36,232 nucleotides of DNA. Source: an uncultured Flavobacteriales bacterium (lineage in GTDB: Bacteria > Bacteroidota > Bacteroidia > Flavobacteriales_D > Sanyastnellaceae). The stretch lies in assembly GCA_937881575.1 (NCBI GenBank), contig CALGEI010000137.1:1-36232 (forward strand). The letters are read 5' to 3'. The notes under the pieces were generated by a model, which ran no database searches, was not told the origin of the DNA, and saw only the letters and a program-made list of their open reading frames with translations. The translations under genes and the position numbers were made by a program. Positions 1 to 36,232 of this stretch are shown piece after piece (position 1 is the stretch's first letter; every line of letters begins with the position of its first letter).

Positions 1-303
1 GCCGATGCAGAGAATTTTCTGGGCCTCTTTCATTCGAAGAATTTTGCTCCAGGAGGCCCAAATTACACCCGTTATGACTCACCGGAATTTGACGCGACAT
101 TTGATGCGGCCATGAACGATTTGGATGCCACGAGTCGCCTGGAGTCGCACGTTCAGATGAATGCACTCATTGCAACCGACTTGCCTGTCATCCCGCTATT
201 CCACGATCAGGTAACTCATTTTATTCGGAAGGATATCGAGGGTTGGGTCATCAGTCCGGTGAACCGATTGGATCTGCGACGTGTGAAGAAAGGCGAATCG
301 TGA
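1..303 (+). CDS. C-terminal end of a peptide ABC transporter substrate-binding protein (5'-truncated)
   Basis: The reading frame is open from the first base and ends in TGA at 301-303, so about 100 residues of a longer protein are present and its start lies outside the window. The segment ADAENFLGLF, then GGPNYTRYDSPEFD, then LIATDLPVIPLFHD followed by a closing VKK region, is the usual end of family 5 solute-binding proteins (DppA/OppA/NikA type). These bind peptides or similar ligands outside the inner membrane and deliver them to an ABC permease. Ligand specificity cannot be read from this fragment. No permease or ATPase gene follows; the next gene, 44 bases on, is a decarboxylase. Bacteroidota often carry such binding proteins as lipoproteins, but the N-terminus needed to check that is missing. 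Confidence 0.85.
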   Translation, partial: ADAENFLGLFHSKNFAPGGPNYTRYDSPEFDATFDAAMNDLDATSRLESHVQMNALIATDLPVIPLFHDQVTHFIRKDIEGWVISPVNRLDLRRVKKGES

Positions 304-347
304 TTTCATGCCGCTTCACTTAACTTGTCCATTCAGAACCCTATTCC

Positions 348-1379
348 ATGCTCAAAATCGATAGCCACACGCACATCATTCCGCGCCATATGCCGCGTTG
401 GACCGAGAAGTTTGGGTACGGTGAATTCATTCATTTGGAGGACAGTCCGAATCCCGGATTTGCACGGATGATGCAAGGCCATACGTTTTTCCGTGAAATC
501 GGCGCGAACTGCTGGGATGCTGAATTGAGAAAGGAGGAGTACGCGGCTTTGGGCGTTCAAGTGCAAGTGGTCTGTACCATTCCGGTTATGTTCAGTTATA
601 ACGCGAAGCCAAAGGATGCCTTAGAATTGGGGCGGTTTTTGAATGATGATCTGGCGGCATTGGTGGCAGGTGACCCACAGCATTATGCAGGTCTTGCGAC
701 CGTTCCCATGCAGGACACAGATTTGGCCATCCAGGAATTGGAACGAGCGAAGTCCATCGGATTGCTGGGTGTGCAAATTGGCTCCAACATCAACGGATTG
801 AATTTATCTGAGCCGCAATTCTTCCCGTTTTTTGAGGCGTGTCAGAGATTGGGTATGGCCGTGATGATTCATCCTTGGGAAATGATGGGCCGGGATCGAA
901 TGGAAAAGTATTGGCTCCCGTGGTTGGTTGGCATGCCCGCTGAAACAGCGAGAGCGGCGAGTTCGCTGGTGTTTGGTGGCGTGTTCGAACGGCTTCCTGA
1001 ATTGAGGGTCATGTTGAGCCATGCGGGAGGGACGTTTTTGACGACGCTCGGTCGCTTGGAACATGGGTTGCGTTGCCGGCCCGATTTGGTTGCGGTGGAC
1101 AACCCGGTGGAGCCCCGCTCTTATTTGGGAAAATTCTGGATCGATAGCATTACCCATGACGCGGACTTGTTGCATTATGTATTGAAGCTGCAAGGGGCCA
1201 GCCGTATTTGCATGGGGTCAGATTATCCGTTCCCGCTGGGAGACTTGGAGTTGGGTCAATACATGGAGTCCATGGGGCTCTCAACGGGCCAATTGGAGTT
1301 CCTTTTTGCTGGTGCGGCCCTTGAATGGCTGGACTTGCCTGCATCGCATTTTGACATTGATCCACGAAAAGGGCTTTAG
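348..1379 (+). CDS. 2-amino-3-carboxymuconate-6-semialdehyde decarboxylase (ACMSD), amidohydrolase family
   Basis: The 343-residue protein matches ACMSD along its whole length. ACMSD is a zinc-dependent decarboxylase that turns ACMS from 3-hydroxyanthranilate cleavage into 2-aminomuconate semialdehyde, diverting kynurenine-pathway carbon away from quinolinate and NAD. Zinc ligands are visible as HTH (His7, His9), His175 in IHPWEMMG and Asp292 in GSDYPFPLGD; the catalytic His225 lies in LSHAGGTF. Other family blocks are NCWD (54-57), PVMFSYNAKP (79-88) and KYWLPWLVGMPAET (187-200). The spacing matches the human enzyme as I recall it. No other kynurenine-pathway gene is in the window. The ATG at 348 places the zinc motif at residues 7-9, as expected. 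Other members of the amidohydrolase_2 family are possible but less likely given the full-length match. Confidence 0.93.
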   Translation: MLKIDSHTHIIPRHMPRWTEKFGYGEFIHLEDSPNPGFARMMQGHTFFREIGANCWDAELRKEEYAALGVQVQVVCTIPVMFSYNAKPKDALELGRFLNDDLAALVAGDPQHYAGLATVPMQDTDLAIQELERAKSIGLLGVQIGSNINGLNLSEPQFFPFFEACQRLGMAVMIHPWEMMGRDRMEKYWLPWLVGMPAETARAASSLVFGGVFERLPELRVMLSHAGGTFLTTLGRLEHGLRCRPDLVAVDNPVEPRSYLGKFWIDSITHDADLLHYVLKLQGASRICMGSDYPFPLGDLELGQYMESMGLSTGQLEFLFAGAALEWLDLPASHFDIDPRKGL

Positions 1380-1429
1380 GAGCAACCATCCAGGTCCCCG
1401 TGGAGTTTGAATTTTAGACCATCGCCTTC

Positions 1430-1990
1430 ATGGAGAACGAGCTGATAGAATTGATAGAAGCGTGCAAGCGCGGTGAGCCGTCTGCTCAGCGTCAGGTCTA
1501 CGCACGATTCAGTTCCATGCTGTTTGCCGTCGCAATACGCTACACCAATACCCGGCAGGATGCAGAAGACGTGGCCCAGGAAGCTTGGGTCAAAGTATTT
1601 CGCCATTTGAAGTCGTTTTCAGAAAACAACAGCTTTGAGGGTTGGTTGCGCAGAATTGTGGTCAATACTGCCATCACGCATTACCGCCGCAACCTCAAAC
1701 ACGTTCATCATGTGGATATGGATGACGTGCATGCAACCCCAAGGGACCTTGAAGCGTTCAAAGATTTAGAGTTCACAAAGGGAGAGCTAGAGCATGCCAT
1801 TGGGCAACTGCCTCCTGGATATGGAATGGTTTTCAAGTTGTACATCATTGATGGGTTTAAACACAAGGAAATCGCCGAGCAATTGGGGATTGACTTGAAC
1901 ACATCGAAGAGCCAATTGAGTCGGGCTCGCCGCTTCTTGCAAGAGGTGTTGGCCGGCATGTCAAAACGAGCGAAAGAGATAGAGTCATGA
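1430..1990 (+). CDS. RNA polymerase sigma factor, ECF subfamily (sigma-70 regions 2 and 4)
   Basis: At 186 residues this is a typical ECF sigma factor that would direct core RNA polymerase to a small regulon. Region 2 spans about residues 20-90: the RQDAEDVAQEAWVKVF helix followed by SFEGWLRRIVVNTAITHYRR. Region 4 spans about 115-175, with ELEHAIGQLPPGYGMVFKLY, then GFKHKEIAEQLGIDLNTSKSQL and SRARR, a helix-turn-helix that would contact the -35 element. Its last four bases (ATGA) overlap the start of the next gene, so the two are probably translated together, the usual arrangement of an ECF factor with its regulator. A third gene follows directly. The signal that activates it cannot be read from the sequence. 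Confidence 0.93.
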   Translation: MENELIELIEACKRGEPSAQRQVYARFSSMLFAVAIRYTNTRQDAEDVAQEAWVKVFRHLKSFSENNSFEGWLRRIVVNTAITHYRRNLKHVHHVDMDDVHATPRDLEAFKDLEFTKGELEHAIGQLPPGYGMVFKLYIIDGFKHKEIAEQLGIDLNTSKSQLSRARRFLQEVLAGMSKRAKEIES

Positions 1991-2544
1991 GCAACGAACA
2001 GCAATTTGATGACCGCGTCAAGCGGATGTTTCAAGGTGAATCGGTCGCAGCCCCCGCACATTTGGAGGAGCGAGTATTTGCCCAGTTGGCTCCGTCTCCT
2101 TGGTCAAAACGACTGGGATTGACAGGAGGAGTTCTCTTGATTTGTGCAGTTGGCTGGTGGAGTGCGTTGGATGATTCTAGCGAGTCGATGGAGTTGACTC
2201 CAAAGCAGACCTCTGCTGAAATTTCGGTCGTTGAACCGGCTCCGATACGGGAAGATGTTGTTGATTTCGGGGAAACAAACGGAAGTGTGGAATTCCAATC
2301 TGATGGGGTTTCCTCGGCTGGGCAGGCGAAGCAAGGTGACTCGGCTGAAGTCCACCCCAACGGACTGATGAAAGAAGAGGGGACCACCGATGCGTCATCC
2401 TTGCAGTCGGAGACTTTCCTGCTGGAGCTACTGGATCGGGTTCCCGCAGTGTCGATTGATCTGGACTCGAGTTCGCCATCCAATCTGAAACAAGCCACCG
2501 AGGAACAGTGGGTGATGCCCGCCGTCGTCAAAGTGAAAAATTAA
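1987..2544 (+). CDS. Single-span membrane protein, probable anti-sigma factor of the upstream ECF sigma
   Basis: This 185-residue protein starts inside the stop of the sigma factor gene (ATGA overlap). It has a charged cytoplasmic N-terminus (FDDRVKRMFQGESVAAPAHLEERV, split by an Ala-Pro turn near residue 21), one hydrophobic span at about residues 44-61 (LGLTGGVLLICAVGWWSAL), and a Ser/Glu-rich, probably periplasmic tail of about 120 residues. This layout, and the gene order directly after an ECF factor, fit a Bacteroidota anti-sigma factor that holds the sigma at the membrane. There is no HxxxCxxC zinc-finger motif, so it is not a classical ZAS protein and the role rests on context. I do not recognise the periplasmic tail. 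Confidence 0.6.
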   Translation: MSNEQQFDDRVKRMFQGESVAAPAHLEERVFAQLAPSPWSKRLGLTGGVLLICAVGWWSALDDSSESMELTPKQTSAEISVVEPAPIREDVVDFGETNGSVEFQSDGVSSAGQAKQGDSAEVHPNGLMKEEGTTDASSLQSETFLLELLDRVPAVSIDLDSSSPSNLKQATEEQWVMPAVVKVKN

Positions 2545-2590
2545 AGGCTTGCCGTCCCACGCGAATCGTTCTGATGCACTTTTGAAGCGC

Positions 2591-3487
2591 ATGCATGGCA
2601 CAGGCGCTCCAATAGTTCAATTCTTTTTACTGACCGTGATGCTCTTTTTGGGCTCGATGGTGCTCAGGAGTGAGGTGCTGTTAGACAGCATCCGTTTGGA
2701 CGGGAAAATCTTACTCATTGACGCGCAGGTTCGATTTGATTCGACAGATTTCCGAAAAGAAGGTGGCTCAAGCTCCAGTCGAACACGAGACCTTAGTCGC
2801 CGCGGGCGGTCCAGTTATTTCATAGCTCATGTCGGATTGGGTGTGCCCGAAGTGCAAGCATCGGGCAGTTCTGTGGCTTCCTGGACCAGGCAGTCATTGC
2901 CTGTTTATTCCTTGGGCGGCGGAACGGTTTGGCCGGCATGGACGAAACGAACAACGCCGGCAGGTGCGCTTGAAAGTCTTTGGAGCGTGGATCGTTTGGA
3001 TCGCGTCGCTTTGGATTTGAATGCCTTGCCAGATTCGCTTATTGGATTCGTCCAAAGTGAAGAAACACGTGGTTTAGAAGGGGTGGTTTACGAACGCTTT
3101 CCCATCGGTGTGGAGACAGACACCGTGCCGATTGCCATTGTTTCCAGTGCGTTGTGGAGAGCGTCCTTCCAAATCGGTTGGACTTCCACTTGGCACACAC
3201 ACTGGTCTTGGCATGCGGCCATCGGTGCTTCGGTCCTTTTGATGCCAGAGGAAGCCATGAGGCTCTATGCACCTGATCTCGCTCGAGAACAACCGGTTGC
3301 GGTGGCAGAGCGTTTGTCTGGTCAATTGATTCCACTCGTGGATGTGAGCATTCATAGGCGCTTGACGTCGTCACGCGCCTATGTGGATTCGCCATTCACC
3401 ATTGGATTGCATGCACGTCTTCAGTCAGGGGCGCAGTTTTGGATGGGGCTCCAGATGCGCTGGTACCCTTCGGTGAATAAGAACTAG
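2591..3487 (+). CDS. Unrecognised exported or envelope protein in the sigma factor cassette
   Basis: I do not recognise a family. The frame can start at a TTG (2549, four bases after the previous stop) or at the ATG at 2591. I prefer 2591 because it puts a hydrophobic stretch (VQFFLLTVMLFLGSMVL) near the N-terminus, as in a signal peptide. The mature part begins with strand-like segments (LLDSIRLDGKILLIDAQVRF), has a Ser/Arg-rich linker, and later alternates polar and aromatic residues (FQIGWTSTWHTHWSWHAAIG). It ends in GAQFWMGLQMRWYP, an aromatic-rich last strand like those closing outer-membrane barrels. A small outer-membrane beta-barrel is therefore plausible but unproven. Its place behind the sigma and putative anti-sigma genes suggests co-transcription and perhaps a role as sensor or target of that system. 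Confidence 0.6.
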   Translation: MHGTGAPIVQFFLLTVMLFLGSMVLRSEVLLDSIRLDGKILLIDAQVRFDSTDFRKEGGSSSSRTRDLSRRGRSSYFIAHVGLGVPEVQASGSSVASWTRQSLPVYSLGGGTVWPAWTKRTTPAGALESLWSVDRLDRVALDLNALPDSLIGFVQSEETRGLEGVVYERFPIGVETDTVPIAIVSSALWRASFQIGWTSTWHTHWSWHAAIGASVLLMPEEAMRLYAPDLAREQPVAVAERLSGQLIPLVDVSIHRRLTSSRAYVDSPFTIGLHARLQSGAQFWMGLQMRWYPSVNKN

Positions 3488-3549
3488 TGACGGGCGATCC
3501 ATGTGTTGTTGACCATTGAAGGCATGATAATTTACTTACCTTACGGAAC

Positions 3550-4617
3550 ATGAAGCGTCTCACTCTTTTCATCTCGAATGTGTCGGCAGTCTTGCTGTTG
3601 CTCGCGGTTCCGATGGCGATGCAGTCGCAGCTTGTCATGAATGGCGGCTTCGAATCGATCTCAACGCTTCCAAGCAATACCGGTCAATGGTCCTTTGCTG
3701 AGCATTGGAGCAACGCATCCAGTGCCACAGGAGATCCAGACTTGTACCACATACAAGGGACTGGAGGGGGCGATTTGCCTGAAACGCCTGTAGCGATTAT
3801 CGCCCCTTTCCAGGGAATGGCCATTGCTGGCTTCATGGCTTGCGGAGTTGCCGGAACCAACAGGAGGGAGTATTGGACAGGACAATTTTCAGAAGCGTTG
3901 GTCCCTGGGCAACGGTATCAAATGACACTGGCTTTGGCCAATGGGGAAAGGACTCCATTTTCCGAGGCCGGTTTGGGAGTCAGTGGATTGGGGATGCACT
4001 TTTCAGAAGGCGTTCCGTTGCAGAATGACTTGGAACCGCTTCAGGTGAATGCACATTTTGAATTCCCTCAAGTTCTTTTTGGAAGAGAATGGCAGGTATT
4101 GGCCTTCGCATTCACGGCTCAAGAACCCCATACACATTTTACGTGGGGCGTTTTTGGATCGGATGACCAACACAGTATTGTGGTTGAAGAGGGGGCCGGA
4201 CCGTCCATGGCTTATTATTTTCTTGATGGCTTCGAAATCACTGCGGTTGATGGTGGAATGGAGAATGAAGAAAGCGATGCGGACACCCGCGGTCCTGATG
4301 TCAAGCCAGATGCAGGTGAAGTTGATTTGGATGCTGCAATGTCCTGGTTTGTGCCGAATGCTTTTACGCCGAATGGAGATGGTGAAAACGACGTATTTCT
4401 TCCTGTTTTGCGCAACATGGAGTTGATTAAAATGGAGGTTTTCAATCGTTGGGGAGAGCAGATGTGGTTGACCGAAGATGCCCAAACCACGGGATGGGAT
4501 GGACAGCAAATCGGCCATGTTGAAGCATTGCACGGAACGTATGTCTGGCAATTGCAGATGCGCGAAGAAAATGGCCAAGTGGTCACTAAATCGGGGTCGC
4601 TCAACCTCATTCGCTGA
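3550..4617 (+). CDS. Secreted protein with type B (gliding/CHU_C) type IX secretion sorting domain
   Basis: This 355-residue protein has a signal peptide (about 1-27, MKRLTLF followed by a Val/Leu-rich core). The mature N-terminus LVMNGGFESISTLPSN looks like the start of a carbohydrate-binding-like jellyroll. The region to about residue 235 contains strand-rich sequence of unknown function. A short acidic linker (around 235-262) leads to the C-terminal domain, which starts WFVPNAFTPNGDGENDVF and continues through VFNRWGEQMW, TGWDG and a closing GTYVWQLQMR, the hallmarks of the gliding-motility-associated type B sorting domain. In Bacteroidota this domain sends proteins through the T9SS to the cell surface or medium. 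The gene stands alone between the sigma cassette and bshC. The cargo part has no enzymatic motif I can name. Confidence 0.85.
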   Translation: MKRLTLFISNVSAVLLLLAVPMAMQSQLVMNGGFESISTLPSNTGQWSFAEHWSNASSATGDPDLYHIQGTGGGDLPETPVAIIAPFQGMAIAGFMACGVAGTNRREYWTGQFSEALVPGQRYQMTLALANGERTPFSEAGLGVSGLGMHFSEGVPLQNDLEPLQVNAHFEFPQVLFGREWQVLAFAFTAQEPHTHFTWGVFGSDDQHSIVVEEGAGPSMAYYFLDGFEITAVDGGMENEESDADTRGPDVKPDAGEVDLDAAMSWFVPNAFTPNGDGENDVFLPVLRNMELIKMEVFNRWGEQMWLTEDAQTTGWDGQQIGHVEALHGTYVWQLQMREENGQVVTKSGSLNLIR

Positions 4618-4641
4618 ATTCAGAAAGCGATTATAGTTCAG

Positions 4642-4649
4642 TTGATTCG
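4642..4649 (+). promoter_or_regulatory. Possible -7-like box (TTGATTCG) five bases before the bshC ATG
   Basis: TTGATTCG matches the Bacteroidota -7 consensus TAnnTTTG at six of eight positions when C is not allowed at position 7, and the same octamer precedes the ATG at 10853 at the same distance. No convincing TTTG lies 18-22 bases upstream, so this is a weak call based on recurrence. Confidence 0.25.
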
Positions 4650-4654
4650 CGCAC

Positions 4655-6199
4655 ATGCATTCCACTCGTTTTTCGCAATTGAACAGCGTTGAGCCGAAAA
4701 CGCTCATCCAGTCCTGGTTACAGCAGGGCCAGACCATTCGCCCTTTCTGGCCCTTTCCGTCCACTTTCCAGGGGATTGTGGACCGCTTGGCCAAATCCGA
4801 CGGAATCAATATGGAGCGTCGGTCACTTGTGGCGAATGCTTTGGAACAACAGTACCAAGATGCAGGAATGGCGATTCCTGCAAATTTGAAAGCCTTTCGG
4901 TCTGGAGCGCGTGCCGTCACGACAGGACATCAATTGGTCTTGATGGGCGGACCGGCCTTTTTCCATTACAAAATCATGTCTGCGGTTCGTTGGGCGGAGT
5001 CACTCTCCGAACAAGGGGTTGTAGCGGTGCCCGTGTTTTGGCTGGCCTCCGAAGATCATGATTTTGAAGAAATCGCCCGTGTTTTTTCAAGAGAACAGGC
5101 GCCATTTCATTGGCAACCGGATGCCGATCCTCAGGCAAAAGCGGTGGGAAGATTGTTGTGGACTCCCGAAGACGAGGAAGCGCTGGCCGAATGGGCACAG
5201 CAATCGGACGTGTTGCCGATGGATTCCATTGCTGGCAGCACGCCGATGTCTTTGGCACAGCGGGTTCGTTTGTGGATTCATGACATGTTCGAGGGATTGG
5301 GCGTTTTGGTGATCGATGGCGATGATCCGGCTCTCAAAGAAATGGCTGGACATCTCTGGAGTGCTGAATGGAAAGGCCAAGGCATTGCAGAGGCGGTCAA
5401 GCACTCAACAGCGGCGTTGGAATTGGCCGGTTGGAAAGCGCAATTGCGCATTCAAGAAAACAACTTGTTTCATTTGAATTCAGAGGGAGAGCGGACTCGA
5501 GCAGACCGTTGGATCAAAGAACAACGTGCCTTGGCTTGGCAGGACGAGCCGGAATTCAACTGGAGCCCCAATGCTGCACTTCGTCCGATTTATCAGGAGT
5601 TTTTATTGCAAAGCGCGGCGGTCATAGGGGGACCTGGAGAAATCGCTTATTGGTTGCAGTTGGGCGGAGCGTTTCAGCACCATGCGGTGGAGCAGCCAGC
5701 CTTGATGCTTCGGGATGGCGCTTTGGTGTGGTCGAAAGAGCAGGCCGCATTGGCGAAGGAGGTAGGGTGGTCTCCGATCACAGGAATGTGGACAGGAATG
5801 GAGGCTTCCAATCGTTGGGTCAGCATGCACATGGATCCGGATAATGAAGTTCATCGGGCTTGGGATGAGTGGGGGAAAGCGTTGGAAGCCCACGCTGTGG
5901 GAATGGGGCGGGACGTCCTACCGACAACCCGGGCTTCTTTAAGCAACATGGAGAAGGAGTGGCTGCGACTGCAGAAGAAATGGAGAAAAGCAGTGCGTTC
6001 TCGACATGTCGTCAAGTGCCAGCAGCTCGAAGTGCTATTCGATGGTGTCCTGTTTCCTGAAGGATCACCTCAAGAAAGGTTGATCAATGTTCGCGCACTG
6101 GTGCAGGATGAAAATTCACTGGCTGGATTGAATCGAACCTGGCTTGAGAAGAGTAAGGATTCGGTCGAGCCTGTTTTTTTTGTCTTTGAATCCCTTTAG
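4655..6199 (+). CDS. bshC: Putative cysteine ligase BshC (bacillithiol biosynthesis)
   Basis: The 514-residue protein is the right length and pattern for BshC, the enzyme thought to add cysteine to GlcN-malate in the last step of bacillithiol synthesis in the cytoplasm. Diagnostic blocks are VTTGHQLVLMGGPAFFHYKI (88-107; most family members have TTGQQ, so His92 replaces Gln) and VPVFWLASEDHDFEEI (125-140). The C-terminal third holds a helical coiled-coil region (around residues 420-480, rich in Trp, Lys and Arg) before the final FFVFESL. bshA and bshB are not in this window, which is normal because the genes are often scattered. A YtxJ-type bacillithiol-linked protein lies about 17 kb downstream and supports the use of this thiol. 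Confidence 0.93.
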   Translation: MHSTRFSQLNSVEPKTLIQSWLQQGQTIRPFWPFPSTFQGIVDRLAKSDGINMERRSLVANALEQQYQDAGMAIPANLKAFRSGARAVTTGHQLVLMGGPAFFHYKIMSAVRWAESLSEQGVVAVPVFWLASEDHDFEEIARVFSREQAPFHWQPDADPQAKAVGRLLWTPEDEEALAEWAQQSDVLPMDSIAGSTPMSLAQRVRLWIHDMFEGLGVLVIDGDDPALKEMAGHLWSAEWKGQGIAEAVKHSTAALELAGWKAQLRIQENNLFHLNSEGERTRADRWIKEQRALAWQDEPEFNWSPNAALRPIYQEFLLQSAAVIGGPGEIAYWLQLGGAFQHHAVEQPALMLRDGALVWSKEQAALAKEVGWSPITGMWTGMEASNRWVSMHMDPDNEVHRAWDEWGKALEAHAVGMGRDVLPTTRASLSNMEKEWLRLQKKWRKAVRSRHVVKCQQLEVLFDGVLFPEGSPQERLINVRALVQDENSLAGLNRTWLEKSKDSVEPVFFVFESL

Positions 6200-6217
6200 A
6201 AGCTCGGCAGTGGCATT

Positions 6218-6225
6218 TAGCTTTG
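6218..6225 (+). promoter_or_regulatory. Bacteroidota-type promoter -7 box (TAGCTTTG) next to an ATG
   Basis: TAGCTTTG fits TAnnTTTG exactly. A TTTA at 6195-6198 lies 19 bases upstream, a good match to the TTTG -33 element and its usual spacing. The ATG of the HAD-like gene starts only four bases after the box, so transcription would begin at or next to the start codon. Confidence 0.5.
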
Positions 6226-6229
6226 CTCT

Positions 6230-6688
6230 ATGAATGAGCTATCAGGACGTCCGAATTCAGCCAATGTCGCTTTGAACCAAGCGGTCGATGATCACGGAAA
6301 CGCAGCGTCACCTTTGCTTCCCGAACATGTGAAAAATTATCTCATTGACATTGATGGGACGGTCACGGAAGATGTTCCCAATGAAGAGCCAGAGCGCATG
6401 GCCACTTGCGAACCTTTTCCTGATGCTTTAGAGACCCTCAACCGGTGGCATGGCGATGGTCACATCATTACGTTTTTCACATCCCGCACAGAAGACCACC
6501 GAGCGGTCACAGAAGCGTGGTTGGACAAACATGGATTTCTCTACCATGGTCTGCTCATGGGCAAACCGCGCGGGGGCAATTACCATTGGGTAGACAATCA
6601 CATTGTGCGAGCGACCCGGTATGAGGGTACCTTTTCGGATCTGGTCCGAGAAAATGCCGAAATTGAAGTGTTCAAAAAAGGCGGGTGA
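6230..6688 (+). CDS. Small HAD-superfamily protein (phosphatase-like)
   Basis: At 152 residues this is a minimal HAD-like fold. After a poorly conserved N-terminus of about 36 residues comes NYLIDIDGTVTEDVP (motif I, DxD with nucleophile Asp and acid/base Asp), then ITFFTSRTEDHR (motif II, Ser/Thr) and YHWVDNH late in the chain (a possible motif IV acidic residue). It would act on a small phosphorylated substrate in the cytoplasm; the substrate cannot be inferred. Similar short proteins in Flavobacteriia are sometimes labelled phosphoheptose isomerase, which the sequence does not support. It follows bshC by 30 bases but has its own promoter-like box. It converges on ruvX with seven bases between the stops. 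Confidence 0.75.
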   Translation: MNELSGRPNSANVALNQAVDDHGNAASPLLPEHVKNYLIDIDGTVTEDVPNEEPERMATCEPFPDALETLNRWHGDGHIITFFTSRTEDHRAVTEAWLDKHGFLYHGLLMGKPRGGNYHWVDNHIVRATRYEGTFSDLVRENAEIEVFKKGG

Positions 6689-6695
6689 CTGAAAT

Positions 6696-7121
6696 TTAGC
6701 GCGGGAGTGTCTCCAAAAATCGTTGCAAGATGAGAGCGGCTGCAACACGATCCATGGCTCCTTTGACTTCTCGTTTCTTCTTTTTCATTCCGCTTTGAAC
6801 CATGGAAAAGCGCGCTTCGCGGCTTGTGAAGGATTCATCGACGAGGTGAACAGGCCAATGGGGCCATTTTTTTAGCAGATCAGCTTGTAAAGTGCGGATG
6901 GCTTGAGTGCTATCGGTTTCAGCGTCCAGCCTGTTCGACCAAGCGTCCGGCATTCCCAGTACAAATCCGGCGCAGGGTTCTGCTTTGGCTAAGCTCTCCA
7001 GAGCCTTCCAAATGTCATCAGTCAGAACGGTTTCGTGGGGAAATGCCATGCAAGCATTGGCGTCTGTGAAGGCGATTCCAGTGCGTACTTTACCATAATC
7101 AATGCCGATCCAACGTGCCAT
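6696..7121 (-). CDS. ruvX: Putative Holliday junction resolvase / pre-16S rRNA nuclease RuvX (YqgF)
   Basis: The 141-residue protein begins MARWIGIDYGKVRTGIAFTD, the RNase H-like first strand with its catalytic Asp, and continues with FVLGMPDAW, VDESFTSREARFSM with an acidic Asp-Glu pair, and DRVAAALILQRFL with the last acidic residue. These are the conserved blocks of the YqgF/RuvX family, which matures the 5' end of 16S rRNA in E. coli and was first proposed as a Holliday junction resolvase. Length and start are standard. The insert MKKKKREVKGAMD is a basic loop, common in this family. The gene is divergent from the glycosyltransferase gene, with 44 bases between the two starts, and probably monocistronic. 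Confidence 0.92.
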   Translation of the reverse strand: MARWIGIDYGKVRTGIAFTDANACMAFPHETVLTDDIWKALESLAKAEPCAGFVLGMPDAWSNRLDAETDSTQAIRTLQADLLKKWPHWPVHLVDESFTSREARFSMVQSGMKKKKREVKGAMDRVAAALILQRFLETLPR

Positions 7122-7153
7122 GCCGCAAGGTACGTCGCATCTTGTTCGGCATG

Positions 7154-7161
7154 TATCTTCG
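7154..7161 (+). promoter_or_regulatory. -7-like box (TATCTTCG) four bases before an ATG
   Basis: TATCTTCG, CGCC, ATG: the same octamer lies at the same distance before the ATG at 25736. It differs from TAnnTTTG only by C at position 7. No clear -33 TTTG is visible upstream. It helps choose ATG 7166 over the earlier ATG at 7151. Confidence 0.4.
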
Positions 7162-7165
7162 CGCC

Positions 7166-8203
7166 ATGCGTGCAGGTCAACGAGTGCTTTTTATTCAAAC
7201 AGCGTTTATAGGAGATGCCATCTTGGCGACTTCTATGCTGGAAACGTGGCGTGCCGCGCGGCCATTTGATGAAATTCATGTGTGCGTCCGGAAAGGCAAT
7301 GAGTCGCTTTTCACAGCTCACCCTTTTGTGAAGAAGACGTGGATTTGGGATAAAAGGGCAGGGGGCTTTCAGCGGTATGTTCGATTGATTCGGCTCGGTT
7401 TTCAGCTGCGTTCAACCGGTTTTGACGCGGTGTTTACACCGCATCGGCATGCGAGTTCTGGATGGTTGGCCTGGTGCAGTGGTGCGCCCATTCGAAGCGG
7501 ATTTTCAGTTCACCCTTTGGCGCGCCTGTTGACGGAAGTGCACCTCCACCGATTTGGTGATGGCACGCATGAAATAGAACGCAATCACGATTTGATTCGA
7601 TCCTGGGCTCCAAAATTAAAAGGTCCCAAGTTGTATCCCTCTACGGGTGATGCCGCTCCTTGGTTGGCATTGAATGCGACGAGAAAATTGAGGTGGGTGA
7701 TCATGACCCCCATGAGTCAATGGCACACGAAGCAATGGCCGCTCCCTCATTGGGAGCAATTGATTCGGATGCAATTGAATTCAGGTCCTGATATTGCCGT
7801 CTGTTTAATGGGCAGTCCGTCCGACGCACCGGATCTCGAGCAATTGGCGCTCACGGTCAATTCAGACCGAGTAGAAATTGCTGCGGGTTGGAAGTTGCTT
7901 GAAGCGGCCCGAGCCATGTCATTCGCGCAGGCCGTGGTGACCAATGATAGCGGTCCGTTGCATCTCGCCAGTGCTGTCAATGCTCCAACAGTTGCAATTT
8001 TCTGTTCCACCTCACCCAGTTTTGGATTCGGACCCTTGTCCACCCATTCAGAGATTCTGCAGGTAGAAGAGAATTTGTCCTGCCGACCATGTGGGATGCA
8101 CGGACACAAACAATGTCCTGAGAGCCACTTCTTGTGCGGTGTTCAGGTGAGCGCGGCCAGAGTGCATCAATCAATACAGCGATTGATGATGCCCAAGTCT
8201 TAG
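7166..8203 (+). CDS. Glycosyltransferase family 9 (heptosyltransferase-like) protein
   Basis: From ATG 7166 the protein has 345 residues and starts MRAGQRVLFIQTAFIGDAIL, the expected first strand and glycine loop of GT9 enzymes. The frame is open upstream, but earlier starts would add residues before the conserved start and run into the ruvX start. The C-terminal half has MTPMSQWHTKQWP, where the nucleotide-sugar site begins, and VVTNDSGPLHLASAVNAPTV, the GT9 signature. Next come a GFGPL block and a cysteine-rich end (LSCRPCGMHGHKQCPESHF). GT9 enzymes move heptose or another sugar onto LPS core at the inner face of the cytoplasmic membrane. The exact sugar is unknown. No other LPS-core gene is adjacent. 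Confidence 0.9.
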   Translation: MRAGQRVLFIQTAFIGDAILATSMLETWRAARPFDEIHVCVRKGNESLFTAHPFVKKTWIWDKRAGGFQRYVRLIRLGFQLRSTGFDAVFTPHRHASSGWLAWCSGAPIRSGFSVHPLARLLTEVHLHRFGDGTHEIERNHDLIRSWAPKLKGPKLYPSTGDAAPWLALNATRKLRWVIMTPMSQWHTKQWPLPHWEQLIRMQLNSGPDIAVCLMGSPSDAPDLEQLALTVNSDRVEIAAGWKLLEAARAMSFAQAVVTNDSGPLHLASAVNAPTVAIFCSTSPSFGFGPLSTHSEILQVEENLSCRPCGMHGHKQCPESHFLCGVQVSAARVHQSIQRLMMPKS

Positions 8204-8208
8204 ATTTT

Positions 8209-8562
8209 TTATTCAGAGCACGCTGTGCCAACGCAAAACACGCGGTCTTCACCGGCTCCTGAGAGCAAAATCCGGAGGTCAGTTTCAGCGTTAAAGGCTT
8301 CCAATTGTGCGGTTTGCATTGATCCATCAGCAAGGCGGACGGCCATGCGAATGGACTGAAGCGCATTGTCTTCCCAGGCGACAAGGTCATACCGGAAACC
8401 GACGCCAGCTTCCTGCAAGGCCTGCTGCATCTGCGCTAACTGTTCACGGCTTGTTTCTTGGGTAATGTGCAAATCAACAGAATTCGGAGCAATGACTGAA
8501 TTCTGAGCCCAACCCGCAAGGGATGCGAGGACGAGCGCGACGGTTAAAATTCCTGCTTTCAT
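8209..8562 (-). CDS. Small secreted protein of unknown function
   Basis: This 117-residue protein has a signal peptide (MKAGILTVALVLASLAGWAQ, cut near residue 19). The mature part, VDLHITQETSREQLAQMQQALQEAGVGFRYD followed by an IRMAVRL strand, looks like a short ferredoxin-like alpha/beta module. The pattern resembles modules I associate with the C-terminal ends of some Bacteroidota M56/BlaR-like and TonB-associated periplasmic proteins, where residues like 'T.EQL..M...L...G' recur; that comparison is from memory only. Two cysteines close the protein (VFCVGTACSE) and may form a disulfide. It converges on the glycosyltransferase with five bases between stops and is divergent from dnaN, so it is probably transcribed alone from the box at 8567-8574. 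Confidence 0.7.
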   Translation of the reverse strand: MKAGILTVALVLASLAGWAQNSVIAPNSVDLHITQETSREQLAQMQQALQEAGVGFRYDLVAWEDNALQSIRMAVRLADGSMQTAQLEAFNAETDLRILLSGAGEDRVFCVGTACSE

Positions 8563-8566
8563 AAGG

Positions 8567-8574
8567 GAAAAATA
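8567..8574 (-). promoter_or_regulatory. Promoter-like box (TATTTTTC, minus strand) four bases before an ATG
   Basis: On the minus strand TATTTTTC is one mismatch from TAnnTTTG, and a TTTC (8595-8598) lies 20 bases upstream, matching three of four bases of the -33 TTTG. The start of the small secreted protein follows after four bases. Confidence 0.4.
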
Positions 8575-8697
8575 CGCGTTTTTACCGTGCGGTTGAAATC
8601 ATGGTGGGTTCAGTGTGGAAAAATCATCATGGAAAAGGCACGATTGAGCATGCAATGCAAGGGATGTTGGAGCATCTTTGGAGGACATTTAGAACCC

Positions 8698-9816
8698 ATG
8701 CATTTTATCGTTTCAAGCAGTCAGTTGCTCCGACACCTCTCTTCGTTGAGTGGCGTGCTGAATAGCAGCAACACCTTGCCCATCTTGGATAATTTCTTGA
8801 TTGAGCTTGGTCCAGGTGAAGCCGTGATTTCGGCGAGTGATCTAGAGACCACCATGACGACCAAATTGGAGGTCAAAACTGAAGACACAGGAACCATAGC
8901 GGTGCCTGCGAAGATGCTTTTGGATATTCTGAAGGCATTCCCAGATATCCCCTTGACTTTCAAGATTGATCCAGCAACATTTGGTGTTGAATTGACCAGC
9001 GATGCGGGTAAATACAAATTGACGGGTGCCAATGGAGATGATTTTCCAAAGTCCCCGATGTTAGAGGATGCTGCTACGTTTGACATTGAGGCGAATACCT
9101 TGATCACGGCCATCAACCGAACGTTGTTTGCCGCGGGAAACGACGATTTACGTCCGGTAATGTCCGGTATTTATTTTGAGTTTTACGCGGACAACGTCCG
9201 CTTTGTAGCGACCGATGCTCACCGGTTGGTGCGGTATGCTCGAACCGATGTTCAGGCAAGTTCAGGAGCTCAATTCATCGTTCCGAAGAAGCCGTTGAAT
9301 CTCCTCAAGAGCGCAGCCGCTCATGCGGGGCGTGTATCCATGAGTTATACGGAATCAAATGCTTGTTTTCGGTTTGATGAGGTCACCATCATTTGCCGAT
9401 TGATTGAAGGGAAATACCCCAATTATGAAGCAGTGATTCCGAAAGAGAATCCCAACCGCATGGTCATCAATCGGGTTGACTTCTTACAAGCCATTCGTCG
9501 GGTTTCCATCTTTGCAAACAAAACGACGCACCAGGTTCGATTGAAATTGGCAGGAAGCGAGCTCCATGTGAGTGCAGAAGATCTGGACTTTGCAAATGAG
9601 GCCAATGAGCGGCTCAATTGTAGCTATACCGGAGAGGATATGGAGATTGGTTTCAATAGCCGATTCTTGATGGACATGCTCAATAATCTTTCTAGCATGG
9701 AAGTATCGTTGGAGCTGTCTGCTCCGAACCGCGCGGGAATCATTCGTCCTGCGGAGCCAGAAGAAAATGGAGAGGACGTACTGATGTTGGTGATGCCAGT
9801 GATGCTCAACGCATAA
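8698..9816 (+). CDS. dnaN: DNA polymerase III subunit beta (sliding clamp)
   Basis: From ATG 8698 the protein has 372 residues, the usual size of the clamp, and starts MHFIVSSSQLLRHLSSLSGVL. The three repeated clamp domains are visible: NTLPILDNFLIEL near residue 25, the LRPVMSGIYFEF and FVATDAHRLVRY block in domain 2, and the closing MLVMPVML, which matches the M-P-M/L hydrophobic-pocket end. The ring holds polymerase III and repair factors on DNA. The open frame reaches back to 8587, but the extra 37 residues have no clamp homology, so I reject that start. A GGAGGAC at 8680-8686 sits about 11 bases before the ATG, rare here since the other genes lack an SD. A strong hairpin terminator follows. 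No replication-origin genes (dnaA, recF) are in the window. Confidence 0.97.
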   Translation: MHFIVSSSQLLRHLSSLSGVLNSSNTLPILDNFLIELGPGEAVISASDLETTMTTKLEVKTEDTGTIAVPAKMLLDILKAFPDIPLTFKIDPATFGVELTSDAGKYKLTGANGDDFPKSPMLEDAATFDIEANTLITAINRTLFAAGNDDLRPVMSGIYFEFYADNVRFVATDAHRLVRYARTDVQASSGAQFIVPKKPLNLLKSAAAHAGRVSMSYTESNACFRFDEVTIICRLIEGKYPNYEAVIPKENPNRMVINRVDFLQAIRRVSIFANKTTHQVRLKLAGSELHVSAEDLDFANEANERLNCSYTGEDMEIGFNSRFLMDMLNNLSSMEVSLELSAPNRAGIIRPAEPEENGEDVLMLVMPVMLNA

Positions 9817-9838
9817 GGGCTCGGAATTACTGACCAAG

Positions 9839-9871
9839 AAAAAAGGCAGGCCTCAATGGTCTGCCTTTTTT
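9839..9871 (+). terminator. Intrinsic terminator after dnaN (probably bidirectional)
   Basis: The arms AAAAAAGGCAG (9839-9849) and CTGCCTTTTTT (9861-9871) form a GC-based stem with an 11-base loop, flanked by A and T runs. It can stop dnaN transcripts and, in reverse, those of the rhomboid gene. Confidence 0.88.
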
Positions 9872-9890
9872 CGTTCATGGTGGGGACAAG

Positions 9891-10694
9891 TCACGCTTTG
9901 GAAGGTGGTTTTTGACCCGTGGTTTTTGGAACGATGGTGTAGTCCACCCCCGTCCATCCATCGTCCGTAGTTTGATCGTTGATGTTGGATCGTTGAGCGA
10001 TAACATCCGGATGATGGGGATGCGCATCGGCCCACCAGGCCGGCAGAGGTGCTTCGACGTCTTCTTCTGTGAATAAAGCAATGTCAGGAAGAGGGCCTGT
10101 CTTTCGCATCACAAAAGCCAATAGGACACCACTGACGGCTCCTGCCAAATGACCCTCCCATGATATTTGGGCGTCCAAGGGAAGCATCCACCACACCATG
10201 CCTCCATAGAGGAATGCAACCACCAATGAGACGCGCAACAGCAATTGCGATTTTCGGATAATCCCCGACACGAAGAGAAAGGCTGCGAGAGCATAAATCA
10301 ATCCACTCGCGCCGATGTGGTTTTTACCGCTTTCTGCAAAAATCCACAAGCCAAGACCTGACATTGCGAACAAGGCCAGCCATGCGCGCAAAGCGACGGA
10401 GCGGTAGAAATAAAACAGGAATCCATTCAAGGTGAAGAACGTCGCTGTGTTGTTCCACAAATGTTCAAGGTCACCATGAAGGAATGGAAAGGTGAAGATC
10501 CCGGTCCAGTCGGACCAAACCCTTGGGTGGTTGCCCCGTTTTCTCCAATTCAACTCGAACAATTCATTGATCCAAAAAACACCCCAGATCAAGGTGAGAA
10601 AAAGAAGGGTAGTCCACAGCGCATAAAACAATCGATTGCGATCGAGTATCGCGGGATTCCATCGGGTTTGAAGGGGCTGGGACAAGTTCCGCAT
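9891..10694 (-). CDS. Rhomboid family intramembrane serine protease
   Basis: This 267-residue membrane protein has the rhomboid catalytic dyad: Ser130 in HIGASGLIYAL and His182 in SWEGHLAGAVSG. The loop-region HGDLEHLWNN (73-82) holds the conserved His and Asn residues of the family. Hydrophobic spans at about 25-45, 84-98, 103-120, 131-146, 150-170 and 183-197 give about six transmembrane helices. A hydrophilic C-terminal tail of about 65 residues (after 205) is presumably cytosolic and has no domain I know. Rhomboids cut transmembrane substrates within the lipid bilayer; the substrate here is unknown. The gene is on its own and converges on dnaN. The closest alternative, an inactive rhomboid, is excluded by the intact Ser and His. 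Confidence 0.92.
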   Translation of the reverse strand: MRNLSQPLQTRWNPAILDRNRLFYALWTTLLFLTLIWGVFWINELFELNWRKRGNHPRVWSDWTGIFTFPFLHGDLEHLWNNTATFFTLNGFLFYFYRSVALRAWLALFAMSGLGLWIFAESGKNHIGASGLIYALAAFLFVSGIIRKSQLLLRVSLVVAFLYGGMVWWMLPLDAQISWEGHLAGAVSGVLLAFVMRKTGPLPDIALFTEEDVEAPLPAWWADAHPHHPDVIAQRSNINDQTTDDGWTGVDYTIVPKTTGQKPPSKA

Positions 10695-10839
10695 GAGGTA
10701 AAGATAGCCATGTGGGCTCCAGTAGGTTTCTGTCAGGATTCAACAGGACAAATTGGATAAGTGATTTTATCAGTCGACTATGGGTTGCTTCGGTCGCATA
10801 GATTTGGAATCCTGACAGTCGGTATGGCTTGTCCTCCTT

Positions 10840-10847
10840 TTGATTCG
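10840..10847 (+). promoter_or_regulatory. Possible -7-like box (TTGATTCG) five bases before an ATG
   Basis: The octamer is identical to that before bshC, at the same five-base distance from the ATG. No -33 element is clear at the usual spacing. An alternative would be TATGGCTT at 10823 with a TTTG at 10803-10806, 16 bases apart. Confidence 0.25.
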
Positions 10848-10852
10848 AAACT

Positions 10853-11776
10853 ATGAGTGTATCTGAAATTCACGCGTTACTGGCTTTGTTGGACGATCCA
10901 GACGATACGGTCTACAACCATGTTCGAGATCAATTAGTTTCGAAAGGCAAGGAGATATTGCCGTTCGTACATGCGGAGGTATCGAAGGCGCCAGATTGTG
11001 ATGTGTTCATGGACCGTTTGGAGCAATTGCGAGGAGAGTTGCAGCGAACGGATATCAAATCCGCGGTGAATGAGTGGAAATCGAGCAATGTGCCATCTCT
11101 TTGGGAAGGGGTTTTGTTGGTTCAGAAAGCGACCTATCCGGAATTGGATTTAGATGCAGCTAGACTGGATTTTGAGCAACTCAAACGCGATGTTTGGCTT
11201 GAACTGAATGATGAGTTGACGGCGTTGGAGCAAGTGCGAATTCTGAATCACATGTTTTTCAGCATGCGCGGAATCGAAAGCGTAAGAAGAATGCCACATG
11301 TGGCATTCGATGCATTGCCATCCTATGTTTTGAAAGAGAAGAAAGGCAATCCGCTTGGAATGGGCATTCTGTATCTGTGTCTCACTGAGGCATTGAATTT
11401 GCCCGTGCGCGGAGTGAATTTGCCAAATCACTTCATCTTGGCTTACTGCGATGATGCGCACGTTCAAGAACGTTTAGCTTCATCGATGCAAGCGGGAATT
11501 TTGTTTTACATCAATCCGTTTAGCAGTGGGGCGGTTATCGGACCGGCAGATGTCGCAGAATTCTTGAGCCACCTTGACCAAAATGAGACGGCTCGACAAT
11601 GGCGACCTTGCAGCTCCGTTGAGATCATTCTTAGACTCGTCCAAAATGTCGCTTTCTCGCTTCGTGAATCGGGTGAATTGAACCGTGAAATGGAGTTGAT
11701 CAACTCATTTGCCCCGCTGTTATCCTCATTTGAGGATTCGGAGGAGCGTTCGAACGATCACCCTCCCATCCGATAA
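10853..11776 (+). CDS. SirB1/transglutaminase-like domain protein
   Basis: The 307-residue protein has the transglutaminase-like (SirB1, Tranglut_core2) fold in its middle: LDLDAARLDFEQLKRD (101-116), then the block RILNHMFFSMRGI, YVLKEKKGNPLGMGILYL (a conserved stretch of this family), and LNLPVRGVNLPNHFILAY, in which the NLPxHF motif supplies the histidine. The N-terminal 90 residues are helical (HEAT-like, starting VSEIHALLALLDDPDDTVYNHV). The classical Cys-His-Asp transglutaminase triad is not clearly present: I see no cysteine at the usual place, so it may not be an active protease or crosslinker. Its 3' end overlaps the convergent sugar transferase by 51 bases. The biological role of this family is not well established. 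Confidence 0.85.
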   Translation: MSVSEIHALLALLDDPDDTVYNHVRDQLVSKGKEILPFVHAEVSKAPDCDVFMDRLEQLRGELQRTDIKSAVNEWKSSNVPSLWEGVLLVQKATYPELDLDAARLDFEQLKRDVWLELNDELTALEQVRILNHMFFSMRGIESVRRMPHVAFDALPSYVLKEKKGNPLGMGILYLCLTEALNLPVRGVNLPNHFILAYCDDAHVQERLASSMQAGILFYINPFSSGAVIGPADVAEFLSHLDQNETARQWRPCSSVEIILRLVQNVAFSLRESGELNREMELINSFAPLLSSFEDSEERSNDHPPIR

Positions 11777-12310
11777 AAAAGTGGCTTTTCGGATATAGGC
11801 CAACTGCATGTTGACCTTTTCAGGAAGGATGACTTCCCTGTAAAATTTTTCGGGGTCCTCGACTGATTCAAGCCGCGCGCCCTCATCAAAGGCTTGAATG
11901 CTCGCGGGGTCCGTCAGTCCGGGTCTTACAGCCAAGACGTCACGTTGTTCGGTGGTGTAGAGTGCGACATATTTCGGCACTTCGGGACGCGGACCAACAA
12001 AACTCATGTCGCCCATGACAATGTTCCACAACTGAGGCAGTTCATCCATTTTTGATTTTCGAATCCATTGTCCGACTCGGGTAATCCGAGGGTCATTGGT
12101 CCCAAGTGTAATGGCAGGTCCAGACAAATCTGAACGCATGGATCGAAATTTAAGGAGCTGGAATGAGACTCCTTCCTTGCCCACACGCTCCTGTCTGTAA
12201 AGGCCGCTTCCGGGTGATTCGATTCGGATGAGAATGCCCAAAATCAAAAGGAGAGGACTCAGTATGATGCACGCCACCAAAGCGATTCCGAAATCGAAAA
12301 GACGCTTCAT
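11726..12310 (-). CDS. Undecaprenyl-phosphate sugar phosphotransferase (WcaJ/PglC type)
   Basis: I start the protein at the ATG at 12310 (194 residues, MKRLFDFGIALVACIILSPL). This gives the expected single hydrophobic segment (about residues 5-29) and the standard N-terminus; the open frame upstream adds 18 unrelated residues. The bacterial sugar transferase core follows: YRQERVGKEGVSFQLLKFRSM, KSKMDELPQLWNIVMGDMSFVGPRPE (with the DE and PRP motifs), and RPGLTDPASI. These enzymes transfer a sugar-1-phosphate to undecaprenyl phosphate at the membrane and start O-antigen, capsule or glycoprotein glycan synthesis. The ATG overlaps the stop of the upstream aminotransferase by four bases, so the two are translated together. 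Confidence 0.93.
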   Translation of the reverse strand: MKRLFDFGIALVACIILSPLLLILGILIRIESPGSGLYRQERVGKEGVSFQLLKFRSMRSDLSGPAITLGTNDPRITRVGQWIRKSKMDELPQLWNIVMGDMSFVGPRPEVPKYVALYTTEQRDVLAVRPGLTDPASIQAFDEGARLESVEDPEKFYREVILPEKVNMQLAYIRKATFLSDGRVIVRTLLRILK

Positions 12311-13548
12311 GAATGTTTTGTCGAAAGTGATTGGACATGATGTTGTAGCCGCTCTACAATCCAATCAACGTCCTCATCGGCGAGTTGAAGATGAATGGGC
12401 AAACTCAATTGCTCATTGAAACAAGCCGCACTTTCAGGGTAATGCACCATGTCTTCGCCGCGATTGCGATGCAGCGAGAGAAGAGGGAGGGGGACGAAAT
12501 GCACATTGGTGGCAATGCCATCTTTTTTGAGTCGTTGCATCACCTCATCGCGTTGATTGGCTTGAAATCCCTTGATGCGGATGGAGTAAAGATGATAAGC
12601 GGACTCTCGGAAAGTGTCCTCGAGAATGGGGAGTTGGCACCAAGAAGAGGGTGTCAGGGCTTGCGTGTAACGAGTGGCGATGGCTTTTCTTCGCGCTAAA
12701 TGTTCAGGGTATTTCTTGAGCTGGCACCGACCAATGGCCGCCTGAATGTCTGTCATATTGCACTTATAACCAGCTTCGACCACATCATATTGCCATGTTC
12801 CGGATTGTGTTTTTTCCAGAGCGCTTTTACTTTGACCGTGCAGGGACATCGCCCGGAACCAGGCCGTTGTTTTTTCTAAGTCCAACTCCGTAGGCAATGA
12901 AAAAGAGAGCGCCCCTCCTTCAGCGGTCGTTAAGTTTTTGACCGCATGAAAACTGAATCCGGTAATGTCCGCTTGTGTCCCAACCGGTGTGTTCCTCCAT
13001 TGCGCTCCAAATGAATGGGCCGCATCAGACAGGAATAAAGGCCTTCCCAAAGCCATCTGAATGGGGTTGGTTGGCTTGAAGTTGGCGCGAACGGCATTTG
13101 AATTGAGCCAATTAGAAATCCCCTCATAGTCCACGGGCCAACCTCCTAAGTCGACGGGCATGACCGCTTTAGTTTCAGGTGTCCAAGCGGCTTTTAAGTT
13201 TTCTAAAGACACCACACGTTCGAGCGGATCAATGTCGACCAAGACAGGGCGTGCTCCACAATGCAAGACGATGTTGGCGGTAGCGGCATACGTCATGGCT
13301 GGAATAAGGACGTCATCTCCCGGACCGATGCCGAACCAGCGCAGCGCCAATTCGCAGGCTGTCGTCCAGCTTGAAAAACAGAGAACGCGTGAAGACACGA
13401 GATACGCTTCCAACTCGGATTCAAAAGCCTTCAATTCAGGGCCTGATGTGATCCATCCTGAGCGTAAGACACGTTCCACTGCAGCGATGCAGTCGTCATC
13501 AATGGAGGGGGGGGCGAACCCAATGTTGCGCGCAGAGGAATCCAACAT
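12307..13548 (-). CDS. DegT/DnrJ/EryC1/StrS family sugar aminotransferase
   Basis: This PLP-dependent enzyme has 413 residues. Near the start SGWITSGPELKAFE, then DVLIPAMTYAATANIV with the PLP-binding fold, and LSDAAHSFGA with Asp175 binding the pyridine nitrogen. The Schiff-base lysine is Lys204 in TGFSFHAVKNLTTAEGGAL, and YKCNMTDIQAAIGRCQL is another family block. Members of the family add an amino group to keto-sugar nucleotides, for example in bacillosamine, perosamine or QuiNAc synthesis. The following gene, a sugar phosphotransferase, overlaps by four bases, so the amino sugar may be the first sugar of a lipid-linked glycan. Residues 147-170 form an insertion that lengthens the loop before Asp175. 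The product sugar cannot be decided. The dehydratase and acetyltransferase steps are not in the window. Confidence 0.93.
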   Translation of the reverse strand: MLDSSARNIGFAPPSIDDDCIAAVERVLRSGWITSGPELKAFESELEAYLVSSRVLCFSSWTTACELALRWFGIGPGDDVLIPAMTYAATANIVLHCGARPVLVDIDPLERVVSLENLKAAWTPETKAVMPVDLGGWPVDYEGISNWLNSNAVRANFKPTNPIQMALGRPLFLSDAAHSFGAQWRNTPVGTQADITGFSFHAVKNLTTAEGGALSFSLPTELDLEKTTAWFRAMSLHGQSKSALEKTQSGTWQYDVVEAGYKCNMTDIQAAIGRCQLKKYPEHLARRKAIATRYTQALTPSSWCQLPILEDTFRESAYHLYSIRIKGFQANQRDEVMQRLKKDGIATNVHFVPLPLLSLHRNRGEDMVHYPESAACFNEQLSLPIHLQLADEDVDWIVERLQHHVQSLSTKHS

Positions 13549-13721
13549 GGGTGCAATTTACACTGACTCTATGGGGATCAGGATTTATTTTACGATTCTC
13601 AAATGGTCTGTTGATAATGGCTGTTGCTTTTTTGATGAAACGGGTGTCTTATTTCTGTGTGAATCCCAACGGTGATCAAATCAAATTGACGCATCTGAAT
13701 GCATCGGGCATTTTTTTTGTG

Positions 13722-13729
13722 TATTTTTG
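13722..13729 (+). promoter_or_regulatory. -7 box (TATTTTTG) before the Crp/Fnr gene
   Basis: TATTTTTG fits TAnnTTTG exactly and lies six bases before the ATG at 13736. I find no good TTTG 18-22 bases upstream. The 187-base gap between the two divergent genes has no other feature I can support; a TGATCA at 13674-13679 is only a short palindrome. Confidence 0.4.
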
Positions 13730-13735
13730 GTTGTT

Positions 13736-14389
13736 ATGGAACATGGTGTGCAGGGTCAGTTGAAAAGTGTTTTACCGAAGAGCATCCATGCTTCTATTGA
13801 AACGCTGCTTTCGGCAGGAGAAAAGAAGTCCTTTCGAGATAAGGGTATCTTGGTATATCCGGGAGATCCAATTGTCAGCTTGACCATTGTTTTAAGTGGT
13901 CGAATTTCAATTCACCGCGTATCAACTGATGGAAAAAGGCAGTTGATGTATTTTCTGAAACCAGGAGACCTGTGTGGAGTAAGCGTGAACAGTGCTCCTC
14001 AAAAGGAGGTCTCCAAGATTCTTGCAGTGGCTGATACGGACTCAGAAATCTTTTGTATGCCAGGTGGGCTTTTACGGGAATTGATGTTGTCTCATCCGGG
14101 CTGGTTCGAGTTCGCTAACTACGCTGTTGCGAAGAACATGGAAGACTCCATGAAATGTTTGGACTCGGTTACATTTACACCACTAGCAGAGCGATTGGAA
14201 AATTATTTAAATGACTACGCCTCCTTGTTGGGGTCTCATGAGATTGTCAAGTCACATCTTCAGATTGCCGAAGATTTAAATTCCAGTCGAGAAGTTGTTA
14301 GTCGGCTTTTAAAGAAAATGGAGATCAATGAAACCGTGGAATTGAGGCACGGAAGAATCTTAATGAAAGATGCCCCCGTTTTGGGATAG
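13736..14389 (+). CDS. Crp/Fnr family transcription regulator
   Basis: The ATG at 13736 gives 217 residues; an earlier TTG adds only three. A cyclic-nucleotide-binding-type beta-barrel spans about residues 18-115 (KGILVYPGDPIVSLTIVLSGRISIHRV, then LMYFLKPGDLCGVSVN). After the dimerisation helix (about 120-145) comes a winged helix-turn-helix, with SHLQIAEDLNSSREVVSRLLKKMEINETVEL as the recognition region, the pattern of Crp/Fnr members. The ligand site lacks the full cAMP motif (no RxSA in the usual place), so the effector is probably not cAMP. The N-terminal Cys cluster of Fnr Fe-S sensors is also absent. The rhodanese gene begins 24 bases after the stop and may be its target or partner. Confidence 0.9.
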   Translation: MEHGVQGQLKSVLPKSIHASIETLLSAGEKKSFRDKGILVYPGDPIVSLTIVLSGRISIHRVSTDGKRQLMYFLKPGDLCGVSVNSAPQKEVSKILAVADTDSEIFCMPGGLLRELMLSHPGWFEFANYAVAKNMEDSMKCLDSVTFTPLAERLENYLNDYASLLGSHEIVKSHLQIAEDLNSSREVVSRLLKKMEINETVELRHGRILMKDAPVLG

Positions 14390-14400
14390 AGCGTAGTTAC

Positions 14401-14408
14401 TAAAATTG
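14401..14408 (+). promoter_or_regulatory. Possible promoter box (TAAAATTG) before the rhodanese gene
   Basis: TAAAATTG differs from TAnnTTTG by one base, with a TTTG at 14380-14383, 17 bases upstream. The ATG at 14414 follows after five bases. The rhodanese may therefore be transcribed alone as well as from the Crp promoter. Confidence 0.35.
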
Positions 14409-14413
14409 AAACC

Positions 14414-14719
14414 ATGTTTTTTAAATCATCTTTTGATTTGTCTTTGTCGGAGTTCAAGTTGAAGTTAGCTGAAGAAGGGGGGACTGTCATGGATTGTCGA
14501 ACGCCCTTGGAATGTTCCGATGGTACATGGCCCGATGCTGTTCAGGCAGACTGGAATGGTGGTCAATTCGCTGGAAAAGCGAAAACTTTGGACAAGAATC
14601 AACCTGTTTACTGTTACTGCCGTTCAGGAGCGAGGAGTGGAGCGGCCGTGAAATACCTCAAAGATCAAGGGTTTATATCCGTGTTCAATTTGGGAGGCTA
14701 CGCTGCATTAAAAGGATAA
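14414..14719 (+). CDS. Single-domain rhodanese-like protein
   Basis: This 101-residue protein is a single rhodanese domain. The active-site loop is CRSGARS with nucleophile Cys69 in VYCYCRSGARSG, and an upstream DCRTPLE (27-33) is the usual aspartate block near the start of the fold. A closing VFNLGGYAALKG ends the domain. The intact Cys and Arg loop suggests sulfur transfer from thiosulfate or a persulfide donor. There is no signal peptide, so it acts in the cytoplasm. It lies 24 bases behind the Crp/Fnr gene, and in Bacteroidota these pairs may respond to sulfide or nitrosative stress, which is an inference here. Confidence 0.92.
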   Translation: MFFKSSFDLSLSEFKLKLAEEGGTVMDCRTPLECSDGTWPDAVQADWNGGQFAGKAKTLDKNQPVYCYCRSGARSGAAVKYLKDQGFISVFNLGGYAALKG

Positions 14720-14780
14720 TTGAAGAGCTACTGAGAAGGAAAAAGCGAGCACCTGCAGCAAGCAAGTGAATTAAGCAAAA

Positions 14781-14808
14781 AAAAAGGCCCCTACTCAGGG
14801 GCCTTTTT
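14781..14808 (+). terminator. Intrinsic terminator between the rhodanese and DUF1573 genes (bidirectional)
   Basis: AAAAAGGCCCCT (14781-14792) pairs with AGGGGCCTTTTT (14797-14808) around a four-base loop. It is perfectly matched with A and T tails, so it can serve both converging genes. Confidence 0.92.
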
Positions 14809-14847
14809 GCTGCAATCGCTTTAGCAAAAGAATTGCCAGAAAAAATA

Positions 14848-15372
14848 TCAGCTCTCAACCGCAGGATTTACAAATGCCGTAATCGTCAGGAAAGTCTGAG
14901 CTGGATCTGTATTGGCGTCAATGGTTACTTTCTTCGTCTGTGCATTTTTCTTGCCTTTCGAATTGAATTTCACTTCGATTTCACCTTTGCCGCCTGGAGC
15001 GATGGGTTCCCGAGGGCACTTCGGAACGGTGCAGCCACAAGAGCCTTTGCACTTGTCCAAGATGAGCGGCTCTGTCCCGGTGTTGGTGAATTCAAACATA
15101 TAAGTCGCTGATTCACCTTCCTCCAATGTGCCGAAGTCGTGCTCATACGATGCGAACGTCATGGTTGTCTTTGGACCAGCGGGCGCTTGAACCACATTCT
15201 TTGCAGGGTCAAAGGCTTTGTCTAGTCCAGGACTCGTGTTGACGGGGATGTCATTGGCATCCACTTTTGTTCCGGCAGGGCGAGAAGCCGATTTGTCCGA
15301 AGCGTTATCATTGCATCCTCCGAGAAGGAAGCCAATCGCTGCGATAGCGATCAAGGAAAGTTTAAAATTCAT
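14848..15372 (-). CDS. DUF1573 domain lipoprotein
   Basis: The 174-residue protein has a lipoprotein signal with lipobox LLGGC (Cys20 becomes the acylated first residue). After a linker (about 21-70) comes a DUF1573 domain: FASYEHDFGTLEEGESATYMFEFTNTG, CKGSCGCTVPKCPREPIAPG, and EVKFNSKGKKNAQTKKVTIDAN. The immunoglobulin-like fold with the CGC motif and proline-glycine pairs is typical, and many Bacteroidota genomes encode several copies. It is attached to a membrane facing the periplasm; the function is unknown. It lies after the processing protease gene on the same strand, 37 bases on, and the pair probably share a transcript. Confidence 0.88.
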   Translation of the reverse strand: MNFKLSLIAIAAIGFLLGGCNDNASDKSASRPAGTKVDANDIPVNTSPGLDKAFDPAKNVVQAPAGPKTTMTFASYEHDFGTLEEGESATYMFEFTNTGTEPLILDKCKGSCGCTVPKCPREPIAPGGKGEIEVKFNSKGKKNAQTKKVTIDANTDPAQTFLTITAFVNPAVES

Positions 15373-15409
15373 GTGAGATAGATTTTGGAGGCTAATTTAC
15401 GTCAACGTT

Positions 15410-17038
15410 TTAGAAGGTCTCGTGCGCGAGGTTGGCCTTTTCAAACGTTCCGTCCTGTAAAATTTGAACGGCCTTGAGCAGGCTTTCATTCAATGGAGAA
15501 ATGACCCGATAAAATGTCGATTGTTCCATGACATTGCGGCCGATCATCGCTTTGATTCGCAAAATAATGGCATCTTGTGAGGTTTTCCATCCTTCTTCAT
15601 CGAATTCAACGCCTTCCTTTTCGACGAAGGCTAAAAATTCCTCAGTCATATTCTCCGAGATTTTGAAATCGAGAATGAATGCATCTTCCGAAGGGTAATC
15701 TTCTTCCAACGTCGCTCTCAAAGAGTCGACATAATGGAGTGCGAAGCGATTGTCTAGTCCTTTGCGCAAGATTTTGCTGAAATATTTTGAATTGTCCGTG
15801 GTGTCGATGGGGACAAAAATGTCGGGTAAAATGCCGCCGCCTCCATAGACGGTCCGTTCTTGAATTCGTGTGGCGTATTTCAAACTGTCCGGAAGGTCGA
15901 GGCTGTCAAGGCTGAGCAATTCACCGGAAGCGTAGCGCTCGTATTTTTCCTTCCGATACGCATCCACCCCTTCATCGTAAGGTTTTTGAATGCAACGGCC
16001 AGAAGGTGTGTAGTATTTCTGTACCGTTAAACGGACGGCTGACCCATCAGGCAAGTTGACGGGGCGTTGAACCAATCCCTTGCCGAAACTACGTCGACCA
16101 ACAATCAAGCCACGGTCCCAATCTTGGACTGCCCCTGAAACAATTTCAGAAGCCGAGGCCGATCCCTGATCAATCAAGACGACCAAGCGTCCTTTCTCAA
16201 ATCGTCCTGGAATCCGAGCCTTGGTATCTTCTCGAGGAAAAGTTCGACCTTCTGTGTAGACGAGCAATTTATCTTCTGATAGGAATTCATCGGCCATTTG
16301 GATGGCTGTCCGCAACATGCCTCCGCCATTTCCTTGAAGATCCAAAACCAAGTCTTTCATTCCTGCTTTTCGCAGTTTGGCAAACGCCTCATACATCTCG
16401 CTCATCGTCGTTTTGGCAAAGCGATTGACTTTGATGTACCCGATGCCCGGAGCAACCATATAAGAAGCGTCAATAGAGAAAATCGGAATCTTGTCTCGGA
16501 TGATTTCAAATTCCAGGAGCTCCCGTTCCCCGCTTCGCTTGATTCCGACGGTTACCTTCGTGCCTTTGGGGCCCTTCAAAAGCCTTTGCACATCTTTATT
16601 GGTAACACCTGTTCCTGCGACAACTTCGCCGTCAACGGTCACGATGCGGTCTCCGGACATGATGCCCAACTTCTCTGATGGTCCGCCAGAAATGGGAGAC
16701 ACGACCATGATGGTGTCTTTGAAAATATTGAATTGAATGCCAACCCCTTCAAAATTGCCATTCAAAGGTTCGTCAGCAGCTTTCAATTCATCGGCAGGAA
16801 TGTAGACTGAATGGGGGTCCATTTCTTCCAACATCCCAACGATGGCTGCTTCGACTAAGGCTTCCGAGTCAACATCTTCCACGTAGAGCTGGTTGACGTA
16901 ATAAAGAAGCGCATTGAACTTTTGGCTTTGAGCCTGACCTTCCGTCTGGTCGTCTTGGGCTTGAGCTAAACTGCCTGAACTCATTGAGATCACAATGAGG
17001 AGTCCATAGAACAGGGATGATAAAATAGATTGGGGCAT
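15410..17038 (-). CDS. C-terminal processing peptidase, S41 family (CtpA/Prc type)
   Basis: The 542-residue protein has an N-terminal signal peptide (about 1-26) and a helical leader (40-75). A PDZ domain spans about 95-175 (NGNFEGVGIQFNI, then GIMSGDRIVTVDGEVV). The S41 catalytic domain follows from about 185: KDLVLDLQGNGGGMLRTAI, then DQGSASASEIVSGAVQDWDRG with nucleophile Ser295, and GRRSFGKGLVQ with Lys320, 25 residues on, as in E. coli Prc. A C-terminal region of about 180 residues is helical. Such enzymes trim the C-termini of periplasmic or exported proteins. It could act on envelope proteins encoded nearby, but no substrate is proven. Confidence 0.93.
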   Translation of the reverse strand: MPQSILSSLFYGLLIVISMSSGSLAQAQDDQTEGQAQSQKFNALLYYVNQLYVEDVDSEALVEAAIVGMLEEMDPHSVYIPADELKAADEPLNGNFEGVGIQFNIFKDTIMVVSPISGGPSEKLGIMSGDRIVTVDGEVVAGTGVTNKDVQRLLKGPKGTKVTVGIKRSGERELLEFEIIRDKIPIFSIDASYMVAPGIGYIKVNRFAKTTMSEMYEAFAKLRKAGMKDLVLDLQGNGGGMLRTAIQMADEFLSEDKLLVYTEGRTFPREDTKARIPGRFEKGRLVVLIDQGSASASEIVSGAVQDWDRGLIVGRRSFGKGLVQRPVNLPDGSAVRLTVQKYYTPSGRCIQKPYDEGVDAYRKEKYERYASGELLSLDSLDLPDSLKYATRIQERTVYGGGGILPDIFVPIDTTDNSKYFSKILRKGLDNRFALHYVDSLRATLEEDYPSEDAFILDFKISENMTEEFLAFVEKEGVEFDEEGWKTSQDAIILRIKAMIGRNVMEQSTFYRVISPLNESLLKAVQILQDGTFEKANLAHETF

Positions 17039-17162
17039 GGGCCATTCAATTTGAACGCTGAAGTTACCGCTTCAACACCGAGGGGTATGAATGAGACGCA
17101 CCCAATTTTCCCCAAATTGTTTGTGACAAACCCCGTAAATTGACGCCTCAACTTGCAAGAAG

Positions 17163-18893
17163 ATGAAAACCCGATTGAATTGCGCCTCACTTCAGAAAGG
17201 CACCGTGCTCGTAATGGGATGGATGGGCTTGGTGTTGACATCGTGGTGTCAAACGGCAGTCCTGGAGCCAACAAACGCTGAGCTTCCGATGGTCACACTC
17301 GAGGCCCCCGCCTTGGATCAACTGTGGGAAAGAGCATGGTGGCATGAAGAAAACACCGGCAAGACGATGCAAGGGCATGTTGTGGATGCGGATGTTGACT
17401 TCTTTCAGGTGGCGTATCATGAGATTTCAAACGAACTCGAATCGTGGCAGCTGCTCATCAACGTTGCCGACGCACCTGCACTGTGTGTTTATTTTGAGTC
17501 GTTTCATTTGCCGGTCGGTGGTCTACTCACGCTGGAATCGCCCGAGGGCGTTTTTGAAGTGCCTTACATTGAAGGGCCTGCAGATTACCAGGAAAACAAC
17601 GATCACGGATTGTATGTGACTGCTGAAGTTCCAGGAGAAATGGGACTGCTGCGTTACACGCAACCCGTTGGAACTGTTGGGACACCGACGTTCAAAATCA
17701 ATGGCGTGGGTGTTCTGTTCCGCTACCTCTGGTTGGATGGTGAATACGACTTGCTTTTTGAAAATAACCGAGGTTCCGACCCGTGCGAAGTGAATGTCAA
17801 CTGTCCGGAAGGCGATGATTGGCTTTGTCAACGGGACGCAGTCGTACGCTTGCGGATTACCCAAGATGGAGGACAATTTCTGTGTTCAGGAGCCATGGTC
17901 AACAATACGGCGCAAGATTGCAAGCAGTTGTTGTTGAGCTCATTCCACTGTGCGGATGCTGTAGAGGAGGATGAGTGGGCTTTTGTGCAGGTGCGATACA
18001 ATTATGAGTTTTTTGAATGCGATGGCACGTCGAGTTTCAATTCGCACACCCGAACCGGTGTCACGTTTTTGACGAGTTCGAATGATGCCGTGGGCCCGAA
18101 TATCAACGGTTCGGACTTTCTGCTGTTGGAAGTGGAGGACAATGTTTTTGACAGCTGGACTCCTTTTTTTGCAGGATGGGATGTTTCGGGAGAGAATCCG
18201 GAGGAAGGCGTTGGAATCCATCATCCAGCGGGAGATCGCAAGAAAATATCGACCTACAGCAATTCCCCCTCGAATAGCAGCGTGTATCACCCCGGGGCGC
18301 ATTGGCGTGTGTATTGGGTCGAAACAGAAACGAATCACGGTGTGACCGAAGGCGGGTCATCAGGCTCGCCATTGTTTGATCAAAACCGTCGCATCGTGGG
18401 CACTTTGACGGGAGGAGCTTCATTTTGTACGAACCCAACGGCCCCAGATTATTATGGTAAGATGAGTTACCACTGGGATGGCAACAATCCCATACCAGAG
18501 GCTGAGAAGCTTTTCAATTTCTTGGATCCATTGGGCACAGGTGCAGAGGTCTTAGATGGGAGTTACCGGACAGAGTTCGAGATGCCATGCGCAGAACAAT
18601 CGGTTTGTGGAACGGTCGATATTGAAGAGGAGTGGCTGCGCAAAAATGAGTGGTCTCTGATTCCGAATCCTGCCAATTCCATGGTCACGCTGCAATGGTC
18701 TGGAGATCTAAAGGCGAGCGAGGTGAGACTGTATGATCAAATGGGCCGGCCGGTAGAGGTTGTTTCTCTGTCGGGCTTGCAAAGTCCACAATTCTCAGTC
18801 GCCCATTTAGCGTCGGGATTGTACTATGTGACCTTACAGACGGAAGGAGGGGCCACGGCTACGCGGAAGTTGTTAGTGGCCAGTGCTCAGTGA
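17163..18893 (+). CDS. Secreted trypsin-like serine protease (lysyl endopeptidase-like) with type A T9SS sorting domain
   Basis: The 576-residue protein has a signal peptide (residues 1-30) and a pro-region to about 225. The chymotrypsin-fold protease domain has catalytic His262 in LSSFHCADAV (instead of the classical TAAHC), Asp318 in NGSDFLLLEV and Ser400 in GVTEGGSSGSPLFDQNRRIVG. The arrangement and the SSGSPLFDQ block resemble Achromobacter/Lysobacter lysyl endopeptidase. The C-terminus (about 490-576) is a type A sorting domain, with LIPNPANSMVTLQW, VRLYDQMGRPV and a closing GLYYVTLQTEGG. It would be exported by the Sec pathway and then by T9SS, probably to digest external protein. Its stop overlaps the end of mutS2 by seven bases. 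Cleavage specificity is inferred, not shown. Confidence 0.9.
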   Translation: MKTRLNCASLQKGTVLVMGWMGLVLTSWCQTAVLEPTNAELPMVTLEAPALDQLWERAWWHEENTGKTMQGHVVDADVDFFQVAYHEISNELESWQLLINVADAPALCVYFESFHLPVGGLLTLESPEGVFEVPYIEGPADYQENNDHGLYVTAEVPGEMGLLRYTQPVGTVGTPTFKINGVGVLFRYLWLDGEYDLLFENNRGSDPCEVNVNCPEGDDWLCQRDAVVRLRITQDGGQFLCSGAMVNNTAQDCKQLLLSSFHCADAVEEDEWAFVQVRYNYEFFECDGTSSFNSHTRTGVTFLTSSNDAVGPNINGSDFLLLEVEDNVFDSWTPFFAGWDVSGENPEEGVGIHHPAGDRKKISTYSNSPSNSSVYHPGAHWRVYWVETETNHGVTEGGSSGSPLFDQNRRIVGTLTGGASFCTNPTAPDYYGKMSYHWDGNNPIPEAEKLFNFLDPLGTGAEVLDGSYRTEFEMPCAEQSVCGTVDIEEEWLRKNEWSLIPNPANSMVTLQWSGDLKASEVRLYDQMGRPVEVVSLSGLQSPQFSVAHLASGLYYVTLQTEGGATATRKLLVASAQ

Positions 18894-21076
18894 GCGACCC
18901 AAGTCAGTTTTTCCAACTCAACTCGTGTCCGAAAGGCTCCGAATAAAACCAAGGCGTGGCGAGGGTTCAATTCAATGACTTCGCCTCGCTCTTTTCCACC
19001 ATTCCTGAGCCGCACAATGGAGCCCACCTGAATGCGGTCTACGAAATGCTTCGGTCGTTTTTTCGGTGCACGTGCTGCGGAAGCTTTGCGTTTTGCGATG
19101 GTCGCTTTGGTGGCGTCATCCATCTTAGACCGCTCCATAGCAAGGTATTTTTTAACGTCTTCGAAGAGCTCCTTGTTTTTGCTGTCCACCTGATACCGAT
19201 CAACAAACTGCTGGAGTCTGCGTCCGCGATTCAGGGCGTCATTTTGTTCCTCTGCGACGATTTGTTGTTGGATAGAGCGTTCCTCGACATGGGCTTCGCT
19301 CGCCTCGAGTTGGGCCCGCAACTGCTCATTTTCCAATTCTTTCCGCAGGCTTCTGTCGGTGATTTTGGATAAGGTGTTCTTTTCTTTTTGCAGTTCTCCA
19401 ATCAGCTCATCCAAGCGGACTTTGCGCCCGTCCAATTTGCTTTTAGCGCGATTGATCAAATCATCCCCAATGCCATTGATCGCTGCCACTTCGAAGGTGA
19501 ATGAGCTGCCGGGAGTGCCAATATCGAGTTTGAAGAGCGGTTCCAGTGATTCCCGATCAAATCGCATGGAGCCATTGAATGCATGAGGCAATTGAGCCGC
19601 ACGGGATTTGATGTTGGCATAGTGCGTGGTGATGACACCAAAACAACCCCGTTGATACAGCTCTTCAAAAAACACTTCAGCCAAAGCTCCTCCCAGTTCA
19701 GGGTCCGAGCCGGTTCCGAATTCATCCAAAAGCAGCAAGACGCGGCCATCGGCAACCTCGAGAAAACCCTTCATCCGGTTCAAACGATAACTGTACGTGC
19801 TGAGTTGATTTTCAATACTTTGGTTGTCTCCAATGTCCGTAAGGATGGCGTCGAATGCACCCATCTCACTGTTGGGATGCGCAGGGATCATCAATCCACT
19901 TTGCAACATGGTTTGCAACAATCCAACCGTCTTGAGCGTGATGGATTTTCCTCCAGCATTCGGACCAGAAATCACCAACATGCGGGCCTTTTGATGCAAG
20001 GCCAATGTTTGCGGTTCCGTTTTCAGGCCGGCTTTCTCATTTTGCAAATACAAAATGGGATGGTACGCTTGGATCAAATGGAATCCACTGTCACTGCGCA
20101 ATCCCGGCAAGTCACCCCCCATGTCTTGAGCTAGCTGAACCTTGGCACGCATCCAATCCAATTCCACCAACAGAACCTGGTATGCCTTGATTAAGGGAAG
20201 GTGCTTTCGGATTTTTTGGGTCAGTTCACGAAGGATGCGTAAGATTTCCTTGCGTTCATCATCGCGCAGCATTTCCATCTCAAAATTCAGGGAAACATTG
20301 ATTCCAGGTTCAATGAATGTGATGCTGCCATTGTTGGATTGACCGAGAACTGTTCCCGTCAATTTCCTTTTGTGTGTGCTGTTGATGGCGAGCACACGGC
20401 GGTCGTTAATGAATCCTTCTTTGGTGTCGGCCAGCCATCCTCGCTCGCCACAATCCTTCATCACGCGAATGAATTGTCGGTTGATGGATCTGCGCACGCG
20501 GATCATGTCTTCCCGGATGGAGACCAGTTTGGAAGAAGCATTGCTGCGCACCTGCCCCTTGGGGTCAAAAACCCCATCGATGGGATCAATGAGTTCTGTG
20601 GTCGACAACACGTTGCGCAGCAGATAAAAAATCCGTGGATTCATCGCATCCCGTCCTTTGAGAGCGGCGAGTACTTCGTTGATCGTTTCAGAGGCGACGC
20701 GCAAACGCATGAATTGGGGTTCGCTCAAAACCGATTCGCGGATGCTGAGGCGTTCTATTTCTCGATGAATCTCATCGCAGCCAACCGCTGGAAAAGGAAG
20801 GCACTCCCTGCGGATTTGAAGGAATTCTTTGGTTTCCTCCAAAGCCCGCACCATGCGTTTTCGGTTCCGAAAAGGTTGCAGGTTCTGAGCCCGTTCCTGA
20901 GCGGTGGGGTTGTGACAGTATCCGAGCAGTAGCGTTCGAATGGCATTGAATTCCAAGTCACGCGCAGTTTGCTGATCAAAAGCGCCCATGTAATCTCCTA
21001 CGAAGGCCTGTGTTGAGGGCCTTTTTTGCGATGCCGGCGGCTGATTCCGCTTGGGGGAGGGGTGTTTTTCTGCCAT
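18887..21076 (-). CDS. mutS2: MutS2-type DNA mismatch-repair ATPase lacking the Smr domain
   Basis: From the ATG at 21076 the protein has 729 residues; an earlier ATG at 21103 would overlap miaA, and a shorter start at 20989 (MGAFDQQ) cannot be excluded. Walker A is GPNAGGKSITLKT (about 371), Walker B LLLLDEFGTGSDPE (447-460), and the H-loop ITTHYANIKS (482). The long helical lever and coiled-coil clamp regions (about 190-310 and 520-650) are present. It ends GSIVRLRNGGKERGEVIEL and LVLFGAFRTRVE, a KOW-like C-terminal domain. Typical MutS2 proteins end in an Smr nuclease domain, which is absent here. MutS2 suppresses recombination or rescues collided ribosomes in other bacteria; the role here is open. 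Confidence 0.92.
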   Translation of the reverse strand: MAEKHPSPKRNQPPASQKRPSTQAFVGDYMGAFDQQTARDLEFNAIRTLLLGYCHNPTAQERAQNLQPFRNRKRMVRALEETKEFLQIRRECLPFPAVGCDEIHREIERLSIRESVLSEPQFMRLRVASETINEVLAALKGRDAMNPRIFYLLRNVLSTTELIDPIDGVFDPKGQVRSNASSKLVSIREDMIRVRRSINRQFIRVMKDCGERGWLADTKEGFINDRRVLAINSTHKRKLTGTVLGQSNNGSITFIEPGINVSLNFEMEMLRDDERKEILRILRELTQKIRKHLPLIKAYQVLLVELDWMRAKVQLAQDMGGDLPGLRSDSGFHLIQAYHPILYLQNEKAGLKTEPQTLALHQKARMLVISGPNAGGKSITLKTVGLLQTMLQSGLMIPAHPNSEMGAFDAILTDIGDNQSIENQLSTYSYRLNRMKGFLEVADGRVLLLLDEFGTGSDPELGGALAEVFFEELYQRGCFGVITTHYANIKSRAAQLPHAFNGSMRFDRESLEPLFKLDIGTPGSSFTFEVAAINGIGDDLINRAKSKLDGRKVRLDELIGELQKEKNTLSKITDRSLRKELENEQLRAQLEASEAHVEERSIQQQIVAEEQNDALNRGRRLQQFVDRYQVDSKNKELFEDVKKYLAMERSKMDDATKATIAKRKASAARAPKKRPKHFVDRIQVGSIVRLRNGGKERGEVIELNPRHALVLFGAFRTRVELEKLTWVAH

Positions 21077-21086
21077 GGTATTCAAG

Positions 21087-22085
21087 TCAAAACAGTTCGT
21101 CACCAGGTGCGGAGCTCGGCGTCCATCCGCGCTCGGCGCAGCAAGCCTTGGCCCAATTCAAAGCGGCTCTGCGGTCCGTTGCATCAAACCAATTGACGGA
21201 GTCCATGCGCTTGAACCAAGTCATTTGACGCTTGGCGAATTGTCGCGTGTGGACTTGAATGGCCAGAATTGCTTCCTCTCGGGATAGGTGGCCGTCGAAA
21301 CAATCAAACCACTCCCGGTAGCCCACTGTTTGCAATGCGTTTAGATGCGCTCGATGGTGAAAAGAGCGGGCTTCCGATTCGAAACCTTCCTTGACCATCT
21401 GTTCGACACGGGCGTCGATGCGTTGGATGAGCCAATCTCGGTTCATTTCCATCCCGATTATACGAATGTCAAAAGGCCGTTCTGAAGATTGGTTGCTGTG
21501 AAACGATGAGAACGGCTTACCGCTCGCTAAACACACTTCCAACGCACGGATTACACGTTGGGTATTGGCTTGGTCGATTTTGGCGTGCTGCACGGGGTCT
21601 AACTCCTTCAATTGCGCTAGCAGAGGTGCTATGCCCGATTCCTTCAGTTGCTTCATGAGCCCGCTTCGGATTTCTGTGGAAGCAGGGATGTCGTCCAAGC
21701 CTTCCAAGACGGCTTTGATGTAAAGCCCGCTTCCTCCGACCATCACCGCAGTTCGATGGTTGGAAAACCACTGATCCAGCCACTTCAGCGCATCCTTTTC
21801 AAATTGTCCCGCGCTATACAGTGTCTCAACGCTGAGAAAGTCAACGAAATGATGAGGTACTTCGCTGCGTTCTGCCTTCGTGGGCTGTGCCGTCCCAATG
21901 CGCATGTCCTTATAAACTTGCCGCGAATCGGCATTCAGAATTTCACATCCGAGCCACTTCGCGAGCCCAATTGCCAGGCTCGTTTTTCCAATAGCCGTTG
22001 GTCCGACCACCACAAAAAGCAGCGGGCGTTCGCCGGGCAGGAGAGGAGCAGAAGGCGAATGGCGCAAGGAACTAGGAGGGTTCAA
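21087..22085 (-). CDS. miaA: tRNA dimethylallyltransferase MiaA
   Basis: The 332-residue enzyme transfers a dimethylallyl group to A37 of tRNAs that read UNN codons. The P-loop is VVVGPTAIGKTSLA, followed by ILNADSRQVYKDMRIGTAQPT, PHHFVDFLS, the AGQFEKDA block, VMVGGSGLYIKAVLEG and NTQRVIRALEV. Near the end, QFAKRQMTWFKR is the usual MiaA tRNA-binding block. The start is a TTG at 22085 because no ATG lies upstream of the P-loop, so the exact N-terminus is uncertain. It is preceded by the pRiA4b ORF-3-like gene by 14 bases and followed by mutS2, on one strand. Confidence 0.95.
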   Translation of the reverse strand: MNPPSSLRHSPSAPLLPGERPLLFVVVGPTAIGKTSLAIGLAKWLGCEILNADSRQVYKDMRIGTAQPTKAERSEVPHHFVDFLSVETLYSAGQFEKDALKWLDQWFSNHRTAVMVGGSGLYIKAVLEGLDDIPASTEIRSGLMKQLKESGIAPLLAQLKELDPVQHAKIDQANTQRVIRALEVCLASGKPFSSFHSNQSSERPFDIRIIGMEMNRDWLIQRIDARVEQMVKEGFESEARSFHHRAHLNALQTVGYREWFDCFDGHLSREEAILAIQVHTRQFAKRQMTWFKRMDSVNWFDATDRRAALNWAKACCAERGWTPSSAPGDELF

Positions 22086-22099
22086 GGATCAGATCTGAA

Positions 22100-22702
22100 T
22101 TAAAAAAGTTCGCCGTAGTCATCAATGTTGTCCATCTCACCGCTCTGCGGTTCGTCGTCGTCGGAATCTCCGCGGAGGTAAGCGTCGAGCTCAGGGTCGC
22201 CTGTAGAATAATTTTCTGTTCCATCGGCCTCTCCTTTTTTTGCCTTTTCGACTTCATCGGCCAACAGACTCAAATCGTCGAGCCCTTCGGGTTGTCGGCT
22301 GTTGGGGTCGGGTGCCTTGCCAAATTCCAACATCAAGCGCGGATAGGCGATGTCCGTATCGGCTTCTTCGAGGGCCAGGGGTTCTAGGTAGAAGCACCAC
22401 ATGCGGAGGTAGTCATACACATACACTCCGCGCGATTCCAAAGAGGGCAGCAACTCCGCCACGGTGCTGGACTCCATGCTGGGCAATTCAGGTGACATGG
22501 ACATCAGGGGGATTTCGTCCCCTCGATCCCAAGATTCATTGCTTTTATAAAAAGAGGCCATTTCAAGTGTGTTGCCCCAATCAAAAGCATCCAGAGTCGC
22601 GAGGTGCAGGTGCTCCAGCGGTGCATTCATTTCTATCTCAACGTCCCGGAACACATCGGCTTCGGTATCAAGAATAATTCGGAGTTTCAGAATCAATGCC
22701 AT
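22100..22702 (-). CDS. Plasmid pRiA4b ORF-3-like family protein
   Basis: The 200-residue protein starts ALILKLRIILDTEADVFRDVEIEMNAPLEHLHLATLDAFDW, which matches the first half of the pRiA4b ORF-3 family (also called IS1096 TnpR-like), and continues EMASFYKSNESWDRGDEI. The rest is acidic, with an Asp/Glu-rich tail (about 165-200). Members often sit near mobile elements, but none is visible here and the gene is in the run ytxJ-like / this / miaA / mutS2, which suggests a resident gene. Its function is unknown. The stop is 14 bases from the miaA start. Confidence 0.8.
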   Translation of the reverse strand: MALILKLRIILDTEADVFRDVEIEMNAPLEHLHLATLDAFDWGNTLEMASFYKSNESWDRGDEIPLMSMSPELPSMESSTVAELLPSLESRGVYVYDYLRMWCFYLEPLALEEADTDIAYPRLMLEFGKAPDPNSRQPEGLDDLSLLADEVEKAKKGEADGTENYSTGDPELDAYLRGDSDDDEPQSGEMDNIDDYGELF

Positions 22703-22705
22703 GGT

Positions 22706-23035
22706 TTAAAGATAGGCCTTCACCGCTGCGGGGTCGATGCGGTCGTGGTTGGCATGGTGAATGCATTTTCCATTTTGAATGACCAGCATTTGCGGCGATT
22801 CATGGTGAATGTCCAAGGTCTCCGCAATGATTTGACTCAAATCCCTGTGCGCCAGGAGATCCAGGAGAAAAGGGCGCACTGAATCAGGAAGGTCCCATCC
22901 ATGCGTAGTCATTTTCAATGCCATGCGGCTAATGCTACACCGCGTGCTGTGTTTAAAGAGTACAACCAGCTGTTCGTGCGAAGCGTCGAATGCCGCTTGC
23001 AATGATTCTGCAGAGTCCAATGTTTCCCAATCCAT
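22706..23035 (-). CDS. ytxJ: YtxJ-type bacillithiol-linked thioredoxin-like protein
   Basis: From ATG 23035 (109 residues, MDWETLDSAESLQAAF) this is a monothiol thioredoxin-fold protein. FKHSTRCSISRMAL holds the single reactive Cys33 of the YtxJ family, followed by LLDLLAHRDLSQIIAETL and HHESPQMLVIQNGK. These features define the family often annotated as bacillithiol-system redox-active YtxJ, and it would remove bacillithiol from protein thiols. bshC at 4655-6199 supports the presence of the thiol. The open frame extends to 23095, but the extra 20 residues lie over the divergent promoter and do not fit the family. The next gene starts after the stop by three bases, so an operon is likely. Confidence 0.9.
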   Translation of the reverse strand: MDWETLDSAESLQAAFDASHEQLVVLFKHSTRCSISRMALKMTTHGWDLPDSVRPFLLDLLAHRDLSQIIAETLDIHHESPQMLVIQNGKCIHHANHDRIDPAAVKAYL

Positions 23036-23044
23036 TTCAAGCGG

Positions 23045-23052
23045 TAAATTTG
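23045..23052 (+). promoter_or_regulatory. -7 box (TAAATTTG) for the small membrane protein gene
   Basis: TAAATTTG matches TAnnTTTG exactly. TTTC at 23023-23026 lies 18 bases upstream (three of four bases of TTTG). The ATG at 23076 is 23 bases beyond the box. Confidence 0.5.
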
Positions 23053-23057
23053 TCCCA

Positions 23058-23065
23058 CAAAAGTA
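23058..23065 (-). promoter_or_regulatory. -7 box (TACTTTTG, minus strand) for the ytxJ-like operon
   Basis: The minus-strand TACTTTTG matches TAnnTTTG exactly and lies 22 bases before the ATG at 23035. It sits six bases from the plus-strand box at 23045-23052, so the two genes appear to share a very compact divergent promoter. The TTTG upstream is 27 bases away, further than usual. Confidence 0.42.
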
Positions 23066-23075
23066 CCACGAGTTT

Positions 23076-23609
23076 ATGGACACGCGCATCATCAAAATCG
23101 CTTTAGCGGCAGGGAGTTTGGCCTATGCCATTTCATTGTTTATCAAAGGACACATCGGCAGCGGAGTGGGCATGATCCTGGTGTGTGCCTTGCTTGTGTT
23201 GATGACCCTGCAGAGCATGCGGATGATCATGGCCTTCGTCAATTTGCGCCAGCAAAAGATGGACGATGCTCGGAAATGGTTGAGTCGGGTGAATCCCAAG
23301 CATCTCTGGCCCCGCCGGCGCGGCTATTGGTACTTCCTGATGGGCAGTTTGGCCATGGAACACAACATGAACGATGCCGAGCGTTTGCTGAAGGAAGCCT
23401 TGGACATGGGGCTAAAACAGGATCATGACAAAGCAGCGGTGAAGCTGAACTTAGCCGTTGTGGCATCGGCCAAGCGAAAGCCAAAACTCGCAAAAGCGCT
23501 TCTTGCTGAGTGCAAGCGATTGGACAAGAAAGGCATGTTGAAGAAAGACATCAAGCAGGTGGAGTCCGCCATTCAGAATCCTCAGGCGATGCGCATGCGC
23601 GGTCGGTGA
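23076..23609 (+). CDS. Small membrane protein with TPR-like helical repeats
   Basis: From ATG 23076 the protein has 177 residues; the frame is open upstream, but that part lies over the ytxJ-like gene and has no sense of its own. Two hydrophobic spans (about residues 6-23 and 28-47) anchor it, separated by a short GHIGSG turn. The remaining part has helix pairs typical of TPR-like repeats (FVNLRQQKMDDARKWLSRV, then GSLAMEHNMNDAERLLKEAL and AKALLAECKRLDKKG). It would sit in the inner membrane with the repeats in the cytoplasm, as an adaptor. No enzymatic function is visible. It is divergent from the ytxJ-like gene. Confidence 0.75.
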   Translation: MDTRIIKIALAAGSLAYAISLFIKGHIGSGVGMILVCALLVLMTLQSMRMIMAFVNLRQQKMDDARKWLSRVNPKHLWPRRRGYWYFLMGSLAMEHNMNDAERLLKEALDMGLKQDHDKAAVKLNLAVVASAKRKPKLAKALLAECKRLDKKGMLKKDIKQVESAIQNPQAMRMRGR

Positions 23610-23636
23610 TCCGGACGGCGCTTTGGTTTGCTTGAA

Positions 23637-25658
23637 TTAAGCTTGCAACAAGGCTTGCAACGTTTCTTCCAATCGGTGATTGGCCAAGAATTGTTTCTCC
23701 AGGTCAGCGGCAAAAGGAAATGCCGTGTCCAAGCCAGCCACTCGAGCAACAGGAGCATCCAAGTCAGTCCAACAAGTCTCCTGAATGCGCGCACTGATTT
23801 CAGCGCCAATCCCTCCCGTCATCGTGGCCTCGTGCAAGACCAAGGCGCGATTGGTTTTTCGCACGCTGGCCATGACGGTGCTCTCATCCCAAGGAAGGAG
23901 GGTGCGCAAATCAATGATCTCTAAGGACCATTCGGGATGTGCTGACTGCACCGCTTCTGCCCAAATAACACCGAGCCCGTAAGTCACAATGGTGGCATCG
24001 TTCCCCGCTGTTGCGATCCGGGCCTGGCCAATGGGCGTGCGAAACGGCGTTTCGGTGACCGGCCCTGAAAGCGAGCGGTACAAAAACTTGTGTTCGAAAT
24101 AGAGTACTGGATTTGGATCTTCAAAAGCCTCCATCAACAGCCCCTTGGCGTCCTCGGGAGTCGAAGGATAGACAATCTTCAGTCCAGGAACGTGAAAAAA
24201 CCAAGCTTCGATGGACTGGCTATGAAACGGTCCTGCTCCGACATTGCCGCCCGTCGGCATGCGGACCACGACGTCGGCGGCTTGTCCCCATCGCCAATGG
24301 ATCTTGGCGAGATTGTTCACGATTTGATTGAAGCCTACGGTGACAAAATCACTGAATTGCATCTCCATCATGGCTTTCTTACCAGCAATGGATAAGCCTA
24401 ACGCGGCTCCGACGATCGCTGATTCACACAGTGGCGTGTTCCGGACACGGTCCTTTCCAAAGCGGTCGATAAAGCCTTCCGTTACTTTAAAAACACCCCC
24501 GTAATCGGCGATGTCCTGCCCCATGAGAACGAGGTTGTCATGGCGCTCCATCGCCTGTCCAAGTCCTTCCTGTATGGCGTCAATCATCCGCAACTCACGC
24601 TGGGGTGAGGGACTCGGGTCCGACAAGCTTGAAACGGGCACAGGAGCAAAGCGATCGGCTAACTCTGTGGCGACATCAGCGACGATGGCGGGTTCTGCGG
24701 CTGCGAATTTCAGGCCATGCTCAATGGTGCTTTTGTGGGTCGCACGGAGTGCTTCCATGTCGGATGCGGTCAATAACGCTTGTGCCAACATCCATTCTGT
24801 GAAGCGCTCCACGGGGTCAATCTGACCCCAATGGTCGATCAGGCCTTCAGGATAATACTTGGTGCCTGACGCTTCTTCATGACCACGCATTCGGAAGGTT
24901 TTGAATTCCAAAATGATGGGGCGTGGTCGTTTGCGAACTTCTTCAGCTGCTTGGCGGACTGCGTGGAATACGGCGAGTAAATCATTGCCGTCGACTTGAA
25001 GGGCATCTTCTTCTGGAATGCCATAGCCCTTGGCTTTGTCTGTGAAGTGTTCACAACGGAATTGCTCAGTGGAAGGAGTGGACAAGCCCCACGAGTTGTT
25101 TTCGATGCAAATGACAACGGGCAAATCCCAAACAGCAGCCACATTCACGGCTTCATGGAAGTCTCCTTCAGACGCGCCGCCATCGCCAGTAAAGACGAGG
25201 GTCGCTTTCCCATTGTTGTCCATTTTGTGCGCCAATGCGATCCCGTCGGCAATGCCCAGCTGGGGGCCCAAATGGGAAATCATGCCCACGATGCGATGCT
25301 CCTTTGATCCGAAGTGAAAAGAGCGGTCACGTCCTTTCGTGAAGCCATGCGCCTTGCCCTGGAACTGAGCGAACAAGCGATCCAATCCAATGCCACGCGT
25401 GGTGAAAATCCCCAGGTTGCGGTGCATAGGTAGAATGAACTCGTCCGGTTCGAGTGCCGCGGCAACCCCTACGCTGATGGCTTCCTGTCCCATGCCGCTG
25501 AACCATTTGGAAATTTTCCCTTGGCGCAGTTGGCTCATCATTTTTTCCTCAATCATCCGCGGGAGGAGCAGTTGACTGAACAACGTTCGGATGGTTTCGT
25601 CGCTGAGGTTTTTTCGGTCGAAACGAAGCGGGTTGTGCGGGAAATCGGAAGAATTCAT
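23637..25658 (-). CDS. Thiamine-dependent dehydrogenase E1 component, fused alpha and beta subunits
   Basis: From the ATG at 25658 the protein has 673 residues. The alpha half binds thiamine diphosphate through GDGGASEGDFHEAVNVAAV (158-176) ending with ENNSWG (186-191), and has HRNLGIFTTRG and RMRGHEEASG. The beta half begins near residue 345 (MIDAIQEGLGQAMERHDN) with GQDIADYGGVFKVTEGF, the TPLCESAIVGAALG block, and a C-terminal transketolase domain ending near LLQA. In many Bacteroidota this fusion is the branched-chain 2-oxoacid or pyruvate dehydrogenase E1; the E2 and E3 genes are not here, so substrate is undecided. The frame is open back to 25961, but the extra 101 residues have no homology I recognise. 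It is divergent from the COG2509-type gene. Confidence 0.92.
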   Translation of the reverse strand: MNSSDFPHNPLRFDRKNLSDETIRTLFSQLLLPRMIEEKMMSQLRQGKISKWFSGMGQEAISVGVAAALEPDEFILPMHRNLGIFTTRGIGLDRLFAQFQGKAHGFTKGRDRSFHFGSKEHRIVGMISHLGPQLGIADGIALAHKMDNNGKATLVFTGDGGASEGDFHEAVNVAAVWDLPVVICIENNSWGLSTPSTEQFRCEHFTDKAKGYGIPEEDALQVDGNDLLAVFHAVRQAAEEVRKRPRPIILEFKTFRMRGHEEASGTKYYPEGLIDHWGQIDPVERFTEWMLAQALLTASDMEALRATHKSTIEHGLKFAAAEPAIVADVATELADRFAPVPVSSLSDPSPSPQRELRMIDAIQEGLGQAMERHDNLVLMGQDIADYGGVFKVTEGFIDRFGKDRVRNTPLCESAIVGAALGLSIAGKKAMMEMQFSDFVTVGFNQIVNNLAKIHWRWGQAADVVVRMPTGGNVGAGPFHSQSIEAWFFHVPGLKIVYPSTPEDAKGLLMEAFEDPNPVLYFEHKFLYRSLSGPVTETPFRTPIGQARIATAGNDATIVTYGLGVIWAEAVQSAHPEWSLEIIDLRTLLPWDESTVMASVRKTNRALVLHEATMTGGIGAEISARIQETCWTDLDAPVARVAGLDTAFPFAADLEKQFLANHRLEETLQALLQA

Positions 25659-25678
25659 GAAATCAGTTGCATGAATCA

Positions 25679-25686
25679 CGAAGGTA
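25679..25686 (-). promoter_or_regulatory. -7-like box (TACCTTCG, minus strand) upstream of the E1 gene
   Basis: TACCTTCG fits TAnnTTTG with C at position 7, the same variant as at 7154 and 25724. It is six bases before a five-codon mini-ORF (25672-25655) and 20 bases before the E1 start. No clear -33 element. Confidence 0.35.
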
Positions 25687-25723
25687 CGTTGTTCCGCTTT
25701 TCTGCTTCCATGCCTGACCGGAT

Positions 25724-25731
25724 TATCTTCG
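25724..25731 (+). promoter_or_regulatory. -7-like box (TATCTTCG) four bases before an ATG
   Basis: The octamer is identical to that at 7154, and also four bases from its ATG. A TTTC at 25699-25702 lies 21 bases upstream, a plausible -33 element. This supports the ATG at 25736 as the start. Confidence 0.45.
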
Positions 25732-25735
25732 CCGC

Positions 25736-27418
25736 ATGTCCAAACCTTCAGGCTCCATCCGGCGAAAGAATAAGCACCGTGCAAAAAGGACGGTGAAAGA
25801 GCGCGCGCGATTGGAAGTTCCCGTCGGACAAGTTGAAGTCTGTTTTCCAGCCAACTTGTCCACAAAGAAGGAGGTGCTTGCTCAAGAAGTTGCTGATGCG
25901 GCCGGTTGGTCCCTTGATGAGCTGGGAGATTATCGGGTCGTTCGCAAAAATTTAGATGCACGCAGGCGTCCTGTCAAGGTCCTGTGGATGGTTGAAGTGG
26001 CTCAGAAAGGACATGCGTTGCCAGCCTTGGAGATTCCGAATTGGCACGTGGATGTGATCGCGGAAAAGGCGCCTGAAATCATCATTGTGGGTGCGGGTCC
26101 AGCGGGGTTGTTTGCGGCATTGGAATGTTTGGATCAAGGCTTTCGTCCGATCATCATTGAACGTGGAGTCGATGTGCGTCAACGCCGCCGGGATTTGGTC
26201 AAAATCACCCGGGACCATGCAGTCAATCCAGATTCAAATTATTGCTTTGGAGAGGGCGGTGCTGGCACGTATAGTGACGGTAAGCTGTATACGCGCAGTC
26301 ACAAGCGCGGGGATATCCGCTCAGCCTTGGAATGCCTGGTGGCATTTGGAGCGGATCCGGATATTCTGGTGGAAGCGCATCCGCACATCGGGACCAATAA
26401 ATTGCCTGGAATCATCCAATCGATGCGGGAAGCCATTGTTGAAGCGGGCGGCGAGGTGCATTTTGGTTGTCGCATGGTGGATTTGGAAGCGGAAAACGGT
26501 GCGATTCAGGCAATTCATTGGCTGCAATTGGATGACGAAATACCCGTTCGCAGGGCCTGTGAAGCTGTGATTTTAGCCACGGGTCACAGCGCGAAGGATG
26601 TCTTTCGCTTGATCCATGACAAAGGCTGGACGGTTGAAGCCAAACCCTTTGCCTTGGGTGTACGCGTGGAGCATCCGCAGGCATTGATTGATCAGGTGCA
26701 ATACCATGGCGAAGAGCGCGGCGATTGGCTGCCGCCTGCAGCGTACAAATTGGTTTGTCAGGTGGATGGCCGTGGAGTGCATTCGTTTTGCATGTGTCCC
26801 GGTGGAATCATCGCGCCGTGCGCTACAGAACAAGATCAAGTTGTGACCAATGGCTGGTCCCCGTCCAAGCGCAACAACCCGTTTGCCAACGCCGGCATGG
26901 TGGTTCAAATTGACGAGGAAATCTGGAAGCAATCCGGTTTTACGGGGCCTCTGGCCGGACTTGAATTCCAGCGGATGGTGGAACGAAATTGTTGGGAGGC
27001 AGCCGGTAAATCGCAATGTGCTCCCGCTCAGCGCTTGCTCGATTTTATCGATGGAGATGACGGCAAAGTATCGAAGGATTTGCCCAAATGCTCTTACGTG
27101 CCCGGTGTGGTTTCTGTGAATCTAAAAACTTTGCTCCCTGACAGCATCGCCAAGCCGTTGGCCGAGGGGTTGCGCGCTTTTGGTCGGAAGATGCCCGCGT
27201 TTTTGCACCCGGATGCCATCCTGGTAGCACCTGAATCACGTACGTCGAGTCCTGTGCGGATCCCCCGTGACGCGACTAGCTTGGAGCACCCTGATGTTGA
27301 GGGGCTGTATCCATGTGGTGAGGGTGGGGGGTATGCCGGAGGGATTCTGTCTGCGGCCCTGGACGGAACGCGCGTCGTTCAAATGCTGGCATCGAAAAGA
27401 CGTTCAAAAAACACGTAA
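25736..27418 (+). CDS. FAD-dependent oxidoreductase of the COG2509 type
   Basis: The 560-residue protein has a basic N-terminus (KRTVKERARLEVPVGQ), an N-terminal domain of about 110 residues (with the start VEVCFPANLSTKKEVLAQEV) and then the FAD Rossmann motif IIIVGAGPAGLFAALE (115-130). Next, FGEGGAGTYSDGKLYTR (171-187) is a hallmark of this family, along with GTNKLPGIIQSMREAI, GHSAKDVF and FCMCPGGIIAPC. The C-terminus has LYPCGEGGGYAGGILSAALDG, the FAD-closing block. Members are annotated only as uncharacterised FAD-dependent dehydrogenases; the substrate is unknown. The gene ends before a strong hairpin and converges on the barrel-protein gene. Confidence 0.9.
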   Translation: MSKPSGSIRRKNKHRAKRTVKERARLEVPVGQVEVCFPANLSTKKEVLAQEVADAAGWSLDELGDYRVVRKNLDARRRPVKVLWMVEVAQKGHALPALEIPNWHVDVIAEKAPEIIIVGAGPAGLFAALECLDQGFRPIIIERGVDVRQRRRDLVKITRDHAVNPDSNYCFGEGGAGTYSDGKLYTRSHKRGDIRSALECLVAFGADPDILVEAHPHIGTNKLPGIIQSMREAIVEAGGEVHFGCRMVDLEAENGAIQAIHWLQLDDEIPVRRACEAVILATGHSAKDVFRLIHDKGWTVEAKPFALGVRVEHPQALIDQVQYHGEERGDWLPPAAYKLVCQVDGRGVHSFCMCPGGIIAPCATEQDQVVTNGWSPSKRNNPFANAGMVVQIDEEIWKQSGFTGPLAGLEFQRMVERNCWEAAGKSQCAPAQRLLDFIDGDDGKVSKDLPKCSYVPGVVSVNLKTLLPDSIAKPLAEGLRAFGRKMPAFLHPDAILVAPESRTSSPVRIPRDATSLEHPDVEGLYPCGEGGGYAGGILSAALDGTRVVQMLASKRRSKNT

Positions 27419-27423
27419 AACAC

Positions 27424-27460
27424 AAAGCAGGACCGTCCCATGAAGGGGCGGTCCTGCTTT
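27424..27460 (+). terminator. Hairpin terminator between two convergent genes
   Basis: AAAGCAGGACCG (27424-27435) pairs with CGGTCCTGCTTT (27449-27460) in a 12-base-pair stem, closed further by CCC and GGG. The T run is only three bases, but its place between two convergent stops fits a bidirectional terminator. Confidence 0.8.
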
Positions 27461-27479
27461 GAATTGTAGTCCTTGGGTT

Positions 27480-29003
27480 TCAGTGCATGAAGTAGGCGGC
27501 GGCTTCGAGCGACCAAGTCTCTCGCAACACCGTGGCTTCATCCAAACCAATCAAGGTGCCTTTGTAATCTCCAATGATCCGGGCTTGAGTGAATCCATTC
27601 TCATGCATCTCCGCCAGCATTTGTTCTGCCACATTGATGGAGGAAGCGGTGGGTGTTACCAAGCACAATTCGCTGTTTTTGTTGAACTTTTGAACCACGT
27701 CCCCTGTGATCATAAAAGGGGTGACGGCATCCATGTCCAAGTCGCGAATGGCTTCCGCCAGTTGCACCCTAAAAGTGGGCTTCAAGGCTTCGTGGATGGC
27801 GGCGGCGACGCTGTTCGTTGCGCCTTCCATGTTGTCAGCAGTTTCCTTCACCGCTTTGACAGGCTTGACGGCTTTCACTGGTACCGTTGTCTTGCTGGAA
27901 CCAAAGGTTTTCAGCAATCGCAATTCAGCTGGAGTGCGTCCTCTGGTATCGACTGGAGTGACCATGTTTTTGCTTTCAGGAGACTCAATGCGTTGGAACA
28001 CCTCCTGGAACGTCGTTGGGTTGGATGGCTGCGGAGCCAAGGCCGCAGCCCATTGCTCTTCACTCAGGGCAACGCCAAGCTCGTTGACTCGCCGGTGAGT
28101 TGAGTGAGGTTCAGTGTCTTTGAAATCTGGAATGCCATCTTTGTCAGAGTCCAAAGCACATCCAAACTTGTCGACAGGAGCGCCATCAGCTGTTGCTGGA
28201 CAGTGATCTTTCGAATCATTTACGCCGTCGGCGTCTGCATCATTGCCCAACAGCAACAGCGCTTCCGGAAAGGCTTCGTTTTTGGGTTCAGCATGTGCTT
28301 TGCCCAGTCGGATGCCAATGCCTGCCTGAGCGGTGGTGAGCCAGTCCGTGTGACTGGGTCGCGGATCCAAACTTGCTTCAGTGCCGATAATGCTAGCGAG
28401 CGATGCGGAGGCATACAGACGCTTGGAAATATTCAAATCCAAACCAATCTGCACAGGAAATGCAATGTTCTGATCGGTTGCAGTGCGTGTTTCGAAGGTG
28501 TAATCTCGCATCAACGGATTGGCCTGCAAATCTGCAGAGGGTGCATCTTGTGCCATGTCATAGATGAGGCCGTCATCCCAAATTTGGTATGCATTGCCAT
28601 CGGCATCCAATAAATCAGTGAAATTGGATTGCTTTAGCCATGCGGCTCCAACGCTGATCCAAGGTTGGAGATGTCTTTCCTCGTTGTAAGGCAAATGCAA
28701 GCGAAGGCCTGCTCCTGCCAATTGATAGGTTGACATTTCATCTTTGCGATTTGCCGCGGTGAGTCCGAGTTCTCCCCACTGAGCGAGTGCTTCAGCTGAA
28801 ACAAATGGACGCAGGCTTGTTGAAAGCGCAATTTGAGATGAATAGGTACCCGTGCCGGATATCTGAATGCCGTCTTCCAAATTGGAAGAACCGGTAAAAC
28901 TGGTCGGACCAGTCAATAGTCGAACGCTTGTTTGAGCGATCAAAGACTGCGGCTGAGCACTGAGTGCCGCGGCAGTTAACAAAAGGATGCTTGCAATGCG
29001 CAT
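27480..29003 (-). CDS. Outer-membrane protein with TSP3 calcium repeats and a SPOR-like end
   Basis: The ATG at 29003 gives 507 residues and a signal peptide (MRIASILLLTAAALSAQ, cut near 22). The N-terminal 230 residues alternate strands and turns typical of an outer-membrane beta-barrel (for example IGLDLNISKRLYASASLASIIG). A TSP3 segment, NDADADGVNDSKDHCP then DSDKDGIPDFKD (254-297), binds calcium and links to a Lys-Pro/Val-rich spacer. The end (about 410-480), TFRVQLAEAI then SSINVAEQMLAEMHENGFTQARII, looks like a SPOR-type fold rather than the OmpA peptidoglycan domain. The frame is open to 29060, adding 19 unlikely residues. Function is structural at the outer membrane by inference. Confidence 0.78.
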   Translation of the reverse strand: MRIASILLLTAAALSAQPQSLIAQTSVRLLTGPTSFTGSSNLEDGIQISGTGTYSSQIALSTSLRPFVSAEALAQWGELGLTAANRKDEMSTYQLAGAGLRLHLPYNEERHLQPWISVGAAWLKQSNFTDLLDADGNAYQIWDDGLIYDMAQDAPSADLQANPLMRDYTFETRTATDQNIAFPVQIGLDLNISKRLYASASLASIIGTEASLDPRPSHTDWLTTAQAGIGIRLGKAHAEPKNEAFPEALLLLGNDADADGVNDSKDHCPATADGAPVDKFGCALDSDKDGIPDFKDTEPHSTHRRVNELGVALSEEQWAAALAPQPSNPTTFQEVFQRIESPESKNMVTPVDTRGRTPAELRLLKTFGSSKTTVPVKAVKPVKAVKETADNMEGATNSVAAAIHEALKPTFRVQLAEAIRDLDMDAVTPFMITGDVVQKFNKNSELCLVTPTASSINVAEQMLAEMHENGFTQARIIGDYKGTLIGLDEATVLRETWSLEAAAYFMH

Positions 29004-29107
29004 GGGTCGAATGAGCTTAATGAGACTTTTCACATCGCCCTTTACGGAACTGCTAACCAAAAAGTTTCGCCAAACTCAAAGTTTTAATCGACCAGCTCGA
29101 ATTTAGT

Positions 29108-30238
29108 CTAGGTTTTCGCGATGAGGTCCGCGACTTGATGACCGCATTGCATGCCCATGGCCACGCCCATTCCACCGAGACGAACGGCGACATGAATGCC
29201 TGGCTTCGCTTCTTGGATAATGGGCAGTCGTTCTTGACCTATGCCGAGTACGCCCGTCCATCGGTGTTCGATTTTGACGTTTCTTGAATTGGGCCAGATG
29301 GCATTCAGCCGATTCACCAATTGGGATTCCAATTCAGCTGAATCATCCAATCCCCAATGGCGTCCCCCTCCAATGAGCAGACGGTTGCCTATCGATCTCG
29401 CATACACATAACCGGCATCGATGTGCACCGTCGGTTGAGGGGCGAGGCCATGGATAGGGGCTGTGACCAGCACCATATTGGAAGCAGGATGCACATCCAG
29501 TCCATCCATCAATTCTCCCGCAAAGGCATTGGTGGTCAAGAGCAGCCGATCTGCTTCAAACCAAGAACCGCCTTCGGGGGATTCAGACAATCGGATTTGG
29601 GGAAGAGGTGCGGCCGGTAACACTCCGGTGACATGGCAACCGTGAACCACATCGATGCCAGCGAGATGGGCCTGATGATGAAGGGCTTGCATCATTTTCC
29701 CCGTATCAATGCCGCCCTCGAGTGGCGAAGCAATGACGTGTTGGATTGCCGTTGAATCCATGCCGTTGAAGGACTGGGCATCGACCAGCTGAAATGTTTT
29801 TGAAGACGAGGTAACGGGAGCAATCCAGGCATTGAGATTGGCAATTTCCTCCACTGTGGGCATCGGTGCATGGGGTTCATGTCCTTTCAAAAACAACTCC
29901 ACACTCCCGGATGCACGGTAAGCGATGGCTTGGTCGCCCAGCCGTTTTCGCAACAACTGCAATCCAGTCCAACGCTGTTGCACCAGGTCAAGTGCCCTTA
30001 CGTCACCCAGAATTAGCCGGTCTTCCCTTAGCTCAGTGGCGCTTCCAAAACACGCAAAACCAGCATTCCGTGTGCTTCCACCGCCCCCAAATGGGTGCCG
30101 TTCGATGACGGTAATCTTCCAAGAGGGATGCAATTCCTTTGCGCGCAAGGCCGCTGAGAGGCCCACAATCCCACCTCCGACAACCACCAAATTGCGCTTC
30201 GTTAACCACTGATTCGACTCCCAATAACTAAATGCCAT
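29108..30238 (-). CDS. FAD-dependent oxidoreductase, DAO (glycine/D-amino acid oxidase) family
   Basis: From the ATG at 30238 the protein has 376 residues (MAFSYWESNQWLTKRNLVVVGGGIVGL). The dinucleotide-binding GGGIVG (21-26), the ITVIERHPFGGGGSTRNAGFACFG block (a GGGxSTRNAG flavin-linked motif), and a C-terminal NRLLIGGGRHWG and RLGGMGVAMGM complete the DAO fold. Such enzymes oxidise amine groups of amino acids or related compounds. The substrate is unknown. A frame to 30292 adds 18 residues that lie over the start of the divergent gene, so I reject them. Only 21 bases separate it from that gene. Confidence 0.9.
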   Translation of the reverse strand: MAFSYWESNQWLTKRNLVVVGGGIVGLSAALRAKELHPSWKITVIERHPFGGGGSTRNAGFACFGSATELREDRLILGDVRALDLVQQRWTGLQLLRKRLGDQAIAYRASGSVELFLKGHEPHAPMPTVEEIANLNAWIAPVTSSSKTFQLVDAQSFNGMDSTAIQHVIASPLEGGIDTGKMMQALHHQAHLAGIDVVHGCHVTGVLPAAPLPQIRLSESPEGGSWFEADRLLLTTNAFAGELMDGLDVHPASNMVLVTAPIHGLAPQPTVHIDAGYVYARSIGNRLLIGGGRHWGLDDSAELESQLVNRLNAIWPNSRNVKIEHRWTGVLGIGQERLPIIQEAKPGIHVAVRLGGMGVAMGMQCGHQVADLIAKT

Positions 30239-30259
30239 ATTTTTACGTTCATTAGAAGC

Positions 30260-33200
30260 ATGGATTTGCCCATGAATACCCTCAAGAGCCAAAATAGATT
30301 GAATTTTTCAGTAACGCCTTCAGCAAGCCATTGGTTCCTCAGGAATGTTTCTTTCTTGGGACTGCTCTGCTTGATTTTGATGGGGCTTTTTCAATCTTCA
30401 GCCGCCGCTCAAGAAGACCAGTTCTTGGTTTTTGGTTCGGTCAAAATGGACGACACCAACAAACGGTTGTTGGGCGTCAAGGTGGTGGTGTTCCAAGATG
30501 GAAGCCCCTACGATGAGTTGTTCACTGATGCGAAGGGCGATTATGATTTTGAATTGCCGTTGCGGCATGACTATACCTTCAGTTTTGAGTTGGAAGGACA
30601 CAGCAACAAGCGGATTGAAGTGGATGCATCGGGCATTCCAGAGACCACTTTGGGCAATCGCAACATGGACTTGGACATGACCTTGTTTCCCTTACCGCCG
30701 GGATTCGATGAGCGTATTTTTGAAAGTCCCTACGGAAGAGGAGCGTATGATGACGGCAAAAACACGGTCGTATTTGATAGCAACTTCACCGTCCGTATGC
30801 GGAATAAGGTGCAGGCGGAATTTGCCCGATTGGAGCGGTTGGAAGGGGAGTTGGAGCAAATGCAAGAAAATTTCGAGGAATTCGTCAAGAAGGGTGATCA
30901 ATCGGTGGGCCGACAAGAATGGCAGCAAGCCGTGGATTTTTATGATTCGGCGTTGGCCCTCTTTCCCGATGAAGCCAATGCAATTTCGAAGCGTGCGTCG
31001 GCGCAGGTGAAGCTGGATGAATTCTTGGCTTCGGGCGCCTCAGAAGCGGCTTTTTTGTCGAAGTTAGATGAAGGGCGAGTCGCATTGGAAGCAGACCGAT
31101 TGGATGAGGCGATCGAGGTGTTTGAAGCGGCGGCTTCAATGCAACCGGACTCGCCAGAGCCTGCGGCGGGGTTGCGGGATGTAGAATCGCGTCGAGAGGA
31201 GTTGGAAAAAGAGGGAGAGTACAACGAGATGATAGCCGAGGCGGACAACTTGTTTGATCGCGAGCAATATGAAAAAGCGATTAAAACGTACAATGACGCG
31301 AGCGACCTCAAGCCATCTGAACGGTATCCGAGGGATCGCCAACAAGAGGCTCAGACGCGATTGGATGATTTGGCATCGGAATCGGCTTCCATCGTCGAAC
31401 GAACCATTGCATATGAAGCGCTGCTCGACGAGGCCAACGATTTATATCGAGGCGATGACTATGCTGCGGCATTGGTGAAATATGAGGAAGCATCTCGCTT
31501 GTTGCCCGCAGAGCGGCTTCCGCAGCAGCGGGCAGAGGAATGCCGTGAGCGCATTGCTGAAGCGGAAGGAGAAGAAGCGGAGCGCATTCGAAGAGAAACG
31601 GAACGAGCGGAACGCGAAGCCTCAAGCGCGCAACTGCGAGAATTGCGTTTGCAATATGATGCCATCAACGATGAAGCCGATATCTTGTTTCGGAATGATG
31701 ACTATGCAGCCGCCATTGTCAAATATGGCGAGGCATTGGAGGTTTTGCCGGATGAACGTTACCCTTTGCAACGTTTAGCTGAAGCACAGCGCAGGTTGGA
31801 TGAAGCGTCTGCCAAGGCTGAAGCGAACTCCTCATCCAAGGACCGCGACCAGTCGCAAGCAGATGATCGCGCCGAGCGAGCGAGCGAGCAGGAGGCAGAA
31901 GAAGAGCGGCAAGCCCGTGATGATCGAAGGGCCGAAGAAGCGGCTCAAGAAGCAGCGGATGATGAGGCCGCATCAGCTTCAGAGGAAGCAGCTCGGGAGG
32001 CCGATAGTCTTTTAGAAGCCGAGGAACGTCAGGCTCGAGATGACAGAAGGGCCGAGGAAGCAGCGGACGAAGCAGCGCAGGACGAGGCGGAACGAAAAGA
32101 ACGGGAAACTCGCAATGCAGAGGCCGATGCCGCATCGGATGAGGCAGCATTGTTGGATGTAGCGTTCAATCGCCTCATCGAAGAAGCAGATGGAGCGTAC
32201 AATCGCTCCGATTGGGATGCAGCGAATGCAGCCTATGCGGAAGCCTTGGAGTTGAAGCCCGAGGATCGATATGCGAGCGGCCGAATGGCAAGAATTGCGA
32301 AGAAACAGGACGCCTCGGAGACCGCAGAGGAAGCGGATGACAATGCCGCTAGACAAGCGGCCCTGGAAGATGAAAAAGCCGATGCCGCTCTTGAGGCGGA
32401 GCGGGCTGCAGCTTCGGCTGCACAGAGCACAGAGGCTGAGCGTGAACGCCGACTGGATGCTGAACGTGAGCGAGCGGATCAGGTCATTGCAGAGCGCAAA
32501 AGACAGGAAGAGAAAGCGCGAAGTCGAGCGCAGCAGCTGGCATCCGTGATCAACAATCCTGAAAGTGAGGAAGTAGAACAGTACTACAAGGAAGCTCTAA
32601 AAAGTGAAGAGCGTTCTCGGTACCTGGAGATCGAGAAAAAGAAGCGGTCAGCGGCGGAGTTGGAGCAACAGGCCGCCCGATCTGCTCAGGTTCGCAGGGA
32701 GGATGATCTGTCGGACAACCAAGATTTGGAGAGGAATCGAAGCGCCATGGTCCAAAACGCTGGGATGGCTCAGGATCGTCGTGTCGACGCGTTGGCCGAT
32801 AAAAAGAATGATTACAGCAAGGCCTCGGGTCAATCAGCGCGCACAGGAGTTGAGCAGCAAACGCGAGGAAAACAGCGTGTAGAAGATCAAAAATCGAAAA
32901 GCGCCCGGCTCCAGCGGAATCGATCACGCGATTATGCCTTGGTCGTCCCCGAATTGGAACGGAAGAAGCGGTCTTGGAGCAATCTTTTCAAGGGTGTCAA
33001 TCGGGCTGCTGCTGATCGGCGTTCCATCAATACGGAAAATGCAGAGGCCAAAACGCGTCAATACCGAACGGTCGGAAATGGGGCATCGGTCCGCGCTCAG
33101 GAGCGGCTGATGGAAATCCGAAAAAAAGAACAACGGAGCAACCGGCGTCTGTCTAAACGAAAAACCGAAGCGGATCGTCGGGCCTACGACGCGCGCTTGA

Positions 33201-33463
33201 AAGAGCAGGATCGCATCACAACGGCAACTGACGACAAAGACAAGTATGTATTGTCCGAAGATGACCAGGAGGTCCTCATGGGCATCCACGAGGAATCCTA
33301 TGACATTCCCAACGGCTTGGTCATCGAGCGAACCGTTCGGAGAGGAAATCAAGTGGTACGTTACCGAAAAGTCGTCACGAAGACGGGAGTCTATTACTTC
33401 AAAGGGGACCGCAGCATCACGGTCAATACGTGGAAGCGGGAAACTTCGATTGTGTTGGACTGA
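30260..33463 (+). CDS. Large exported TPR and coiled-coil protein
   Basis: The 1067-residue protein has a signal peptide (hydrophobic 30-48, ending AAAQED) after a long N-terminus; the start could also be the ATG at 30272. Residues 55-145 look like a carboxypeptidase-regulatory-like beta-sandwich (FGSVKMDDTNKRLLGVKVVVF, then TDAKGDYDFELPL). TPR-like helix pairs follow (four recognisable copies, 325-680), with Ala/Glu/Arg-rich heptad-like stretches (430-630, 685-890) that suggest long helical rods. The C-terminal 55 residues (NGLVIERTVRRGNQVVRYRKVVTKTGVYYF) resemble a terminal module I associate with Bacteroidota envelope proteins of this type. It would extend through the periplasm or along the outer membrane. 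The TonB-like gene starts inside its stop. Confidence 0.75.
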   Translation: MDLPMNTLKSQNRLNFSVTPSASHWFLRNVSFLGLLCLILMGLFQSSAAAQEDQFLVFGSVKMDDTNKRLLGVKVVVFQDGSPYDELFTDAKGDYDFELPLRHDYTFSFELEGHSNKRIEVDASGIPETTLGNRNMDLDMTLFPLPPGFDERIFESPYGRGAYDDGKNTVVFDSNFTVRMRNKVQAEFARLERLEGELEQMQENFEEFVKKGDQSVGRQEWQQAVDFYDSALALFPDEANAISKRASAQVKLDEFLASGASEAAFLSKLDEGRVALEADRLDEAIEVFEAAASMQPDSPEPAAGLRDVESRREELEKEGEYNEMIAEADNLFDREQYEKAIKTYNDASDLKPSERYPRDRQQEAQTRLDDLASESASIVERTIAYEALLDEANDLYRGDDYAAALVKYEEASRLLPAERLPQQRAEECRERIAEAEGEEAERIRRETERAEREASSAQLRELRLQYDAINDEADILFRNDDYAAAIVKYGEALEVLPDERYPLQRLAEAQRRLDEASAKAEANSSSKDRDQSQADDRAERASEQEAEEERQARDDRRAEEAAQEAADDEAASASEEAAREADSLLEAEERQARDDRRAEEAADEAAQDEAERKERETRNAEADAASDEAALLDVAFNRLIEEADGAYNRSDWDAANAAYAEALELKPEDRYASGRMARIAKKQDASETAEEADDNAARQAALEDEKADAALEAERAAASAAQSTEAERERRLDAERERADQVIAERKRQEEKARSRAQQLASVINNPESEEVEQYYKEALKSEERSRYLEIEKKKRSAAELEQQAARSAQVRREDDLSDNQDLERNRSAMVQNAGMAQDRRVDALADKKNDYSKASGQSARTGVEQQTRGKQRVEDQKSKSARLQRNRSRDYALVVPELERKKRSWSNLFKGVNRAAADRRSINTENAEAKTRQYRTVGNGASVRAQERLMEIRKKEQRSNRRLSKRKTEADRRAYDARLKEQDRITTATDDKDKYVLSEDDQEVLMGIHEESYDIPNGLVIERTVRRGNQVVRYRKVVTKTGVYYFKGDRSITVNTWKRETSIVLD
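31232..32302 (+). repeat. Four TPR-like modules within the large coiled-coil protein
   Basis: About 46 residues each: 325-370 (AEADNLFDREQYEKAIKTY), 389-434 (DEANDLYRGDDYAAALVKY), 470-515 (DEADILFRNDDYAAAIVKY) and 640-681 (EEADGAYNRSDWDAANAAY). All share the pattern EAD.L....DY..A...Y.EA..L.P.ER, and three end in RYP or RLP. They are protein repeats, not recent DNA duplications. Confidence 0.8.
31901..32140 (+). repeat. Tandem 40-residue repeat in the coiled-coil region
   Basis: The unit EERQARDDRRAEEAA recurs with a 40-residue (120-base) period: residues 548-587 and 588-627. The protein is nearly identical for 15 residues while codons differ (CAAGCCCGT versus CAGGCTCGA), so the duplication is old and maintained by selection for charge pattern. 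Confidence 0.85.
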
Positions 33464-34230
33464 TGCCATCGCCTGACACCAAAGCCCAGCAAAGCAATCG
33501 CTATTGGATGGCCATTGCCCTGACGCTGGGAGTGCATGCTGGGATCTTGTTGGTCTTGTGGATGCAGCCGCTACGCGGAACCGGAGCACAAACAACACAA
33601 TACGTTGAAATCGCTGTGGCTGAATGGCCCGATGTTGAGCCGCTCCAAGAGCACTCTCTTGAATCGATGCTCAGTCAACGGATGGAGGCCCAGGTTGCCA
33701 ACCTCCTTTCTGATGCCACCAAGTCCGTTTCTTCAGCGCGCCGTTCGTCCAGCGCAGCCTTGGATGAAAAGCAGATGGCGGCCGAAGTGGACGCAGATCT
33801 GCGGGCTATGGAACAAGCTGAATTTGAGCGTTTGGGTGCGGAAAAGAAGGACTTTGGTTTGGAGGGTGTGCCTGATGACGGACAACGAGAACAGATCCAG
33901 ACCTATGAAGAATGGGACAGCCGCTATGATGGGCAGGTCACAGTCGCTTTTGATGTGCCGGGTCGCGATGGATTGCATCTGGATGTGCCTGGTTATCGCT
34001 GCCGAGGCGGCGGGGAGGTGGTGGTGAAAATCGAGGTAATGGGGGACGGCAGTGTGCGCGAAGCGCGCGTGATTGCGACGAAATTGTCTCCATCGGATGG
34101 GGCCTCAGAACCGATCCGAATGTGCCTCACAGAACAGGCGTTGCGCAGTGCTCAACGATCATCCTTTCGTGCATCGGTCGATGGCTCCGTTTTGGGCACC
34201 TTGACCTATCGCTTCATTGCTCAACAATAA
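33463..34230 (+). CDS. TonB-like protein with one membrane span
   Basis: I use the ATG at 33463, which shares one base with the TGA of the upstream gene, giving 255 residues. It starts with a short cytoplasmic end, then one hydrophobic segment (about 13-30, IALTLGVHAGILLVLWM). A helical, charged region (about 50-140) spans the periplasm. The C-terminal domain (about 160-255) has GLHLDVPGYRCRGGGEVVVKIEV, GDGSVREARV and the final GTLTYRFIAQQ, which resembles the TonB C-terminal fold found in many Bacteroidota, but without the YP motif of classical TonB. No ExbB or ExbD gene is nearby. The tight coupling to the 1067-residue protein suggests the two work together in the envelope. Confidence 0.8.
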   Translation: MPSPDTKAQQSNRYWMAIALTLGVHAGILLVLWMQPLRGTGAQTTQYVEIAVAEWPDVEPLQEHSLESMLSQRMEAQVANLLSDATKSVSSARRSSSAALDEKQMAAEVDADLRAMEQAEFERLGAEKKDFGLEGVPDDGQREQIQTYEEWDSRYDGQVTVAFDVPGRDGLHLDVPGYRCRGGGEVVVKIEVMGDGSVREARVIATKLSPSDGASEPIRMCLTEQALRSAQRSSFRASVDGSVLGTLTYRFIAQQ

Positions 34231-34307
34231 CCGTTCGATAAGAAGCGGAGGATGATGCCGGCTTCCTTGCTCTATGAACGAAATTTGAAGTTGAAGAGCT
34301 CAAGAAA

Positions 34308-35552
34308 TTGCAATATTCCCCTGAACACCCTTTGCGCCTTGGAATTGTCCGAGAAGGCAAGACCCCTCCCGATCAGCGGGTTCCCTTGACGCCCGAGCAA
34401 TGCGCGACCTTGATTGCGCGCCATCCTGAATTGGAAATCGTCGTCCAACCGAGTCCTGTGCGTCGCATAACCGATGCGGAATATGTGGTTGCAGGACTGC
34501 GTCTTGAGGAGGATTTGAGTTCGTGTGATGTCTTGATTGGAGTCAAAGAGGTGAATGTGGAAGACCTCATTCCTTCCAAGACGTACCTCTTCTTCAGTCA
34601 CACACACAAATTGCAGCCCTACAATGCCCCGCTATTGGCTGGGGTGCTGGAACGAAAAATTCGGTTGATCGACTATGAAATGCTGAAGCGCTCTAGTGGC
34701 AAGCGGATCATCGGATTTGGACGTTGGGCCGGACTGGTCGGTGCTTACAATGGGATACGAGCGTATGGACTTCAAAGCGGTCGCTTCTCATTGCCCAAGG
34801 CCATCGAGTGCCGCGACCTGAAGGAAATGTTGGACCATGCCAAGTCGGCGGATTTACCCGACGATTTTCGCATTGTCTTGACGGGGAGTGGTCGGGTCGG
34901 ACAAGGAGCTTTGGAGGTGCTGAAACACATGAAATTAAGAGGCGTGCACAAGGACGATTTCTTGCGCATGGATTTTCCGGACCCGGTCTATGTGCATTTG
35001 GAGGTGGATGATTACAATGAACGCATCGATGGCCAGCCGTTTGATTATGCGGAGTTTGTCGACGATGCGACGGGATACCAAAGCACCTTCATGCCGTTTG
35101 GACAGCGTGCCGACTTGTTCATTGCCGGACATTTCTGGGCCGATGGATCGCCGTTTTTATTCACTCGAGAAGACATGCGCAACCCGGCCTGGTCGGTCAA
35201 GGTGGTCGCGGACATTTCCTGCGACATTGACGGGCCCGTGGCCTGCACAGTGCGTCCATCGACGATTGCAGACCCGCTGTACGGCTATGACCCTGGAACC
35301 GAATCAGAATGCGCGTTGGATCATCCCGGTGCGATCACGGTGATGGCAGTGGACAACCTGCCATGTGAGTTGCCGCGCGATGCTTCCGAGGGGTTTGGTC
35401 GTGAATTGATGGCACATGTCATCCCGTTGCTGGTTGCCGGGGACGATGATGGCATTTTGCACGCTGCGAGTGAAACGACGCTGACAGGAGAGCTCAATGC
35501 GCCGTTTGCCTACCTCGCGGAATACGCGGAAAAAGGGGGGGAGGAACTCTAA
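34308..35552 (+). CDS. Alanine dehydrogenase / saccharopine dehydrogenase-like NAD(P)-dependent enzyme
   Basis: The 414-residue enzyme (from a TTG at 34308) has the AlaDH/PNT N-terminal pattern: LGIVREGKTPPDQRVPLTPEQC, DVLIGVKEV, TYLFFSHTHKLQ and IDYEMLKRSSGKRIIGFGRWAGLVGAYNG. A nucleotide-binding region RIVLTGSGRVGQGALEVLKHM follows at about 190-210, and VKVVADISCDIDGPVACTVRPSTIADP leads to the C-terminal domain. The layout is nearest to lysine-forming saccharopine dehydrogenases (LYS1-like), so the reaction may be a reductive or oxidative amination; the substrate is not decided. There is no ATG near the start in this frame; the sequence upstream reads like coding but for a TGA at 34275. The tmRNA gene follows after 88 bases. 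Confidence 0.85.
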   Translation: MQYSPEHPLRLGIVREGKTPPDQRVPLTPEQCATLIARHPELEIVVQPSPVRRITDAEYVVAGLRLEEDLSSCDVLIGVKEVNVEDLIPSKTYLFFSHTHKLQPYNAPLLAGVLERKIRLIDYEMLKRSSGKRIIGFGRWAGLVGAYNGIRAYGLQSGRFSLPKAIECRDLKEMLDHAKSADLPDDFRIVLTGSGRVGQGALEVLKHMKLRGVHKDDFLRMDFPDPVYVHLEVDDYNERIDGQPFDYAEFVDDATGYQSTFMPFGQRADLFIAGHFWADGSPFLFTREDMRNPAWSVKVVADISCDIDGPVACTVRPSTIADPLYGYDPGTESECALDHPGAITVMAVDNLPCELPRDASEGFGRELMAHVIPLLVAGDDDGILHAASETTLTGELNAPFAYLAEYAEKGGEEL

Positions 35553-35640
35553 AATTTACAACCGGTCTCAAAGCATCGGTGCTTGCCGTACTTTTGCTCT
35601 TCGCTAAGGGCAATGGCTCACCGCGTTGTTCTTTGTTTAT

Positions 35641-36038
35641 GGGGCCGATTTTGGATTTGACAGCAAGATGATAGATCGGGTAAGCATGCCGAGCACTTGG
35701 AAGACCAGCTCGTTAATCTTGAACTTCTAAGTCAGAAATGACAACACTTCCTACGCGCTCGCAGCTTAATCGACTTAGTCGATTGGCCTAATTGTATCAC
35801 CAAGTGATGCAACGAGCTATCCCGAAGCAACGTACGGACCCTTCCGTTGTTTCAATGGGGTATCAGGCAAATGGGACTAGTTAAAGGTGTGTCCGACGCC
35901 TGGCGCGAAATTTACTGGACTAAGCTGTTAGGTGGGCTGTCTGTGGTCAGCCTTCAGTCGAAATACAATTACAGAATAAGCATGTAGAAATCACGGTATG
36001 TCCTTGTTTGGACGGGGGTTCGACTCCCCCCGGCTCCA
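35641..36038 (+). ncRNA. ssrA: Transfer-messenger RNA (tmRNA)
   Basis: The 5' end GGGGCCG (35641-35647) pairs with CGGCTCC (36031-36037) to make the acceptor stem, with A36038 as discriminator; CCA is not encoded and must be added. The T-arm block GACGGGGGTTCGACTCCCCCC (split near 36011-36031) is a perfect tRNA-like T-stem and loop. The tag reading frame ends TAC GCG CTC GCA GCT TAA (35752-35769), giving the universal YALAA end. If reading resumes after AAGTC at AGA (35734), the tag is RNDNTSYALAA. It frees stalled ribosomes and marks incomplete proteins for degradation with SmpB, which is not in this window. Length of 398 bases is normal. The promoter is not clear. Confidence 0.95.
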
Positions 36039-36043
36039 CTTTT

Positions 36044-36060
36044 AGCACTTCTAAAGTGTT
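36044..36060 (+). terminator. Possible weak terminator hairpin after tmRNA
   Basis: AGCACTT (36044-36050) pairs with AAGTGTT (36054-36060) around a three-base loop, with one G-U pair. It lies six bases after the tmRNA end but has no T run, so termination here is uncertain. Confidence 0.3.
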
Positions 36061-36108
36061 GATAAATAGTATTTTGAGAAAAGTGTCGCCCATAGCGTCG
36101 CCCACAAA

Positions 36109-36231
36109 TTACTCCGAAGGCATCATGCGCATCTTCGTTACCCGAAAGGACGTTGAATCCACAATGGGTGGGTTCTTGGTGAGCGTGTCCACGCCTTGCC
36201 ATTCATAACAGTTGCGGATGATCCGATGTGC
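36109..36231 (-). other. Open 3'-end reading frame at the window edge, unassigned
   Basis: On the minus strand a frame is open from the window edge to a TAA at 36109-36111 (40 residues, including YEWQGVDTLTKNPPIVDSTS and RVTKMRMMPSE). It could be the last part of a gene that starts beyond the window. I do not recognise it, and 40 residues may be chance. Nothing else in 36039-36232 can be supported apart from the hairpin noted separately. Confidence 0.2.
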
Positions 36232-36232
36232 G

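Follow-up and report, generated by a model that had tools for sequence, protein, structure and literature searches.

Do two genes that share the letters of a stop and a start codon, one encoding a large exported protein (here BIG) and the other a TonB-like protein (TON), form a dedicated system of the bacterial envelope? The original prediction read them as such in the window, by which we mean the whole stretch of DNA analysed (36,232 nucleotides), and saw in the pair a mechanical connection from the inner membrane to the outer membrane or cell surface. This stretch corresponds to contig C137, in a genome of 2.6 Mb.

The two genes and the BIG protein

BIG and TON are real genes and not chance open reading frames, their frame and ends being kept in orthologues of about 90 genomes, and the overlap first noticed in the sequence was confirmed (Table 1). 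Neither met a curated full-length family in Pfam and NCBIfam scans and no paper naming either was found in the open-licence literature.

Table 1. Coordinates of the BIG and TON genes, of their domains and of the adjoining genes in the window
Feature	Positions	Strand	Remarks
DAO-type FAD oxidoreductase	29108..30292	-	Context; divergent from BIG in most loci inspected (family, order)
BIG	30260..33463	+	1067-codon exported CP-domain/TPR/rod protein (ORF calls, orthologues); start at ATG 30260 or in-frame ATG 30272, TGA at 33461-33463
BIG signal peptide	30272..30409	+	Predicted cleavage AAA/QED (...SSAAA then QED); no lipobox Cys; same layout in orthologues
BIG carboxypeptidase-regulatory-like (CP, Ig-type) domain	30431..30634	+	Pfam PF13620, E 2.8e-4, below cut-off
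BIG main TPR-like run	30869..31789	+	Pfam TPR_11 and TPR_2 over cut-off; unit limits by eye
BIG Ala/Glu/Arg-rich rod	31790..33200	+	Length variable across species
BIG conserved C-terminal domain	33251..33460	+	About 65 aa; beta meander and short helix; alignments A1/A3/A7
TGATG	33461..33465	+	BIG stop overlapping TON start
TON	33463..34230	+	255-aa TonB/TolA-type transducer; ATG 33463-33465
TON transmembrane helix	33490..33561	+	Conserved His25 (codon 33535-33537); model helix 6-34
TON D-box-like segment	33604..33624	+	VEIAVAE, residues 48-54; hydrophobic/hydrophilic column pattern
TON C-terminal domain	33934..34227	+	TonB/TolA fold; invariant Cys180 and Cys221
AlaDH/PNT-like gene	34308..35552	+	Context; TON neighbour in 26/28 family loci, with or without BIG

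The signal peptide and the Ala/Glu/Arg-rich rod anticipated for BIG were both recovered, the rod with 18/15/12 % of these residues. The proposed CP domain does have a Pfam match, which stays under the curated cut-off in the window and reaches E 1.8e-5 in the orthologue L063. The TPR matches are firm (TPR_11, 1.4e-11; TPR_2, 4e-9), and about six units can be read by eye instead of the four initially counted; an additional TPR-like unit lies at approximately 32171-32305, its limits likewise set by eye. BIG proteins of the window's family range from 593 to 1148 aa, with a rod of varying length, and the end domain is among their best conserved parts in the alignments. This domain is modelled with a pLDDT above 93 over most of its length (mf212cee1da8b). 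A fold search with it gave no convincing match (the best, to SMC heads, had a Z of 5.4), and sequence searches of the PDB gave no relative of the end domain, of TON or of the Flavobacterium-type homologue of BIG. We infer that BIG is a large scaffold located in the periplasm or on the outer-membrane side. It shares TPR and CP domains with PorE, the CpoB-TolB-CP-Pal fusion lipoprotein of the type IX secretion system (T9SS); unlike PorE, it has no lipobox, propeller or OmpA domain according to the Pfam scan and the sequence.

An operon that arose once

In the window's family, TON is present in 93 of 101 genomes and the BIG end domain in 92 of 101, both reaching 48/48 in the good ones, and each is almost always found in one copy per genome. 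Because both genes are core, their co-occurrence is uninformative. Their adjacency is another matter: coordinate matching placed them side by side in 37 genomes, which all belong to genera g1, g3, g9 and g14 and comprise every genome of these genera where both were found (37/37), and apart in 51 of the 88 family genomes. In the TON tree the linked genera group in a single clade (98/96), with the unlinked g10 as sister. The adjacency therefore has a single origin and offers no independent replicate. In the unlinked genera, BIG retains as neighbours an FAD-dependent protein, an outer-membrane protein and the divergent DAO oxidoreductase, and BIG itself is followed mostly by aroQ. Since BIG keeps these old neighbours and TON keeps the AlaDH-like gene, the window carries a fusion of two older loci.

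The BIG end domain extends well beyond the family and was detected in 146 of 199 genomes of the order, where it typically terminates open reading frames of 1200-2400 aa built on the same CP-TPR-rod plan; a deeper profile of the domain matched 43 of the 101 genera in a sample of the class. TPR proteins of just 250-300 aa with a BIG-type end domain were found as well. With its relatives, BIG makes up an undescribed family of large envelope proteins conserved across an order. Full-length relatives of TON occur in families f3, f9, f10, f12, f16 and f20. Families f2, f4, f5, f6 and f8 possess BIG, and the only TonB-like protein found in the genomes checked from them is a paralogue encoded in an exbB-exbD-x-folC arrangement. 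An order-wide tally of 196/199 was discarded as a count of TON since it includes this paralogue in several families. Adjacency confined to four genera, together with BIG in families devoid of TON, identifies BIG-TON as an operon specific to one marine lineage and built of two older flavobacterial envelope genes. The dedicated two-gene system originally predicted thus holds as a tight linkage within the four genera and is not supported as a general rule. Independence of the two genes in most genomes, named beforehand as the observation that would count against it, is what was found outside one clade.

In Flavobacteriaceae, a TON orthologue lies directly 3' of a gene for a TPR and WG-propeller protein in 71 of the 77 genomes listing both. 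This protein of about 700 aa combines YbgF/CpoB-like TPRs with WG repeats; the same gene order is seen in f16 (L159), and no WG-TPR gene of comparable strength was found in the window's family. The Flavobacteriaceae arrangement means that the position of TON behind a TPR envelope gene is not confined to a single lineage. The idea that TON and the WG-TPR gene always occur as a pair was considered and rejected, the latter occurring without TON behind it in genomes of f2, f4, f5 and f8 and in the Flavobacteriaceae genome G139.

These distributions bear on the strongest competing explanation, in which two unrelated core genes were brought together by a rearrangement and are now co-expressed without binding or acting jointly. 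We give this operon of convenience a substantial probability, a little short of even, and it still allows TON to be a transducer. It accounts for a linkage that was acquired once and is missing from most genera, and for the several families that have BIG without TON. It also agrees with the branch rates of TON and BIG, whose covariation (r 0.15, p 0.41) is no better than that of neighbour controls. Genome G057, whose BIG shows 29-31 % identity to its genus against 48-71 % among the others, seemed to offer a case of coevolution, but on a fixed tree the acceleration of TON (0.84 versus 0.28-0.35) is matched by that of AlaDH (0.35 versus 0.09-0.11), and the case was dropped. What convenience explains less readily is that the overlap or near-overlap was kept in 37/37 genomes despite divergence of TON to about 40 % identity, and that TON follows a TPR envelope gene in Flavobacteriaceae too.

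TON, a TonB/TolA-type protein by its motifs and predicted fold

TON has the single span, the TonB-like end and the lack of a YP motif that were foreseen, with PGYRC in the place of the latter. The span is N-terminal and its histidine, present in 66 of the 69 informative orthologues, sits in the SxxxH-type motif in the form TxxxH (residues 21-25); as judged by eye, TON is the only one of the TonB_C-type proteins inspected from the same genome to carry a histidine in its span. Beyond the N-terminal helix, the predicted model shows a linker with two helices and then a C-terminal domain (CTD) that is well predicted. The linker is helical and proline-poor, with about three prolines in some 115 residues.

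A D-box is defined by its order of hydrophobic and hydrophilic positions (PMC10907165). At residues 48-54 the full pattern is present in 23 of 69 orthologues compared with a mean of 0.9 % elsewhere, a segment spotted after the fact, and position by position it is followed in 52-63 of 70. The motif is degenerate in many rows of the alignment. Another stretch, in one of the linker helices, fits the pattern more often (36/70), and for this reason the D-box-like segment is taken as support and not as proof.

The modelled CTD matches TonB best (Z 9.7 with 9ddz, 1.8 A over 76 residues), followed by TolA (1tol, Z 7.3, with other TolA CTDs below); these matches score above the unrelated ones and TonB CTDs are the closest. 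Two cysteines, Cys180 and Cys221, are invariant in 70/70 orthologues. TON falls short of the curated cut-offs of both Pfam TonB_C (11.9 bits for 24.6) and NCBIfam tonB_Cterm (15.5 for 27.1), and the Flavobacteriaceae orthologue L143 exceeds that of the NCBIfam profile only (30.3 vs 27.1). Judged from its sequence and predicted fold, TON falls within the TonB/TolA superfamily without being a standard TonB, and it is probably coupled to a motor. The original prediction of a transducer from inner to outer membrane, distinct from a normal siderophore TonB, is supported on this point.

The motor would be encoded elsewhere. A whole-genome search found no exbD on the window contig, in line with the earlier statement that ExbBD is absent nearby, which does not extend to the genome: two exbBD loci are present, on contigs C44 and C85. 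The first reads exbB-exbD-TonB-like-folC, and the second contains exbB and two exbD with no adjoining transducer. In the loci read, TON has no recognisable exbB-exbD pair next to it, and the family loci read show no recognisable tolQ, tolR, tolB or pal near TON or BIG. The TonB-like protein of the exbBD-folC operon, an arrangement known from Bacteroidota, reaches no more than 26.5 bits with the TON profile; the two look like paralogues with a CTD in common. Unlike TON, it adjoins its motor, and it has no span histidine in this genome.

TonB paralogy is common, and TON could be an ordinary paralogue energising some TonB-dependent transporters, with BIG unrelated to it. The closeness of its CTD fold to TonB and the passing score of L143 fit this reading. 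With TonB (PF03544/TIGR01352), TON has in common the CTD fold and an N-terminal span with a histidine, to which the D-box-like strand may be added; it differs in having no exbBD of its own beside it. We hold the paralogue reading to be improbable: TON departs from TonB by the missing YP motif, the conserved cysteine pair, the helical proline-poor linker and the two missed cut-offs. Moreover, the loci read show no recognisable TonB-dependent transporter next to TON, and TON is a single core copy alongside the other TonBs of the genome. A role in type IX secretion or gliding instead of a Tol- or Ton-like one is very improbable, for although T9SS parts are also built with TPR and CP modules and TON lies near porW/sprE in f3, this PorW linkage was set aside as a single locus (L145, from a reading of two f3 loci), no T9SS gene was recognised beside TON in the window's family, and no C-terminal sorting domain of type A or B was among the BIG matches in an NCBIfam scan with E up to 1.

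A possible mode of action

The explanation that we favour, with some reserve, as a whole is that of a motor-coupled transducer, TON, made together with a scaffold, BIG. From what is known of Ton and Tol systems, a protein of the TON type is expected to carry the force of a motor to a partner on the outer-membrane side. TON would be anchored in the inner membrane, its single span docking through His25 on a proton motor of the ExbBD or TolQR type, while the D-box-like strand would touch the periplasmic domain of an ExbD-type subunit. The helical linker would span the periplasm and the CTD, whose cysteine pair could form a disulphide, would grip the outer-membrane partner. In the ancestor of the four genera, a single rearrangement would have put the TON-AlaDH block directly behind BIG, with the consequence that BIG and TON are now made together. 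TON would then act on BIG or on a complex containing it, as TolA does on its partners on the outer-membrane side; such an action would be the most plausible reason for the tight coupling having been kept.

BIG is suggested as the partner by the overlapping or near-overlapping genes, by the TPR neighbours of TON in Flavobacteriaceae and by the implication of CP domains in the interaction of TonB-dependent transporters with TonB (PMC12204202). Its single linkage event, its independence elsewhere and its ordinary rate covariation speak against the partnership, and a direct contact between TON and BIG is only tentatively proposed, being the less probable outcome.

TON as a possible TolA-like transducer of Bacteroidota

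We know of no TolA reported for the phylum Bacteroidota, where no Tol-Pal system is recognised, and this is what makes TON interesting. TON resembles TolA in its helical linker, its CTD fold and its span histidine, and the Flavobacteriaceae orthologues beside TPR and propeller proteins are reminiscent of CpoB/TolB-TolA; unlike that of TolA, the TON operon has no tolQ, tolR, tolB or pal. We put forward the hypothesis that TON may work like TolA. No tol-pal locus turned up in Bacteroidetes in a survey from 2025, which suggested PorE as one of the tethers and considered that further systems stabilising the outer membrane are still to be revealed there (PMC12204202). It is conceivable, if unlikely, that Flavobacteriales have in TON their missing equivalent of TolA, a motor-driven transducer that replaces Tol-Pal and, by pulling on TPR-bearing partners, holds the outer membrane or remodels it; these partners would, just as speculatively, be the WG-propeller TPR protein in Flavobacteriaceae and BIG in the window's clade. 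As a core, single-copy transducer of the TonB/TolA type whose gene follows those of TPR envelope proteins in at least two lineages, TON offers a concrete candidate for such a further stabilising system.

BIG divergence and the distribution of its end domain

In genome G057, BIG, the large exported TPR and rod protein, evolves about 15 times faster than in sister genomes, and the identity of its conserved end domain to that of its own genus has dropped to 33-38 %. The genes flanking it changed far less; the acceleration of TON, the TonB/TolA-type protein, is modest and equalled by that of its AlaDH-like neighbour. The end domain also forms the C-terminus of small TPR proteins of about 250-300 amino acids, whose gene, in three f20 genomes, is found on the strand opposite to TON at a distance of about 4 kb.

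Gene contexts of TON and BIG

A gene of about 700 codons encoding TPR and WG repeats immediately precedes the TON orthologue in 71 of 77 Flavobacteriaceae genomes, and directly precedes it in one other family; its product resembles CpoB plus TolB in domain composition. In Flavobacteriaceae genus g45 (L167-L169), a Cys-pair TonB-like gene is flanked by another TonB-like gene and folC; its product differs at the N-terminus and is possibly a TON that has moved or a hybrid form of it.

Relatives of the window's OMP-barrel and TSP3 protein carry SPOR-like repeats (in L026, SPOR E 5.6e-4, slightly below cut-off), hinting at a septal peptidoglycan connection close to BIG's ancestral locus.

Features and loci
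Feature	Location	Strand
G057 BIG	L024 5348-8017	
Small TPR proteins with BIG end domain	L154, L155, L160; L136, L140	
TPR and WG-repeat gene/TON orthologue	L143 1369-4235; L144, L149, L151, L153, L159	
Protease-like exported protein, C-terminus reading like type A T9SS sorting domain	window 17163-18893	+
OMP-barrel and TSP3 protein, adjoining DAO (FAD oxidoreductase) gene	window 27480-29060	-
OMP-barrel and TSP3 gene/relatives, other loci	L026 7632-9419; L063 1314-3452	
exbB, small membrane protein, two exbD	L058 (G000 C85 about 11558-14350)	

Secretion and energization

Since the protease-like product ends in what resembles a type A sorting domain, the source organism probably possesses a T9SS. 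No transducer gene adjoins its exbB/two-exbD cluster on C85; TON could draw on this orphan motor.
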